Assembly (NCBI GenBank): GCA_025459425.1
Contig: JALOQF010000010.1
Location: forward strand, 1-59,063
Direction: 5' to 3'
Source of the DNA: Myxococcaceae bacterium
Lineage (GTDB): Bacteria; Myxococcota; Myxococcia; Myxococcales; Myxococcaceae
DNA: 59,063 nucleotides
Positions within the stretch are counted from its first letter, which is position 1; every line of letters starts with the position of its first letter. The position numbers and the translations under genes are program-made. Shown here piece by piece: positions 1-59,063 of this stretch. Below the pieces are notes generated by a model, which did no database searches, was not told the DNA's origin, and saw only the letters and a program-made list of their open reading frames with translations.

Positions 1-192
1 AGCCGCAAAGAGCTCATCGCGGCCTCGCACACCACAGAGGAGATCGCCCGCTACGTGACGGCCGACTCGCTGGCCTACCTCACCGAGCAGGGCCTGGTGA
101 CGGCGGCCGGTGACGCGACGGGGCGCTCGTTCTGCACGGCCTGCTTCACCGGCAAGTACCTCACGCCGCTGGCAGCCGGCCCGCCCCCGTGA
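1..192 (+). CDS. purF: Amidophosphoribosyltransferase, C-terminal end (partial)
   Basis: The window opens inside this gene; only the last 63 codons are present, ending at TGA 190-192. The visible tail starts SRKELIAASHTTEEIARYV and later contains ADSLAYL and FCTACFTGKY. This is the conserved C-terminus of glutamine PRPP amidotransferase, the first committed enzyme of purine synthesis. The N-terminal Ntn glutaminase and PRPP-binding domains lie outside the window. The next gene starts within its last codons (GTGA overlap), so the two are probably translationally coupled. Confidence 0.9.
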   Translation, partial: SRKELIAASHTTEEIARYVTADSLAYLTEQGLVTAAGDATGRSFCTACFTGKYLTPLAAGPPP

Positions 193-746
193 CCTCGGTG
201 CTGCAGTGGGCGCTGTGGGCGGTGCTCTTCACGCTCGCGATGAGCGCGGTGGCGAAGGCCGTTCGCCGGCAGTCGGCCGCGTACACGGGCCAGGACGTGC
301 GCCACGGCACGGTGGTGTTGGTGACGGGCCTCGTGACGGGCCTGCCGTTCCTCGCCGGTGCGGTGGCCGCCGCCGTCTTCGCCGACAAAGACCGCTGGGT
401 CAGCCTCGTCTTCCTCGCCTTCTCGTCGTTGGGCGCGTACCTCGTGTGGGAATGGCGGATCGTCCGCTTCCGCGTCGTCCCCGAGGGCTTCGAGTACCGC
501 ACCCTGCTGAAGGGCCCGGGCACGGCCCGCTGGGCCGACCTCGTCGCCGCGGACTACTCGCCGTCGATGAAGTGGTTCACCGTGACGTTGCGCGACGGCC
601 AGGTGCTCCGCGTCTCGGTGATGTTGCTGGGCCTCGAGCCCTTCATCGCGACGCTGGTGGCGCACGCCGGGCACACCATCGCTCCGGGCGCGCGGGCGAC
701 CTTCGAGGCCACGGCGAGCGGGCAGCGGCCCTCCATCTGGGAATGA
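189..746 (+). CDS. Membrane protein with possible PH-like C-terminal domain
   Basis: This gene codes for 185 residues from a GTG that overlaps the purF stop codon as GTGA. The first 20 residues form one hydrophobic segment. Two further membrane segments lie near residues 42-65 and 70-88. After them comes a soluble part with alternating beta strands (RIVRFRVVPEGFEYRTLL, WADLVAADYSP, WFTVTLRDGQVLRVSV), which resembles the PH-like fold often attached to short membrane anchors. This family assignment is inference from the strand pattern. The coupling to purF looks like position rather than shared function. I do not recognise a specific family. Confidence 0.7.
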   Translation: MTSVLQWALWAVLFTLAMSAVAKAVRRQSAAYTGQDVRHGTVVLVTGLVTGLPFLAGAVAAAVFADKDRWVSLVFLAFSSLGAYLVWEWRIVRFRVVPEGFEYRTLLKGPGTARWADLVAADYSPSMKWFTVTLRDGQVLRVSVMLLGLEPFIATLVAHAGHTIAPGARATFEATASGQRPSIWE

Positions 747-749
747 CGC

Positions 750-2020
<1,271 letters not shown>

Positions 2021-2024
<4 letters not shown>

Positions 2025-3424
2025 GCGGCGCTCCGCAGCGCCCCACCGAAGGCCGCGCGTCGCACGCGGGCCGCCAGCTCCGAGGGCGTGAGCGAGCCCT
2101 TGACGAAGATCTGCGCCTCGGCGCCGAGCAGCCGCTCCCGCTCCACCCCCTGGGGGTTGGTGGCCGAGAAGACGAGCACGGGCACGCGCGCGCCACCTGG
2201 CAACTGCCGCAGCTTCTGGAGCAGCTCGTAGCCATCGAGCTCGGGCATCATGAGATCGAGCACCAGCACGTCGGGCACGCGGGCCATGATGGCCTCGAGC
2301 GCGCGCTGGCCGTTCGACGCCTGCCGAACCGCGATGCCCTGCGACTCGAGGACACGGGCGAGCATCACGCGGGTGGCGTCGTCGTCTTCGGCCACCACCA
2401 CGTCGAGGCGCGGGGCGGGCGGCTCGAGGGTGGCCAAGACCCCGTTCGACGACGGGAGCGGAAAGCGCACGACGAAGCAGGTGCCCGTCGTGGTGCGCGC
2501 GTCGAGCTCGACCGACCCGCCCATCGCCTCGCACCAGCGCTTCACCAGCGCGAGCCCGAGGCCGGTCCCCGCGTGCTGCCGCGAGGTGGACGAATCGGCC
2601 TGCTGAAACGGCTCGAAGAGGCGGTCGCGGTGCGCGGGGGAGATACCCTCGCCCGTGTCGCGGACCTCGAGCCGGCACCACGCGCCGTCCCGCTGGGCCG
2701 TCACCTCGATGCGGCCTCGCCGCGGGGTGAACTTGATGGCGTTGCCCACCAGGTTGACGAGCACCTGCTTGACGCGCATCGGGTCACCGAGGGCCTTGAG
2801 GCCCGGGGCACAGTCGGCCGACACGACGAGCTCCTTCTTCAGCGCGAGGCCCTCGACGAGCGCGACGACCTCGCCCACCACCTCGCCGATGGCCACCGGC
2901 TCGCGGCTGAACGTGAGCTTCCCGGCGTCGGCCTTCGAGTAGTCGAGCACGTCGGTGATGAGCGTCATGAGGTGCTGCGCGGCGGCCCGCGCGTCACCGA
3001 GGTACTCGGCCTGGGTGGGGTTGACGGGGCCAGCCGAGCCGTCGCTCACCAGCTCGGTGAAGCCGATGATGGCGTGCAACGGCGTGCGCAGCTCGTGCGA
3101 GACGGTGGCGAGGAACGACGAGCGACTCGCGCGGGCCTGCTCGACGGCCTCTTCGAGCGTCGCCGCGCACGCCTTCCACGACTCCACCCGGCCCCGCTCG
3201 GCGACCAGCTCCGACTCGAGGGCCTCGAGGCGCCGGCCGAGGACCTCGCCCTGCCGCTGCGCCACCTCGCGCTCCTTCGCCAGCCGCGACTCGACCCGCA
3301 CCAGGGCCACGGCCGCGATGCCCATCACCACGAGGGCCGTCACCAGCGCAGCGGTCGAGCCGAGGTGGGCCATCGCCCAGATGAGCGGTGCGCCTCCCAC
3401 CACGCTGGCCCAGACCCCTCGCAT
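2021..3424 (-). CDS. Membrane-bound hybrid histidine kinase with C-terminal receiver
   Basis: This gene codes for 467 residues. Residues 8-43 are hydrophobic and probably form one or two membrane helices with no sizeable periplasmic sensor. A coiled coil (about 45-100) leads to the HisKA box FLATVSHELRTPLH with His110. The HATPase domain has the N-box NLVGNAIKF, DTGEGISP and GTGLGLALV. A receiver occupies the last 120 residues (VVVAEDDDATR, VLVLDLMMPELDGYE, Lys in FVKGS). The 3' end overlaps the next kinase gene by four bases, so both are made from one message. In myxobacteria such orphan hybrid pairs commonly form phosphorelays; that role is inference here. Confidence 0.88.
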
Positions 3425-3588
3425 CAGCCCCGCATCAGCATGCCGGGTGCCAAGCGTGGTGGTGCGGAAGACCTCGCCGCGGGGTGGGTCATCGGCCGCG
3501 CTGGGGTGTCAGAAGACACCGGGCGCGGCGCGAAGGGGGCCGGGGCGAGAAAGACCTCGTCGAAGCGGGCCGGACGCGGGTCGGGCGT

Positions 3589-3613
3589 TCACCCGGCAGG
3601 AAGCGCCGGGTGA
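3589..3613 (-). terminator. Hairpin downstream of gyrA, possible terminator
   Basis: A perfect 9-bp stem (TCACCCGGC / GCCGGGTGA) with a 7-base loop begins 14 bases after the gyrA stop codon on the minus strand. No U-run follows, so intrinsic termination is uncertain. It may instead be a processing or attenuation hairpin before the kinase pair. Confidence 0.35.
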
Positions 3614-3626
3614 GGCCCTTTCGGAC

Positions 3627-6386
<2,760 letters not shown>

Positions 6387-6495
6387 GTCGTGGTGGCCGC
6401 ACCGGGAAGGCCGTATCGGCGGCGGGCGGCGAAACCACCTCACCTACCTGCGCGACGGGCCTGTTGCAACGAGTCTCGGGGGCCTTCCGAGGACC

Positions 6496-6512
6496 ATTTT
6501 GCGCAGCAAAAT
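6496..6512. repeat. AT-rich inverted repeat between lipoprotein gene and gyrA
   Basis: The arms ATTTTGC and GCAAAAT are separated by 3 bases in an otherwise very GC-rich gap. The repeat lies 8 bases after the stop of the upstream lipoprotein gene and 110 bases before gyrA on the minus strand. It could be a short terminator for the former or a protein-binding site in the gyrA promoter region; the sequence does not decide. Confidence 0.4.
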
Positions 6513-6519
6513 CAGACCG

Positions 6520-7167
6520 TTACTCAGCACCGCCGGGACAACACCCGATGCCGCCGTCGGGCAAACAACACCGCGTGTCGTTTCCCAGGCACTGCACGTC
6601 GACTGGGGCGCGGCACTGGCCACCATCGAGGACGAAGGGACCCCCGCCTCCGAAGTCGACAGAACACCGGCCAGCGATGCAGGGGAAGACATTGCAGCAG
6701 TTGGCGCTCGTGGAACAGGTGTCGCCCAGGCCACCGCACATCACGACGGCCCCACCACCGGCCATGCCGCCGCTCGTACCACCTGCCGTCGCAGCGCCAC
6801 CGGCTGTCGGAGCCCCTCCGGCCGTCGCAGCGCCACCTGCCGTCGCAACGCCGCCTGCCGACGCCGCGCCACCGGCCGTCGCTACGCCGCCTGCCGCTGC
6901 AACACCACCGGCCGTCGCAGCGCCACCTGCCGTCGCAACGCCACCGGCCATCGCCGCACCACCCGCCGTCACGGCGCTCCCGCCACCGGGTCCGCCCGCT
7001 TGCGCGCCGCCAGCGATGGGGGCTCCGCCGGCCGATCCCTCCGCACCACCATCGATGAGCAGGGACTGCAGCTCGCCGTACGACGCATCGAGCAGCCCAC
7101 AGTTGCAGCCGGGTGACGCGATGGCGAAGGCCGCGAGCGCGGCGCCGATGCCCCAGGAGGCCCTCAT
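6520..7167 (-). CDS. Putative lipoprotein with GGAATA hexad repeats and Cys-rich C-terminus
   Basis: This gene codes for 215 residues. A hydrophobic N-terminus ends at SPGC21, a non-canonical lipobox, so lipidation is likely but not certain. Residues 69-130 are about ten near-identical hexapeptides (GGAATA, GGVATA variants). The C-terminal 75 residues hold twelve cysteines, including CSTSANCCNVFPC, RCC and GCC, spaced like the disulfide-rich dickkopf-like modules common in myxobacterial surface proteins. A cell-surface display module on a flexible stalk is the simplest reading. Its function is unknown. The start ATG 7167 gives a clean signal sequence; further upstream the reading frame is not protein-like. 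Confidence 0.75.
   Translation of the reverse strand: MRASWGIGAALAAFAIASPGCNCGLLDASYGELQSLLIDGGAEGSAGGAPIAGGAQAGGPGGGSAVTAGGAAMAGGVATAGGAATAGGVAAAGGVATAGGAASAGGVATAGGAATAGGAPTAGGAATAGGTSGGMAGGGAVVMCGGLGDTCSTSANCCNVFPCIAGRCSVDFGGGGPFVLDGGQCRAPVDVQCLGNDTRCCLPDGGIGCCPGGAE
6778..6963. repeat. 18-bp tandem repeat array inside the lipoprotein gene
   Basis: About ten tandem copies of an 18-base unit encode the GG-x-x-x-A hexads at residues 69-130. Because the unit is a multiple of three, gain or loss of copies would change stalk length without shifting the frame. Confidence 0.8.
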
Positions 7168-7216
7168 GCTGTCAGAAGACCACGGTCTCCGGGCGCGCGG
7201 AAGGGCCGGACGTCCC

Positions 7217-7696
7217 TCAGAAGCGCGCCTGGAGCACGACGGCCCCGCCGCCGGGGACGACGACCGGGGTGAGCGCCACGGGCTGGTGGCTGACCCCCTC
7301 GACGACGAGCCAGACGATCGACCCCACGACGAGCGCGCTCCCCATGGCGACCAGGGCAGTGCCCAGCAGCGCCTCGACCGAGCCGCGCTGGTGGCTCCGT
7401 TCACCGGCCTCGAGCAGCCGGAGTCGCTCGGCCATGCGCTGGGCGGGTGTCAGGCTCACGTACTTGTTGTCGGGACCCGGCGCCGGGTCGACGAGGAGCC
7501 GCGCGTCGGCGACGTACCCCTCGAGCTCACGCGTCCTGGCGCCCGCCTCCGAGAGCTGCCAGGCCCCAAGCCCGACCCCGACGAGGCCCACGAGGCCGAC
7601 GATCGCCGGCTCGAGGTTGAAGCGCGCGCGCGGCGCAACCGGGGTCGCCCCCGACGCGATGGCCACTGCCAGCAGAAACGCCGTCACGCCAGTCAC
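7217..7696 (-). CDS. Putative membrane protein
   Basis: This gene codes for 159 residues. The N-terminus (MTGVTAFLLAVAIASG) resembles a signal peptide. It is followed by a hydrophobic segment (about 30-46), a charged middle containing LTPAQRMAERLRLLEAGERS, and a second membrane segment (about 110-133). Two helices flanking a polar loop are visible. I do not recognise the family. It lies 49 bases upstream of the Cys-rich lipoprotein gene and 49 bases downstream of the TerB-like gene on the same strand, so it may be cotranscribed. Confidence 0.65.
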   Translation of the reverse strand: MTGVTAFLLAVAIASGATPVAPRARFNLEPAIVGLVGLVGVGLGAWQLSEAGARTRELEGYVADARLLVDPAPGPDNKYVSLTPAQRMAERLRLLEAGERSHQRGSVEALLGTALVAMGSALVVGSIVWLVVEGVSHQPVALTPVVVPGGGAVVLQARF

Positions 7697-7745
7697 CTTC
7701 GCCTTCGTCGGGCCCGGCTCCGGCCCGCCTGCAGGTGACGAACCG

Positions 7746-8315
7746 TCACTTCGTGAACGCCTGCTCGAGCTTCTCGAGCACCCGCTTCTCGGCGGCCGAC
7801 ACGGCGAAGCCGGCGCCCAACAGTCCGCCCGAGGCCTCGGCGACGAGCCGGGCGCGACCGAGCACCTCGTTCTTCAGCAGCTCGCGATCTTCAGGCTTCA
7901 TCTTCTTCACCAGCTCACCGACGTAGTCGGCCCACAGCTGGTGCCACGACAGCTCGGGCTTCTCGTCGAGCCAGCGGGCCAGCAGCAGCGCGCCTTCGGA
8001 GCCGCTCGAGATGCCAACGTTCTCGGCCTGCTGCAGCACGACGCGGCGCTCCTTGTCGTCGACCTTCCCATCGGCCCAGGCGACCTCGACGAGGGGGAAC
8101 ATCGACATCACCAGCACCGCGGCGCCGCCCAGCTTCAGGTTCGCCAGCGCGTCGAGCACCACCGGGTTGCTGATGCCGGTGAGGCGAACGATCTCGTCCT
8201 TCGTCGCGGCGCGCGCCTGCTGGTCCTTCAGCTTCTGGAGGGCGGCGTCGTTCTGCTGCTTGAAGAACTGATCTTCGAGGGCTTTGCGGCGGTCGTCGAA
8301 CGCGTCGGAAGACAT
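7746..8315 (-). CDS. TerB-like domain protein
   Basis: This gene codes for 189 residues from ATG 8315. The first 70 residues are highly charged and helical (KALEDQFFKQQNDAALQ). Residues about 80-189 look like a TerB-type all-helical domain: the helix LVEVAWADGKVDDKERRVV carries the acidic D...D/E residues typical of that fold, and a second helix pair follows. TerB domains bind metal or membrane and are linked to tellurite resistance and phage defence, but many stand-alone copies have no known role. No tellurite genes are nearby. The domain call is by motif only. Confidence 0.6.
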   Translation of the reverse strand: MSSDAFDDRRKALEDQFFKQQNDAALQKLKDQQARAATKDEIVRLTGISNPVVLDALANLKLGGAAVLVMSMFPLVEVAWADGKVDDKERRVVLQQAENVGISSGSEGALLLARWLDEKPELSWHQLWADYVGELVKKMKPEDRELLKNEVLGRARLVAEASGGLLGAGFAVSAAEKRVLEKLEQAFTK

Positions 8316-8357
8316 AGGAGGCCTTTTTTCAAACGCCGTGGGGCGATTCAAGGCTCG

Positions 8358-8747
8358 TCAGCGAGCCTTCTTCTTCACGTCGACGGTGGCGGCCCGGAGC
8401 CAGAAGCGCAGGTCATCGGTGAGCCCACCCTTCTCGACGGCGGTCTCGACCGAGGTCGACAGGCCCAGGGCGAAGCGGGGGCGCTCTTCCTGCTCTCGCA
8501 GCACCCGCACGAGCTCACGCTGCAGCGCGGCGGGCACCAGGGTGACGTCGGGCACGTAGACGGTGCCGCGGGCGCCTTTCAGCGCGCGGGCCACCTGCGC
8601 GGGCTCCTTCACCTCGACGAAGGGCTCGCCCGGGAGCGCCTGGGCCGCGGTGATGGCGAAGGCGCGGCGGTCGGCCTCGGCGCCCCCGGTGAGGAGCATC
8701 GAGGCGCGGTTCTTCTTGAGCTGCTCCGGCGAATACGACGTGTCCAT
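8358..8747 (-). CDS. Degenerate NtrC-type AAA+ mini-protein
   Basis: This gene codes for 129 residues with an AAGGAG ribosome site six bases before ATG 8747. The order of motifs follows sigma-54 activators: RGTVYVPDVTLVP aligns with the Walker B block GTLFLDEI; LQRELVRVLREQE with LQxxLLRVLQE; and FALGLSTSVETAVEKGG then LTDDLRFWLR with the sensor I and REDLYYRL blocks. The Walker A loop and the GAFTGA sigma-54 contact loop are missing, and the Walker B acidic pair is replaced by Pro-Asp. It should not hydrolyse ATP or activate transcription. A dominant-negative or scaffold role is inference. It sits 10 bases downstream of the cyclase gene. Confidence 0.55.
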   Translation of the reverse strand: MDTSYSPEQLKKNRASMLLTGGAEADRRAFAITAAQALPGEPFVEVKEPAQVARALKGARGTVYVPDVTLVPAALQRELVRVLREQEERPRFALGLSTSVETAVEKGGLTDDLRFWLRAATVDVKKKAR

Positions 8748-8757
8748 GTCGACTCCT

Positions 8758-10299
8758 TCAGAAGCGGCGCTGGGCCTCGAGCGACTCGTTGAGCGACTTC
8801 GTCACCTTGAAGAGCGGTACCGGCGCGGTCCGGCCCTTCACGCGCACGGGCGGCAGCTCTTCCAGCGGCCCGTAGCCGCGCAGCACCTCGGCGGTCCCGC
8901 CGCCGACGAGAATCTCTCCGGGGCCGGCCAGGGCGCACAGGCGCGAGGCGACGTTCACGGTGTCACCGATGCACGTGTACTCGGTGCGCCGCGTGCTCCC
9001 GATGCTGCCCGCGACGACGGGGCCGGTGTTGAGGCCGAGGCCGAGGTCGAGCCGCTCCGCGGGGGGACGCTGGGCGTTCCGCTCCTGCACCTCGGCCATC
9101 ATCTGCAGCGCCGCCGACACCGCCGACTCGACGTCGTCGGCGTGCCGAACTGGCGCCCCCCAGACGGCCATCAGCCCATCACCGAGGAACTTGTCGAGCG
9201 TGCCGCCCCACGAGAGCACCACGTCGGCCAGGCGCCCCAGCACGTCGTTGAGCCGCGCCATCACCTCTTCGGGCGGCAGCGTCTCGGCGAAGCCGGTGAA
9301 GTTGCGAATGTCGGCGAAGAGCACCGTCACCACGCGCTTCTCGCCCGACAGCGCCACGTCACCCGTGCGCAGCACCTCTTCGACCACCGCGTCCGAGGTG
9401 TAGCGGGCGAAGAGCCGGCGCATGCGCTCGGTCTGGGTGGTGCGCCGCAGCACCGTCTCGACGCGGGCGGCGAGCTCCTCCATCGAGGCGCCCTTGTGCA
9501 CGTAGTCGTCGGCGCCGGCCTTCAGCAGGCCCACCTTCTGCGTCTCGGCGTCGTTCGCCGTGAGGATGAGCACGGGCAGCTCGTGCCGGGGCCCTCCCTT
9601 GATGCGCCGGCACAGCTCCGCGCCGTCGAGCCCGGGCATGTCGAGATCGGTCAGCACGAGGTCGGGCTTGACCACGTCGAGCTGCTCGAGCGCGAGGAAC
9701 GGGTCGTTGAAGACCGCCACCTCGTAGCCGTGCGCGGTGAGGCCCTCTTCGACCAGCGAACAGGCGAGCTCCGAGTCGTCCACCACCAGCACCCGGCGGC
9801 CGTTCTGCACCGCGCGGACGTCGGAGCCCGAGCTGCGCCTCGGCGCGTCGGGCCCGGCGCTCATGCGCTGCTGGAGCCCCAGGGCCTCGTAGACCTGCTG
9901 GTGGGTGCAGGCCCCGACCTCGATGAGCAGCTCGCCGAGCCGGCGCCCGTCGCGCTTCTGCTTCTCGAGCACGTGCTGGAGCGCCCCCTCTTCCACGTAG
10001 CGAAGCCCGAGGAGGATTTCCCCGAGCGGCGGGCGGTCGAGCACCACCGTGTCGCCCCGCGCGATGGCGATGGACAGGGCGCGCTGCAGCTGCGGGCGGG
10101 TGAGGTACCCCAACGACAGGAGCGCCTCGCCCACGCGGGCGCCCGTGAGCGGCTGGAGCGCCAGCGCCTCCTGCACCTGGCCCTCGGTCACCAGGCCCAG
10201 CTCGATGAGGAGGTCGCCGAAGCGGCGGGTCGGGTCGATGCTCAACGCGCCCCCGATGTTAGCGCCCAATGCCTCCGTTGGAACCCCATGCGTGTCCAC
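8758..10299 (-). CDS. MshEN-like / receiver / class III adenylate cyclase fusion
   Basis: This gene codes for 513 residues if GTG 10299 is used; TTG codons at 10266 and 10242 are alternatives, so the start is uncertain. Four R/P-x-G-E/D-x-L half-motifs (about 26-49, 55-78, 91-114, 120-143) match the repeated 24-residue signature of MshEN domains, which in other proteins bind cyclic di-GMP. A receiver (about 168-290) has VDDS and phospho-acceptor Asp218 in [11 protein letters not shown]. The class III cyclase domain follows ([50 protein letters not shown]), with metal-binding Asp residues present. It probably makes cAMP in the cytosol under joint phosphorylation and nucleotide control. It lies 5 bases after the RMND1-like gene. 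Confidence 0.85.
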
Positions 10300-10304
10300 G
10301 CCGG

Positions 10305-11411
10305 TCAATGCCCCCGCACCTGGACGAGCGCCATGAGGATCTCGAGGAGGATCAGGACGACCACCATCAGCTCGAGGGTGAGGGAGCGATCGTGGTCCAC
10401 CTCGCCCTTGAGCAGCTGGTACGTCTGGAGCAGCAGCCGGTGCTTGCGCGAGACCTGCTCGGTCCAGTGCTTCACGCGGAGCTGCCCCACCGCGCTCTCG
10501 TAGACGCGGGCGAGGTACACGTCGCCGACGATCTTGAGGGCGTTCTCGACGCGCTCGATGAACTCCGAGAGCTCGATGAGCGTCTGCATGAGCTCGCGCA
10601 GCACCTTGCGGTACGGGCTGTAGAGAATCGAGCCCCTGTTCAGATCGATGCCGTCGTAGACACGGGTGAGCTCGGCATCGAGCACCGAGTCGTAGTACCG
10701 CAGCTCGAGCAGCTGGGCGTTCGCGATCTCGAGCAGGTCGACGATGTCCTCGCTCCCCGACGGCTCGTAGAGGAACGTCGCGTTCCACTCGCAGAGGGCG
10801 AGGTCGTTCGTGGTGTAGCTGTGGTGGTGCTCGAGCACCTCACGCGACTCGCGCGGCGAGAGCGGCCCGTCGGCGGTCTCTCCGAGGAGGAGCTTGGCCA
10901 GCGCGGGCTCGGCGAGCACCTCGTCGGCCGTCACGGCGCGGTCGAAGGCCTTCACGAAGAGCACCGTGTACTCCTCGTGCTGATCCCACAGGTGGGGCTT
11001 CTCGAAGGCCGGCTCGAGCTGGGTGCGCAGGCGGGCGATCTCGTCGCGGGCGAGCGCGTCGATGGCGCGGGAGTCGTAGAGCTCGTCGGCCAGCGGCGTC
11101 ACCTCGGCGAGCGTCTGGCCCGGTTCCAGCGGCACCCGCAGGGCGATGCCGAGGCAGCCGTGGTCGAAGAGGCGAAGGCCCAGCTGCACGTCGCGGACGC
11201 GCCCGAGCACCTCGAGCTGCCGGGCGCCGAGATCGGCCGCCAGCGGCGCGTTCGACAGCTGCACGTAGGCGCTGCCGGCGCGCGAGAAGCCCACCCGCCG
11301 CACGCCCGAGCCGGCGCGCGAGAGGAGCTCACGCGCCTTCTCGAGGTGAATCGAGTCGGCCACGTCGAAGAAGCGGTAGCAGATGGCCGAAGCGTCGGTG
11401 AGGCGCAGCAC
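10305..11411 (-). CDS. RMND1/DUF155 family membrane-anchored protein
   Basis: This gene codes for 368 residues from GTG 11411; a longer reading would run into the DTW gene. The protein has a long helical body with conserved-looking stretches ([45 protein letters not shown]) and ends in a single hydrophobic segment ([16 protein letters not shown]). This is the layout of the RMD1/Sif2/RMND1 (DUF155) family. Eukaryotic members support mitochondrial translation; the bacterial function is not established. The tail anchor would place the body in the cytosol. Confidence 0.75.
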
Positions 11412-11454
11412 GGTGAGCGAGTGTAGCCAAGCTCCGGCGCGTGTCCGACTTTCG

Positions 11455-12078
11455 TCATGAGAGCGGGCGCCAGAACGTGCGCTCGAAGGCCTCGCGCTTC
11501 TGCTCGTAGACACCGCGGGCCTTGAGCACCCGCTCGACGAAGTCTGCGTGGAGGCGCAGCAGCGGCTCGGCCACCTGGGGGCCCTCGAGCCGGCCCAGGG
11601 CCTCGGCGAGCGCCTCGAGCGTCGAGCGCCCCTCGTCGAAGGTGGTGTCGCGCAGCCGCAGCACGCGCGCCGGCGGCGTGTCGAGCTGGAGCCGCGGCAG
11701 GCCGTGCAGGCGCGGGAGCTTCGTCACCATGCGCCGCGTCTGCCGCCAGGTGCCGTCGATGACGACCAGCGTCGAGAGCTGCCCGGGCCAGGGAGCCGGC
11801 GCCTCGGAGGGAAACAGCATGGCCGCCCCCTCGAGGTCGGGGAGCCGGGCGTTCACCCCGGCGGGGTCGTCGTCGAAGTCGACGAACTCCAGGTTCGGCA
11901 GCGCGAGCCCCGCCACGCGCGCGGTGCCGGTCGACTTCCACGACTCGCGCTCGTGGCGCACCATCAGCACCTTCGTGCGCGTCGACACCGTGGGCAGGTG
12001 GGGGCAGATGCAGAACTCGGTGCGGATCCAGCAGCGCTGGCAGCGGCCGGGGAGATCGCTGGAAGTTCGGGAGCGCAT
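11455..12078 (-). CDS. DTW-domain tRNA-uridine aminocarboxypropyltransferase
   Basis: This gene codes for 207 residues from ATG 12078; an upstream TTG at 12120 would add 14 residues without conserved sequence. The N-terminus has a CxxC...CxC cluster (RCQRCWIRTEFCIC) that probably binds zinc. The family signature DGTWRQTRRM is present, close to the canonical D-T-W motif. Members transfer the aminocarboxypropyl group of SAM to uridine (acp3U) in tRNA. The gene is divergent from lspA. Confidence 0.88.
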   Translation of the reverse strand: MRSRTSSDLPGRCQRCWIRTEFCICPHLPTVSTRTKVLMVRHERESWKSTGTARVAGLALPNLEFVDFDDDPAGVNARLPDLEGAAMLFPSEAPAPWPGQLSTLVVIDGTWRQTRRMVTKLPRLHGLPRLQLDTPPARVLRLRDTTFDEGRSTLEALAEALGRLEGPQVAEPLLRLHADFVERVLKARGVYEQKREAFERTFWRPLS

Positions 12079-12172
12079 CGCGGAGGCGTGGTGTTTCTCC
12101 AATCGCGGCTCCCCGCGCAACGGACTGCTTGCCGGTTGCGCGCCGCGGGCACCGGTGGCAAGGCGCCGGGCC

Positions 12173-12730
12173 GTGTCCTACGCCCGCCGCTTCGTCCTCT
12201 TCGGCTTCGTCACGCTGGTGTCGATCGCCCTCGACCAGTGGACCAAGGCCCTCGCCATCGCGGCGTTCAAGGGCAAGCCCACGCTCACGTACCTGGGTGA
12301 TGTCTTCCGCTTCCAGTACGCCACCAACGAAGGCGCCTTCCTCTCGCTCGGCGGCAACCTGCCCGAGGCGGCGCGCTTCTGGCTGCTGACGGTGGGCGTC
12401 GGGGGCCTCTTGCTGGCCATCACCGTGCACGCGCTGCGCAACCCCGTCGACTCGGCCCACCTCACCGGCTACGCCCTCATCGTCTCGGGCGGCTTCTCGA
12501 ACTGGATCGACCGCGCCCGCTTCGGCGGCGTGGTGGTCGACTTCATGAACATGGGCCTGGGCTCGCTGCGCACCGGCGTCTTCAACGTGGCCGATCTCGC
12601 GATTCTCGGCGGCATCGGGGTGCTCCTCATCGCCGGGTGGCGGCTCGACAAACAGAAAGCCCGCCTGACTCACCCACCGGTGGCGAGCGACCCCCCCCCC
12701 GCGCCAGAAACCCCTCGTCAGGACGGCTGA
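12173..12730 (+). CDS. lspA: Lipoprotein signal peptidase (signal peptidase II)
   Basis: This gene codes for 185 residues of an inner-membrane aspartic protease that cleaves prolipoproteins before the lipidated cysteine. Four hydrophobic segments are visible. The conserved blocks are ALDQWTKALA near the N-terminus and the catalytic pair in GGFSNWIDRARFGGVVVDF and VFNVADLAI; the two active Asp residues are those of VVVDF and NVADLA. The C-terminus is Pro-rich and not conserved. GTG 12173 is chosen from the position of the first helix; GTG 12155 is an alternative. Many predicted substrates lie in this window. Confidence 0.93.
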   Translation: MSYARRFVLFGFVTLVSIALDQWTKALAIAAFKGKPTLTYLGDVFRFQYATNEGAFLSLGGNLPEAARFWLLTVGVGGLLLAITVHALRNPVDSAHLTGYALIVSGGFSNWIDRARFGGVVVDFMNMGLGSLRTGVFNVADLAILGGIGVLLIAGWRLDKQKARLTHPPVASDPPPAPETPRQDG

Positions 12731-12795
12731 AATCGCCGGGCACATCGGTTGCTCAGGGCAGGTGAGGTCTCCTTCCACCTCCCAGGGGCAAACGC

Positions 12796-14448
12796 ATGAA
12801 AACCTCCCAGTTGTTCGCGGCCGCGCTCGCGGTCGTCGTCTCGGCGTGTGTGAACGCGCCCTCGTCGTCCACCTCGCCCGTCGTGCTCGAGGCGCTCGAG
12901 CTGAAGGCGCCGGGTGACACCTTCTCGGTGCGCAGCACGCTTCAGCTCCAGGCCTTCGGTCTGTACTCGAACGGCGAGCGCCAGCGCGTGTCGGGCGAGG
13001 TGTCGTGGAGCTCGTCGGACCCCGACACCATCGCCATCGACCAGACCGGCGTGGCGCGGCTGGTGAAGGCCGGCCGGGCGCGGGTGGCGGTGAAGCTCGA
13101 CGGCAAGGAGGCGGGGCACTCGTTCGTCGTGAGCGCCGCCACCGCGCGCGGGCTCGAGCTGTACCCGAACGACCTCTTCGAAGCGCCGCGCGGCCTCACG
13201 CCGCAGCTGCGCCTGTACGCCACCTTCAGCGACGGTACGCGCCGCGAGGTGACGGCCGAGGCACAGTGGACGGCGTCTGGCGCCGGCACCTGGCCGATGC
13301 AGGAGCCCGGCCGGTACCGCCTCGACGCCCAGGGTGACGTCGAGCTGATCGCGCGCTTCAGCGGCCTCGAGGCGCGCAAGGCCCTGCGCGTGCTGCCGGC
13401 GAGCCCCGTCTCGCTCCGGCTCGAGGCGCTCGAGAGCCCGCTGCGGCCCGGAGAGTCGCTCGCGTTCCGCGCGGTGGCCACCTTCACCGACGGCACCTCG
13501 CGCGACGTCACCCTCGACGCGATGGTGCGCTCGCTCGACGGCCACATCGCCGAGGTGCAGGGGACGGCGGTGCGGGGCGTGGCGATTGGGCGCGCACGCA
13601 TCGTGGCCCAGTACGCGAGCGTGCAGGCCTCGCGCTACGCCACCGTCGTCGCCCGGCAACTGGTGAACCTCGCCGGCAACCTGCCGCACGCCGACGTCGC
13701 GGGCGGCCGCTCGGTGAGCTTCCGGGTGGTGGCAGAGTTCGACGACGGGACCCGGCAGGACGTGACGGACGCCGCGCTGTGGTCGTCGTCCGACGTCGCC
13801 ATCGCCGAGGTGGGCCAGGACGTCGGCGAGGCGGGCCGCGTCACGGGCCGGCAGCAGGGCTTCGCGCAGGTGACCGCGCGTTACGGCAACGAAGCGGTGG
13901 CCTTCACGGTGTCGACGACGGCGCCGGTGCTCGAAGACGTGGGCCTGTCGCTGCCTTCGGCGCGGCTCGTCGTCGGCCAGCGCGCCACCTTCGCGGTGTA
14001 CGGCCGCTTCAGCGACGGCGCGGTGGTGAACCTGAGCCAGGTCGCCCTGCTGCGCAGCTCGCCGCTCGTCGGCGCGACCCTGGCGGGCGACCTGCTCGAG
14101 CTCGACGGGGCCGCTGCGGGCGCCGCGGCCGTCGAGGTCGAGGTGTCGGGCCTCATCCGCACCCTGCCCGTCACCGTCGGCACCGAGGCCGTCACCGAGC
14201 TCGTCATCGAGCGCCGCGTCTCGGAGTCCGGCGGGTTCTCGCGTTCCCTGCGCGCCATCGCCCGGTACGCCGATGGCTCGACGGCCGACGTGACCGAGCT
14301 GTGCGACTGGTCGTCAGCCGACCCCACCGCCCTCGACGTGAGCGCGCTGCCCGGACAGCGGGGCGAGCTCATCACCGGCCAGGGAGGCGCCACCCGCATC
14401 AGCGCCACCATGGCGGGCCACAGCGCGAGCTTCGAAGTCGACCCGTGA
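12796..14448 (+). CDS. Lipoprotein with bacterial Ig-like (Big_2) repeats
   Basis: This gene codes for 550 residues with a lipobox VSAC18 after a classic signal sequence. The rest is about six repeats of roughly 85 residues. Each has an 'ATFSDGT...DVT' strand pair (for example YATFSDGTRREVTAEAQW, VATFTDGTSRDVTLDA, VAEFDDGTRQDVTDAALW, IARYADGSTADVTELCDW) followed by a W-S-S-D block. This is the signature of Big_2 Ig-like domains found in adhesins and surface proteins. A ribosome site is not clear. It probably forms one unit with the STAS-like gene 19 bases downstream. Confidence 0.85.
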   Translation: MKTSQLFAAALAVVVSACVNAPSSSTSPVVLEALELKAPGDTFSVRSTLQLQAFGLYSNGERQRVSGEVSWSSSDPDTIAIDQTGVARLVKAGRARVAVKLDGKEAGHSFVVSAATARGLELYPNDLFEAPRGLTPQLRLYATFSDGTRREVTAEAQWTASGAGTWPMQEPGRYRLDAQGDVELIARFSGLEARKALRVLPASPVSLRLEALESPLRPGESLAFRAVATFTDGTSRDVTLDAMVRSLDGHIAEVQGTAVRGVAIGRARIVAQYASVQASRYATVVARQLVNLAGNLPHADVAGGRSVSFRVVAEFDDGTRQDVTDAALWSSSDVAIAEVGQDVGEAGRVTGRQQGFAQVTARYGNEAVAFTVSTTAPVLEDVGLSLPSARLVVGQRATFAVYGRFSDGAVVNLSQVALLRSSPLVGATLAGDLLELDGAAAGAAAVEVEVSGLIRTLPVTVGTEAVTELVIERRVSESGGFSRSLRAIARYADGSTADVTELCDWSSADPTALDVSALPGQRGELITGQGGATRISATMAGHSASFEVDP

Positions 14449-14467
14449 CCACGAAAGGAGCAGCCCC

Positions 14468-14866
14468 ATGAAGACGACCATCTACGAAGAGCAGGACAAG
14501 GTGAAGGTCGAGTACGACGCGTCGAAGAAGCTCATCATCGCCACCTGGAAGTCGCTGCTGGGCCCGCAGTTCCGCAAGGCCATCGACGCGGCCGCGAACC
14601 ACGTCTCGAAGCACGGCATCAAGACGTGGATCGCCGACGTCAGCCAGGCGCGCGACGTGCCATCGCAGGACGACCACGCGTGGCTCAGCCAGACGTTCGA
14701 CGCGCGGATCAAGCCGCATGGCTTCGAGCGGCTCATCAACGTGCTGCCACAGAGCGCCATCGTGAAGCTCGGCGCTTCGCAGTGGTCGAAGACGGTCGAG
14801 AAGCAGGGCGCCTCGGGCACCATCGACGTCGGCTCGGTCGCCGAAGCGTTGAAGCTCGCGGCCTGA
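14468..14866 (+). CDS. STAS-like (SpoIIAA-like) protein
   Basis: This gene codes for 132 residues preceded by AAAGGAG at a good distance. The sequence reads as alternating strands and helices: VKVEYDASKKLIIATWKS, a helix QFRKAIDAAANHVSKHG, then IKTWIADVSQARDVP and a further helix pair. This matches the SpoIIAA/STAS-like fold used in signalling or lipid binding. No phospho-acceptor Ser/Thr in an anti-sigma-antagonist motif (DSSG) is present, so a classic antagonist role is unlikely. A strong hairpin follows the stop codon. Confidence 0.65.
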   Translation: MKTTIYEEQDKVKVEYDASKKLIIATWKSLLGPQFRKAIDAAANHVSKHGIKTWIADVSQARDVPSQDDHAWLSQTFDARIKPHGFERLINVLPQSAIVKLGASQWSKTVEKQGASGTIDVGSVAEALKLAA

Positions 14867-14893
14867 CGCACGCGGCGAGGGCCGAGGTGCCCG

Positions 14894-14935
14894 ACGCTCC
14901 CGGCGGCTCCGACAGGGGAGCACCGCCGGGGGCGT
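14894..14935. terminator. Bidirectional intrinsic terminator
   Basis: A long GC-rich hairpin has near-complementary arms (ACGCTCCCGGCGGCTCC and GGAGCACCGCCGGGGGCGT) with one bulge. It is followed on the plus strand by TCGTCGTTTTC. It lies between the convergent STAS-like and Aba4-like genes and can serve both. Confidence 0.75.
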
Positions 14936-14944
14936 TCGTCGTTT

Positions 14945-15391
14945 TCAGCCGGGAACGGCTTCGGCGCGGCCCGCACCCGCTGGCCTGCCCGAGGCCCGCG
15001 CGACCAGTCGGTACCCGAGCCAGCCCGCGGGCCCGAAGAGGAACGTCAGTACCAGAAAGGGAGCGACCTTCCACCGGGCCAGTCCGCGCGCCGCGGCGTC
15101 GCGGCTGATCCACCCGCCGACGAGCAGGTCGAAGGCGAGGTAGTGAATCCACCCGCCGAGGAGCAACGTGCGGTCCGAGAAGAGGGCCGCCACGCCCTCG
15201 AGCGAGTCGAAGCCTCCGTCGACGCGGCCCAGGCGCAGCGCCATCACCACGGCATATGCCACCGAGAGCGCGCCAGGCACCACGGTGCCGACGACCCGCT
15301 GCACCCAGGCGGCCTGGGGGCGCACCAGCAACGCCACCCACGCTGCGAGGGCGACGGTGTTGGCGATGGAGAAGACGGCCGACGCGGTCAT
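14945..15391 (-). CDS. Aba4-like (DUF4281) membrane protein
   Basis: This gene codes for 148 residues with four hydrophobic segments. The block GGWIHYLAFDLLVGGWISRDA is near-diagnostic for the ABA4-like/DUF4281 family, followed by LTFLFGPAGWLGYRL. In plants ABA4 is needed for neoxanthin formation; bacterial members have no proven role, though a link with carotenoid or light-related membranes is often suspected. ATG 15391 overlaps the stop of the preceding membrane gene as ATGA, so the pair is co-translated under the TetR-controlled promoter. Confidence 0.75.
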   Translation of the reverse strand: MTASAVFSIANTVALAAWVALLVRPQAAWVQRVVGTVVPGALSVAYAVVMALRLGRVDGGFDSLEGVAALFSDRTLLLGGWIHYLAFDLLVGGWISRDAAARGLARWKVAPFLVLTFLFGPAGWLGYRLVARASGRPAGAGRAEAVPG

Positions 15392-16338
15392 GACAGCACC
15401 GCGCCTTTCTCCGACTGCTCCCGGTGCCACGCCCACGCCACCGCGGCCGCCGAGCCCGAAAGCCACGTCGCCCAGCCCAGGAGCGCCGAGGTCGACGGCT
15501 GGACGATGGACTGCTGGGCGAGCGCCTGGAGCAGCAGCAGCAGGCACGCGGCCCCGAGGCTTGCCGCCGACGCCTTCACCAGGCGCACCTGTCGCTCCTT
15601 CGAGCGTGAGCGGCGCCGGGCAACCCACGCCACGAGCGGCAACACCTGCAGCGCGTGCAGGCCGACGAAGTGCGCGACGCGCAGGTCGCCGTGGGTGGCG
15701 CTGAAGCCGACGAGGGGGAGCCCGGGCCCGCCGTCGGGCGCGCCGACGGTGTGACTGCCGATGACGGGCATCGCCCCGCCCTGCGCCGCCACCTCGAGCT
15801 GGCGGGACGACGGCGCCGACATCACCCCGCCGAGCGAGGCGCCAGCGACGGCGATCGTCAGCCCCAGCCGCAGCGCCCAGCCCTGCGCGTCGTCCATGGG
15901 AGTGCGCCACAAGGCGACGGCCACCACGCCCATCACCACCGTCTGGGTCACGATGGCCACCCCCATCACCGTGACGACCGCCGAGTCGAAGGGCGTCGAG
16001 AAGTTGAAGTGGCTGGTGGTGCCGCGCGCCGCCTGGAGCGTGATGCACCCCACCTCGATGGCCATCACCCAGACGGTCGTCCACGCGGCCCCCCACTGGA
16101 GCGTCGGCCGGTGCGCCAGCCGCTTCAGCGCCGGCGCGACGCTCACCGCATACACCGCCGTCGAGAGGCCGAACTTGAGCGGCTTGAGCCAGGCCGGCTG
16201 GCCGCCGATGAGCCTTAGGTCGACGAACACCCCGACCGCGGCAACCAGCGCGACGCCGAACATCACGCCCGCCAGCACCCAGAGCCCACGCTGCCACCGG
16301 GGCCCCTCTTCGAACTCGACTCGCAGCCATGTTGTCAT
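15388..16338 (-). CDS. Polytopic membrane protein, TetR-controlled
   Basis: This gene codes for about 316 residues with eight or so hydrophobic segments (for example LWVLAGVMFGVALVAAVGVF, AVVTVMGVAIVTQTVVMGVV, LGAACLLLLLQALAQ). Polar loops contain PLKFGLSTAVYAVSV and THGDLRVAHFVGLHALQVLPL, whose histidines could bind heme or metal. I do not recognise a named family with confidence. ATG 16338 is preferred: a predicted transcription start near 16342 would lie downstream of the alternative ATG 16347. The operator overlaps the start codon. The gene is coupled to the Aba4-like gene. Confidence 0.75.
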   Translation of the reverse strand: MTTWLRVEFEEGPRWQRGLWVLAGVMFGVALVAAVGVFVDLRLIGGQPAWLKPLKFGLSTAVYAVSVAPALKRLAHRPTLQWGAAWTTVWVMAIEVGCITLQAARGTTSHFNFSTPFDSAVVTVMGVAIVTQTVVMGVVAVALWRTPMDDAQGWALRLGLTIAVAGASLGGVMSAPSSRQLEVAAQGGAMPVIGSHTVGAPDGGPGLPLVGFSATHGDLRVAHFVGLHALQVLPLVAWVARRRSRSKERQVRLVKASAASLGAACLLLLLQALAQQSIVQPSTSALLGWATWLSGSAAAVAWAWHREQSEKGAVLS

Positions 16339-16346
16339 TGTCAACA
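16330..16346. promoter_or_regulatory. TetR operator half-site pair O1 (imperfect palindrome)
   Basis: TGTTGTCATTGTCAACA is a 17-bp palindrome with one mismatch pair. It lies over the predicted transcription start and the start codon of the minus-strand membrane gene, 33 bp centre-to-centre from O2, about three helical turns. Binding here would block that promoter. Confidence 0.75.
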
Positions 16347-16348
16347 TC

Positions 16349-16377
16349 AGATAACCGACCCGTGTTGACGCTGTCAA
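16349..16377 (-). promoter_or_regulatory. Sigma-70-type promoter of the membrane-protein operon
   Basis: On the minus strand a consensus -35 TTGACA (16377-16372) is followed after 17 bases by a -10-like TTATCT (16354-16349). The predicted start of transcription is near 16342, only four bases before ATG 16338. The -35 lies inside operator O2. Confidence 0.6.
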
Positions 16378-16379
16378 CA
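16363..16379. promoter_or_regulatory. TetR operator O2 (perfect palindrome)
   Basis: TGTTGACGCTGTCAACA has arms TGTTGAC and GTCAACA that are perfectly complementary around GCT. It supplies the -35 hexamer of the divergent promoters on both strands, so one bound dimer would repress the membrane operon and autoregulate tetR. Confidence 0.8.
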
Positions 16380-16393
16380 TGAGGTCGTACGAA
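16365..16393 (+). promoter_or_regulatory. Promoter of the TetR regulator gene
   Basis: A -35 TTGACG (16365-16370), a 17-base spacer and -10-like TACGAA (16388-16393) lie upstream of GTG 16401. The start of transcription would fall on or next to the start codon, which suggests a leaderless or near-leaderless message. Confidence 0.5.
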
Positions 16394-16400
16394 CGGAGGC

Positions 16401-17042
16401 GTGAGACGAGACGAGGCCACCAGGCGGCCGGCGCGCAAGCCGAAGCACGCGTACCACCACGGCGATCTGCGGCAGGCGCTGGTGCAGCAGGCGCTGGTGA
16501 CGATTCAGGAGCACGGCGTCGAGGCGCTCACGCTGCGGCAGACGGGGGAGCGGCTGCGGGTGTCGCGCACGGCGCTCTACCGACACTTCGCGGACAAGCA
16601 GGCGCTGTTGGCGGCGGTGGCGACCGAGGGCTTTGCCCTCTTCGAGCGCGCGCTGGCCGAGGCCTGGGGCGACGCGGCGGTGCCGGCCAGCCGCGAGCGC
16701 TTCTACCGGGTGGGACGCGCCTACGTGGACTTCGCGCGAAGGCACCCCTCGCACTACCGCGTGATGTTCGGGCGCTTCGTCGACAACGTCGCGGCCGACC
16801 CCGCGCTGGCCGGCTCTGCCGACCGGGCCTTCGGCGTGCTGGTGACGGCGCTCGAGGCCCTCCAGGGCGTTGGCCTGGTGCGGAGGCACGCGTCACCGGA
16901 GCTGGCCGTATCGGTCTGGGCCTGCACGCACGGCCTCGCGATGCTCTTCATCGACGGCCAGCTCTCGCGCCCCGACCTCGACGCCGAGGCCATGGTGCTG
17001 GCGACGCTCGATCGGGTGTGGGACTTCCTCACGCCGCGGTGA
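16401..17042 (+). CDS. TetR/AcrR family transcriptional regulator
   Basis: This gene codes for 213 residues from GTG. An Arg/Lys-rich N-terminus leads to the family opening YHHGDLRQALVQQAL and the helix-turn-helix LRQTGERLRVSRTALYRHFADKQALLAAV (about 45-73). The C-terminal helical domain (RFYRVGRAYVDFARRHPSHYRVMFG) resembles the WHG/TetR_C_33 ligand-binding class. The gene is divergent from the membrane-protein/Aba4-like operon, with two 17-bp palindromes in the 62-base gap. It is therefore likely the local repressor and an autoregulator. The ligand is unknown. Confidence 0.93.
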   Translation: MRRDEATRRPARKPKHAYHHGDLRQALVQQALVTIQEHGVEALTLRQTGERLRVSRTALYRHFADKQALLAAVATEGFALFERALAEAWGDAAVPASRERFYRVGRAYVDFARRHPSHYRVMFGRFVDNVAADPALAGSADRAFGVLVTALEALQGVGLVRRHASPELAVSVWACTHGLAMLFIDGQLSRPDLDAEAMVLATLDRVWDFLTPR

Positions 17043-17062
17043 CTTCGTGGGCCGGGCGCAGG

Positions 17063-17068
17063 TAAGGG
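17063..17068 (+). promoter_or_regulatory. Possible -10 element of the methyltransferase-like gene
   Basis: TAAGGG ends six bases before ATG 17075 and there is no ribosome site in between. The spacing would place the transcription start at the start codon (leaderless message). No clear -35 is seen. Confidence 0.3.
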
Positions 17069-17074
17069 GCGGCC

Positions 17075-17764
17075 ATGGCCAGCCGCGTCGTTCATTGCAC
17101 CGAGGGCGTGGCGTGGCTCCGCGACCAGACGTTCGACGCGCGGCACGCCGTCATCACCTCGCTGCCCGACGTGTCCGAGATGACGATGCCCTTCGAGGCC
17201 TGGCGCCGGTGGTTCAGCGACACCGCGCAGCTCATCTGCGAGCGCCTGGCCCCCGAGGGCGTGGCGATCTTCTTCCAGACGGACATCAAGCGTGACGGGC
17301 GCTGGGTCGACAAGGCGTACCTGGTGCAGCGCGGAGCCGAGGCCGCGCAGAGCTTCGAGCTGTTCCACAAGGTGGTGTGCCGCGCCCCGCCCGGCATGAC
17401 GACGTTCGGCCGGCCCGCGTGGGCGCACCTGCTGGCGTTCAGCCGCGAACGTCGGGTCGAGCCGGGTGACTCGACCGCCGACGTGCTGCCCCGGCTGGGC
17501 GAGATGCCGTGGGCCCGGGCGATGGGCGTCGAGGCGTGTGAGGCGGCAGTGCGCTTCGTGAAGGAGCAGGCGAAGGCGACGGTGGTGGTCGACCCGTTCT
17601 GCGGCCTGGGCACGGTGCTGGCGGTGGCCAACCGGCACGGGCTCGATGCGGTAGGCGTCGAGCTGTCGCGGAAACGGGCCGAGCGTGCACAAGCCCTGCG
17701 CGTCGCGCCGCCGCTGCCGAAGAAACCGTCCCCGGAGCGGGACGCTGAAGCCTCGAAGACCTGA
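17075..17764 (+). CDS. SAM-dependent methyltransferase-like protein
   Basis: This gene codes for 229 residues. The C-terminal half has the SAM-binding motif I VVDPFCGLGTVLAVANRHG followed by VGVELSRKRAERA. Motif order is that of permuted (beta-class-like) DNA methylases, with the catalytic block expected near the N-terminus. There the sequence reads AVITSLPDVSEM, where DNA aminomethylases have a (D/N/S)PP(Y/F) tetrad. The missing Pro-Pro-aromatic makes DNA N6/N4 methylation doubtful. RNA, protein or small-molecule substrates are possible. No restriction enzyme gene is adjacent. The gene starts 32 bases after tetR. Confidence 0.65.
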   Translation: MASRVVHCTEGVAWLRDQTFDARHAVITSLPDVSEMTMPFEAWRRWFSDTAQLICERLAPEGVAIFFQTDIKRDGRWVDKAYLVQRGAEAAQSFELFHKVVCRAPPGMTTFGRPAWAHLLAFSRERRVEPGDSTADVLPRLGEMPWARAMGVEACEAAVRFVKEQAKATVVVDPFCGLGTVLAVANRHGLDAVGVELSRKRAERAQALRVAPPLPKKPSPERDAEASKT

Positions 17765-17944
17765 AGGGCCAGCGCCCTGGAGGTTCCGGCCGGCGGGTCG
17801 CGACCCAGGTCGTCGGACACCTGGAGCACGGTTTCCGAAACGAGCCGTGGGCCCCAGAAGCGGTGTGCGCGCGGCGCCGCCCGGCCTGGTGAGGCCACGA
17901 AACGACCAGTTCCCGCGCTGGCGACCCAACGACAGGCTCCTGCC

Positions 17945-18574
17945 TCACGTCGACCAGGCGGCGCCGTATTGAAACTGCCGCGCGAGGCCTCCCAGCGCCT
18001 TGAACGACATGAAGGCGCCCGGCAGCACGGCGACCATTCCGGCGAGCGTGATGAAGGGAACGCCACTGCTGACTGCGACACGGCTCAGCACGGCGCCCGT
18101 CACAGCCGCGATGTACGCGGTTCGGAGATCGTCCGCGAGCTGGTAGTTGCCCGCCGCCCGAGCCAGCGAGGTCCACAGGGTGACCGTGACGATCGCCGCC
18201 ACCAACCCCAGAAGACCGGCGACGACGATCGTCTCGTCAGTGGGGCCTCGCCAGCCGCGCGGGCCCGACACGAGGACGGCGACCGCCAGCCCGGCGAACG
18301 CGAGGGCGCTCACGAACCGACCGACCACTCCGCTCTCGCGAGGCGCGGTCGCTACCACCACGAGGAACGAGCCGGCGCTGGTGAGCATCGACAGCACGCT
18401 CCCCAGCGAGAGCAACACCGCGAGCCCGACGAGGACCTCGCGGAGCGCGCCCGTTCCAGAGAAGTACGAGGGCTCGGGCGCAGCGGCCACGCAGAGTGCG
18501 GCTGCAGCGGAGAGGCCGGTGGCCAACAGGCCGGCGAAGCGGTGGGTGTGAATGGCGGTCGCGAGTGTGCTCAT
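17945..18574 (-). CDS. Polytopic membrane protein of unknown function
   Basis: This gene codes for 209 residues with about six hydrophobic segments (AGLLATGLSAAAALCVAAA, VLVGLAVLLSLGSVL, FAGLAVAVLVSG, TIVVAGLLGLVAAIVTVTLW and others). Short polar loops separate them. There are no recognisable catalytic motifs. ATG 18574 is the first in-frame start with a hydrophobic segment directly after it. It is convergent with the methyltransferase-like gene. Confidence 0.7.
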   Translation of the reverse strand: MSTLATAIHTHRFAGLLATGLSAAAALCVAAAPEPSYFSGTGALREVLVGLAVLLSLGSVLSMLTSAGSFLVVVATAPRESGVVGRFVSALAFAGLAVAVLVSGPRGWRGPTDETIVVAGLLGLVAAIVTVTLWTSLARAAGNYQLADDLRTAYIAAVTGAVLSRVAVSSGVPFITLAGMVAVLPGAFMSFKALGGLARQFQYGAAWST

Positions 18575-18698
18575 GGTGCCCTCGAAAGACGATGCGGGTG
18601 GGGAACGTCACGTCGAGTTGGGGGCGGTCACCCCTTTCCGTCACGGAGCCCGGCGCTCCGGGCGCGGTCACCCGAAGCGCCGGCGCATCACCCTTCAC

Positions 18699-18914
18699 TC
18701 AGTCACGCCGAGCACACCGCGGGCAGACGGCTGGCTCGCGGACGATTTCCCAGCCTTCACCGCCGGGGTCGTCGACCCACTGCCACCTGCCCTTCTTCGT
18801 CACCTGGAAGGCGTCCTTTCGAGCCGGGTACTGCCGGTGGCGGCGCGCTGCGACGAGCCGCAGCTGCCGCACACCGGGGGCAACGACTTCATGACACGAC
18901 GAACATCGGAACAT
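18699..18914 (-). CDS. Small zinc-ribbon protein
   Basis: This gene codes for 71 residues from ATG 18914. A CxxC pair at the N-terminus (FRCSSCHEVV) and another at the C-terminus (AVCPRCARR) bracket a basic, strand-rich centre (GRWQWVDDPGGEGWEIVRE). This is the layout of a four-cysteine zinc ribbon. Function is unknown. It is divergent from uvrA across a 265-bp gap that carries an SOS-type box, so damage induction is possible. Confidence 0.65.
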   Translation of the reverse strand: MFRCSSCHEVVAPGVRQLRLVAARRHRQYPARKDAFQVTKKGRWQWVDDPGGEGWEIVREPAVCPRCARRD

Positions 18915-19115
18915 CGGTTCCAGCCGGGTGCTGCTCGTCCACGATGGGTGGCTGACGCCCCGTGGAGCGTTCGGCGCTCATGCGCCTGAAGATCTCGAGA
19001 GGAGCAGGTTCGTCGACACAGGCGCGAGGGCGCCACGTCCAGAGACGCTCGTGCCTTACGCCAGGCCGCCACCGAAGCGCAATCGACGACGGACGCCCGG
19101 CAGATCGGCTTGACC

Positions 19116-19131
19116 CTGAACACCCGTTCCG
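19116..19131. promoter_or_regulatory. LexA/SOS box upstream of uvrA
   Basis: CTGAACACCCGTTCCG is an interrupted palindrome (CTGAAC-N4-GTTC-x-G). It agrees in 15 of 17 positions with the Myxococcus-type LexA consensus CTRHAMRYBYGTTCAGS as I recall it. It lies 48 bases before the uvrA start codon, where it could overlap the promoter. Confidence 0.65.
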
Positions 19132-19179
19132 TCACAAGCGCGGGCGAATCAGCAGGCCCCCGAATAGGAAAGCCGCCCC

Positions 19180-22044
<2,865 letters not shown>

Positions 22045-22050
22045 ACGGGC

Positions 22051-23220
22051 TCAGCTGAAGACGTCGGCCGGGCGACGGGCGGTGAGGAGCCGCTTCGTCC
22101 ACCGCTTGAGCGTGGCCAGCGTGGCCCGCTTGAGTTGCGCCTCCACCCGCGGGCCCGGAGCCGAGCCAAAGCGCAGCGGCCACTGAACGAGGAGCGCGGT
22201 GCGCAGTCCCTCGGCGAGTCCTTCGGTACGGCCGTCAGCGAGGCCCTCAGCCCGACCCTCGGCGCGCCCCTCTGCGCGCCCCTCGGCCCGACCCTCAGCC
22301 CGCCCCATCGATAGACCTTGCCGTCGTCCCAGCAGACGGCCCTGCGACAGCCCCTTCGCGGTGCCCTTCTTGAGCCCGAGCTTCTCTCCCTTCGCGCGCG
22401 CCTCGGCCAGGGCCTCCTCGCGGATGATGTCCTGAAGGAAGGGCACCCGCTTGCGGTACTCCTTCATCGAGATGATCTCGAACGCGTCGTTCATCTTTCG
22501 GCGCTGGCTCGTCGTCATGGGCAGCGACCGAAGATACACCAGGGCCTGCCGGTGATGCTCGGGGGCCTCGTCGCGAACGGCCTGAACGAGCGGTCGCATG
22601 ACCTCGGCCTCGGAGGCCACACGCGACAGGTCGGTCGACAGGCTCATCAGCCACCAGGCCAGCCGCGCGAGCGGTGGCCCCGGCCGCTCCAGCACCGCCT
22701 TCGCGTCGAGCAGCGAGAGGTCGTCCACGACGAGGTCGAGGGCCGGCATGAAGGGTCGTACGGCCTCGACGAGCTCGCGCGGCCCGTCGAGCAGCTCGCC
22801 GAGGCTGCGCGGGCCGGTCCAGCCGCCAGGCACGTTGGCGACCACCAGCGGCACCACGGGCGGCAGGGTACGCGCCGACGGGTGCGCCTTGAGGTGCGCG
22901 CTCCAGAACGCAGTGACGTACCGGAGCACGCGGAACGGCATCAGCCTGGGCGCGTCGCGCTGGTGCTCGAGCATCACGAAGACCCGCGCATCGCCCGACG
23001 CGGTCGACACCTGGAAGACGGCGTCGGACTCGGGCGTCGCCAGCGTCGCTTCGGCGAAGCGCGCCCCCACCACCTCGACGTGGCGCAGGTCGAGCTGTCG
23101 CCACAGGCGACGTGGGAGCACCGCCTGCACTTCGGCGGCCACCACGCGTGTGTCGGCGAACACCGACTTGAAGAAGCCATCGTGTCTGGCTCGCTGAAGG
23201 CCCTGCGCCTGGCTCGACAT
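22051..23220 (-). CDS. Rpn-family recombination-promoting nuclease / putative transposase
   Basis: This gene codes for 389 residues. The N-terminus has the family opening HDGFFKSVFADTRVVAAE and a PD-(D/E)xK-like core: SDAVFQV followed by RVFVMLEHQRDAPRLMPFRVLRYV, where Asp and Glu-x-Gln are the expected metal ligands. Rpn proteins are DNA endonucleases of the RpnA type that act as phage-defence or recombination factors. The C-terminal part is charged and helical, with nine GRAE-type tetrapeptides, and ends in a basic tail. It is convergent with uvrA, six bases apart. Confidence 0.8.
   Translation of the reverse strand: MSSQAQGLQRARHDGFFKSVFADTRVVAAEVQAVLPRRLWRQLDLRHVEVVGARFAEATLATPESDAVFQVSTASGDARVFVMLEHQRDAPRLMPFRVLRYVTAFWSAHLKAHPSARTLPPVVPLVVANVPGGWTGPRSLGELLDGPRELVEAVRPFMPALDLVVDDLSLLDAKAVLERPGPPLARLAWWLMSLSTDLSRVASEAEVMRPLVQAVRDEAPEHHRQALVYLRSLPMTTSQRRKMNDAFEIISMKEYRKRVPFLQDIIREEALAEARAKGEKLGLKKGTAKGLSQGRLLGRRQGLSMGRAEGRAEGRAEGRAEGRAEGLADGRTEGLAEGLRTALLVQWPLRFGSAPGPRVEAQLKRATLATLKRWTKRLLTARRPADVFS
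22210..22305. repeat. 12-bp tandem repeats encoding GRAE units
   Basis: Eight or nine imperfect copies of a 12-base unit encode GRAE, GLAD and GRTE tetrapeptides near the C-terminus of the Rpn-family nuclease. Copy-number change would preserve the frame. Similar repeats are typical of this family, where they are thought to vary rapidly. Confidence 0.75.
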
Positions 23221-23551
23221 GCCGTCCGTCTCCTCGGGGCGTCGTCACGAGAAACAGGAGCCGCGGTGGGCCGGCTGCCCGAACCGACCCACCGCGCGCT
23301 CGACTGGTCGAGCCTCCGCCGACGACCCCCACCACCGCGCTCGACGTCGTCGCGACACAGCAGGCGCGGTGCCACCCGGCTGCGTCGACAACCATGCGGA
23401 ACCGCGGCGTGCGCCTGTCGCTCCGCCGAGACTGGAGCATCCACGCCCGTCCGCTTCTCAGCGCGCGAGAGCGACCGCCCCGAGGAAAGGGCACCGTGGC
23501 CCGGTTCCTCTTCGCGCGCCACGCGCGGCCCCGCCCCAGGCGCGACGGCCC
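23221..23551. other. Intergenic stretch without a recognised gene
   Basis: This 331-base gap lies upstream of the Rpn-family gene and downstream of the TIGR02996-like gene. Reading frames crossing it are GC-rich shadows with no protein-like pattern. It should hold the promoter of the nuclease gene, but no convincing -35/-10 pair was seen. Confidence 0.4.
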
Positions 23552-24199
23552 TCATCGGGCGAAGACGCGAAGCAGCGCCTGGCTCAGCCCAGCGCTGACG
23601 GAGACCTCGAGCACCCAATCGGTCGCCACCTCGGCCCGAAACGAAGGGAGCGGCGGCGGATCGTCAAACCACGCGCCCGTCGGAACGCCCCACTCGTCTT
23701 CGTCGCGGCCCAGCGTGCCGACGTGAAGGCGCCGCAGCGATCGGGGCGCGCCATGGCGAACCTCCCACGCCGCGGCGGTGAGCAGCGCGGCCGCGCGCGT
23801 CGACGAGGGCAGCTCGAGCCGCAACGCCTCGAGCCCCACGCACACCGGAGCCTGCAGCAGCGCACGCGTGGCCTTCACCAGCCGCGGCCGGCGGGGTGTC
23901 CCCACCGAGGGGTCGAGCTCTCCGTCCCAGACGCTGCGAATGGTGGCCTCGACGACGAAGCCGCGCCGCCACCGCAGCCAGCACAGCGACGTATGCAGCG
24001 CCGCAGGGCCGAGCAGGTCGCGGCTGTGCGCCGCGAGGTGGTGCGCTTCGGCGGCGACGAGCCCGGCGTCACCCGGCCGCGCCTCGAGGGCGAGCTGGAG
24101 CTGAACGAGGGTGCCGAGCGGGTCGCCAGCCGCCACGAGGGCGTCGCCGTACACGGCCATGGCGGGCGCATCGGCGAGCGGTGGTCGGGCGAACGTCAT
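23552..24199 (-). CDS. TIGR02996-like (repeat-companion) protein
   Basis: This gene codes for 215 residues. The N-terminus (PAMAVYGDALVAAGDPLGTLVQLQLALE) matches the pattern of the myxobacterial repeat-companion domain, whose typical core reads like 'P-R-x-x-Y-A-D-W-L-x-x-x-G-D-P-x-G'. The remainder contains LRRLHVGTLGRDEDEWGVP and a strand-rich C-terminus, as in family members with leucine-rich-like repeats. These proteins are expanded in myxobacteria and planctomycetes and have no known function. The neighbouring csp terminator lies between this gene and the csp gene. Confidence 0.6.
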   Translation of the reverse strand: MTFARPPLADAPAMAVYGDALVAAGDPLGTLVQLQLALEARPGDAGLVAAEAHHLAAHSRDLLGPAALHTSLCWLRWRRGFVVEATIRSVWDGELDPSVGTPRRPRLVKATRALLQAPVCVGLEALRLELPSSTRAAALLTAAAWEVRHGAPRSLRRLHVGTLGRDEDEWGVPTGAWFDDPPPLPSFRAEVATDWVLEVSVSAGLSQALLRVFAR

Positions 24200-24257
24200 G
24201 GGCCACGTCGACGCGTGGGCACCGGGGCCGCTGACGAGGCGGAGCCGTGGAAAAGCA

Positions 24258-24291
24258 ACGGCCCGCGACTCCTTTTGGGAGTGCGGGCCGT
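24258..24291 (-). terminator. Intrinsic terminator of the csp gene
   Basis: A 15-bp hairpin (arms ACGGCCCGCACTCCC and GGAGTCGCGGGCCGT on the minus strand, one mismatch, AAAA loop) is followed by TGCTTTTCC. It lies 39 bases after the stop of the cold-shock gene and is the strongest intrinsic terminator in the window. Confidence 0.88.
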
Positions 24292-24329
24292 CGATGCGAA
24301 CGAGCCAGAGGGCTGGTTCGCGGGGCGCG

Positions 24330-24533
24330 TCAGAGCGGGCGGACGTTCTGCGCCTGCAGTCCCTTGGGCCCGCGGGTCACTTCGAACTCCACCTTCTGAC
24401 CTTCCTGGAGGGTCCGGAAGCCCTGCGTCTGGATCGCCGTGTGGTGAACGAACACGTCGTCACCGCCGCCGTCCTGCGCGATGAAACCAAAGCCCTTCGC
24501 ATCGTTGAACCACTTCACCGTACCGTTTGCCAT
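24330..24533 (-). CDS. Cold-shock domain protein
   Basis: This gene codes for 67 residues, the usual length of a CspA-family OB-fold nucleic-acid chaperone. RNP1 is KGFGFI (13-18) and RNP2 is VFVHH (27-31), with the conserved aromatic WFN at 8-10. The gene stands alone between a long upstream gap and a strong terminator, which fits an abundant monocistronic message. Paralogues with cold-induced and constitutive expression exist in myxobacteria; which one this is cannot be told. Confidence 0.95.
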
Positions 24534-24674
24534 TCGACTGTCTGCTTTCCGATTGAACCCGGCGACTGCATTGCCCCCGGTGCGCGACTGAATGGAGCGC
24601 GCACCAAATGAGGTACAGCAGCCTCCGCCCTCGCGCCAGCCGTCACCACCGTTCGGTGGGGCAGCGCGTCGGGC

Positions 24675-25232
24675 TCACCGCACCGCGAGGCCGGCTCGCT
24701 CGAGGAGCCGCGCGGCGAGGGCGTCGGTCTTCGACGGAGCCGCCTCGAGGGCCGCGAGCTCGGCCGGTGAGAAGGTCTCGATGCGCTCGCCACGCGTCAC
24801 CATCACCCCGCTGCGGTGCGCTTCCACCGTGGCCAGCACGACGCCCGACCGATCGCGCGTCAGGCCCGCGGCCTCGCCAGCCACCACGAGGTCGACGTCG
24901 GCCACCACCTGGCCCTCGACGGAGCGAACGACGCGGACGGTGTCGGGGCCCACGCGGGCGAGCGTCGTCGTCGAGCCGTCGGCGTGCGTCACCGTCGCGA
25001 GCGGGTTCGAGCCGGTCCAGAACTCGATGAGGTTGAAGATGAGGGCGTCTCCGAGCGCGAACAGCTCGTACACGGGGAGGATGAGGAACAACCAGAAGAT
25101 GAGGGTCGAGACGAACTTGCTCCCGAACGAACCGTTCCAGTCGTGGAGCTTCTTCGTGGCGGCGAACTTTCCGTAGCACCCGGTGCTGGCGGCAGCGGCG
25201 AGGGCGGAGACGACGAATCGACGAGAGAGCAT
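24675..25232 (-). CDS. DUF3332 family lipoprotein
   Basis: This gene codes for 185 residues. The start MLSRRFVVSAL and lipobox STGC19 are followed by the family hallmark YGKFAATKKLHDWNG, then FVSTLIFWLFLILPVYELFA and LIFNLIEFWTGSNPL. The C-terminal half is soluble and strand-rich. DUF3332 proteins are small envelope lipoproteins with a membrane helix; their function is not known. It is divergent from the POT transporter. Confidence 0.88.
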   Translation of the reverse strand: MLSRRFVVSALAAAASTGCYGKFAATKKLHDWNGSFGSKFVSTLIFWLFLILPVYELFALGDALIFNLIEFWTGSNPLATVTHADGSTTTLARVGPDTVRVVRSVEGQVVADVDLVVAGEAAGLTRDRSGVVLATVEAHRSGVMVTRGERIETFSPAELAALEAAPSKTDALAARLLERAGLAVR

Positions 25233-25344
25233 GTACGGGGTTCCTTTCTCGAGCGGCGGAGCGCCGGGCCCGGAACTCTGCCGTCGGAGCCCTGCCCCGC
25301 AAGGAGGAAATGCGAATGATGGGAGCGCTCGTCGTCCCTTGCGC

Positions 25345-25350
25345 TACGAG
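25345..25350 (+). promoter_or_regulatory. Possible -10 element of the POT transporter gene
   Basis: TACGAG lies eight bases before ATG 25359 in GCTACGAGGGCCGCCC-ATG. No ribosome site intervenes, so the message may be leaderless. No -35 is evident. Confidence 0.3.
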
Positions 25351-25358
25351 GGCCGCCC

Positions 25359-26966
25359 ATGGCGAACGAGGCGAAGGCGGGCAAGCTGCCGCCGCAGATT
25401 CCCTTCATCATCGGCAACGAGGCCGCAGAGCGCTTCAGCTTCTACGGCATGCGCAACGTGCTCACGAACTTCCTCGTGGGCTACCTGCTCATCGGGCTCG
25501 CGGAGCAGGAGCGCCAGGCCGCGGCGAAGGAGGTCTTCCACGTCTTCGTGATGGGCGTGTACTTCTTCCCGCTGCTGGGCGGCTGGCTGTCGGACCGGCT
25601 GCTGGGGAAGTACCGCACCATCTTGTACCTGTCCGTCGTCTACTGCGTCGGCCAGGCGCTGCTGGCGCTCTCGGTGGAGTCGAAGAGCGGCTTCTATGCG
25701 GGCCTCTTTCTGATCGCGCTCGGCTCCGGGGGCATCAAGCCGTGCGTCTCGGCCTTCGTGGGCGATCAGTTCGACCAGTCGAACAAGCACCTCGCGAAGC
25801 TGGTGTTCGACGCGTTCTACTGGATCATCAACTTCGGCTCGTTCTTCGCGTCGCTGCTGATTCCACCGCTGCTCGCGAAGGAGCCCACCGTCATCACCTG
25901 GAGCGGCTCGACCCTCTTCACCCTCGACACGCCCCTGCCGCGCGCGGCCTTCGGGGTGCCGGCGGTGTTGATGGTGGTGGCGACGGTCATTCTCTGGGCT
26001 GGGCGCAACCGGTACGTGAACGTGCCGCCCACCGCGTCTGATCCGCACGCCTTCTCGCGTGTCTGTCTCACCGCGCTCACGGGCAAGGGAACGTCGGGGA
26101 GCCAGCCCGGACTCGTCCTCGCCATCGTCGGCGCGGTGGGCGCGCTCGGCTCACTCGTCTTGATTCCGTGGCTCGGCGTCGTCGCGTCGCTGTGCCTCGC
26201 CATCACCGTCTTCCTCGTGTTCGCGGGCGGCGGCGTGTGGCTGCAGCTCGATCGCGCGAAGGGTCAGCACCCCGACGAAGACGTCGACGGCGTGCGCGCG
26301 GTGCTGCGGGTGCTCGTCATCTTCGCGCTGGTGACGCCCTTCTGGTCGCTGTTCGATCAGAAGGCCTCGACGTGGATCCTCCAGGGCAACGCGATGGCGC
26401 TGCCCGGCTGGGGCTGGTTCAAGAGCGCGGCGCAGATGCAGGCGCTCAACCCGCTGCTGGTGATGCTGCTGATCCCCTTCAACAACGTGGTGCTCTACCC
26501 GACGCTCAAGCGGCTCGGCGTCGAGGTGACGGCCCTGCGCCGCATGGGCATGGGCATCGCGTTCTCGGGGCTGGCGTGGGTGGCGGTGGCGGGCCTGCAG
26601 CTCGTGCTCGACGGAGGCGAGAAGCTGCCGGTGCTGTGGCAGGCGCTCCCCTATGCGCTGCTCACCTTCGGCGAGGTGCTCGTCTCGGCCACGGGGCTCG
26701 AGTTCGCGTACAGCCAGGCGCCGGCGAAGCTCAAGGGCGTGCTGATGAGCTTCTGGAGCCTCTCGGTGACGGTCGGCAACCTCTGGGTGCTGCTGGTCAA
26801 CGCGACGGTGAAGAACGACACGGTGACGAAGGCCATCGGCGACGCCGGCTTCGGCGTGATGGCCTTCCAGATGTTCTTCTTCGCGGGCTTCGCCTTCGTG
26901 GCCGCGGCGGCGTTCGCGCTCTACGCGCGCCGGTACGTGGTGGTGGACTATTACCGGAAGGCGTGA
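25359..26966 (+). CDS. POT/PTR family proton-coupled oligopeptide transporter
   Basis: This gene codes for 535 residues with about 12-14 membrane helices. The family motif ExAERFSFYGMRN (about 20-32) is present, as are the POT loops GGWLSDRLLGKYRTI and the second signature region around ALGSGGIKPCVSAFVGDQF. It is a proton symporter of di- and tripeptides in the inner membrane, suited to a predator that takes up peptides from lysed prey. ATG 25359 starts a short cytosolic N-terminus. It is convergent with the DUF4340 gene, two bases apart. Confidence 0.93.
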   Translation: MANEAKAGKLPPQIPFIIGNEAAERFSFYGMRNVLTNFLVGYLLIGLAEQERQAAAKEVFHVFVMGVYFFPLLGGWLSDRLLGKYRTILYLSVVYCVGQALLALSVESKSGFYAGLFLIALGSGGIKPCVSAFVGDQFDQSNKHLAKLVFDAFYWIINFGSFFASLLIPPLLAKEPTVITWSGSTLFTLDTPLPRAAFGVPAVLMVVATVILWAGRNRYVNVPPTASDPHAFSRVCLTALTGKGTSGSQPGLVLAIVGAVGALGSLVLIPWLGVVASLCLAITVFLVFAGGGVWLQLDRAKGQHPDEDVDGVRAVLRVLVIFALVTPFWSLFDQKASTWILQGNAMALPGWGWFKSAAQMQALNPLLVMLLIPFNNVVLYPTLKRLGVEVTALRRMGMGIAFSGLAWVAVAGLQLVLDGGEKLPVLWQALPYALLTFGEVLVSATGLEFAYSQAPAKLKGVLMSFWSLSVTVGNLWVLLVNATVKNDTVTKAIGDAGFGVMAFQMFFFAGFAFVAAAAFALYARRYVVVDYYRKA

Positions 26967-26968
26967 CG

Positions 26969-28381
26969 TCAGTTGCGCTGCTGGCGCAGCTGCTCCATCA
27001 GCTTGGCGCGGATCTCCGGCGGGAGTTGATCGAGCCCGTTCATCTGGCCGAAGTCCGGCGGCGGAGGCGGCTTCTTGAACAGCTCCGGGCCGCTCGACCA
27101 CTGGGTCTTCTCGAAGACGCCCGTGGTGTACGCCGCGTCGTCGATGGAGCCCTTCACGTAGACGCGGTTCTCGCTGCCCGTCTCGGCGCCGAACACGACA
27201 CGGACCGGCTTGCCGTCGGCGGTGACCTCGACCGTGGCCGCGGGCGACGCGAAGGCCGTCTTCGGCGCCTCCCCCACCCAGCTCAAGCCCCGAAGGCCCT
27301 TGAGCCGGTTCAGCACCGTGGGCACCTGGGCTGCGTCGAACTCAGGTGCGGACTTCGGCTCGACGAGCTTCCACGCCTCGCCCTCCTTCACCACCACCGT
27401 CTTCTTGCCGGCTGCCGTCAGCACGAGCTTCGTCGCCTTCGCGGTGTCGAAGTCGACGAGGGTCAGCTCGCGCAGGTCGTCGAGCTTCTTGTCGAGCGCC
27501 TGCGCCTGGTAGCCGGGCAGCAGGTACACCTGCGCGTCACCCTCGACCTGCGCCGCCACCGTGCCGTCGTCACGCTTCGTGCCGGCGAGCTTGAGCGTCA
27601 CCGTCTTGCCGTCCTTCAGGGTGGCGACCAGCGTGTGCGCCTGCGGGGCGTCGAAGGCTCCCTCGGCGAAGTCCTGCGCGGTGAGGGTGGCGAACTGGTT
27701 CACCAGGGCGCTCGCGGCCGAGGTGCTGAAGCGGAAGCCCTTTGGCAGCTCCGAGCTGGACGTCCACGCGCCTCCTTCACCCGCCTTGAGCGAGAACGAC
27801 GCGCCGTCGGCCCGCGTCACGGCGAAGGTCGTCACGTCGGAGGCACCGACCGTCACCACGCTCTTCTTCCGCCACGCGGTGAGGCCCTGCTTCACGAGGT
27901 ACTGCAGGCTCGACTGCGTGACGAAGACCGCAGACGAGCCGGCCTTGCGCACGTAGGCGCCACCGCTCTTCGACGCCTTGCCCAGCACGAGGTCGAGCGT
28001 CTTGTTCGCGCCGGTCGCCTTCACCGCCGTCCCCTTCGCGTCGTCGATCTCGAGCTCGGCGTGTTTGTCGGACTTCTCGGTGACGAAGTCGGCGGCCTTG
28101 AAGTCGGCGAGGCCTGAAAGGAGCGACTGCACCTGCCCATCATCGGCCACGTAGCTCGCGCCCGCCTTCTTCGCGTCGGCGACCGTCCAGCCGTTGGCGC
28201 TGCGGGTGAGCGTCAGCGTCGAGGTGGCGGTCTTGAGCTCGACCGAGGCGATCTCCTCCTTCGACAGCTTCGTCGCCTCGAACTTCTGCACGCCGACCGA
28301 GACTTCCTTCTCCCTCGTGGCGAAGAAGGCGAGCAGGAGCGCCGCGAAGACGCCGACCGCGATGAGCGTTGGCTTGTTCAT
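26969..28381 (-). CDS. DUF4340 domain protein of the Gld-type ABC operon
   Basis: This gene codes for 470 residues. A single N-terminal membrane anchor (LIAVGVFAALLLAFFA) is followed by repeated strand-rich DUF4340 modules, with blocks such as SVELKTATSTLTLTRSANGW, GLADFKAADFVTEKS and GLRGLSWVGEAP. The C-terminus is Pro/Gln-rich. It is the last gene of the GldA-GldF-GldG operon. In many bacteria this quartet is conserved and the protein is thought to act on the outer face of the ABC complex; its substrate is unknown. Confidence 0.85.
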   Translation of the reverse strand: MNKPTLIAVGVFAALLLAFFATREKEVSVGVQKFEATKLSKEEIASVELKTATSTLTLTRSANGWTVADAKKAGASYVADDGQVQSLLSGLADFKAADFVTEKSDKHAELEIDDAKGTAVKATGANKTLDLVLGKASKSGGAYVRKAGSSAVFVTQSSLQYLVKQGLTAWRKKSVVTVGASDVTTFAVTRADGASFSLKAGEGGAWTSSSELPKGFRFSTSAASALVNQFATLTAQDFAEGAFDAPQAHTLVATLKDGKTVTLKLAGTKRDDGTVAAQVEGDAQVYLLPGYQAQALDKKLDDLRELTLVDFDTAKATKLVLTAAGKKTVVVKEGEAWKLVEPKSAPEFDAAQVPTVLNRLKGLRGLSWVGEAPKTAFASPAATVEVTADGKPVRVVFGAETGSENRVYVKGSIDDAAYTTGVFEKTQWSSGPELFKKPPPPPDFGQMNGLDQLPPEIRAKLMEQLRQQRN

Positions 28382-28400
28382 GGGGAGTGTCCTCGTCGAA

Positions 28401-30032
28401 TCAAACGGTGACGGTGGCGCGGCTGGCCTCGCGCATGCGCCAGCGCACGAGCCCGAAGGCCGCGAGCAGCAGCGGGAGGCCGAACGCGTTGCCGAACTTC
28501 ACCAGGTTGCGGGTCGAGTCCGAGAGCTCCGACTGCAGCACCGGCAGCGCGAGGCCCCGGTTGCGCATCGCCAGCAGCGCCGGATCGAGGAGCAGCCAGT
28601 CGGCGATGTTGAGCGCCAGCACCTGGTTGCCCCGGTTCTGCATGAAGTCGTCCTGGAAGAGGGCCGAGGTGCCCACGACGATGACGCGGGCTTCCTTCTC
28701 GCTCTGGCCGATGACGGGCGTGACGCCGGGCGCAGACTGCGCAGCCTCGGCGGCGTAGTGGCTCTTCAGCGTGCCCGACACCTGCGCCATGAGCGGATAG
28801 GGGCCGGTGGGCGTGATGGACTCGGCGCGCCAGTCGCGCTGCGGGTTCAGGTTGGGCGGGGTGTTCTCGAGCCAGCTCTTGGTCGACGAGCGGGCGAGCA
28901 CCGTGGCCGTCGTCCCCTCGACCTGCTTCACCTCGAGCGAGGTGACGAACGGGAAGAGCACGTCACCGAGGCCCGCGGTGATGACGCTGTCGCCTTCGAG
29001 GCGCTGCACCACCGGCAGGAACGGGTACGGCACCGGCTGGTTGATGACCATGAAGCCGCGTCGCTCGCTGATGGAGACGTTGCCCGACTTGACGTCGGCC
29101 ACCAGCCGATTGCCCACGGTGACGCCGTAACTCGAGAGCAGCTCGGTCATGCCGTGGCTCGCGTCCGACGGCTGGAAGGTGCGCACGTCGACCTGCACCT
29201 GGTCGAGGAAGAACGCCACCGCCTTGCCCTTCATGAGGAACTGGTCGATGGCCTTCAGCTCGTTCGCAGGGAGCGCCGTCTTCGGGCCCATCACGTAGAG
29301 GGCGTCGAGCGTGTCGTCGAAGCGGTCCTTCCCGGCGAGCTCGACCGGCCGCACCTCGTACATCTGCGAGAGCATCGTCAGCAGGTAGCGATACTTCTCG
29401 TCGAGCTTCGGCTCGCCGTGGCCCTGCAGCACGCCGATGACCGGGGTCTTCGCGCGCGTCAGCTTGCGGACGAGCGTCGTCAGGTCGTACTCGAGCGACG
29501 ACACGTTCTGCACCAGCGGAATGACCTCTTTCTTCTCCTGGTGCTTGATGACGATGGCCATGTACGCGCGCTTGGTCTGCTGCTGGTCTTCCTCGATGAC
29601 GCGGATCTCGACCGGCTGAATGCCCTGGCCCGAGAGCTCCTTCTCGATCGACGTCTGGTCGCGGAAGCGCCGGCCGAAGATGTCCTGCTTCACTTCCTTC
29701 TTCGCTTCCTTGTCGGCGTCGGTCTCTTGCGACTGCGGGTCGACGAACTCGAAGGCCACCTTGCCCTTCGAGACGGCGCGGAACTCTTCGAGCAGGTCGC
29801 GCACGTAGCGGGCGTTGCTCGAGTACGGCGCCGGGAGCTGCTCGGTGAAGTAGGCGGTGACGACGACGGGCTCCTCGAGAGCCGAGAGCGTGTCCTTCGT
29901 GGCCTTCGAGAGCGTGTAGGCCTTCTCGCGGGTGACGTCGACGCGGCCGAAGAGCCGCAAGCCGAGCGCGTTCACCAGCACGAGGATGCCCAGGACGGCG
30001 GCGATGAAGACGGCAGAGATGGTGCGGGTCAT
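28401..30032 (-). CDS. GldG-like ABC-transporter auxiliary component
   Basis: This gene codes for 543 residues. One N-terminal helix (ISAVFIAAVLGILVLVNALG) and one near the C-terminus flank a large periplasmic domain. The opening VDVTREKAYTLSKATKDTL and FEFVDPQSQET, VIGVLQGHGEPK and VAFFLDQVQVD match the GldG/DUF7088-type family. In Bacteroidetes GldG works with GldA and GldF; here it sits between a permease gene and DUF4340. The gap to the permease gene is 18 bases. Confidence 0.88.
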   Translation of the reverse strand: MTRTISAVFIAAVLGILVLVNALGLRLFGRVDVTREKAYTLSKATKDTLSALEEPVVVTAYFTEQLPAPYSSNARYVRDLLEEFRAVSKGKVAFEFVDPQSQETDADKEAKKEVKQDIFGRRFRDQTSIEKELSGQGIQPVEIRVIEEDQQQTKRAYMAIVIKHQEKKEVIPLVQNVSSLEYDLTTLVRKLTRAKTPVIGVLQGHGEPKLDEKYRYLLTMLSQMYEVRPVELAGKDRFDDTLDALYVMGPKTALPANELKAIDQFLMKGKAVAFFLDQVQVDVRTFQPSDASHGMTELLSSYGVTVGNRLVADVKSGNVSISERRGFMVINQPVPYPFLPVVQRLEGDSVITAGLGDVLFPFVTSLEVKQVEGTTATVLARSSTKSWLENTPPNLNPQRDWRAESITPTGPYPLMAQVSGTLKSHYAAEAAQSAPGVTPVIGQSEKEARVIVVGTSALFQDDFMQNRGNQVLALNIADWLLLDPALLAMRNRGLALPVLQSELSDSTRNLVKFGNAFGLPLLLAAFGLVRWRMREASRATVTV

Positions 30033-30050
30033 GTCGAGGCTCCTCGGGTC

Positions 30051-30770
30051 TTACAGACGCGTGGCCTGAATCTGCCGGGCCGTCAGCACGAGCCCAGCGG
30101 CGGTGAGCGAGAGGTAGAAGACGAGGTCGCGCGTATCGAGCACGCCCCGCGCGATGTTCTCGAAGTGGTAGTCGACCGAGAGGAACTCGAAGACGCCCGC
30201 GAGCGAGTCGGGGAGCAGCGGCGCGAACTTGTCGACGAAGTAGAACGCGAAGCACAGCACGATGCCGACGATGAACCCGACGATCTGGTTCTTTGACAGC
30301 GCCGAGCCCCACAGCCCAAGCGCGATGAAGGCCGACGCGAGCAGCACCAGGCCGAAGTAGCCCGCGAACACCGGGCCCCAGTCGAAGGCCGGCCCGGGCC
30401 CCGTGAGGGCCGCCACCGTGAAGGCGTAGGGCAGCGTGCACGCCAGCGCGACCGCCACCATGCCCAGCGCCGCGAGGAACTTGCCGAGGGTGATCTGCCA
30501 ATCGTCCATCGGGAACGTCAGCAGCAGCTCGAGCGTGCCGCTCTTGCGCTCCTCGGCGACCGCGCGCATCGTGATGGCGGGCACCAGCACCACGAACAGC
30601 ACCGGCGCCACGCCGAAGAAGCCGCGCAGCGACGCCTGGCCCGCGAGGAACAGCGTCGAGAAGTACAGCCAGCCGGACAACAGCAGGAAGCCGCCCAGCA
30701 CGATGTACGCGATGGGCGAGGTGAAGAACGAGCGGAACTCCCGCTTCGCGATGGCCAGTGCGCCGTTCAT
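30051..30770 (-). CDS. ABC-2 type permease, GldF-like
   Basis: This gene codes for 239 residues with six hydrophobic segments. The conserved loop ERKSGTLELLLTFPMDDWQITLGKF and the C-terminal DTRDLVFYLS are typical of GldF/ABC-2 permeases. The start overlaps the stop of the ATPase gene by four bases (ATGA). It forms the membrane channel of the transporter in the inner membrane. Confidence 0.9.
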   Translation of the reverse strand: MNGALAIAKREFRSFFTSPIAYIVLGGFLLLSGWLYFSTLFLAGQASLRGFFGVAPVLFVVLVPAITMRAVAEERKSGTLELLLTFPMDDWQITLGKFLAALGMVAVALACTLPYAFTVAALTGPGPAFDWGPVFAGYFGLVLLASAFIALGLWGSALSKNQIVGFIVGIVLCFAFYFVDKFAPLLPDSLAGVFEFLSVDYHFENIARGVLDTRDLVFYLSLTAAGLVLTARQIQATRL

Positions 30771-31741
30771 GCGGCCCTCCGGGTGTCGGTCAGCTTGCGG
30801 AACGTGTCTTCGAGGCTCACCTGCGTGCGCTTGAGCTCGAGGATGACGAGGTCGTTCTTCACCACCGTGTCGAACAGCACGCGGCGCACGTCGTCGGTGC
30901 CGTAGCGCACGGTGAAGCCCAGCGTGCCGGTCCCTTCGTCACCCGCCACCTCGACCGCCGAGACGCCAGCCAGCGCCGAGAGCGAGGTACGAATCGCCTG
31001 CGCGTCCATCGGCTGGCCGAGCCGATGCCCGACCACCACGTGGAGCGTGTTGCCGCCCTCGTTCGCCGAGGTGGTGAGGCGCTCCGGCGTATCGTCGGCG
31101 ACCAGCCGGCCCTCGTTGATGATGAGCACGCGCGAACACGTCGACTGCACCTCGGACAAGATGTGCGTCGAGAGAATGACGGTCTTCTCGCGACCCAGCT
31201 CCTTGATGAGGTTGCGGATCTCGACGATCTGGTTCGGGTCGAGGCCCGCCGTCGGCTCGTCGAGGATGAGCAGGTCGGGCTCGTGCAGAATCGCCGCCGC
31301 CAGGCCCACGCGCTGCCGGTACCCGCGCGAGAGCTGGCTGATGTCCTTCGACACCACCTGGGTGAGGCCGCAGCGCTCGACCGCCGACTTGATGCGCGCC
31401 ACCCGCAGGTCCTTCGGCACGTCGCGTACGTCGGCGATGAAGCGCAGGTACTCCACCACCATCATCTCGTCGTAGAGCGGGTTGTTCTCGGGCAGGTACC
31501 CGATGAGCTTGCGCGCCGCGACGGGGTTGGCCGTCACGTCGATGTCACCGACGAACGCCTTGCCCGAGGTGGGGTTGATGGAGCCGGCGAGGATACGCAT
31601 CGTCGTCGACTTGCCGGCGCCGTTGGGCCCCAGGAAGCCCACGACCTGGCCCTTCGGGACCTCGAACGAGACCCCCTTCACGGCCTGTGTCGGGCCGTAA
31701 CTCTTCGTCAGCGCTTCGATTCGGATCATCGATGAAGGCAT
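30767..31741 (-). CDS. ABC transporter ATPase, GldA-like
   Basis: This gene codes for 324 residues from ATG 31741, which has GAAGGGG five bases upstream; GTG 31747 and ATG 31729 are alternatives. Walker A is GPNGAGKSTT, Walker B LLILDEPTAGLD, the signature reads LSRGYRQRVGLA, and the H-loop is ILSTHILSE. The LSRGYRQR form is common in GldA-like ATPases. A C-terminal extension of about 85 residues is present. It energises the GldF/GldG complex at the inner membrane. Confidence 0.92.
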   Translation of the reverse strand: MPSSMIRIEALTKSYGPTQAVKGVSFEVPKGQVVGFLGPNGAGKSTTMRILAGSINPTSGKAFVGDIDVTANPVAARKLIGYLPENNPLYDEMMVVEYLRFIADVRDVPKDLRVARIKSAVERCGLTQVVSKDISQLSRGYRQRVGLAAAILHEPDLLILDEPTAGLDPNQIVEIRNLIKELGREKTVILSTHILSEVQSTCSRVLIINEGRLVADDTPERLTTSANEGGNTLHVVVGHRLGQPMDAQAIRTSLSALAGVSAVEVAGDEGTGTLGFTVRYGTDDVRRVLFDTVVKNDLVILELKRTQVSLEDTFRKLTDTRRAA

Positions 31742-31845
31742 GCGCACCCCTTCGGAAATTGATCGGCCGCTTCACTAAGTCGCCTCCCCGAACTGTCAAG
31801 GCCGACTGGCTGTGAAAACGTTGCGGAGTCCTGACGTCAGGGGGC

Positions 31846-31851
31846 TACCGT
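31846..31851 (+). promoter_or_regulatory. Possible -10 element of the RNase J gene
   Basis: TACCGT lies nine bases before ATG 31861 in GCTACCGTGGGCCGCCG-ATG, without a ribosome site. TTGCGG at 31821-31826 could be a -35 with a long 19-base spacer. Confidence 0.3.
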
Positions 31852-31860
31852 GGGCCGCCG

Positions 31861-33504
31861 ATGCTGAAAGTCACGCCGCTGGGAGGCCTGGGCCAGGTGG
31901 GCCTCAACGCCATGGTGCTCGAGCACGGCGCCGAGCGGGTGCTCATCGACTGTGGCGTCCTCTTTCCCCGGCCAGACCAGCTCGGCATCGACGTGGTGGT
32001 GCCCGACTTCACCGCGCTGCGCGACGACCCGGAGCGGCTCAAGGCCGTGGTGCTGACGCACGCGCATGAAGATCACCTCGGCGCGTTGCCGGTGCTGCTC
32101 CGCGAGTTCCAGGTGCCCGTCTACGGTACGCCCTTCACGCTGGCGCTGGCGCGGCATCGCCTGGAAGAAGCGGGCCTGACCGGCGATCTGCGCGAGATCG
32201 GCCCGGGCGCGGCGTTCACGGCCTCGGAGTCGTTCACCCTCGAGGCGGTGCAGGTGACACACTCCGTGCCCGACGCGGTGGGGCTGTGGGTCAAGACGCC
32301 GTCGGCGACGCTCGTCCACTCAGGCGACTTCAAGCTCGACCTCTCGCCCATCGACGGCAAGCTGACGGACCTCTCGCGCCTCGGTGTGCTCGGCGAGCAG
32401 GGCGTCGACCTGCTGCTGTCGGACTCGACGAACGCCGAGAACGACGGGTGGACGCCGAGCGAGTCGCTGGTGAAAGAGACGTTCGCGCGGCTCTTCCACG
32501 GCGTCACCGGCCGCATCGTGGTGGCGCAGTTCGGCTCGCACCTGCACCGGGTGCAGCACCTGGTACGGCTCGCTCAGACCCTGGGCCGACAGGTCGTCTT
32601 GTCCGGCCGCAGCCTGGTGCGAAACGCCGAGCTCGCGCGCACCGTCGGCCGGCTCGAGATTCCGCCGGGGCTCCTCATCTCACTCGACGCAGCCGCGAGG
32701 CTGCCGCGCGACCAGGTGCTCATCATCTCGACGGGTGCGCAGGCCGAAGCGCGCTCGGGCCTGTCGTGGCTGGCCTCGGACGAACCCGGGCCCTTGCGAC
32801 TCGAGCCTGGAGACCTCTGCGTCATCTCGGCGCGCGCGATTCCTGGCAACGAACCCAACATCGCGCTGCTGGTGAACCAGCTCTACGCGAAGGGCGTGAC
32901 GGTGGTGACGCCGTCGACGGAGCCGGGCGTGCACGTGTCGGGGCACGCGGCGAAGCACGAGCAACGACGGCTCATCGAGACGGTGAAGCCGAAGAGCTTC
33001 GTGCCCATTCACGGAGAGCTGCGGCACCTGCACCGGCACCGGCTCACGGCCGTCGAGGCGGGCGTCGAACAGGCGCGCGCGCTGGTCGCGAGGACCGGAG
33101 ACGTGCTCGGGCTCGACGCACACGGGCTCCACAGCCTCGGCCGCGCGCCGGTGGGCCTGTGGCCGATGCGACGCGAGGGGCTGGCGCCCGTGAGCGAGGC
33201 CTCGCTGGCCGAGCGCAAACGGCTCGCCGAGTCGGGGCTCGTCATCGTGGTGGTGGTGATGCAGCAGGGCGGCGGCAAGGTGCTCCATGGCCCGGTGGTG
33301 AGTGGACAGGGCCTGTCAGGCGAAGAGCAGGCGGCGCTGACGCTGGCGGCCGAGGGCGCGGCGCTCGAGCTGAAGGAGCTCTCCAACGCCATGCGCGGAG
33401 ACGACGAGCGCGTGCGGGAAGCGCTCGCCCACGGCGTACGCCGCGTGTTCAAGCAGCTCTTCGGCAGCAAGCCGTTCCTGCATCCCGTCGTCGCGCGGGT
33501 GTGA
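31861..33504 (+). CDS. Ribonuclease J
   Basis: This gene codes for 547 residues, the usual size for RNase J, a beta-CASP metallo-hydrolase with endonuclease and 5'-3' exonuclease activity in RNA turnover. The metal site is THAHEDHLGA (His67, His69, Asp71, His72), with further ligands in THSVPDAVG and HSGDFKLD. The beta-CASP part contains STGAQAEARSGL and the block PIHGELRHLHRH. It is divergent from the Gld operon; the 119-bp gap must hold both promoters. Confidence 0.93.
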   Translation: MLKVTPLGGLGQVGLNAMVLEHGAERVLIDCGVLFPRPDQLGIDVVVPDFTALRDDPERLKAVVLTHAHEDHLGALPVLLREFQVPVYGTPFTLALARHRLEEAGLTGDLREIGPGAAFTASESFTLEAVQVTHSVPDAVGLWVKTPSATLVHSGDFKLDLSPIDGKLTDLSRLGVLGEQGVDLLLSDSTNAENDGWTPSESLVKETFARLFHGVTGRIVVAQFGSHLHRVQHLVRLAQTLGRQVVLSGRSLVRNAELARTVGRLEIPPGLLISLDAAARLPRDQVLIISTGAQAEARSGLSWLASDEPGPLRLEPGDLCVISARAIPGNEPNIALLVNQLYAKGVTVVTPSTEPGVHVSGHAAKHEQRRLIETVKPKSFVPIHGELRHLHRHRLTAVEAGVEQARALVARTGDVLGLDAHGLHSLGRAPVGLWPMRREGLAPVSEASLAERKRLAESGLVIVVVVMQQGGGKVLHGPVVSGQGLSGEEQAALTLAAEGAALELKELSNAMRGDDERVREALAHGVRRVFKQLFGSKPFLHPVVARV

Positions 33505-34472
33505 GGCTGGCCGGCACGAAGGTTGCGACGCCGGGGCCGATGCTCGTTCTGGGATGGACCCTCAGTCTGGCTGTGGCCGCGAACCCTCACGCTGAGGACT
33601 TTCGAACGTGGGTTGCGGCCATCATCTCGCGAACCGAGGCGTCCGAGACACGCGTGGGAAGGCGGTGGGTCGGACAAGCCATGCCCCTGATCCGGAGCGG
33701 CCAGCGCGTCGGGACGGCCATTCAGGTGTGCGGCCGGTTCCGGACCGATGACTTCGAGGAGCTCGCCCTCGAAATCGAGGGCACTCGCTTCTGGCTGCGG
33801 ACTCCCGCAGTCGCTGACCTCGTCTCGGTGTGGGCACGGGACGACATGCCTCTGAGGTACCACTGCGGCTTCGGCCCTGTCGAAGCGCTCATCCTGCCAT
33901 TCACCTTTGCGACAGACCTCGGCATGTCCAGCGACGAGAGGAGAACCATCGACTTCCGCCCCACCGGCGCCTTCCTTCTCGGGCACGAAGATGGGGGCCG
34001 GTTTTCCCGCTCGAAGTCCCGCCTGAGTGCTCGGCGCCAGCCAGGCCAGACGACGTGGTGGTCATTCGATGGGGGAGGGGTCACCGAGGAGATGCGGGTT
34101 CTGGACCACATCAGCCTCGAAGGTCGCTGGTCTCCTCCGCTTCACCGCGCGCTGCCCGTGCAGCTGCGGCTCGAGAACGAAACGCTCCACCTGAAAGCGA
34201 TCCATCGAGACCGACCGGTCGTGGTCTACGTCGCCGGGCAGCGGGATGACTCGACCGCCATTCGACTCGAAGTGCGAGGAGACGAACTCGCCTTCCCGCT
34301 GCCGGGTCGAACGGCGCAGCTGTTCGCCGCCCCCAACGCCGTACGCGGCTTCCTGGTCGGTCCGCCCGCTGCGCTGGAGGCTCGCCGGCTGACCCGCGAA
34401 GACGAAGGCGGTCAGTCCTGGCTTCAGGTCTCGTCCAATCGCGACCTCGTGGCGCGCCTCGACAAGCCGTGA
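33501..34472 (+). CDS. Putative exported protein
   Basis: This gene codes for 323 residues from a GTG that overlaps the RNase J stop as GTGA; ATG 33540 is an alternative. From either start a hydrophobic stretch LVLGWTLSLAVAANPHA gives a signal peptide, with positive charges only in the longer form. The mature part is strand-rich (GTAIQVCGRFRTDDF, IDFRPTGAFLLGHE, VQLRLENETLHLKAIH) with no known catalytic motif. Codon use is less biased than in RNase J. I do not recognise the family. Confidence 0.65.
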   Translation: MRLAGTKVATPGPMLVLGWTLSLAVAANPHAEDFRTWVAAIISRTEASETRVGRRWVGQAMPLIRSGQRVGTAIQVCGRFRTDDFEELALEIEGTRFWLRTPAVADLVSVWARDDMPLRYHCGFGPVEALILPFTFATDLGMSSDERRTIDFRPTGAFLLGHEDGGRFSRSKSRLSARRQPGQTTWWSFDGGGVTEEMRVLDHISLEGRWSPPLHRALPVQLRLENETLHLKAIHRDRPVVVYVAGQRDDSTAIRLEVRGDELAFPLPGRTAQLFAAPNAVRGFLVGPPAALEARRLTREDEGGQSWLQVSSNRDLVARLDKP

Positions 34473-34528
34473 GTGACGCTCAGCGGGGACGGTATCGGTG
34501 ATGTTCGCCGAGGCCGTTCTGAAGCAGC

Positions 34529-35659
34529 TCACGAGGCGAGCGGGCGGAACAGCACGAACGCGCTCGTGTACCCGTGCAGCCATGTACGACCGGCGACCTG
34601 TCCGAGCTCGCCGTTGCAGAAGAAGCCACCGAGCGGAACCCCGGGGTACTTCGCCGCGAAGAGGCCAGGATCGTGATCGTCGACACCGAAGAGGTGCCGG
34701 CCGCGCCCCGTGCACGAGAAGAGGAGTGCCCCCGCCGGTGGACGCTCGCTCGCGGTCGCGAGCCGGGCCGAGAGCTCCTCGCGCGCAGCCTTCGCGTCGC
34801 GCAGAAGGAACTGCACCACCTGAAACGGCTCGAGCGTCGAGCCGACCGCGAGCGCACGACGCCGCGCATCGAGCCCCACCACGTTGCGCACCAGGAACTC
34901 GTCGGCCCGCTGCTCGATGGCGCCCGACTTGAGGCCCACGCCCACGACGAGGGCATGGCGCAGGCGCTCCTGCGTCTCTTCGTCGAGCGTCTCGTGCAGC
35001 TTCTGCAGCACGTCCATCGGCGAGCGCCCATCGACCTCGAGGAGCAGGTGGCCGTCGACGGCGGTCGCGAAGCCTGGCGCTCCCAGTGGGCGAACGCCCT
35101 GCGCGACCAGCGCCTCGACCTCGAGCGAACCCGAGAGCGCGACACACACGGCGCCCGAGGTGAGGAGCCGCTCGTCGAGGAACAGCCGATGCGAGCCCGG
35201 CGCGCTCCCGCCACTGGCGAGGCCGCCACCGATGAGGGCGCCGGGCGCGCGGGCCTCGAGCTTCGGGAGCAGCGCCTCGACGTCGAAAGAAAACGGATCC
35301 GCCAACACCAGCACGACCTTCGCCTCGCCACTGAAGACCGGCACCTCACTGCGCCTGATGGCCTTCGCCTCGATGGTGACGCCGGGGAGCGAGGCCGCGG
35401 TGAGGGACAGCGCCGGCAGGTCATCCGCCTCGCGGCCAGCGCCGATGACGCCAGCGCCGGAGCAGCCGATGAGCGTCGCCTGGGGAAACCGCTCGCGGAG
35501 CCGCGCCATCGCCGCCGGCGCCTCGGGGAGCAGCGCGGCCGACACGAAGGCGATGAGCAGGTCGGGCTCGGCCGGGAGCTCCTGCTCGAGCACCGCGATC
35601 GCCCGCTCGGCCGCGTCGTGTCCACTCGTGTCGCGCGCCAGCGCCGAAGCCCAGTGCAT
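34529..35659 (-). CDS. FIST-domain sensory protein
   Basis: This gene codes for 376 residues with both FIST_N and FIST_C parts: the N-terminal LIGCSGAGVIG block and GGGLASGG, and the C-terminal GALLFSCTGRGRHLFG and LGGFFCNGELGQVAG. FIST domains are putative small-ligand (amino-acid) sensors, usually fused to kinases or cyclases; this one stands alone and soluble. It ends 57 bases from the convergent exported-protein gene. Confidence 0.9.
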   Translation of the reverse strand: MHWASALARDTSGHDAAERAIAVLEQELPAEPDLLIAFVSAALLPEAPAAMARLRERFPQATLIGCSGAGVIGAGREADDLPALSLTAASLPGVTIEAKAIRRSEVPVFSGEAKVVLVLADPFSFDVEALLPKLEARAPGALIGGGLASGGSAPGSHRLFLDERLLTSGAVCVALSGSLEVEALVAQGVRPLGAPGFATAVDGHLLLEVDGRSPMDVLQKLHETLDEETQERLRHALVVGVGLKSGAIEQRADEFLVRNVVGLDARRRALAVGSTLEPFQVVQFLLRDAKAAREELSARLATASERPPAGALLFSCTGRGRHLFGVDDHDPGLFAAKYPGVPLGGFFCNGELGQVAGRTWLHGYTSAFVLFRPLAS

Positions 35660-35715
35660 CGGGGCTCCTTACACCGCTCGACGCCGAACGACGTGCAAAC
35701 GAGCGCGGGCCTCCG

Positions 35716-35721
35716 TACACC
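35716..35721 (+). promoter_or_regulatory. Possible -10 element of the hydrolase-lipoprotein gene
   Basis: TACACC lies seven bases before ATG 35729 with no ribosome site between, in a 69-bp divergent gap. It is suggestive of a leaderless message. Confidence 0.3.
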
Positions 35722-35728
35722 GCGCGTC

Positions 35729-37357
35729 ATGCGTCCGTTCCTCTGCGTGGCCTGCCTCACCGTCGCGTGCGCGCCCGTGCCAGTCGACCCGAACGTCATC
35801 GAGACCGACGGGGGCGTGGCCATTCGCCGTGATGTGCTGCGGGTTCCTGCGCCGAAGCCGCCCCCGAACCCCATCACCCAGGACGCCACCCCCGACGACT
35901 TCGACGCCGTCACCGTGGTGCGCTACCGCGTCGACACCGCCGGCCAGCCGCCCCGCCCCGCGCGCGCCATCGTGCTGTTGATGCCCGGCTTCCTCGGCGG
36001 CGCTGGCTCCTTCGACTCGCTCGCCCGCGCCATCGTGCGGCGCTCCACGCCGTCGGAGCCACTCGAGGCCTGGGCCATCGATCGCCGCAGCAACCTGATG
36101 GAGGACCGCCGCGGCATCGAGGCCGCGCTCACCGCGAAGGACGCTGAGCTGCTCACCGGCTACTACTTCGACGGCAAGGCCATCGACGGCCAGACGTTCT
36201 CTGGCTTCCGCACGCAAGAGAGCCTCGCCTTCGAGTCCGAGTGGGGCCTCGCCTCGACGATGAACGACCTGCGCGCCGTGGTGTCGCTCGTGCCCGAAGC
36301 CGACCGCCGCGCGCGCGTCATCCTCGCGGGCCACTCGCTCGGCGCCGGGCTCGCGGGCATGTACGCCGCGTGGGACTTCGAAGGCACGCCAGGCTTCTCG
36401 CAGCTCGCCGGCCTCGTGCTCATTGACGGCGTCACGGGCAGTGAAGGCAGCGCGCTCACCGTCACGCGCGAGGAGTACGAGACGACCGGGCTCATGGGCG
36501 GCACCTTCGGGGGAAGGCCGAGCCTGAAGCAGGTGCGCGAGTCCGTGCGGTACTTCGCCTTCCCCCTGCTCGAAGCGAAGCTCTTCCCCATCGGCGTGGG
36601 CACCGCGATGCGCGCGATGTGGCGGCCCGACGCCATCGACCTCGACCGGCCCCGACGCGAGGCGCTCGAGACGCTCTTCCTCACCAACACGCTGCCACGC
36701 ATGACGAACCGCGCCGCGTTCGGCCTCGCCTTCGATGCCGCGACGTGCCCCGTGAGCATCGCCGCCGTCAACGCGGGCGCGACCGACGGCCCGCTCGTCG
36801 ACACGCCGTCACCGTTCGGCGGCGGCACCATTCAGAAGCCCGCCAACTCGAACCAGACGTTCCGCTGGAACGAGTTCGACCAGGTCGAACCCGCCGAGCT
36901 CACCTCGCTCTCGGAGTTCGCGCTCGCCTGGGCGCGCCCGGGCGTGGATTTCGGAGAGTGGTACTTCCCCGCGCGGCTGTCGCTCGACACCAGCCTCGCC
37001 GCGTCGCTGACGCTGAAGCCCGACGACTGGCCGGTCACGGCGTACGGCGTGCGGGCCCTGCATGGCCGCGCGATGGACCTGCCGGTGCTCGTCGAAGCCG
37101 CTGGCATCTTGTCGGGCCAGACGAGCCGCTACGACGCGCTCAAGGCGCTGCTTCCACCCGTGGGGGACGGCCGGCCACAGTCGGGCGCGAGCCGCTCCGA
37201 GGCGCGCGGGTTCGTGGCGCTCTCACACCCGACGTTCACCCATATCGATCCGCTCGCCGGCGCCGACGTACCCGGGGGCGCCATGGCGCAGTGGTTCGAC
37301 GCCCTCGCCGCCTTCGCGAAGGAACACACGCCCGAAGGCGGCGTCGTCGTGCGCTGA
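35729..37357 (+). CDS. Alpha/beta-hydrolase lipoprotein
   Basis: This gene codes for 542 residues. The lipobox TVAC14 follows a short signal sequence. The hydrolase fold is shown by IVLLMPGFLGGAGSFDSLA (oxyanion side), the nucleophile elbow ILAGHSLGAGLAGMYA with Ser as nucleophile, and a late HPTFTHIDPLAG block whose His may complete the triad. The length is greater than a minimal hydrolase, with an insertion between strand 6 and the His. It probably faces the outer surface or periplasm; substrates could be esters or lipids. It is divergent from the FIST gene. Confidence 0.82.
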   Translation: MRPFLCVACLTVACAPVPVDPNVIETDGGVAIRRDVLRVPAPKPPPNPITQDATPDDFDAVTVVRYRVDTAGQPPRPARAIVLLMPGFLGGAGSFDSLARAIVRRSTPSEPLEAWAIDRRSNLMEDRRGIEAALTAKDAELLTGYYFDGKAIDGQTFSGFRTQESLAFESEWGLASTMNDLRAVVSLVPEADRRARVILAGHSLGAGLAGMYAAWDFEGTPGFSQLAGLVLIDGVTGSEGSALTVTREEYETTGLMGGTFGGRPSLKQVRESVRYFAFPLLEAKLFPIGVGTAMRAMWRPDAIDLDRPRREALETLFLTNTLPRMTNRAAFGLAFDAATCPVSIAAVNAGATDGPLVDTPSPFGGGTIQKPANSNQTFRWNEFDQVEPAELTSLSEFALAWARPGVDFGEWYFPARLSLDTSLAASLTLKPDDWPVTAYGVRALHGRAMDLPVLVEAAGILSGQTSRYDALKALLPPVGDGRPQSGASRSEARGFVALSHPTFTHIDPLAGADVPGGAMAQWFDALAAFAKEHTPEGGVVVR

Positions 37358-37382
37358 CCCTCGCGCGAGATGCGGAGGAAGC

Positions 37383-38471
37383 TCAGCGCGCCGCGGCGCC
37401 CTCCGTCGGCCACGTTCCAGGCGGCACCATGATGAGCCCGGACAACCACGAGTACGTCTCGAGCGGCTTCTCGCTGAAGGGCCGCGACGAGTTGGGCTGC
37501 TCGGTCCAGTGGAACTCGTTGAGCTGGTTCCCCCGCCCAACGAAGGTGTGCTTGCCGCCGCGAGCGAGGCCGAACCAGAACGGCACTTCCTTGAGCTTCT
37601 CGATGCCGCTCATGTCCTGCTGGGTGCCACCCCCTTCGGTCGGCCGGAAGTTCAGCACCGAGTCGTCGACCTTGATGCCGTAGTAGCCGTTGCCCCGGCG
37701 CACCTGGGTCGCCGAGAAGGAATGCTCGCTGTCACCGTCGGCCGGCTTCTTCGCGTCGGGGTTCCAGTAGATGGCTCTCCACCCGTCCTTCTGGAGCTCC
37801 TTCGCGAGATCGGTCCCCTTCGAGCCGTTGCGGGTGACGGTCGAGTAGATCTCACGCCAGCGGTCGGCCTTGCCTGCCGCCGTGTACGCCGCGCCCACGT
37901 GCTCGAGCGCCCAGGCGATGCAGCTCGACTCCTTGAGACCCGCGGGCGGCGTCTGGCCCGGCCTGGTGTTCTCCTGAAGCCACTGCCGCTGGCCGGCGCG
38001 GTCGAGCGTGGCGAACCCCGACTTGTCTCCGTAGTAGATGCCGACGCCGGTGCGCTCGAGCGCGTCGGCATGCGCGCGCATCTGCCGCTCGAGCGATTGC
38101 ACGCCGCCCGCTGCGAACCTCGCGCCCTCGCCCCGTACCCGCTGTGGCTCGGGAGCCTGCTGCGTGGCAGCGGTCGCGGTCTGTCGCACTGGCTGTTGCG
38201 CGGCCCAGCCCTGGGCCGGAGCCGTCGCGCCGCGAGGAGGAACCGTCAACGTCCATCCGACCGAGATCGCGTTCCGGTTCGTCGAGAGCTGCGGGTACCG
38301 ACCGACGTTGGCCTGCACCAGCGCGTCGGCGCTGACGCCGTGTTGGCGTGCGAGCTTGCTGATGGAATCGCCGGCCTTCACCGTGATGGTCGCCGGAGGG
38401 GCCTCCGCGAGCCCGGGGCTCGTCGGCTGCGCCTGAACCCGCGGCTGCTGGTTGATCCTCGTCGTCGTCAT
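37383..38471 (-). CDS. LysM protein with Cys/His hydrolase-like domain, no signal peptide
   Basis: This gene codes for 362 residues. Residues 28-78 are a LysM domain (ITVKAGDSISKLARQHGVSA). A Gln/Ala linker follows. The C-terminal domain (about 125-362) has Cys184 in KESSCIAWALEHVGAAY and histidines 308 and 321 (GGKHTFVGRGN, NEFHW), a Cys-His layout seen in papain- and NlpC-like peptidases. There is no signal peptide at the ATG 38471 start (MTTTRINQQPRVQ). A peptidoglycan target is likely from LysM; enzyme activity is inference. It shares the leaderless style of the genes at 41922 and 43779. Confidence 0.75.
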   Translation of the reverse strand: MTTTRINQQPRVQAQPTSPGLAEAPPATITVKAGDSISKLARQHGVSADALVQANVGRYPQLSTNRNAISVGWTLTVPPRGATAPAQGWAAQQPVRQTATAATQQAPEPQRVRGEGARFAAGGVQSLERQMRAHADALERTGVGIYYGDKSGFATLDRAGQRQWLQENTRPGQTPPAGLKESSCIAWALEHVGAAYTAAGKADRWREIYSTVTRNGSKGTDLAKELQKDGWRAIYWNPDAKKPADGDSEHSFSATQVRRGNGYYGIKVDDSVLNFRPTEGGGTQQDMSGIEKLKEVPFWFGLARGGKHTFVGRGNQLNEFHWTEQPNSSRPFSEKPLETYSWLSGLIMVPPGTWPTEGAAAR

Positions 38472-38673
38472 GCCGCGAACGACACCACACCCGCCCGGTG
38501 GTGCGCAGCGAGTCAGCCCCACAACAATCGAATGGTTGTCATCGACCGAACCGATGGTTCCTCGCACGCTCGAGCACGGGCTCAACCGACTGGAATTCCA
38601 GCCATTTCCACACCCTTGAGCCGTCTTCCCCACCTCGCGTTTCCCACCCGACGTGCTTTCGTCGGGAGGCTCC

Positions 38674-40371
38674 ATGCGAAGCGGCTGGCTCGTAGGCGTG
38701 ACCCTCCTCCTGGGCTGCGAAGGCAGCATCGTGGGCCTGCGGCCGGAAGCGCCCATCGACCCGACGGACCCGACCCTTCCGTCGACACCCACCGGTGGCG
38801 GAACGGCGGTGCCGAGGCCCGAGGGCCGGCTCGCGCTCCAGCCGATTCGCCGGCTCTCCATCGCGCAGTACGAGAACTCCCTGCGCATGCTGTTCCCCGG
38901 CCCGCTCGGCGTGGAGCTCGTCGCGCGCGCGAGATACCCGGGCGCCAGCACCCGCACCGGCCTCACCTCGGGCTTCACCAGCGACGCCGACACCAACACC
39001 GTCAGCAGCTCCGACGCGAACGCCATCGAAGACTCGGCCGAGGCGCTGGCCGAGTACCTGCTCGCGAACGCGCGCACGGCCATGCCGGCCTTGTTCCCGT
39101 GCCAGCTGCCCAGCGGCTTCACCGACGCCGCCGTCGACGCGTGCATCGGTGACTTCATCTCGACCTTCGGGCGGCGCGCGTACCGGAGGCCCCTGCGCCC
39201 GGCCGAGCAGACGGCGCTGCGCCGCGCCTACGACACCGTGCGAATGACCCAGCCCGCGCCAGAGGCCTGGTCGGCGGTGATGCAGGCCTTCCTCCAGGCG
39301 CCCGCGCTCCTGTACCGCGCCGAGGCGGGCACCGCGGCCTCGGGCGTCGTCCAGCTCTCGCCCCACGAGCTCGCGAGCCGACTGGCGTTCCTCGTCACCG
39401 ACGCCCCACCCGACGCCGAGCTGCTCGCCCGCGCGGAGGACGGCACCCTCTCCCAGCCCGAGGTGCTCGAGGCCCAGGCCACGCGGCTGCTCGCTCGGCC
39501 CGAAGCGTCGGCCGTGGTGTCTCGCTTCGTCCTCGAGTGGCTGCGCATCGACCTGCTCGACGGCCTGCCCGACAACGACCCCACCCTGCCCGCGCCGCTG
39601 CGCGAGGAGTACCTGGCCCAGGCCGACCGCCTCGTGCGCAACACGCTCTCGCCCATGAGCGGCTCGGTGCGCGATCTCTTCCGCACGACGCAGATGCCGC
39701 TCGGCCCGCAGACCGACGACCTCTACGGCCAGCCTGGCCGCGGGAGCCCGTCGTTCCCCGCCGTCTCGTTGCCCGAGCGCGTCGGCATTCTCGCGTCGGC
39801 CCCGTTCCTGAAAGCGCACGCGCCGGCCGGCCATCAGAACGCCATCATCCGCGGCGCCTTCGTGCGCAAACACGTGTTGTGCAAGTCGCTCCCGACGCTG
39901 CCGGGCAACGTCGACCTGGTGGCGCCGCTCGACGGCTCCCGCAACGCGCCCACCGCCCGCCAGCGCCTCGCGCCCACCATGACGCTGCCGGCCTGCTCGG
40001 GCTGCCACGTCTCGTTCAACCCCATCGGCTACGCGCTCGAGACGTTCGACGGCATGGGCCAGCACCGCACCACCGAGAACGGCGCGCCCATCGACCCCTC
40101 GGGCACGGTCGACCTCGACGACACCACCCGCTGGAGCTTCACCACCACCGGCCAGTTCCTCGACACGCTCGCCGGCAGCGACGACCTGGTGGCCTGCATG
40201 GCGAAGGAGTGGTTCCACTTCGCGCACGGCCGCCAGGGCGCCATCGAGGAGCAGCCCTTCGTCGACGCGCTGTCGGACTCGGCGAAGGCGAGCGGCGGCA
40301 CCATGCGCGAGCTGGTGCTGGGCGTCGTGCGCTCACCCCGCTTCACCCAGTTCCTCCGGGAGGCTCCATGA
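38674..40371 (+). CDS. DUF1592-type lipoprotein with CxxCH motif
   Basis: This gene codes for 565 residues. ATG 38674 has GGGAGG four bases upstream and gives a lipobox LLLGC15. The blocks QPIRRLSIAQYENSLRMLF, FGRRAYRRPL, ERVGILASAPFLKAHA and CSGCHVSFNPIGYALETFDGMG follow the DUF1587/DUF1595/DUF1592/DUF1588/DUF1585 order of this family. CSGCH is a potential heme-c site. The family is common in Planctomycetes and myxobacteria; function is unknown. The gene overlaps the DUF1552 gene by four bases. Confidence 0.88.
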   Translation: MRSGWLVGVTLLLGCEGSIVGLRPEAPIDPTDPTLPSTPTGGGTAVPRPEGRLALQPIRRLSIAQYENSLRMLFPGPLGVELVARARYPGASTRTGLTSGFTSDADTNTVSSSDANAIEDSAEALAEYLLANARTAMPALFPCQLPSGFTDAAVDACIGDFISTFGRRAYRRPLRPAEQTALRRAYDTVRMTQPAPEAWSAVMQAFLQAPALLYRAEAGTAASGVVQLSPHELASRLAFLVTDAPPDAELLARAEDGTLSQPEVLEAQATRLLARPEASAVVSRFVLEWLRIDLLDGLPDNDPTLPAPLREEYLAQADRLVRNTLSPMSGSVRDLFRTTQMPLGPQTDDLYGQPGRGSPSFPAVSLPERVGILASAPFLKAHAPAGHQNAIIRGAFVRKHVLCKSLPTLPGNVDLVAPLDGSRNAPTARQRLAPTMTLPACSGCHVSFNPIGYALETFDGMGQHRTTENGAPIDPSGTVDLDDTTRWSFTTTGQFLDTLAGSDDLVACMAKEWFHFAHGRQGAIEEQPFVDALSDSAKASGGTMRELVLGVVRSPRFTQFLREAP

Positions 40372-41876
40372 CGTTGAGCCGTCGTCGATTCCTCACGGGC
40401 GCGTCGGGCGCCGTGCTCGCCCTGCCGTGGCTCGAGAAGCTGCATGGCGGCGAGGCCTTCGCGCAGGCCACCACCACCACCCCGCGGCGCCTCGTGGTGC
40501 TCGCCTACCCGATGGGCTTCGTGCACTCGCACTGGGCGCCGCAGGGCATGGGCAGCACCTTCACGCTGCCGTACATCACCGCGCCGCTCGAGCCCTTGCG
40601 CAACCGGCTCCTCTTCGTCTCGAACGTCGACAACAAGGCCACCAACCTCAACAGCCAGCACGCCTTCGGCCACCCCGCGAAGAAGGAGAGCGTGCTCACC
40701 GGCACCCTCATGCGCGCGGCCTTCTCGGGAGACCAGTCGAACGTGCGCGCGAACGTCATCGCCGACCGCGCCGGCAGCGATCAGGGCGGGCCCAACAACG
40801 AGAGCGTCTGCAACTACATCGGCACCCGCCTTCGCGGCACCCGGCCCTTCGCGTCGATCGACCTCGCCATCGGTGGTGAGAACTTCGACCGGCACGATCT
40901 CAACTCGGACTTCTTCTTCGAAGGGCCCGTGACGCCGGTGAAGGTGCAGGCGAACCCGGCGCGGGCGTTCGACCGCTACTTCGCGAACGTCACGGGAGAC
41001 TCGGCCGCGCTCCAGGCCCAGCGCCGCGCCCGAGAGCGGAAGCGGAGCGCGCTCGACGCCGTGCGCTCGTCGTTCGTCGAGCTGCGCTCGGGCCTCAACC
41101 CGCAAGACCGAACGCGCCTGGAAGACCACGCGAACCGGCTCCGGCAGGTCGAGCTCGACATGATGCGGGCGAGCTGCGCGCGGCCAGCGGGCAACTACGG
41201 CACCCCCGGGCCGATGGCCAGCTACGTGCCCTTCCGTGGGCTGTCGATGCGCGAGCGGTCGAACCTCATGGTGCCGCTGCTCACCAACGCCATGGCGTGC
41301 GACCTCGCGCCGGTGGGCCGACTGGAGTTCATCGATCAACAGAGCCCGCTCTTCGGCGTCCCCTCGGTCGACGCGGCGACCCGGGCCTGGCGGACCGCGA
41401 GCAACCCGAGCGACTGGCACGGAATGGTGCATGGAGACCCCTCTCCGGTCGACGGCGTGCGCACGCGCGGGACCACTCCCGCGACGTACCTGCTCGACGG
41501 GTATCGCTTCTTCGTCGAGCGCCTCGTCGACGTGATGAACGGCCTGCGCGCCATCAACGAGGGCCCCGACGGCCGCACCGCGCTGGACAACACGATGGTG
41601 CTGCTGGTCTCGGACTACGGCGACGGCGGCGGCCACAGCTCGAACAAGCTGGGCTTCATCCTCGGCGGCAACCTCGGCGGCGCGCGCACCAACTTCCACT
41701 TCGACGGCCGCGGTCGCAACGCCGACTTCTACACCGAGACCGCGTACAGCTCGGGCCAGGTGCTCAACACCATCATCCGCGCGTTCGACGTGCGCACGCC
41801 GTCGGGCGCGCCTGCTCCGGACTTCGGCCTGCAGAACTTCGCGCCCCAGTCGGGCACGCTCCCCGTGTTCAGCTGA
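40368..41876 (+). CDS. DUF1552 family protein with Tat signal
   Basis: This gene codes for 502 residues. A twin-arginine leader (SRRRFLTGASGAVLALP) is followed by the DUF1552 core: VVLAYPMGFVHSHWAPQGMG, LFVSNVDNKATN, VLLVSDYGDGGGHSSNKLGFILGG. The fold is thought to be alkaline-phosphatase-like, but no metal site is confirmed. It is translated from an ATGA overlap with the DUF1592 gene, with the same GGGAGGCTCCATG start context. The pair is usually found together and probably acts on the outer side of the inner membrane. Confidence 0.9.
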   Translation: MTLSRRRFLTGASGAVLALPWLEKLHGGEAFAQATTTTPRRLVVLAYPMGFVHSHWAPQGMGSTFTLPYITAPLEPLRNRLLFVSNVDNKATNLNSQHAFGHPAKKESVLTGTLMRAAFSGDQSNVRANVIADRAGSDQGGPNNESVCNYIGTRLRGTRPFASIDLAIGGENFDRHDLNSDFFFEGPVTPVKVQANPARAFDRYFANVTGDSAALQAQRRARERKRSALDAVRSSFVELRSGLNPQDRTRLEDHANRLRQVELDMMRASCARPAGNYGTPGPMASYVPFRGLSMRERSNLMVPLLTNAMACDLAPVGRLEFIDQQSPLFGVPSVDAATRAWRTASNPSDWHGMVHGDPSPVDGVRTRGTTPATYLLDGYRFFVERLVDVMNGLRAINEGPDGRTALDNTMVLLVSDYGDGGGHSSNKLGFILGGNLGGARTNFHFDGRGRNADFYTETAYSSGQVLNTIIRAFDVRTPSGAPAPDFGLQNFAPQSGTLPVFS

Positions 41877-41921
41877 CGGGCGCGGCGCCTCCAGACGGTC
41901 TGCCTGAGTCTTTGGCTCCCA

Positions 41922-43427
41922 CTACCGCGAGGGCTGGGCCCAGCGGCCGACCGAGATGGTGCCGCCTTCTTTGAGCTCCATGAGCAGCGTGCGCGCCGAG
42001 TAGCGGCCGTTCACCAGCCAGGCCGGCTCCGAGCTCCACGTCACTTCGGACTTCGTCACCCGCCCCTGCTCGTCGAAGCGCACCGTGACCTCTTCGGCGT
42101 AGTTGTTCACTTCACCGAGCGAGTTGGGCGCGGTGGCGCCGTTGGCGTCCTTCATGTCGTCGAAGCTACCGGTCGCGAGCACCATCGAGGTGACGCGGCC
42201 CTGCGCGTCGCGCTCCATCGAGATGACGTTCGCCATGTGGTCGACGCGGCCATCACCGGTGTGGTCCATGAAGATGACGTCGCCCGGGTTCATCTGCCCC
42301 ACCGGCAGCTCGGGCTTCGAGGGGTCGCCCCCGTTGTCACGGGTGTTGCTCCACGGCACCGTCACCTTGACCGCGCGCGAGGCCATGTTGGCGTCGACGC
42401 CGGCGTAGCGCAGGTTGGTGCCGGCCATCATCGAGGCCGAAGGGTCGAGCCGCTGAATGGCCTGCGCGTTCTCGTAGCCCGGCCGAATCGTCGCCAGCCG
42501 CTCGAAGCGCGAGAAATAGCCCTTCGTGTCCGTCGCGGTGCCAGCGATCCACTCCTTCTGGGGCAGGTTCGCTGGGAGCGGCAGCTGGACGCCGAGGTCG
42601 GCGCGCACCTTGTTGCGGAACTGCTCCATCATGAAGAGCGAGAGCGTCTTGCAGTCGGCCTCGACGCGGTTGCCCTTGAGCGTCTGCCAGTACGAGGCCG
42701 AGAACGAGCCGTAGGCGGTCTGGATCTCGGGGTGGTTCCAGTCGACGGGCTTCGAGCGATCCCGAATCGCCGGCAGCCGCGGCCCAGCGACGGCCTGGGC
42801 GGCGAGGAACTGGAGCGGGTTGCCGCTCCGCTCGGCGGGCGTGCGCAGGTCGGTCGAGGCGAGCTTTGCGTCGAGCGCGCCCAGCGTGGCGGCGTCCACG
42901 GAGCCCGTCTGCGGCAGCCCCGCGCCCGCCTGGAAGGCCTTCACCGCCCGCTCGGTGCCGGGACCGAACTTGCCGTCGACCATCCCCACCGGAACGCCGA
43001 GTCGGGCCAGCGCGTACTGCACCGCCACCGCGCGATCGCCGTTCATCCCTCGCGAGAGCGGCAACGAGCCGGGCGCAGCGAACGCGTTCTTGAGCGCTGC
43101 ATCACGAGGCGCCGCGGCCACGGGCCCCTCGGTCACCTGGAAGACGGCCTTCGCCTGAAGTGCTGCCGCCATCACCGCGGCCCGCGTCGGCGCGCCGTTG
43201 GTGCCCGTCAGCGCGATGGACTGTGCGTCGCCGTTGCGATCGAACGCATCGACCGCCTTGAAGAGCGCAGCCGCCTCGTCGGCGCCGGCAATCCTCCCGT
43301 CGCGGTTGAGGTCGGCCTTCGCCACGTCGAGGCCCTGCAGCGAAGGGTTGCGCTGCGCCTGGCCCACGTCGAGGGTCTTCCGCTCGAGGGACTGGGTGAA
43401 GTCGCTGCGGGTGAGGCGGTTCGTCAT
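41922..43427 (-). CDS. Peptidoglycan-binding protein with EF-hand and NlpC/CHAP-like domain, no signal peptide
   Basis: This gene codes for 501 residues from ATG 43427. An EF-hand-like loop DLNRDGRIAGADE (39-51) suggests calcium binding. A PG_binding_1 domain spans about 128-186 (VGMVDGKFGPGTERAVKAFQ). The C-terminal domain has Cys259 (VEADCKTLSLFMMEQF) and His397 (GDGRVDHMANVIS) after GDVIFMDHTGDG, the Cys/His layout of NlpC/P60-CHAP hydrolases. No signal peptide is visible. Cell-wall hydrolysis is a strong inference. The start codon overlaps the stop of a short upstream frame as ATGA. Confidence 0.78.
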   Translation of the reverse strand: MTNRLTRSDFTQSLERKTLDVGQAQRNPSLQGLDVAKADLNRDGRIAGADEAAALFKAVDAFDRNGDAQSIALTGTNGAPTRAAVMAAALQAKAVFQVTEGPVAAAPRDAALKNAFAAPGSLPLSRGMNGDRAVAVQYALARLGVPVGMVDGKFGPGTERAVKAFQAGAGLPQTGSVDAATLGALDAKLASTDLRTPAERSGNPLQFLAAQAVAGPRLPAIRDRSKPVDWNHPEIQTAYGSFSASYWQTLKGNRVEADCKTLSLFMMEQFRNKVRADLGVQLPLPANLPQKEWIAGTATDTKGYFSRFERLATIRPGYENAQAIQRLDPSASMMAGTNLRYAGVDANMASRAVKVTVPWSNTRDNGGDPSKPELPVGQMNPGDVIFMDHTGDGRVDHMANVISMERDAQGRVTSMVLATGSFDDMKDANGATAPNSLGEVNNYAEEVTVRFDEQGRVTKSEVTWSSEPAWLVNGRYSARTLLMELKEGGTISVGRWAQPSR

Positions 43428-43774
43428 GATGGTCCCCGAGGCTGGTGCGAAGTGGGAGCCCTTACCGGGCCCGCCGACGCATGGGAAGCCGGGGTGGCGC
43501 AGCTCGCGTCGGCCGCGGAGGCGGCGCCGGTACCGAGACGAAGCCGCCGACCGTGCCTCCTTCGGGGGCGCGGGCTCAAGGCCCCCTGGAGCATCACCAC
43601 GGCCAGCTCGTACGGCGTGCGCACGTGCGTCGACAGCGCGGCGGCCATGACGGGCACCAGGCCCGGCCGGCACTCCACGACGGCCGCGAACTCCGGGAAA
43701 TCTCGACGAACCGGAATCGGCTCGGCACGACCCGGGGACACCTGGGAAACCGCGAGCGGACCGAGCGGGAGCAC
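43424..43774 (-). CDS. Short coding frame, possible remnant or linking gene
   Basis: This gene would code for 116 residues from a GTG four bases after the stop of the preceding gene, and its TGA overlaps the next ATG. The first 75 codons have strong third-position GC and read like protein (VRRDFPEFAAVVECRPGLV, THVRTPYELAVVM). The last 40 residues are Arg/Ala/Ser-rich and degenerate. The coupled spacing on both sides argues for a real gene; the degenerate tail argues for decay. No family is recognised. Confidence 0.4.
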   Translation of the reverse strand: MLPLGPLAVSQVSPGRAEPIPVRRDFPEFAAVVECRPGLVPVMAAALSTHVRTPYELAVVMLQGALSPRPRRRHGRRLRLGTGAASAADASCATPASHASAGPVRAPTSHQPRGPS

Positions 43775-43778
43775 GACG

Positions 43779-44465
43779 TCAGTTCACCCGCAGCATGTAG
43801 ACGCCGTTGTTGCGCGCGAGCTCGGCGTTCATGTCGGCGCGGAACCGGCGCAGCGTCGCGGCGTCTCCGACGATGCCCAGACACCCTGCCGTGCCCGTAC
43901 CGCCACCGTCCGGGTGGATGCGCAGGTACTGGCGGTCACGGCCCGCGCGCGGGTCGTAGAAGCGGTCGGAGCCCGGGCGCCGTGGGTCTTCCATGAGGAA
44001 GCTGAAGCCCACGCCATCGCGCACGAAGCCGGCGTCGCCACGGGTGTTGCGGTGCGCCGTCACGCGGTACGTGCCCTGGGGCGTCGAGAAGAGCGAGCGC
44101 GAGCCCGAGTTGAACCGGTACGTGTTGCCGTTGACGGTGATGCTGCCCGTCACCATGCCGCGGCCCTGGCGCGGGTTGTCGATGCGCGCGGTACCATCGG
44201 GGGCGCGGCCGTTCTGCCCACCGCTCAGATCGACCGGGTTGGTGCCGCGGCGCTCGAAACCATCACGCGCCAGCGCCTGCATCGTCTGTGGGCCAACCAC
44301 GCCGTCGACGTCGAGCCGACGCGCGCGCTGGTACTGCTCGACCGCGGCCCTCGTGCGTGGGCCAAACGAGCCGTCCGTTGCGCCTGGGTTGAAACCGGCC
44401 CGACGGAGGGTGTCCTGGAGCTGCCGAACCTGCGAACCACTGGAACCAACGCGAAGAGAGCTCAT
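43779..44465 (-). CDS. Peptidoglycan-binding protein with L,D-transpeptidase-like domain, no signal peptide
   Basis: This gene codes for 228 residues from ATG 44465. PG_binding_1 is at about 8-66 (GSQVRQLQDTLRRAGFNPGA, GVVGPQTMQALA). The C-terminal domain shows YLRIHPDGGG with His184 and GTAGCLGIVGD with Cys195, like the H...S-x-G-C-x-R/L core of YkuD-type L,D-transpeptidases and of Tlde1-like toxins. The N-terminus has no signal peptide. It heads the minus-strand run with the CHAP-like gene. Cell-wall cutting or cross-link editing is likely; the secretion route is unknown. Confidence 0.75.
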   Translation of the reverse strand: MSSLRVGSSGSQVRQLQDTLRRAGFNPGATDGSFGPRTRAAVEQYQRARRLDVDGVVGPQTMQALARDGFERRGTNPVDLSGGQNGRAPDGTARIDNPRQGRGMVTGSITVNGNTYRFNSGSRSLFSTPQGTYRVTAHRNTRGDAGFVRDGVGFSFLMEDPRRPGSDRFYDPRAGRDRQYLRIHPDGGGTGTAGCLGIVGDAATLRRFRADMNAELARNNGVYMLRVN

Positions 44466-44869
44466 GCTGGGTTGTCGCAAGGACTCCGGAAATCGCGCAC
44501 ACCCGGATCTGTCAGTGCGGTTGATGTCGGACAAGGTGGGAAGCCGACAAAATCCCGTCTTCTCGGGCGGTTGCAGTTCGCCGCACCTGTGACGACGAGT
44601 CCGCAGCGCACGGGCCAGCGGGGCGAGCACGGCCACACACGGGGTGAAACGGCCAGCCCGTGAGCGATCGGCCCCATGTCCACGCCCGTCGGCGAACGTG
44701 GCCCGGTGGGCGCTTGCGCGTGCGCACTGGCCGGGAGGAGCGTCACGCGATGGCGCAGCGCTCGAACACGACGTCGTGGCCAACGCGCGCCGCGGAACCC
44801 GACGGTGGCCCCGACCGTTGAGTGAGCATTGGCCCGGCGTGGTTCGGGCCCCTTTGCTACAAACGCCCC
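44466..44869. other. Divergent intergenic region
   Basis: This 404-base region separates the L,D-transpeptidase-like gene from the DUF4175 gene. No protein-like frame is seen; crossing frames are shadows. It must carry the promoters of both units. Only the -10-like element at 44858 is recognisable. Confidence 0.5.
44858..44863 (+). promoter_or_regulatory. -10 element of the DUF4175 operon, probable leaderless start
   Basis: TACAAA (in TTTGCTACAAACG) ends six bases before GTG 44870. With the usual spacing of about seven bases transcription would begin at the start codon. This favours GTG 44870 over GTG 44822 as the start. Confidence 0.45.
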
Positions 44870-47800
44870 GTGTTCGAGCCGTCCGTCCCCGCCGAGCCAC
44901 CACCTCCCCCGCGACCGGTGCCGGCGCCCCCGAAGCCCGAGGGCCGCGGCCTCTCGCTCATTCACGAGGTGCGGCAGGCCCAGACGCGCGCCTGGTGGCT
45001 CCAGGGAGCCTTCTACGGCGCGGCTTCGTTCCTCGTCTTCGCCTTCGCCGGGGCCCTTGTCAGCAACGCCCGGCCCGGCGTGGGGCAGTGGCTGCTCGCC
45101 CTCGCGCCGCTCTCGATGCTGGGCTTCCTCCTCGGCTTCGGCGTGCTGCTCGTGCGCCGCCGCGTGGGCGACGACGAACGAACGGCCCGCCTTCTGGCCG
45201 AGCGGGCGCCCGAGCTGAGCCTCGACCTGCTGGCCGCCGTCGAGCTGTCCCGCGCGCTTGGCCGCCGTGAGGACTTCTCACCCGAGCTGGCCCGCGCGTT
45301 CCTCGCGAGCGTCGACCGCCGCGCCACCCAGCATCCCGTCTCGTCGCTCCTCGACCCGCGCCCGGTGCGCGCCGCCACCATCACCCTGGCGGGCACGCTC
45401 CTCGCGGCGGCCATCACCCTCGGCATGGTGGCCGAGTACGTCGTCTCGGGCGTGGTGAAGGCCTTCGCCGCCGCCGAGGTGAACACCATTCGCAAGCGCG
45501 AGCCCATCACCGGCGACTTCAAGGTGAGCTACCGCTACCCCGAGTACACGGGCCTCGAGGCGCGCTCCGTCGAGGGCACCGGCGGTGACGTGTCCGGGCC
45601 TGCTGGCACCGAGGTCTTCATCGAGACGCGCGCCGACCGCGACGTCGACGAGGCGGTGCTGGTGGTGAACGGCGCCCAGGTGCCCCTCGTGGTGAAGGGG
45701 CGCGACCTGTCGGGGCGCTTCGTGCTCGACGCGAGCGGCCAGTACCACGTCGCCTTCATGGACGGCCGCACCGTCGAGGCCGAGGGCCCCGACCTGCCCA
45801 TCGTCGTCGAGGCCGACACCGCGCCGCAGGTGCGCCTCACCGCGCCCCTCGACCTGCTCGAGCTCGACGCGAAGACGTCGTCGGTGAAGGTCCAGTACGA
45901 GGCGAGCGACGACTACGGCCTCTCGACCCTCGAGCTCGTCTACAAGGCCACCGGCGCGGCCGAGAAGCGCGTGCCCCTGCCGCTCGACGAAGCGCGCGCG
46001 GCCCGCGGCACCCACGAGTGGAGCGTCGCCTCGCTCGGCCTCAAGCCCGGCGGCGAGGTGCGCTACTTCATCGAAGCGAAAGACGGGAACACGGTGAAGG
46101 GCGCGCAGAAGGGCGTCAGCAAGACACAGGTGCTCAAGCTGTACTCGGCCGCCGAGCACCGCCGGGAAGCCCTGCGCAAGGCCGAGGCCCTCTGGGAGCG
46201 CCTCGTCACCCACCTCGCCGACCGTCAGGAGAGCGCCGACCGCAAGACGCCCGTCAGCGTGCAGGCCGTGTCCCTTGGCCAGCCCATCGACGAGCGCGCC
46301 GGCCAGCTCGCGAAGGACTTCCTCTCGCTCGCCGATGCCCTCGGCGAGGAGCGCGAGCCGATGCCCGAGCTGACCGCCGCCTTGTCCATCATCGGCAAGG
46401 AGCTCGACGTCGACACCCGGTTCCTGCTGCAGCGCCGCGCATACTTGAAGCGAAACGCCGACCTCGCCCGCGACGGCGTGTACGACCAGACCCTCTCGTA
46501 CGCGCTCACGAGCCGGCTCGGCACCGACCTCGCCAGCAGCGAGAAGAACGTGCTGTACCTCGAGTCGCTGCTCGACCGCGCCCGGTTCGACGCCATTCGG
46601 GAGCTGGCGCAGCAGCTGAAGGAAGATCGCCGCGAGCTGACCCGGCTCGTCGAAGAGTTCCAGAAGACGAACGACCCCGCCGTGCGCGACGCGCTGCTCG
46701 AGCAGATGCAGGAGCTCAAGGCGCGCATGCAGGAGCTCCAGGAGCGCATGGCCGAGATGGCGAGCGGCATTCGCGACGAGTTCATGAACCAGGAGGCGCT
46801 CGAGCAGCTGATGGACGAGAAGAACCTCCAGAACCCGCTGTCGGAGATCGAGCGGCTCGTGCGCGAGGGCAAGGCCGACGAGGCGCTCAAGAAGATGCAG
46901 GAGCTCTCGATGGAGCTCGACGAGATGTTCGACCAGCTCGAGAAGGGCGCCGACCAGGCCGAGCAGAACGCCGACCCCGAGCTCGCGAAGGCCTTCGAGG
47001 ACTTCTCCCAGGCGCTCGAGGAGACCTCGAAGGAGCAGCAGCAGGTCGCCGACCAGACGCGCGCGCTGAAGGAGAAGTCACGGGCCGCGGCCAAGGAGCG
47101 CATCGCCCGGCAGGGTGAACAGGTGAAGCGCGAGTTGGCGCAGAAGCTCGACGACCTCGAGAAGTCCTGGGAGTCGATGCCGCCCGACCGGTTCGGCTCG
47201 CGCCTCGAGGAGCAGCAACAGAAGGCCCTGCAGAACGTGCGCAACACCCGTCAGGCGCTCGAGTCGAACGACTTCGACCTCGCCGCCGAGTCGGCGCGCG
47301 AGTTGGTGGAGCGCGCCCAGGAGCTCGAGCGCACGGCCCTCGACCAGGCCTCGGACGACCGCCGCTTCCAGAACCCGGAGCCCGTGCAGCGCGAGTCCCG
47401 CAAGTTCGCCGAGCGCATGTCTCGCGACGAGCGCCGCGCCGAAGAGGTGGCCGAGCGCCTCGAGTCCCTCTTCCCACCGCCCAGCCAGTCGCTCGACCAG
47501 GCCGAGCAGCAGCAGCTCAAGTCGCTCGCCAAGCAGCAGCAGAAGCTCGGTGAGAAGGGCGAGCAGCTGAAGGAGCAGATGAAGGAGCTGTCGGACAAGG
47601 CGCCCATCTTCGACGACGAGGCGCAGGGGCAGCTCCAGCAGGCCGCGCAGCGCATGGGCTCGGCCGGCCAGCGCCTCGAAGGGAAAGACGTCAGCCGCGG
47701 CTCGAGCGACCAGCAGGGGGCGCTCCAGGCCCTCCAGCAGCTGCAGCAGCAGATGCAGCAGGCCCAGCAGCGCGGCGGCGGCAAGGGCGGCGGGCTCCCC

Positions 47801-47989
47801 ATGCCGCTCAAGCCGCGGCGCAGCGGCAACGGGCGCCAGGCCTCGAACCAGAAGATCGAGATCCCCGACGAAGACCCCAGCGCGAACCCGCGCGAGTTCC
47901 GCAAGGACGTGATGGACGCGATGAAGCAGGGCGCGCCCGACCGGTACCGCGAGCAGAACAAGAAGTACTACGAGGAGCTCGTGAAGTGA
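44870..47989 (+). CDS. DUF4175 membrane protein with long coiled coil
   Basis: This gene codes for 1039 residues. A Pro-rich N-terminus is followed by two or three membrane helices (about 35-80 and 150-185) and an Ig-like periplasmic part (KVSYRYPEYTGLEARSVEG, FVLDASGQYHVAFMDG). From about residue 440 to 970 the sequence is almost all charged helical repeats (MQELKARMQELQERM, EQQQLKSLAKQQQKL), a very long coiled coil ending in Gln-rich stretches. This is the DUF4175 architecture. Function is unknown; the length suggests a spanning or scaffold element of the envelope. The stop overlaps the peptidase gene as GTGA. Confidence 0.87.
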   Translation: MFEPSVPAEPPPPPRPVPAPPKPEGRGLSLIHEVRQAQTRAWWLQGAFYGAASFLVFAFAGALVSNARPGVGQWLLALAPLSMLGFLLGFGVLLVRRRVGDDERTARLLAERAPELSLDLLAAVELSRALGRREDFSPELARAFLASVDRRATQHPVSSLLDPRPVRAATITLAGTLLAAAITLGMVAEYVVSGVVKAFAAAEVNTIRKREPITGDFKVSYRYPEYTGLEARSVEGTGGDVSGPAGTEVFIETRADRDVDEAVLVVNGAQVPLVVKGRDLSGRFVLDASGQYHVAFMDGRTVEAEGPDLPIVVEADTAPQVRLTAPLDLLELDAKTSSVKVQYEASDDYGLSTLELVYKATGAAEKRVPLPLDEARAARGTHEWSVASLGLKPGGEVRYFIEAKDGNTVKGAQKGVSKTQVLKLYSAAEHRREALRKAEALWERLVTHLADRQESADRKTPVSVQAVSLGQPIDERAGQLAKDFLSLADALGEEREPMPELTAALSIIGKELDVDTRFLLQRRAYLKRNADLARDGVYDQTLSYALTSRLGTDLASSEKNVLYLESLLDRARFDAIRELAQQLKEDRRELTRLVEEFQKTNDPAVRDALLEQMQELKARMQELQERMAEMASGIRDEFMNQEALEQLMDEKNLQNPLSEIERLVREGKADEALKKMQELSMELDEMFDQLEKGADQAEQNADPELAKAFEDFSQALEETSKEQQQVADQTRALKEKSRAAAKERIARQGEQVKRELAQKLDDLEKSWESMPPDRFGSRLEEQQQKALQNVRNTRQALESNDFDLAAESARELVERAQELERTALDQASDDRRFQNPEPVQRESRKFAERMSRDERRAEEVAERLESLFPPPSQSLDQAEQQQLKSLAKQQQKLGEKGEQLKEQMKELSDKAPIFDDEAQGQLQQAAQRMGSAGQRLEGKDVSRGSSDQQGALQALQQLQQQMQQAQQRGGGKGGGLPMPLKPRRSGNGRQASNQKIEIPDEDPSANPREFRKDVMDAMKQGAPDRYREQNKKYYEELVK

Positions 47990-49752
47990 CGCGGGCGCTC
48001 GTTGCAGCCCTCGCGGCGCTCCTCCTCGTCCCCGGCCCGGCGCGCGCCCAGCAGGACCCCGCCGACGACGAGGCGCTGCCGCAGCTCAAGGGCGAAGCGA
48101 AGGCGCGCATTCAGAACCTCGAGCAGTACCTCGAGGACTGGGACGTCGCGGGCGCGAAGGCCGAGCTCGCCGAGCTCGAGAAGCTGGCCCCCGCCGACAT
48201 CGAACCGGTGCGCTACTTCCGCGGCCGCATCGCCTTCGAAGAGGGCGACTACCAGAAGGCCTTCGACGAGCTGTCGGCCTCGGGCGTGCGCGACAAGCCC
48301 GGCAGCTGGCTGCGGCTGGTGAAGGACACCCGCGACATCGTGAAGGATCATTCGCGGGCCGAGAGCGAACACTTCGTCTTCCTCTACCCGAAGGGCAAAG
48401 ACGGCGTGCTCGTGCCCTGGGCGCTCGAAGCCCTCGAGGGCATTCACGCCGCGCTCGCGAAGGATCTCGGCCACACGCCGAAGGGGAAGATTCGCGTCGA
48501 GATCGTCTCGTCGGCCACCGAGCTGGCGAAGGTGTCGACGCTCTCGCGCGAGGCCATTCGCACCACCGGCACCATCGCCATCTGCAAGTTCAACAAGCTG
48601 ATGGTGACGTCACCCAAGGCCGTGGTGCGCGGCTACGACTGGCTCGACACGCTGGCCCACGAGTACGTGCACCTCGTCGTCAGCCAGAAGTCGCGCAACA
48701 CCGTGCCCATCTGGATGCACGAGGGCCTCGCGAAGTACCTCGAGTCGCGCTGGCGCGGGCCAGCCGGTGGCGCGATGACGCCTTCGACGCTCGCGCTGCT
48801 CGGCTCGCGGGTGCGCAGCAACACGCTGGTGCCCTTCGAGAAGATGCACCCGTCGATGGCGCTGTTGCCCACCGCCGAAGACGCGGCCACCGCCTTCGCC
48901 GAGGTCTTCTTCGCCATGCACCTCGTCGACACCGAGTCGGGCCCGGGCGCCCTGGCCCGCCTGCTGGCCGAGATGGGCCGGGGCTCGAGCGACAAGGCCG
49001 CCGTCGAGGCGGTGACGAAGAAGAAGTGGCCCGACTTCGAGCGCGCGTGGATGGCGCACCTCAAGAAGCAGCCCTACCCGAAGGAGCTCATCCCCCCGTC
49101 GGCGCACGAGAAGAAGCAGCTCGTCGAGGGCGACACGAAGGAGAAGGACCCGAAGAAGAAGGGCAAGAAGGAGCGCGAGGTCTCGTTCGGCGACTTCGCC
49201 GAGGTGCAAGAGACGCCCGCCCGCAAGGCCGCGCACCTGGGCGAGCTGATGCGGGAGCGCCGACGCATGGGCGCCGCCGCCGAGCACTACCAGAAGGCCT
49301 ACTCGCTGGTCGGCGACCGCTACGAGTCCGTCAGCAACAAGTACGCGCTGACGCTGCTCGAGCTCAAGCGCTTCGACGAGGCCGAGAAGGTGCTGCTGGG
49401 CAGCCTCGTCACCCACCCCGGCAGCGCCGCCACCAACACCCACCTCGCCCGCATCGCCCTGCGCGCGAAGAAGTTCGACGTGGTGAAGAAGGCCAGCCTC
49501 GACGCGCTCGCCGTCAACCCGTTCGACCCCGAGGTGCACGTGTCGCTGTACCTCGCGGCGAAGAAGCTGGGCGACGATGCCCTCGCCCAGCGCGCGGTCC
49601 AGGGGCTGGTGGCGCTGCTCGACATCGACCCATCGAAGGTCGGCGAGCTCGCGAAGCGCCTCGAGCAGTCGAACCTCGTCGACGTCGACGTCACCGGGCC
49701 ACCGCCGCCACCGCCCGTGGCTCGCGACGCGGGCGAGCGCCTGACGAGGTGA
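47986..49752 (+). CDS. Peptidase MA-type gluzincin with TPR region
   Basis: This gene codes for 588 residues with a signal peptide ending near ARAQQ. A metallopeptidase domain (about 115-330) has the zinc motif HEYVH with a downstream Glu in WMHEGLAKYLE, the gluzincin pattern. A Lys-rich acidic linker (about 375-405) is followed by TPR-like helices (HYQKAYSLVGDRYESV, HLARIALRAKKFDVV). It is co-translated with DUF4175, so a joint envelope role is likely: the TPR part may bind the coiled-coil partner. The substrate is unknown. Confidence 0.85.
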   Translation: MTRALVAALAALLLVPGPARAQQDPADDEALPQLKGEAKARIQNLEQYLEDWDVAGAKAELAELEKLAPADIEPVRYFRGRIAFEEGDYQKAFDELSASGVRDKPGSWLRLVKDTRDIVKDHSRAESEHFVFLYPKGKDGVLVPWALEALEGIHAALAKDLGHTPKGKIRVEIVSSATELAKVSTLSREAIRTTGTIAICKFNKLMVTSPKAVVRGYDWLDTLAHEYVHLVVSQKSRNTVPIWMHEGLAKYLESRWRGPAGGAMTPSTLALLGSRVRSNTLVPFEKMHPSMALLPTAEDAATAFAEVFFAMHLVDTESGPGALARLLAEMGRGSSDKAAVEAVTKKKWPDFERAWMAHLKKQPYPKELIPPSAHEKKQLVEGDTKEKDPKKKGKKEREVSFGDFAEVQETPARKAAHLGELMRERRRMGAAAEHYQKAYSLVGDRYESVSNKYALTLLELKRFDEAEKVLLGSLVTHPGSAATNTHLARIALRAKKFDVVKKASLDALAVNPFDPEVHVSLYLAAKKLGDDALAQRAVQGLVALLDIDPSKVGELAKRLEQSNLVDVDVTGPPPPPPVARDAGERLTR

Positions 49753-49924
49753 GGCCGGGAGCGCCCGGCGCTTCGAGGCCAGCTCCGACGGCCGGTCGAC
49801 GAGCGCTGCCGGCCGAGCGCCGAGGTGGAGCCCCGTCGCATCCGCTCGACTCCCGTGCGACGGCCTCAGCGAGCCGCTCGACGTGCGGCGAGGGGCAACG
49901 ACGCCCTGAAGCTCGCCCAGACAG

Positions 49925-50338
49925 TCACTTCTTGCCGGCGCCGAGGCCCATCTTCTTGTCCATCTCGGCGGCCTCCCTGGCGTCGGCGTCTTGCTGCGCG
50001 CTGGGCGCGGCGCCCGGCTTCTTCGCGGCCTCGGCCTTCGGCTCGAGCGCCTTCTTCTTCGCGTCCACCGCGGCGCGCTCGTCGGCGTTCATCGTGGCCG
50101 TGGCGCGGGCCCACTCGGCCTGCTTGACGCCGCGCGCCTCGAGCACCGCGCGCTCGGCAGCGGCCGTCTCCTTCATGCGCGCACGCACGTCGCCTGGCGC
50201 CGTCTTGCCCTTGTACTTCTCTTCGACGGCGGCGACGGCCTTCGCCTGCTCCTGCTGAATGGCCGCGATGTCGTCGGGCGTCAGCTGCGCGAGGGCGGGA
50301 GCGGCGACGAGGAGCGACACCAGCAGGGCACGGCGCAT
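49925..50338 (-). CDS. Small exported charged protein at the end of the FtsH-like operon
   Basis: This gene codes for 137 residues from ATG 50338. A signal peptide MRRALLVSLLVAAPALAQ is followed by a highly charged helical protein (VAAVEEKYKGKTAPGDVR, MKETAAAERAVLE) with a Lys/Ala-rich tail. No catalytic motif is visible. It is 29 bases downstream of the 87-residue gene in the same strand run. It may be an unrelated downstream gene or a periplasmic partner; the sequence does not decide. Confidence 0.7.
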   Translation of the reverse strand: MRRALLVSLLVAAPALAQLTPDDIAAIQQEQAKAVAAVEEKYKGKTAPGDVRARMKETAAAERAVLEARGVKQAEWARATATMNADERAAVDAKKKALEPKAEAAKKPGAAPSAQQDADAREAAEMDKKMGLGAGKK

Positions 50339-50367
50339 GGGCAGACCTCCGAATGGGAGCCCGAAGT

Positions 50368-50631
50368 CTACCCCGGCTGCGCCTGGAGCCACGCCACCAG
50401 CGCGGCGTTCTGCGTGGTAGCCAGCAGCGGGTCCTTCGCGCGCGCGTCGGCCTGGGCGAGCCAGTCCGTCACGACGGGCGGCAGCGCCAGGTTCGCGTCG
50501 CGGGCGCGGCGCACCACCGTCTGCGCCTCGAGGTAGAACTGGTTGAGCGCCAGGCGGTCGCCGATGGGCAGGCGGAACAGGTTGGTCAGGTCGCGCTTGA
50601 GCGCCGACAGGTCGTAGACGAGCTGGGCCAT
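50368..50631 (-). CDS. Small protein of the FtsH-like operon
   Basis: This gene codes for 87 residues from ATG 50631, starting five bases after the preceding stop. The sequence is helical (VYDLSALKRDLTNLFRLP, QFYLEAQTVVRRARD, VVTDWLAQADARAKD). No homologous family is recognised. It is tightly packed behind the AAA+ protease and its 88-residue partner, so it is probably an accessory or substrate-adaptor subunit. Confidence 0.7.
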   Translation of the reverse strand: MAQLVYDLSALKRDLTNLFRLPIGDRLALNQFYLEAQTVVRRARDANLALPPVVTDWLAQADARAKDPLLATTQNAALVAWLQAQPG

Positions 50632-50636
50632 GTGCC

Positions 50637-50903
50637 TCACCCCTTGTTCGCCGCCGCTTCCTTCTGGGCGGGCGCGGCCTGGGGGTTCTCCTTCACCGCG
50701 GCGCCCTGCCCCTCGCGCTCGATGACGAGCGTGCCGAGCTCTTCGGGCGTCACGGTGCCGCCCGCGATGAGGGCCTCGAGGAGCCGCTTGTGCTGCTCCT
50801 CGTGCTCCGCGGGCAACGAGTCCGAGTCGCTCTCGTACTTGACCCACACGTTCTTCTTCTTCGTCACCGGGTCGATCTCGAGGCGCAGGATGAGGGTGGC
50901 CAT
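50637..50903 (-). CDS. Small protein with DUF2997-like strand-helix layout
   Basis: This gene codes for 88 residues. The first half (TLILRLEIDPVTKKKNVWV then LPAEHEEQHKRLLEAL) follows the 'x-EIDP-x-T-x-V' strand pair plus helix seen in DUF2997-type mini-proteins, which in cyanobacteria and other bacteria occur beside AAA+ ATPases. The C-terminus is an Ala/Gln/Lys tail. An AAGGAG site overlaps the upstream stop. It lies 15 bases after the FtsH-like gene. Confidence 0.65.
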   Translation of the reverse strand: MATLILRLEIDPVTKKKNVWVKYESDSDSLPAEHEEQHKRLLEALIAGGTVTPEELGTLVIEREGQGAAVKENPQAAPAQKEAAANKG

Positions 50904-50918
50904 GATGGGAGGACTCCT

Positions 50919-53033
50919 TCAGCGGTCGGACGGCACCGGGTTCTTCTTCTCGACCTTCGGCAGCACCGAGGCCAGCGCTTCCTTGTCGAGCACCTTCTTC
51001 TCGAGCACGAGGTCTCGCAGCGTCTGCACCAGGCCGCGGTTCTCGTCGAGAATGGTGCGCGCGCGCTGACGCTGCTCCTCGAGGATCTGCTTCACCGACT
51101 CTTCCATCGCCGCCAGCGCCTTGTCCGAGATGGGCTCGCGCTCGTCGGTCTCGAAGCGCCGCACGCCCACGGCCTCACCGCCCATGCCGAACTCTTCGAC
51201 GAGGGCGCGGGCGATGGCGGTGGCCCGGTCGAGGTCGGCGGCGCTGCCGATCGACAGGTCTTCGAGGAAGAGCAGCTCGGCCTCACGGCCCCCGAAGAGG
51301 GTGCAGATCTGATCGAGCAGCTGCCCGCGGGTGACGACGTAGCGGCTGGCCGGCTCGGAGTAGCTGACGAAGCCCAGCGCCCCCACCAGGTCGGAGCGGA
51401 TGCTGATGCGCTCGATGGCGGGCGAGTTGGGCGTGAAGAGCGCCGCGACGGCGTGACCAGCCTCGTGGGTGGCGATGACGCGCTCTTCGCGCGGCGTGAG
51501 GTTGGGCCGCTCGTTGTAGCTCGACAGCGTGCGCTCGATGTCGTCCAGCTCGGTGGGCCCGGTCTTCTTCTCGCGCAGGCGCATGCGGGCGAGCGCGCGG
51601 CAGATGGCCTGAATGTGATCGCCCGAGTGCCGCGAGTTGGTTCCCTCGACGAAGTCGCCGGTCTTCTTCACCAGCCACTCGAGGCCACGGTCCGAGAGCT
51701 GGAGCCCCAGCTTCTGGTCGTAGATGCGAATGATGGCGCGCCGATCTTCGGCGTTGGGGAACGGAATGTGGAGGTGGAACTCGAAGCGGCCCGGCCGCAG
51801 CAGCGCCGGGTCGAGCGACTCGACGAAGTTGGTGGTGCCGACGACGAAGACCAGCTCGTCCTTGCGGAAGCCGTCCATCTCGGTGAGCAGCTGGTTCACC
51901 ATCGAGTGCTCGACGCCCGAGCCCTGGTAGGTACCGCGCGCCGTGGCGAACGAGTCGAGCTCGTCGAACACGATGATGCTGGGCGCGGCCTGGCGGGCGC
52001 GGGTGAAGACCTGCCGCAGGTTCTCTTCCGACTCGCCGACCCACTTCGACTTGAGCTCGGGCCCGCTCACCACCGTGACGGCCGCGCCCAACGAGGTGGC
52101 CATGGCCTTGGCGAAGAGCGTCTTGCCGGTGCCCGGTGGGCCCCAGAAGATCATGCCGCGCGGAATGAGGCCCTCGACGGCCTTCATCTGCGCCTCGTCG
52201 GCGGCCGCGTCCTTCAACGCGAGCACGTCGAGGATCTCCTTCTGGAGGCGCTCCTTCACCTTGGCGTAGCCGCCGATGTCCTTCTCGAGGTCGACGTCGG
52301 GCAACGTGAGCTGGCCCACCAGCGTCGCCTGGCGCAGCTGCCGCTCGGCGGGCTTCGGATCAGACGGGTAGTCTTCACCCGAGAGCGTCGACAGCAGCCG
52401 CCGCAGGCGCACGGCGTTGACGCCCGAGACGTGCTTGTACAGCTGGTAGCCCTTGAGGGCGCGCGCGTTCGAGAGCTTGCGCGACTCGCGCTGGGTGACG
52501 AGGTGCCGTAGCCGCTCGCGGGGCACGCCGAGCAGGTGCTCGCGCCGGGGGAAGAGGTTCTCGATCACCTTCGGCAGCGGAAACGACGGGTCCTTGAAGC
52601 CGAGGAAGACGAGCTCGGGGTTCTCGTACAGGAGCGGAATCACCTCGCGCGCCTCGCTGGTGAGGCCGCCCACGCTCGTGGTGAGCAGGTCGAGGTGGGG
52701 CAGCACCAGCACCCGCTCGTTCACCGCGCCGCGCACGGCCTCGCGCAGGTAGAAGACGATGGTCGCCACCAGGCCCATGCCCGGCTGCAGCGCTGGCAGC
52801 TCGGGAATCGGGCGGCCGTCGAGGTAGAGGAACGAGCGGCCCTCTTTCTTCAGCCGGTCACGCACTGCCTTGTACAGGTACGGCGTCAGCTCCTTCTCGC
52901 CCTCGACGAGCACCGGCAGCCCCGAGCGCAGGGCGTCGGTGACGCGGGTGATCTCGGCGGGGTAGGCCGCCTCGACGGCGGCGAACGGCGTGAGCTCGAC
53001 GGGGAGCTGATCTTCGGGAACCAGGAGAGACAC
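50919..53033 (-). CDS. Soluble AAA+ protease, Cdc48-like ATPase fused to FtsH-type M41 peptidase
   Basis: This gene codes for 704 residues with no membrane helix. Residues about 30-215 look like a degenerate AAA domain: GLPVLVEGEKELTPYLY lacks the Walker Lys, but VLVLPHLDLL resembles Walker B. The active AAA domain has Walker A FWGPPGTGKT (296-305), WVGESEENLR pore loop (331-340, the Cdc48/p97 form rather than FtsH FVGVGA), Walker B IIVFDELDS (353-361) and arginine fingers in DPALLRPGRF. The M41 zinc site is HEAGH (523-527) with Asp600 in SIGSAADLDRAT. It is a cytosolic ATP-dependent protease; targets are unknown. Confidence 0.9.
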   Translation of the reverse strand: MSLLVPEDQLPVELTPFAAVEAAYPAEITRVTDALRSGLPVLVEGEKELTPYLYKAVRDRLKKEGRSFLYLDGRPIPELPALQPGMGLVATIVFYLREAVRGAVNERVLVLPHLDLLTTSVGGLTSEAREVIPLLYENPELVFLGFKDPSFPLPKVIENLFPRREHLLGVPRERLRHLVTQRESRKLSNARALKGYQLYKHVSGVNAVRLRRLLSTLSGEDYPSDPKPAERQLRQATLVGQLTLPDVDLEKDIGGYAKVKERLQKEILDVLALKDAAADEAQMKAVEGLIPRGMIFWGPPGTGKTLFAKAMATSLGAAVTVVSGPELKSKWVGESEENLRQVFTRARQAAPSIIVFDELDSFATARGTYQGSGVEHSMVNQLLTEMDGFRKDELVFVVGTTNFVESLDPALLRPGRFEFHLHIPFPNAEDRRAIIRIYDQKLGLQLSDRGLEWLVKKTGDFVEGTNSRHSGDHIQAICRALARMRLREKKTGPTELDDIERTLSSYNERPNLTPREERVIATHEAGHAVAALFTPNSPAIERISIRSDLVGALGFVSYSEPASRYVVTRGQLLDQICTLFGGREAELLFLEDLSIGSAADLDRATAIARALVEEFGMGGEAVGVRRFETDEREPISDKALAAMEESVKQILEEQRQRARTILDENRGLVQTLRDLVLEKKVLDKEALASVLPKVEKKNPVPSDR

Positions 53034-53054
53034 GTCACGACTCCAGGGGCGTCG

Positions 53055-53615
53055 TCAGACGCGCACCTTGATGGTGAGGCCGCCATTGGCGTCCTCGTGG
53101 ACTTCTTCGACCTGGCCCAGCTCGGCGGCGCGCGTCTTCAGCGCGGTCGCAGTGACCCGGTTCACCACGCCGTCGAGCTCGCCCTTGAGATCCTTCAGCG
53201 TGCCCTCGAGCTGCTGCGTCACCTTCTTGCGCAGCGCCTCTTCTTCGGCCTTCGCCTCGCGCTTGAGGGCCTCCTGGGCCACGCGGCGCAGCGCCGCCTC
53301 ACGCTCGTCCTTCTGGAGCTGGTCGACGACCGCGGTGCGCTCGGTCTCGAGCTTCACGTCCTGGTGGCCCTCGACGGTGGCCGACACCTGACCGGTCTCG
53401 AGATCGACCTCGACCTCGACGCCGTTGGCTTCCTTGCGGCGGGCGAGCGAGCCGTCGCGCTCGAAGCCGCGCTGCGCGAGCTCCTGGGCCAGCAGGTCGC
53501 GCATGCGCTCCTTCTGGAGAATCGGCAGCAGCTCGAGCGTCGAGCTCACCCCGTCTTCGACCTGCACGTGGTGGGACAACGACTCCTTGATCGAGATTCG
53601 GTACGCGCGGCTCAT
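53055..53615 (-). CDS. Accessory protein upstream of the AAA+ protease
   Basis: This gene codes for 186 residues from ATG 53615; upstream in-frame sequence is not protein-like. The N-terminus contains a small strand-rich part (ANGVEVEVDLETGQVSATVEG) with the 'VDLETGQV' turn seen in DUF2997-like proteins. The centre is a long helix (REAALRRVAQEALKREAKAE). The C-terminus (VVNRVTATALKTRAAELGQV ... GGLTIKVRV) resembles the end of DUF1257/Ycf35-type proteins. It begins the five-gene operon, 21 bases before the protease gene. I infer a substrate-recognition or regulatory role. Confidence 0.7.
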   Translation of the reverse strand: MSRAYRISIKESLSHHVQVEDGVSSTLELLPILQKERMRDLLAQELAQRGFERDGSLARRKEANGVEVEVDLETGQVSATVEGHQDVKLETERTAVVDQLQKDEREAALRRVAQEALKREAKAEEEALRKKVTQQLEGTLKDLKGELDGVVNRVTATALKTRAAELGQVEEVHEDANGGLTIKVRV

Positions 53616-53728
53616 GGTGGTAGCGGAGCACAGCTCACGGCCGACATCCACGCGCGCAACCCAATCGCCCTGACCGCCGCGAACGGGGCAGTTGCTTTCG
53701 GGCAGGGCCCGCGTCATCCATCGCTTTC

Positions 53729-54133
53729 GTGTGGCTCGCCCTCGCCGTCAGCGTCGTCGTCAGCGCGCCCCCGGCGCAGGGCCTGACCATTCGGGTGCCG
53801 AAGCCCGCGTCCTTCGGCGCGACCGCGGGTGAAGCGGACGCCGTGCAGAACGCCGTCAAGGCCGAGCTCGAGGCCGAGGGCTACGCGGTGGTGACGGGCC
53901 CGGAAGACAAGACGATCGCCGCGGTCATCTCGGGCACGCTGACCCGCGTCGGCGGCGGGTACATTCTCAACCTGTCCATCATTCGCCAGAATGACGGCCG
54001 GGTGCTCGACCAGGTGCGCGAAGAAGCGAAGACGACGGCCGACCTGGCGCGCGCGAGCACCACCATCGCCAAACAGCTGGCCTCGGCGCTCCGGCAGGCG
54101 ATGGGCGTGCGCGCGAAGGTCAAGGTGAAATGA
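53729..54133 (+). CDS. Small exported protein of unknown function
   Basis: This gene codes for 134 residues from GTG 53729. A short hydrophobic start (LALAVSVVVSAPPAQG) is likely a signal peptide. The mature part reads as strand-helix-strand (ADAVQNAVKAELEAEGYAVV, TIAAVISGTLTRVGGGYIL) and ends in a basic tail. The pattern resembles the CsgG-like or DUF-type 'ISG-x-L' domains used to assemble envelope complexes, but no family is certain. It precedes the 342-residue gene by one base. Confidence 0.6.
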   Translation: MWLALAVSVVVSAPPAQGLTIRVPKPASFGATAGEADAVQNAVKAELEAEGYAVVTGPEDKTIAAVISGTLTRVGGGYILNLSIIRQNDGRVLDQVREEAKTTADLARASTTIAKQLASALRQAMGVRAKVKVK

Positions 54134-54134
54134 C

Positions 54135-55163
54135 ATGACGGCTCCGGCCCGCTTCCGACGACGCACGCAGGCGCCCCGCACCGACTCGATTCTCTGGCGT
54201 GCCCAGCTCGCGACCGCGATGGCGACGAAGAACCCTTCGGCGCTCGAGAAGGCCCTCGAGGGGCTGCCGCTGGTGGGCGACGTCGACGGCCGGCGGTTGC
54301 TGCCGACGGCGCAGGTGAACGACCCGACCTTCGGCGCCTCGGCGGGAGTTCCCTTCGCGCTCGAGATCGACGTCGACGACGTGCGCGAGGCCCCGGCCGA
54401 CGTCGGCCAGAAGGTCGACCAGGTCTTCTTCCCCAACGCGCCGCGGCTGCTGTTCAACGTGTGCTTCTCGTGCGGCGCGCCGAAGGGCGTCTTGCGCGAG
54501 GGCACCTACGGCGACCCGACGAGCCCCTGGTTCAACGTCTTCTTCGGCTACTACCAGATCGACGTCATCGCCTCGGAGTGGGGCCGGCCCTTCGGCTACC
54601 AGGACACCTCGAGCGGCGCGGTGAACACCGACGACGTGCTGCGCATCGGCAAGGCCGACTGGAACTACTTCTCGAACTGGATGTACGGCGTGCCGGAGCG
54701 CGCCATCGCGCCCCACAACACCCTCGACGGCGCGCGCATCGAGGTCGGCCCCCGCGAGCGCATCGGCCAGAAGCAGTGGGACGTGCTGAACATCTCGCAG
54801 GCGCGCATGGTGAGCGCCTACGTGTCGGGCAAGCCGACCGACCCGAAGCTCGAGGAGCGCGGCCCCTACTCGTTCCTCTGGCGCATGGCCTTCGGCTGCC
54901 CGAAGAGCCGCCCCGAGCACCCCGAGCTGTCGAGCTTCTTCCCCGTCGACATGACCGCGACGCTCTTCATGACGTTCCGCGAGGTGAAGAGCGACCCGTA
55001 CACGGGGAAGGACGTGTTCCAGACGTTCCTCTTCGGCGGCACGGTGAACGAGTGGTGGCAGGCGACGTTCGGCCAGCTCGGAGACAACCGCCGGCTGCTG
55101 GGCCTGCAGCTCGACGCGGTGAAGCGCGTCATCGTCGATGCGTACCCCGACCTGGGGTTCTGA
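54135..55163 (+). CDS. Conserved-looking protein of unknown function
   Basis: This gene codes for 342 residues without a signal peptide or membrane segment. It contains a CxxC block (LFNVCFSCGAPKG), Trp/Tyr-rich segments (DWNYFSNWMYGVPERAI, NEWWQATFGQLG) and an Arg-rich N-terminus. No catalytic motif is recognised. Its ATG follows the stop of the 134-residue gene by one base, so the two are cotranscribed and possibly functionally linked. Confidence 0.7.
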   Translation: MTAPARFRRRTQAPRTDSILWRAQLATAMATKNPSALEKALEGLPLVGDVDGRRLLPTAQVNDPTFGASAGVPFALEIDVDDVREAPADVGQKVDQVFFPNAPRLLFNVCFSCGAPKGVLREGTYGDPTSPWFNVFFGYYQIDVIASEWGRPFGYQDTSSGAVNTDDVLRIGKADWNYFSNWMYGVPERAIAPHNTLDGARIEVGPRERIGQKQWDVLNISQARMVSAYVSGKPTDPKLEERGPYSFLWRMAFGCPKSRPEHPELSSFFPVDMTATLFMTFREVKSDPYTGKDVFQTFLFGGTVNEWWQATFGQLGDNRRLLGLQLDAVKRVIVDAYPDLGF

Positions 55164-55238
55164 CGCGCCCCACGTGGCACCCGCCCGTCGGAGCGAGACC
55201 CACGCGGCGCCACACCGGTGGCGAGGTTAGTCCTCCGC

Positions 55239-55853
55239 ATGAAGCACACCCTTCTCGTGGTGTCCGTCCTGCTGGGGAGCGCCACGTCCATGGCCACCGA
55301 GTCACCGAAGTACGAAGTGCTGAAGCGGTACGACGGCTTCGAGGTGCGCCGGTACGCCGCGTACGTCGTCGCCGAGACCGAGGTGCAGGCCGAGCGCTCC
55401 GAGGCCGGCAACGCCGCGTTTGGCCGACTGGCCGGCTACATCTTCGGCGGGAACTCGGGCTCGACGAAGATCGCGATGACGGCGCCGGTGACGCAGTCGC
55501 AACGCATCGCGATGACGACCCCGGTGACGCAGCAGGCGTCGGGGCCATCGACCTGGGTGGTGCAGTTCTCGATGCCTTCGGCCTTCACGCTCGAGACGCT
55601 GCCGCAGCCGAAAGACGCCCGCGTGACGCTCAGGCCGGTGCCGGCGCGCGTCGTCGCCGTGGTGCGGTACTCGGGCACCTGGAGCGAAGCGAACTACCGG
55701 GAGCACCTCGACGCGCTCGTCGCGGGCCTCACGAAGCACGGGCTGGTCGCCAAAGGAGAGCCCATCTGGGCGCGGTACGATCCTCCGTACACGCCGTGGT
55801 TCCTGCGAACGAACGAGATTCAGCTCGAGCTGGTGAGCGCTCCACCACAGTGA
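55239..55853 (+). CDS. SOUL-family heme-binding protein, exported
   Basis: This gene codes for 204 residues from ATG 55239. A signal peptide (KHTLLVVSVLLGSATSMA) is followed by the SOUL/HEBP core: YEVLKRYDGFEVRRYAAYVVAE, FGRLAGYIFGGN, KIAMTAPVTQ and a second IAMTTPVTQ, then YDPPYTPWFLRTNEIQLEL. SOUL proteins bind heme or tetrapyrroles at the surface of a beta barrel. Location in the envelope is likely. It is convergent with the heme A synthase gene, with 105 bases between the two stop codons. Confidence 0.93.
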   Translation: MKHTLLVVSVLLGSATSMATESPKYEVLKRYDGFEVRRYAAYVVAETEVQAERSEAGNAAFGRLAGYIFGGNSGSTKIAMTAPVTQSQRIAMTTPVTQQASGPSTWVVQFSMPSAFTLETLPQPKDARVTLRPVPARVVAVVRYSGTWSEANYREHLDALVAGLTKHGLVAKGEPIWARYDPPYTPWFLRTNEIQLELVSAPPQ

Positions 55854-55958
55854 CGGTGCCCGCCGTGCGGACGAGGCCAGGGCCGCACACGAATCGATGG
55901 AGGACCTCGTGAGGCCTCGACGTGTGTCGCGAGCGAGCTCGGGTCGAAAGCGCTGAAC

Positions 55959-57020
55959 TCAGGCGCCCGCCAGCACCGCCACTCCGGAAGAGCGCGCGCC
56001 CACCTCGGCGCCCGTCGGCGCCACGCGGAGGGCACGCGCCCGGGCCACCACCAGCGCCACCATCAGGCCCAGCCCCGTCACCTGGTGTGCCACGCCGAGC
56101 CACAACAGCCGCTCCGGAACGATGGCATTCACGGTCACCAGCACGCCGAGGGCCACCTGCAGCGCCACCACGGCCAACACGGCGTGCCGTGAGGCCCCCA
56201 GCACGGCGCGCGAACGCCACCAGAAGACGACGACGCCCAGCACGAGCAGGTAGCCGAGGCTCCGGTGCACGAGGTGCACGGCGAGCGGGTCGTTCCACCA
56301 CCACCCACCACCACCGAGCAGCCCATTCGGCACCCACTGCCCGTTGATGGTGGGCCATGTCGGCGCCACCAGCACGGCCTTGAGCCCGGCCATGAACGCG
56401 CCCCAGGCGAACTGCACGAAGAGCACCGCGAGGAGCCCTGTCGCCCATCGGCTGCTGGAGCTCGGGGCCGACACGGGCCGCTCGTCGAGGTTGTCGACGC
56501 CCAGCGCCACCAGCCAGCCGAGCAGCACCGCCGCGAGCAGGAAGTGCGCCGCCAGCCGCAGGTGGCTCACGTAGACGAGCTCCTGCAGACCGCTCGCGAC
56601 CATCACCCACCCCATCACGCCCTGCGCGCCTCCCAGCGCCAACAGGGCCAGCGCGCGCCCCCGAAGGCCCTCGAGCAGGCCACGCCGCCAGAACAGCACC
56701 ATCGGCACCACGAAGAAGAGGCCCAGCAGGCGGCCCCACAGGCGGTGGAACCACTCCCAGAAGTAGATGACCTTGAACTCGTCGAGCGACAGGTGCGACT
56801 TGAGCCGCTGGAACTGGGGAATCTGCTGATACTTGCCGAAGGCCTCGGCCCAGCCCGCGTCGTCCGTCGGAGGAATGACGCCGAGAATCGGCTTCCACTC
56901 GGTGATGGACAGGCCCGAGTCGGTGAGCCGCGTGATGCCGCCCAGCACCACCTGCACCACCACCGCCGCCGCGACCGCGAGCAGCCAGAGTCCGACCGGG
57001 CGACGAGACGAGGGTGTCAT
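55959..57020 (-). CDS. ctaA: Heme A synthase, COX15/CtaA family
   Basis: This gene codes for 353 residues with about eight membrane helices. The N-terminal signature GGITRLTDSGLSITEWKP is that of the COX15-like class, and heme-ligand histidines occur in FWEWFHRLWGR, HLRLAAHFL, HLVHRSLGYLL and GVAHQVTG. There is no cysteine at all, so the disulfide loop of Bacillus-type CtaA is absent. It converts heme O to heme A for cytochrome oxidase. No ctaB or cytochrome oxidase genes are adjacent in the window. Confidence 0.93.
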   Translation of the reverse strand: MTPSSRRPVGLWLLAVAAAVVVQVVLGGITRLTDSGLSITEWKPILGVIPPTDDAGWAEAFGKYQQIPQFQRLKSHLSLDEFKVIYFWEWFHRLWGRLLGLFFVVPMVLFWRRGLLEGLRGRALALLALGGAQGVMGWVMVASGLQELVYVSHLRLAAHFLLAAVLLGWLVALGVDNLDERPVSAPSSSSRWATGLLAVLFVQFAWGAFMAGLKAVLVAPTWPTINGQWVPNGLLGGGGWWWNDPLAVHLVHRSLGYLLVLGVVVFWWRSRAVLGASRHAVLAVVALQVALGVLVTVNAIVPERLLWLGVAHQVTGLGLMVALVVARARALRVAPTGAEVGARSSGVAVLAGA

Positions 57021-57152
57021 CGAGCCCGTCTCATTGCGTCCCCCCGGGCTTCACGTCAACCCGAGCGATGTCATGGCGGCTTCTCGCAGCCGTGAGCCGC
57101 TCCATCAGTTGCGGGCCGAACGGCCTGGAGCGGCTCCAGAACGAAGCCGCCG

Positions 57153-58799
57153 TCAGTCGATGTAGTTGAAGAACTGGTAGGCGGCGTCGTACGGCGCGCC
57201 CACGGCTGGCGCGGCCATGCCGAAGAAGAGAATCGAGTTGCCCGCCGCCTCGTAGTCGAAGCCGCTGGTGCGGTTGCGGGCGATCTCCATCGTCGTGCGC
57301 ACCGACAACGCGCCCGAGATGGGCCGGCGCACCAGCGACGAGCGGCTCGAGGCGCCCAGGGCGCCGATGACGACCTCTTCGATGACCTCGGTGAGGTTCG
57401 GGTTGCAGATGCTGCCCGAGGAGCCACCGGTCGCGTTGGCGAGGTCGATGTACTGGTCTCCCGGAGAGGCCTCGCCGCGCCCCACGCGGATGCAGCCCGT
57501 CGGCTTGGGGCCCACGATGGCGAACGCCACCGCACCTTCCATGCGGTAGTCCGAGATGTACGAGCCGAACATGCCCGGCCGGAGGCTCTTGTTGTCTTCG
57601 TCGGACATGAAGATGACGACGAGGCCGGTGCTCATCGGGTCGCGCAGCTGCAGGGCCGGCGTGGTGGCGGCGCGCGCCCGGCGAATGCCGCGCAGGCCGA
57701 ACTCGATGCCCAGCTCGGTGGTGTTGCCGTCGAGGCCCACCTGGGCGGCAGCGCGGAAGTCGGCGATGTCGGTCACGAAGCCCTTGCCCCGCAAGATGTC
57801 GCTGTCGGTGGTGACGACGCCCACCCTGAAGTCGAGGCCCGAGCGCTGGAAGGCGTCGAAGAGGCCCTGCGCGGCCTGCTGGAGCGCGGCCTGCTCCTCG
57901 ACCATCGAGACGGTGTTGTCGATGACGAAGAGGAAGTCGGTCTTCAGCGCCGGCGTCATGCGCTTCTCGCAGACGTTCGCGAGCTGGCCGCGCAGGTCGG
58001 CCAGGTGCGAGCCGTTCGAGTAGTCGTTGAGCGCCGAGAGGTTGTCGCGCAGTCGGCTCGCGGGAGACACCACCACGCCGACGAAGAGCCGGTCGGCCTG
58101 CCCCTCGGGCGACAGGCCGAAGCGGAAGAAGAGGCTCACCACCTGCTCGTCGTCTTCGGTGGCGCCCGCGGGCCCCTGCGGCAGCGTGCCCAACATGCCG
58201 GGGTCGCGGCCCGACAGCGCCGACAGGAGCCGGTTGCGCAGCGAGAAGGCCGTCGTCGGCGTGCCGAAGCTGAGGAGCTGCGAGGTCGACGCCGTGCGCA
58301 GCACGCGCACCGGTCGCTCGTCGTTGACGAAGACACGGCTCGACCGCTCGAGTCGGTCGCGCACCAGCGGCGACCCCGAGAGCTGCACGAGCGCGTCGAC
58401 CTCGGTGGCCGCCAGCCGCTCGATGGCGCCGGGCATCGTGGGGTCGATGGCCGTGGGAATGGGCTTCTGCAGCACGAAGCCCGCGAGGTCGACCGGGTCG
58501 TCCGCGAAGACGAGCGCCTGCGCCGGCGTGTTCTCGACGACGCTGTAGCGCTTCGAGATGGCGAACGGGTTCTGGGTGCCCGGCACGCTGCGCACCGTCT
58601 GCTCCACCGGCGCGAGGCCAGGACACGGCCAGTTCTCGGGCTCGACGAACCCCGCGTCCACGCCAGCGTCGTCGAGGCCAGCGTCGCCGTCGCCGCCGCC
58701 CGTGTTCCCACCGCCAGCCCCGCCGCCCGTGCCCACCATCGGCGTGGTGAGCTGCGAGGGGCAGCCCGTCGTCAGGCCGAGCACCGCCACGAGGAGCAT
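57153..58799 (-). CDS. Lipoprotein with von Willebrand A domain
   Basis: This gene codes for 548 residues from ATG 58799, with lipobox LTTGC13. A Gly/Asp-rich linker (about 20-50) follows. A VWA-like domain occupies the middle of the protein with a MIDAS-like DNTVS (FVIDNTVSMVEEQ) and a later FMSDEDNK block; VVTTDSD also fits. The C-terminal part (VRTTMEIARNRTSGFDYEAAG) is not assigned. Surface adhesion or ligand binding is likely. The same frame is open upstream, into a MYXO-CTERM tail, without a stop codon. Confidence 0.82.
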   Translation of the reverse strand: MLLVAVLGLTTGCPSQLTTPMVGTGGGAGGGNTGGGDGDAGLDDAGVDAGFVEPENWPCPGLAPVEQTVRSVPGTQNPFAISKRYSVVENTPAQALVFADDPVDLAGFVLQKPIPTAIDPTMPGAIERLAATEVDALVQLSGSPLVRDRLERSSRVFVNDERPVRVLRTASTSQLLSFGTPTTAFSLRNRLLSALSGRDPGMLGTLPQGPAGATEDDEQVVSLFFRFGLSPEGQADRLFVGVVVSPASRLRDNLSALNDYSNGSHLADLRGQLANVCEKRMTPALKTDFLFVIDNTVSMVEEQAALQQAAQGLFDAFQRSGLDFRVGVVTTDSDILRGKGFVTDIADFRAAAQVGLDGNTTELGIEFGLRGIRRARAATTPALQLRDPMSTGLVVIFMSDEDNKSLRPGMFGSYISDYRMEGAVAFAIVGPKPTGCIRVGRGEASPGDQYIDLANATGGSSGSICNPNLTEVIEEVVIGALGASSRSSLVRRPISGALSVRTTMEIARNRTSGFDYEAAGNSILFFGMAAPAVGAPYDAAYQFFNYID

Positions 58800-59063
58800 G
58801 GGAGCGACCGTCGCGCGCTCCCGCGTCGTCGCCCCACGGCTCCGACGCCGGCGGCGGGCCACCAGGAGCGCGAGCCCGGCGAGCAGCGCCGAGGCCGGGT
58901 CGGTGGCGTTGCAGCCACAGCCCGTCGCCACGACGCCCGGCGGGCCCGACTGGCCGTCACCGGCGTCGGTGGGCTCGAGGGTGCCGCCCGCGTCGACGTC
59001 GCCCTGACCGGCGTCGGCGCCTCCGTCGATGCCGCCGTCGTCACCCGGCATGCCCCCGTCGTC
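58800..59063 (-). CDS. C-terminal part of an upstream MYXO-CTERM protein, reading into the next gene
   Basis: The frame that enters at the right edge is Asp/Gly-rich and then reads GVVATGCGCNATDPASALL, GLALLVARRRRRSR. The Gly-Cys-Gly-Cys, hydrophobic helix and Arg cluster are the MYXO-CTERM sorting signal, normally the last residues of a protein. No stop codon follows; the frame runs through about 15 residues into the start of the VWA lipoprotein. The upstream gene therefore has a lost stop, a sequence error or a true fusion. Only this edge is visible. Confidence 0.6.

Follow-up and report, generated by a model that had tools for sequence, protein, structure and literature searches.

The locus described here raises the question of whether a single bacterial protein can read both a cyclic dinucleotide and a phosphorylation signal and pass them on to cAMP synthesis. 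The window, by which we mean the whole analysed stretch of 59,063 nucleotides from a Myxococcaceae bacterium, contains on its minus strand an open reading frame (10299 to 8758) for a protein of 513 amino acids with the layout MshEN-MshEN-REC-class III cyclase. The original prediction gave the gene a GTG start; an in-frame TTG at 10245-10243 lies near the start positions of the orthologs, and starting there would cost the cyclase gene no conserved residue.

Identity of the N-terminal domains

The four half-motifs of the N-terminal half are arranged as two pairs of 24+5+24 residues each, which is the exact 53-residue MshEN unit. Domain A covers residues 26-78 (10066-10224, minus strand), with half-motifs at 26-49 and 55-78, and domain B covers residues 91-143 (9871-10029, minus strand), with half-motifs at 91-114 and 120-143, the spacer being five residues long in both. 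NCBIfam NF053729, a 53-position profile of the MshE-related c-di-GMP motif, scored 90 bits on the 513-residue protein (E 5.8e-26), where the curated cut-off is 38, and a search of the genome gave two separate matches in the gene, at residues 26-76 and 91-143 (56.9 and 52.3 bits). Since these matches are distinct and both above the cut-off, the four half-motifs make up two MshEN units. A profile of 49 ortholog N-termini, compared with the PDB, matched T. thermophilus PilF (E 1.4e-20), the MshE-c-di-GMP complex 5HTL through domain A (E 4.5e-13) and PilF GSPII-B complexes through domain B (E from 6e-6). The match to MshEN profiles, which the original prediction had proposed as its own check, was thus obtained. 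Its description of four copies of the pattern R-x-G-x-L-L-x-x-x-G holds for residues 26-35 and 120-129 but not for the other two copies. In copy 2 (55-64) Ala stands where the first Leu should be, and copy 3 (91-100) departs at three places, with Pro in the Arg position, Ile in that of the first Leu and Arg in that of the last Gly. Gln49, Gln114, Gln143 and Asp218 are found exactly where they had been placed.

The fold is in line with this assignment. An AF2 model of residues 21-150 (pLDDT 84.3, pTM 0.50) consists of eight helices forming two four-helix units, and Foldseek ranked 5HTL first for this model, with an rmsd of 0.9 Å over 56 columns and a modest E value of 0.02. VIA-align superimposed domain B on PilF GSPII-B with c-di-GMP (Z 11.6, rmsd 1.3, 57 residues); as helical bundles with Z under about 13 may merely share a common arrangement, the MshEN fold call rests on sequence and fold together, and by sequence and fold the N-terminal half is two MshEN domains.

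The Pfam scan of the 513-residue protein gave no MshEN or T2SSE_N match for this region, and only a sub-threshold FumaraseC_C match. Readings of the N-terminus as FumaraseC_C or as DUF4388 were rejected, both being below the Pfam cut-off, and in the fold comparison fumarase C-termini reached a Z of only about 7, under the MshEN rows. A resemblance of the MshEN units (residues 52-76) to the helical C-terminus of fumarase C is seen in both the weak Pfam match and the fold comparison.

Conservation of the ligand-contact residues

According to the accessible text of Wang et al. 2016 (PMC5013675), MshEN domains contact c-di-GMP by stacking of Arg, through the backbone of Gly, which reads guanine O6 and N7, and through the side chain of Gln. 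We followed these positions in an alignment of the window protein and 54 orthologs (55 rows) taken from 59 fetched loci, five of which were omitted because the fetched stretch started past the first motif. The motif Gly residues (G28, G57, G93 and G122) and three motif-end Gln residues (Q49, Q114 and Q143) are present in 55 of 55 rows, many of which are near-copies, so that this and the following counts are not independent. At the fourth motif-end position, where Gln is expected, the window protein has A78, and the 55 rows have Ala in 54, Glu in one and Gln in none. The Arg positions are more variable: position 26 is Arg in 8 rows, including the window protein, and Leu in 47, position 55 is Arg throughout (55/55), position 91 is Pro in 31 rows and Ala in 24 with Arg in none of the 55, and position 120 is Arg in 28, Lys in 26 and Glu in one. 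The turn Gly position of copy 3 is occupied by Lys, Arg or Gln in 54 of 55 rows and by Gly in one.

When Arg at position 1, Gly at position 3 and Gln at position 24 are scored, neither MshEN domain has the full c-di-GMP consensus. Domain A of the window protein has Arg at position 1 in both halves (R26 and R55) and Gln at position 24 only in the first (Q49, not A78); domain B has the Gln in both halves (Q114 and Q143, in 55/55 rows) and Arg only in the second (R120, with P91 in the first). The key residues that the original prediction looked for in homologues are therefore kept in part, namely all four Gly and three of four Gln across the 55 rows, and the fourth Gln, the Arg of copy 3 and, where Leu replaces it (47/55), the Arg of copy 1 are not. 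In a receiver-cyclase tree of 57 rows the Leu26 rows fall in a 44-row clade (support 98/98), and the earlier branches of the family all have Arg at position 26. Domain A in the window's clade thus has two Arg, two Gly and a single Gln at these positions, and in the Leu26 clade the first Arg is missing as well.

The other MshEN units of the same genome provide a comparison. There are 19 matches, 17 of which are readable units (one misread and one overlapping match were left out), and in 7 of the 17, among them domain B, each half retains its Gly and its Gln; one of these seven has a 6-residue spacer. Another unit of this genome (L017) has the same PLG...Q/R-G...Q form as domain B. Both domains are also under purifying selection, with dN/dS in six ortholog pairs of 0.06-0.23 for MshEN A and 0.14-0.47 for MshEN B; the same pairs gave 0.17-0.29 for the receiver, 0.13-0.29 for the cyclase and 0.6-1.4 for the linker at residues 144-165.

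In the accessible text of Wang et al. (PMC5013675), single changes of Arg9 or Gln32 reduced binding at most about fivefold, changes of Gly removed the thermal shift, several domains with such substitutions were termed degenerate, and it was considered that perfect conservation of the motif may be unnecessary for binding. PilF GSPII-B is reported to bind c-di-GMP at 6 nM despite Lys and Leu at both Arg positions, and GSPII-C binds it with Pro335 as sole deviation; single Gln-to-Glu changes caused a 77- to 158-fold loss with affinity still sub-micromolar, and the double change abolished binding (PMC11731258, as far as its text was available). PilF GSPII-A is a non-binder; measurable binding, in a shortened construct, required the restoration of three positions, among them Ser39 and two Gln, and was lost once more when Ser was put back at one of the Arg positions (PMC12002112, likewise in part). 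Domain B, in which position 1 is Pro or Ala in one half and Arg or Lys in the other and the two Gly and two Gln are kept, resembles the known binders in its sequence. Given that Arg is replaced by Lys, Leu or Pro in PilF binders, and that the Gly and Gln of domain B are invariant, binding of c-di-GMP by domain B is plausible, and so is binding by the MshEN pair, which would occur mainly through domain B.

Receiver and cyclase domains

The receiver (residues 170-280; 9460-9792, minus strand) matches PF00072 with E 3.6e-26, and its D174/D175, the phosphoacceptor Asp218, T247 and K269 are present in 55/55 rows. A long helix, at about residues 273-298 in the predicted model, exits the receiver, and the linker at 281-317 (9349-9459, minus strand) carries a 13-residue stretch that is strongly conserved. 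The class III cyclase domain follows at residues 322-491 (8827-9336, minus strand) and matches PF00211, the adenylate/guanylate cyclase family, with E 9.4e-27, so that the succession of a receiver with Asp218 and a class III cyclase core is as first described. We take D330 and D374 to bind metal, K370 and D446 to bind substrate, and N449 and R453 to act on the transition state; D330 is present in 55/55 rows and K370, D374, D446, N449 and R453 in 54/55. In an alignment to solved cyclases K370 corresponds to Lys in 6fht, 3r5g and 1wc0, and to Glu in 2w01, a guanylate cyclase. From K370 we infer a specificity for adenylate, and with its receiver and cyclase residues intact the protein is a predicted class III adenylate cyclase. 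The full-length model had a pTM of 0.44, too low for conclusions on the domain arrangement.

Some related proteins (L048, L049 and L177), which are HisKA-REC-cyclase-like or REC-cyclase proteins, have Glu for the substrate Lys (GTIDEFIGDA/GTIIEFIGDA), which suggests specificity for guanylate. Two distant order-level matches (G008 and G068) were rejected as orthologs and left out of the alignments, since they are HisKA-REC-cyclase-like, with HisKA judged by eye, and have Glu at the substrate-lysine position.

Distribution and loss of the MshEN pair

The spread of the architecture was surveyed in 195 genomes of the phylum with an ortholog profile. The rows were counted by hand, and scoring was confined to each genome's best candidates, so that distant fusions may escape the survey. 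Within the window's family, MshEN-REC-cyclase was found in 82 of 96 genomes (80 full length, 2 cut short), REC-cyclase only in one (G151), and no ortholog in 13. Outside the family, MshEN-bearing matches were found in 0 of 99 genomes at the threshold used, and the best outside matches listed start at position 118 or later. The MshEN-MshEN-REC-cyclase architecture is conserved by descent.

The ortholog in G151 (L174, 2012-3133, minus strand) lacks both MshEN units and keeps the receiver, the cyclase and both the upstream and the downstream neighbours. In the receiver-cyclase tree it nests on a long branch within the MshEN-bearing clade (98/98 fork), and this position together with the shared neighbours points to a secondary loss of the MshEN pair as the most likely history. 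An artefact of a contig edge or of the reading frame was considered and rejected, as the receiver-cyclase frame starts directly past the upstream partner and tblastn found no MshEN remnant; the genome, a draft in about 910 contigs with 93% completeness and 4% contamination, keeps some room for an assembly error. The loss of the pair with retention of the receiver-cyclase suggests that it behaves as a detachable input.

Gene neighbourhood

The cyclase gene stands in a tight minus-strand row with genes for a 402-residue protein, a 129-residue protein and a TerB-like protein, in the order 402-residue protein, cyclase, 129-residue protein, TerB-like protein, with gaps of 5, 10 and 6 bases. The upstream neighbour (10305-11513, minus strand), 5 bases from the GTG start, belongs to no Pfam family, and its hydrophobic C-terminal segment is reminiscent, of the RMD1/YagE type. 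The 129-residue downstream neighbour (8358-8747, minus strand) has a weak likeness to a sigma-54-activator AAA fragment, and the third gene of the row (7746-8351, minus strand) a weak likeness to TerB/DUF533, both below the Pfam cut-off. Homologues of the 402-residue, the 129-residue and the TerB-like protein are present in 14, 17 and 5 of 18 ortholog loci, respectively, some of which end early. A universal-stress-protein gene lies further on in 7 of the 18 loci, and a T2SSG-like gene for a small, pseudopilin-type membrane protein lies directly 3' of the cyclase in 11 of them (L036-L045 and L047); the Pfam scan identified two T2SSG-like genes and one stress-protein gene, to which the remaining ones were assigned by BLAST. 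The T2SSG-like gene, the main circumstantial hint that the cyclase might be connected with pilus or secretion machinery, occurs neither in the window nor in the remaining 7 of the 18 loci, and is absent in the window's clade.

The window genome has 18 GGDEF and 38 cNMP-binding matches, which makes both messengers plausible in it. No cognate kinase gene was found adjoining the cyclase. The nearest kinases are two tandem hybrid histidine kinases with receiver domains, at 750-2003 and 2021-3424 of the window (both on the minus strand), beyond gyrA, and they may be the source of phosphate for the receiver. A protein that has a low-complexity Gly/Ala repeat stretch and no Pfam match is encoded at 6520-7404 (minus strand), in the interval from gyrA to the gene row of the cyclase.

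Proposed mode of action and alternatives

Our leading proposal, which we judge to have an even chance of being correct, is that the protein is a cytosolic dual-input adenylate cyclase, in which the MshEN pair senses a cyclic dinucleotide, the receiver is phosphorylated and both steer the cyclase. Of the cyclic dinucleotides, c-di-GMP would be the most likely ligand of the two N-terminal modules; domain B would be the likelier high-affinity site and domain A a weaker or structural one. Receiver D218 would take phosphate from a partner kinase, and both inputs would bias the helix and the conserved linker holding the catalytic dimer and so act as a coincidence gate on cAMP synthesis by the class III catalytic domain, which would work as a dimer. 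Class III cyclases work as dimers by family rule; for the 513-residue protein we infer dimerisation, phosphorylation and ligand binding alike, and the literature examined yielded no binding or activity data for it or its relatives. The dual-input proposal is supported by the eight invariant sites (the four Gly, the three Gln and R55), by the use of the same residues at the Arg positions (Lys, Leu and Pro) in the PilF binders and in this cyclase family, and by the purifying selection on both MshEN domains. It is weakened by the Ala for Gln at position 78, the Pro or Ala for Arg at position 91, the prevalence of Leu26, the altered turn Gly of copy 3 and the case of GSPII-A, where similar losses abolish binding (PMC12002112, in its accessible part), and also by the dispensability of the MshEN pair in G151 and the lack of an identified partner kinase.

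The same losses give room to the possibility, which we hold to be rather doubtful, that the MshEN pair no longer binds nucleotide and docks or dimerises so that the cyclase is brought to a type IV pilus or to a secretion platform, with the receiver as sole control. Neither domain having the full consensus and position 78 being invariantly other than Gln would agree with such a docking role, as would the T2SSG-like neighbour and the appearance of a complex of the Xanthomonas PilB N-terminal domain with PilZ among the structural matches. However, three of the four motif Gln and all four motif Gly are invariant, ligand contact is the only role we found described for those Gln in the accessible text of two studies (PMC5013675, PMC11731258), and the pseudopilin-type neighbour is not found in the window or in seven other loci.

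It is considerably less probable that the pair binds another cyclic dinucleotide such as 3',3'-cGAMP, each domain combining a near-canonical with an altered half-site. The half-site asymmetry is conserved in both domains, and cGAMP is reported as a messenger in M. xanthus (PMC8844925) and as a weak ligand of MshEN, at 330 uM (PMC5013675), in those parts of the two papers that were accessible. Against this, the Gly that reads guanine O6/N7 is kept in both halves of both domains, so that no sequence feature favours adenine. As each MshEN unit pairs one near-canonical with one altered half-site, a family-wide converter, gated by phosphorylation and passing a cyclic dinucleotide signal straight on to cAMP, could even have asymmetric 3',3'-cGAMP as its ligand in place of c-di-GMP, a reading we rate as highly improbable. 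An ordinary receiver-cyclase with a functionless passenger N-terminus, for which the MshEN-less ortholog at the same locus in G151 could be cited, is very unlikely, considering that dN/dS is similarly low in the MshEN and the catalytic domains and that 82 of 96 family genomes retain the pair.

Comparison with known systems

Control of the cyclase by the MshEN pair would mean that c-di-GMP signalling and two-component phosphorylation feed straight into cAMP through a single protein. Such control, if true, would also reveal a role for degenerate MshEN half-sites, with an asymmetric pattern kept in 55 orthologs and one natural deletion for comparison. In the literature we found the two messengers linked at the level of transcription, namely through the control of cyaA by c-di-GMP/FleQ in Pseudomonas putida (PMC8125075, in its accessible part). 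The original prediction called the converter unusual, which is true in part: the accessible text of Wang et al. 2016 (PMC5013675) lists receivers and adenylate/guanylate cyclases among the partners of MshEN, so that fusions of the same kind have been known since then. No assay of an MshEN-receiver-cyclase fusion was found in the literature on MshEN, on cyclases of Myxococcus xanthus and Stigmatella aurantiaca, or on c-di-GMP receptors and cAMP, of which few subscription papers were covered.

The motif pair of 24+5+24 residues is shared with the MshEN/GSPII N-terminal domains of V. cholerae MshE (5HTL) and of T. thermophilus PilF (GSPII-B, 8PDK, and GSPII-C), as are the profile and fold match, the invariant Gly and most of the Gln. 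In contrast to MshE and PilF, the MshEN domains of the cyclase stand in tandem without the C-terminal subdomain, domain A lacks one Gln, and the output is a receiver-cyclase and not an ATPase. Three receiver-cyclases of the phylum (L175, L176 and L179) share the receiver, the class III cyclase and a 13-residue core stretch with the window protein and differ from it in having no MshEN module. Stigmatella CyaB is likewise a receiver-cyclase and is not known to carry MshEN.

MshEN and a class III cyclase also occur in one frame in three Desulfobacterota loci (L103, 4720-6663; L105, 4855-6843; L126, 4984-6768). These proteins differ from the myxococcal one in having one N-terminal MshEN unit, a longer spacer and a membrane-bound sensor region, with no receiver seen, and they are independent fusions of separate design. 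L126, the one Desulfobacterota protein that was scanned, has a HAMP domain and a sub-threshold match to sCache.

What the first reader, a model, noticed from the sequence alone, without database searches (positions are those of the whole stretch)
49925..53615. Five-gene operon around a soluble Cdc48/FtsH hybrid protease with mini-protein partners
Seen: one minus-strand run of five genes with gaps of 21, 15, 5 and 29 bases. The central protein lacks membrane helices, carries a degenerate AAA domain before an active one, uses a p97-type pore loop (WVGESE) and yet ends in an M41 zinc peptidase (HEAGH, Asp600). Known: classical FtsH is membrane-anchored with an FVGVGA pore loop. Two flanking small proteins show DUF2997-like strand pairs, and the first also has a Ycf35-like end. 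Inference: a dedicated ATP-dependent proteolysis system with its own adaptors. It may be related to the FtsH-containing ternary conflict systems proposed from comparative genomics, a link I recall but cannot check here.
Basis: partly seen in the sequence, partly recalled or inferred. Interest (0 to 1): 0.75.

Follow-up and report, generated by a model that had tools for sequence, protein, structure and literature searches.

The report
Core of a known bacterial FtsH system
The five-gene run contains the three core genes of an already predicted but never tested bacterial machine (the FtsH-type MoxR-vWA 'ternary' system), built round a soluble protein-shredding ATPase that is half Cdc48 and half FtsH; in this genome the machine's other genes are intact but scattered over three other contigs.

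Summary
Gaps of 21, 15, 5 and 29 bases, the degenerate-then-active AAA pair, the WVGESE pore loop and an intact HEAGH/Asp600 peptidase are all confirmed. It is not a new kind of system. The first, second and third genes are fvmX5 (Pfam E 9e-45), the AAA-M41 protein and fvmX3-analog (E 1e-25) of the FtsH-type MoxR-vWA ternary system of Kaur et al. 2020 (PMC7159879), in its simple radical-SAM subtype. Its DUF2997/Ycf35 reading is not supported by profile comparison.

New here: (1) This genome has the whole system, but on four contigs (radical SAM+X6; X5-AAA-X3a; X7+MoxR; vWA). (2) In 96 Myxococcaceae genomes the parts are kept or lost together (48/49, 48/49, 47/49 with X5; 0/47 without), and scattering recurs in another family. 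(3) The ATPase half is a Cdc48-like D1-D2 tandem, and the peptidase is intact in Myxococcota and Planctomycetota but absent from five relatives elsewhere. (4) The peptidase domain has moved between lineages independently of the ATPase. (5) The fourth gene is a lineage-specific accessory; the fifth does not belong. Function is untested; regulated proteolysis by a soluble hexamer is most likely.

The parts
53055..53615 (-). fvmX5 protein (186 aa), first core gene
   Evidence: Pfam PF20003 E 9.2e-45; homologue beside the AAA-M41 gene in Myxococcota and Planctomycetota; start MSRAYRI set by homologues; predicted fold b-a-b4-long helix-b2, pLDDT 79
50919..53033 (-). Soluble tandem-AAA plus M41 zinc peptidase (704 aa), the 'FtsH' component
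   Evidence: Pfam AAA E 2e-42 and Peptidase_M41 E 2e-33; model pLDDT 84 aligns to FtsH/AFG3L2 (241-698) and to Rix7/p97/Cdc48 D1-D2 (17-507)
52314..52985 (-). Degenerate first AAA domain (residues 17-240)
   Evidence: no P-loop (VLVEGEKELTP where a Walker A is expected); D1-like in VIA alignment
51513..52298 (-). Active AAA domain (residues 246-507), Cdc48-like
   Evidence: CDC48 model 196.5 bits against FtsH_fam 153.5 for this domain alone; Walker A/B, sensor N402 and R413/R416 invariant
50967..51497 (-). M41 peptidase domain with HEAGH (51453-51467) and Asp600
   Evidence: PF01434; ligands conserved in 15/15 M41-bearing sequences
50637..50903 (-). fvmX3-analog protein (88 aa), third core gene
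   Evidence: Pfam PF20002 E 1.1e-25; conserved downstream of the protease
50368..50631 (-). Small accessory protein 'G4' (87 aa), no known family
   Evidence: no Pfam/NCBIfam/PADLOC match; next to X3-analog in three genera only
49925..50338 (-). Signal-peptide protein 'G5'; probably not part of the system
   Evidence: no homologue beside the operon in any relative examined
53616..53728 (.). Divergent intergenic region that should hold the operon promoter
   Evidence: position only; next gene (53729-54133, +) runs the other way

Best explanation
The window carries the protease core of an FtsH-type MoxR-vWA ternary (fvm) system of the simple, radical-SAM subtype. Shown by sequence and model: the central protein is a soluble, Cdc48-like tandem AAA with an inactive first and an active second domain, fused to an intact M41 zinc peptidase. 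X5 and X3-analog are its conserved neighbours. X6, a radical SAM enzyme, X7, MoxR and a divergent vWA protein make up the rest and are encoded on three other contigs. Inferred: the protein forms a hexamer whose inactive D1 ring is a scaffold, whose D2 ring threads substrate through the WVG pore loop and whose M41 ring cuts it. X5 and X3-analog act as adaptor or gating subunits. The MoxR-vWA-X7 arm captures or remodels a target and hands it on, or releases the protease. X6 and the radical SAM enzyme modify a component. The outcome is conditional destruction of specific proteins, probably in a stress or invader response.
For: Family matches for X5 and X3-analog in the window and for X6, X7, MoxR and ivWA with its helical N-terminus in the same genome. 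Compact operon radSAM-X6-X5-AAA/M41-X3a-X7-MoxR-ivWA in genus g20. Near-perfect co-occurrence across 96 genomes, kept after independent scattering in family f25. Catalytic residues invariant. Structural match to FtsH/AFG3L2 and to p97/Rix7/Cdc48. Single-copy, mostly vertical descent (Mantel r 0.89 with canonical FtsH).
Against: No experiment on any member was found. Hexamer formation, the roles of X5 and X3-analog and any substrate are inferred. Relatives without M41 show that proteolysis is not essential to every ternary system. The genome is a draft, so some separation could be assembly error, although X7 and ivWA lie inside their contigs.
Confidence: 0.75

Rival explanations
1. It is an anti-invader (conflict) system as Kaur et al. 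propose: the MoxR-vWA pair sets a threshold and the protease acts on invader or host proteins to contain phage. (A question of purpose, compatible with the best explanation of the machinery.)
For: Published inference from gene context and enrichment in multicellular bacteria; the peptidase domain is exchanged between lineages while the ATPase half is not, as expected if its target specificity is contested.
Against: Single copy, mostly vertical, in all 27 sampled genomes of g20; X5 not found on any of 72,556 plasmid records; no PADLOC match beyond generic AAA models.
Confidence: 0.4
2. It is a chromosomal housekeeping or developmental protein-quality machine, like Cdc48 plus a built-in protease, with no role in immunity. 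(Also compatible with the best explanation of the machinery.)
For: Vertical inheritance, single copy, slow divergence (mean protein distance 0.27 against 0.21 for canonical FtsH), retention of all parts after scattering.
Against: Missing from 15 of 26 Myxococcaceae genera, so not universally needed; exchange of the M41 domain.
Confidence: 0.4
3. The protease is an ordinary FtsH that lost its membrane anchor, with unrelated neighbours.
For: Best full-length NCBIfam hit is FtsH_fam (269 bits).
Against: 269 bits is far under the 600 cut-off; the genome has a canonical FtsH besides; the ATPase half is Cdc48-like and tandem; partners conserved across phyla.
Confidence: 0.03
4. In this genome the system is a decaying remnant, broken up and losing function.
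For: Parts on four contigs; X6 and X7 at about 50% and 44% identity to homologues in other genera.
Against: All parts are open frames with family matches, and the catalytic residues of the protease are intact; parts are kept together in related genomes; independent scattering in f25.
Confidence: 0.05

Closest known systems
FtsH-type MoxR-vWA ternary system (fvm), simple subtype (Kaur et al. 2020, PMC7159879)
   Same: X5, X3-analog, tandem AAA with inactive first domain, X6, X7, MoxR, ivWA with helical N-terminus, stand-alone radical SAM
   Different: Here scattered over four contigs; extra small gene G4. The published main text calls the FtsH a chaperone and does not mention M41.
Classical membrane FtsH / AFG3L2 / YME1
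   Same: M41 domain with HEAGH and third ligand Asp, fused after an AAA domain
   Different: No membrane anchor, an extra inactive AAA, Cdc48-like pore loop WVGESE and AAA domain
Cdc48 / p97 / Rix7
   Same: D1-D2 tandem AAA arrangement, pore loop, best-scoring AAA model
   Different: D1 lacks the P-loop; carries its own peptidase; the aligned range starts at D1, so no Cdc48 N-domain
Ycf46 - Ycf35 (DUF1257) - DUF2997 module of other Myxococcota
   Same: Tandem AAA with a degenerate first half plus two small proteins of similar strand/helix order
   Different: No detectable sequence relation of the small proteins; no M41; zinc-finger or FHA neighbours instead of MoxR-vWA

Membership tests
FtsH-type MoxR-vWA ternary system | FtsH component with two AAA domains, the first inactive | tested here: met
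FtsH-type MoxR-vWA ternary system | MoxR AAA present | tested here: met
   In the same genome (C275), next to X7; bpMoxR E 2.7e-59; not at the window locus
FtsH-type MoxR-vWA ternary system | Divergent vWA (ivWA) present | tested here: met
   In the same genome (C352); ivWA E 4e-31, with ivWA-helical_N at its cut-off (27.1 against 27 bits)
FtsH-type MoxR-vWA ternary system | All three core genes in one neighbourhood | tested here: not met
   Not in this genome; met in g20, g7 and g17 relatives. Gene proximity is how the systems were found, not part of the proposed mechanism
FtsH ternary, simple subtype | Stand-alone radical SAM and vWA fused to a helical domain | tested here: met
FtsH ternary, simple subtype | No Ubl-conjugation genes (mark of the complex subtype) | not tested
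   Ubl genes were not searched for genome-wide; none seen in the stretches read
Classical FtsH | Membrane anchor and FVGVGA-type pore loop | tested here: not met
Classical FtsH | Scores over the FtsH equivalog cut-off | tested here: not met
   269 against 600 bits
DUF1257/Ycf35 | Profile similarity of X5 | tested here: not met
   Pfam none at E up to 1; hhalign 1.2%; only a similar order of strands and helices
DUF2997 | Profile similarity of X3-analog or X5 | tested here: not met
Conflict/defence system | Protects against an invader | not testable with these tools
   needs phage challenge

The most novel reading that the evidence does not exclude
The fvm core triad (X5, tandem AAA, X3-analog) and the Ycf35 - Ycf46 - DUF2997 triad found in other Myxococcota (its AAA and Ycf35 parts are also plastid and cyanobacterial genes) are branches of one ancient AAA machine; the myxobacterial branch gained a peptidase that is exchanged between lineages as a cassette and joined a MoxR-vWA switch. 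This would tie orphan plastid genes to a predicted conflict system.
Probability: 0.18. Interest if true: 0.75.

Novelty: new member of a known kind. Interest (0 to 1): 0.48.

Why it matters
No FtsH-type ternary system has been tested in any paper I could find. This shows that the myxobacterial and planctomycete branch is a soluble Cdc48-like unfoldase with its own intact protease, so it can be assayed for proteolysis and not only for chaperone action. It also shows that its parts are kept or lost together even when scattered, which is strong evidence that they work together. The exchange of the peptidase domain between lineages gives a direct test of whether target specificity is under conflict-type selection.

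Tried and rejected
DUF2997/Ycf35 identity of the small proteins: rejected at profile level, kept only as a weak topological lead; the profiles were thin (Neff 2-4), so a very distant relation could be missed. One first DUF1257 alignment (A5) mixed in wrong strands and was replaced. G5 as a member: rejected, no conserved homologue beside the operon. G4 as a fragment of X7: a G4 profile hits nothing but G4 itself in the loci searched. Homology of the degenerate N-terminal AAA to the Ycf46 N-terminus on its own: not detectable. X5 has no PDB match at E below 0.001, with a model of only moderate confidence (pLDDT 79, pTM 0.59). Window M41 as a recent import: the larger tree shows that the window has the ancestral type and five genus-mates the derived one. 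Paper searches found no experiment on an FtsH ternary system; the library holds open-licence papers only.

Full report
What was claimed and what is there. The five minus-strand genes, their gaps (21, 15, 5, 29 bases) and the motifs in the central protein are as described. The conserved core is the first three genes, not five.

Identity. Pfam gives the answer directly: gene 1 is fvmX5 (PF20003, E 9.2e-45), gene 3 is fvmX3-analog (PF20002, E 1.1e-25), and gene 2 is AAA plus Peptidase_M41. Pfam describes these families as domains of the FtsH ternary system, the class inferred from gene context by Kaur and co-workers (PMC7159879). Two AAA domains with the first inactive are that paper's stated mark of the FtsH component.

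Where the rest of the system is. In members of genus g20, and in g7 and g17, the operon reads radical SAM - X6 - X5 - AAA/M41 - X3-analog - X7 - MoxR - ivWA, or the stretch of it that was held. The window contig has only X5 - AAA/M41 - X3-analog - G4. The same genome has radical SAM-X6 on C439, X7-MoxR on C275 and ivWA on C352, with family matches for X6, X7, MoxR and ivWA, including the helical N-terminus that marks the simple subtype. X7-MoxR and ivWA sit inside their contigs, so contig ends do not explain their separation. In a genus-mate (G151) all parts lie within about 27 kb of one contig.

Kept or lost together. Of 96 Myxococcaceae genomes, 49 have X5; of these 48 have X7, 48 have X6 and 47 have ivWA. 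Of the 47 without X5, none has any of the three (Fisher p about 1e-25, which ignores relatedness). Presence is spread over 11 of 26 genera, and two of those genera contain a genome that lacks all four. In a different family (f25) the AAA/M41 gene lies apart from X5 in all three genomes, an independent scattering; X3-analog and X7 were found beside each other in two of them. Co-retention without linkage argues for a shared function. Inheritance is mostly vertical: distances of the protease correlate with those of canonical FtsH (Mantel r 0.89, 11 genomes). X5 has no match on 72,556 plasmid records.

The protease. The AAA domain alone scores best against CDC48 (196.5 bits, FtsH 153.5), while the C-terminal part matches only FtsH. 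The predicted model (mean pLDDT 84) aligns over residues 17-507 with D1-D2 tandems of Rix7, p97, Cdc48 and Drg1 (Z about 23, 380-450 residues, rmsd 5-11) and over 241-698 with FtsH and AFG3L2 (Z about 24, 430-436 residues, rmsd 5.8-6.8). It is therefore a structural hybrid: a Cdc48-like tandem motor with a built-in M41 protease. It has no membrane helix, and the genome has a canonical FtsH besides. The zinc ligands and ATPase residues are invariant in all 15 aligned M41-bearing sequences from Myxococcota and Planctomycetota. Five more distant relatives (Dactylosporangium, Acrocarpospora, Frankia, a Chloroflexaceae MAG and a proteobacterial MAG) match only up to about residue 440-500 and have no M41 domain in the fetched DNA. 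The published main text treats the component as a chaperone and never mentions M41. The present branch should be a true protease.

An exchanged peptidase domain. Within Myxococcaceae the M41 domain comes in two types. Type B (...GDLAGALGFVSYSEP..., found in the window, g20, g7 and most genera) is also the type of most planctomycete and distant myxococcotal sequences. Type A (...GDFTA--GYVRHAE...) lacks two residues of the (A/S)LG stretch that follows the HEAGH helix. The window protein differs from its genus-mates by 5-12% in the N and AAA parts but 39-40% in M41, and only 16% from another genus in M41. The switch lies near codon 480-500. Trees conflict: the N+AAA part rejects the type A grouping (AU p 7e-6), while M41 rejects monophyly of g1 (p 7e-5) and of g4 (p 2e-54). 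The wider tree makes type B ancestral and type A a derived domain shared by parts of g1, g4 and g26. So it is the genus-mates, not the window, that carry the exchanged domain. Why is unknown; contested target specificity is one reading.

The small proteins. X5 and X3-analog were read as DUF2997/Ycf35-like. Pfam and profile-profile comparison do not support that. The predicted X5 fold (strand, helix, strands, one 68-residue helix, two strands; pLDDT 79) has a similar order of elements to DUF1257 as read by eye from its sequence, and other Myxococcota do carry a Ycf46-like AAA - DUF1257 - DUF2997-like triad (only DUF1257 was found there by a family model, the other two names are read by eye). 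That is a lead, not a result. G4 (87 aa) is conserved beside X3-analog in genera g1, g4 and g26 only. It may be a local subunit.

Mechanism. Shown: composition, catalytic integrity, architecture, co-retention. Inferred: hexameric soluble unfoldase-protease, X5 and X3-analog as adaptor or gating subunits, MoxR-vWA-X7 as the switch that captures or remodels a target, X6 plus radical SAM as a modifying pair. Whether it serves immunity or protein quality control cannot be decided from sequence. Published context favours immunity; single copy and vertical descent favour a resident cellular function. I hold these at even odds.

Verdict. It is a member of a known, untested system class, with new information on completeness, catalytic capacity and domain exchange. 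The genera are numbered, not named, by the tools; naming g20 as Myxococcus would be my inference from genome size and number of species.

Noticed in passing
Related loci L040, L041, L042, L043, L045-L047, L181, L182; window 50919-51530: Two divergent types of the M41 domain, exchanged between lineages independently of the N and AAA parts (topology tests significant).
   Followed up: yes
L034 1-881, L038 17041-18001, L094 17999-19357 (also L036, L037, L039): A WGR-domain protein (Pfam E 7e-20) lies just past ivWA in the compact operons of g20 and g7 and in a distant Myxococcales MAG; possible further component, WGR is not mentioned in the 2020 paper.
   Followed up: partly
L237 1708-3762, L236 8516-10870: A protein kinase gene sits directly upstream of the AAA-M41 gene in two genomes of family f25.
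   Followed up: partly
L104-L108: AAA relatives in Actinobacteria, Chloroflexi and one proteobacterial MAG lack the M41 domain; MoxR follows the gene in at least L104 and L107.
   Followed up: partly
L165, L167, L170-L172: Ycf46-like tandem AAA - DUF1257 (Ycf35) - DUF2997-like triads in other Myxococcota, with a zinc-finger or FHA-like neighbour; no DUF1257 in the Myxococcaceae genomes sampled.
   Followed up: partly
L051 139-1064 (G068:C215): A second, divergent X5 - X3-analog pair in one genome, at a contig edge, without the AAA-M41 gene in view.
   Followed up: no
window 53729-55163: Two divergently transcribed genes (134 and 342 aa, no clear family) were found next to X5 only within the window's genus.
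   Followed up: partly
phage records: FtsH-like AAA-M41 genes are annotated in several giant Pseudomonas phages and a Microcystis phage; about 30% identical and covering only the AAA-M41 part.
   Followed up: no
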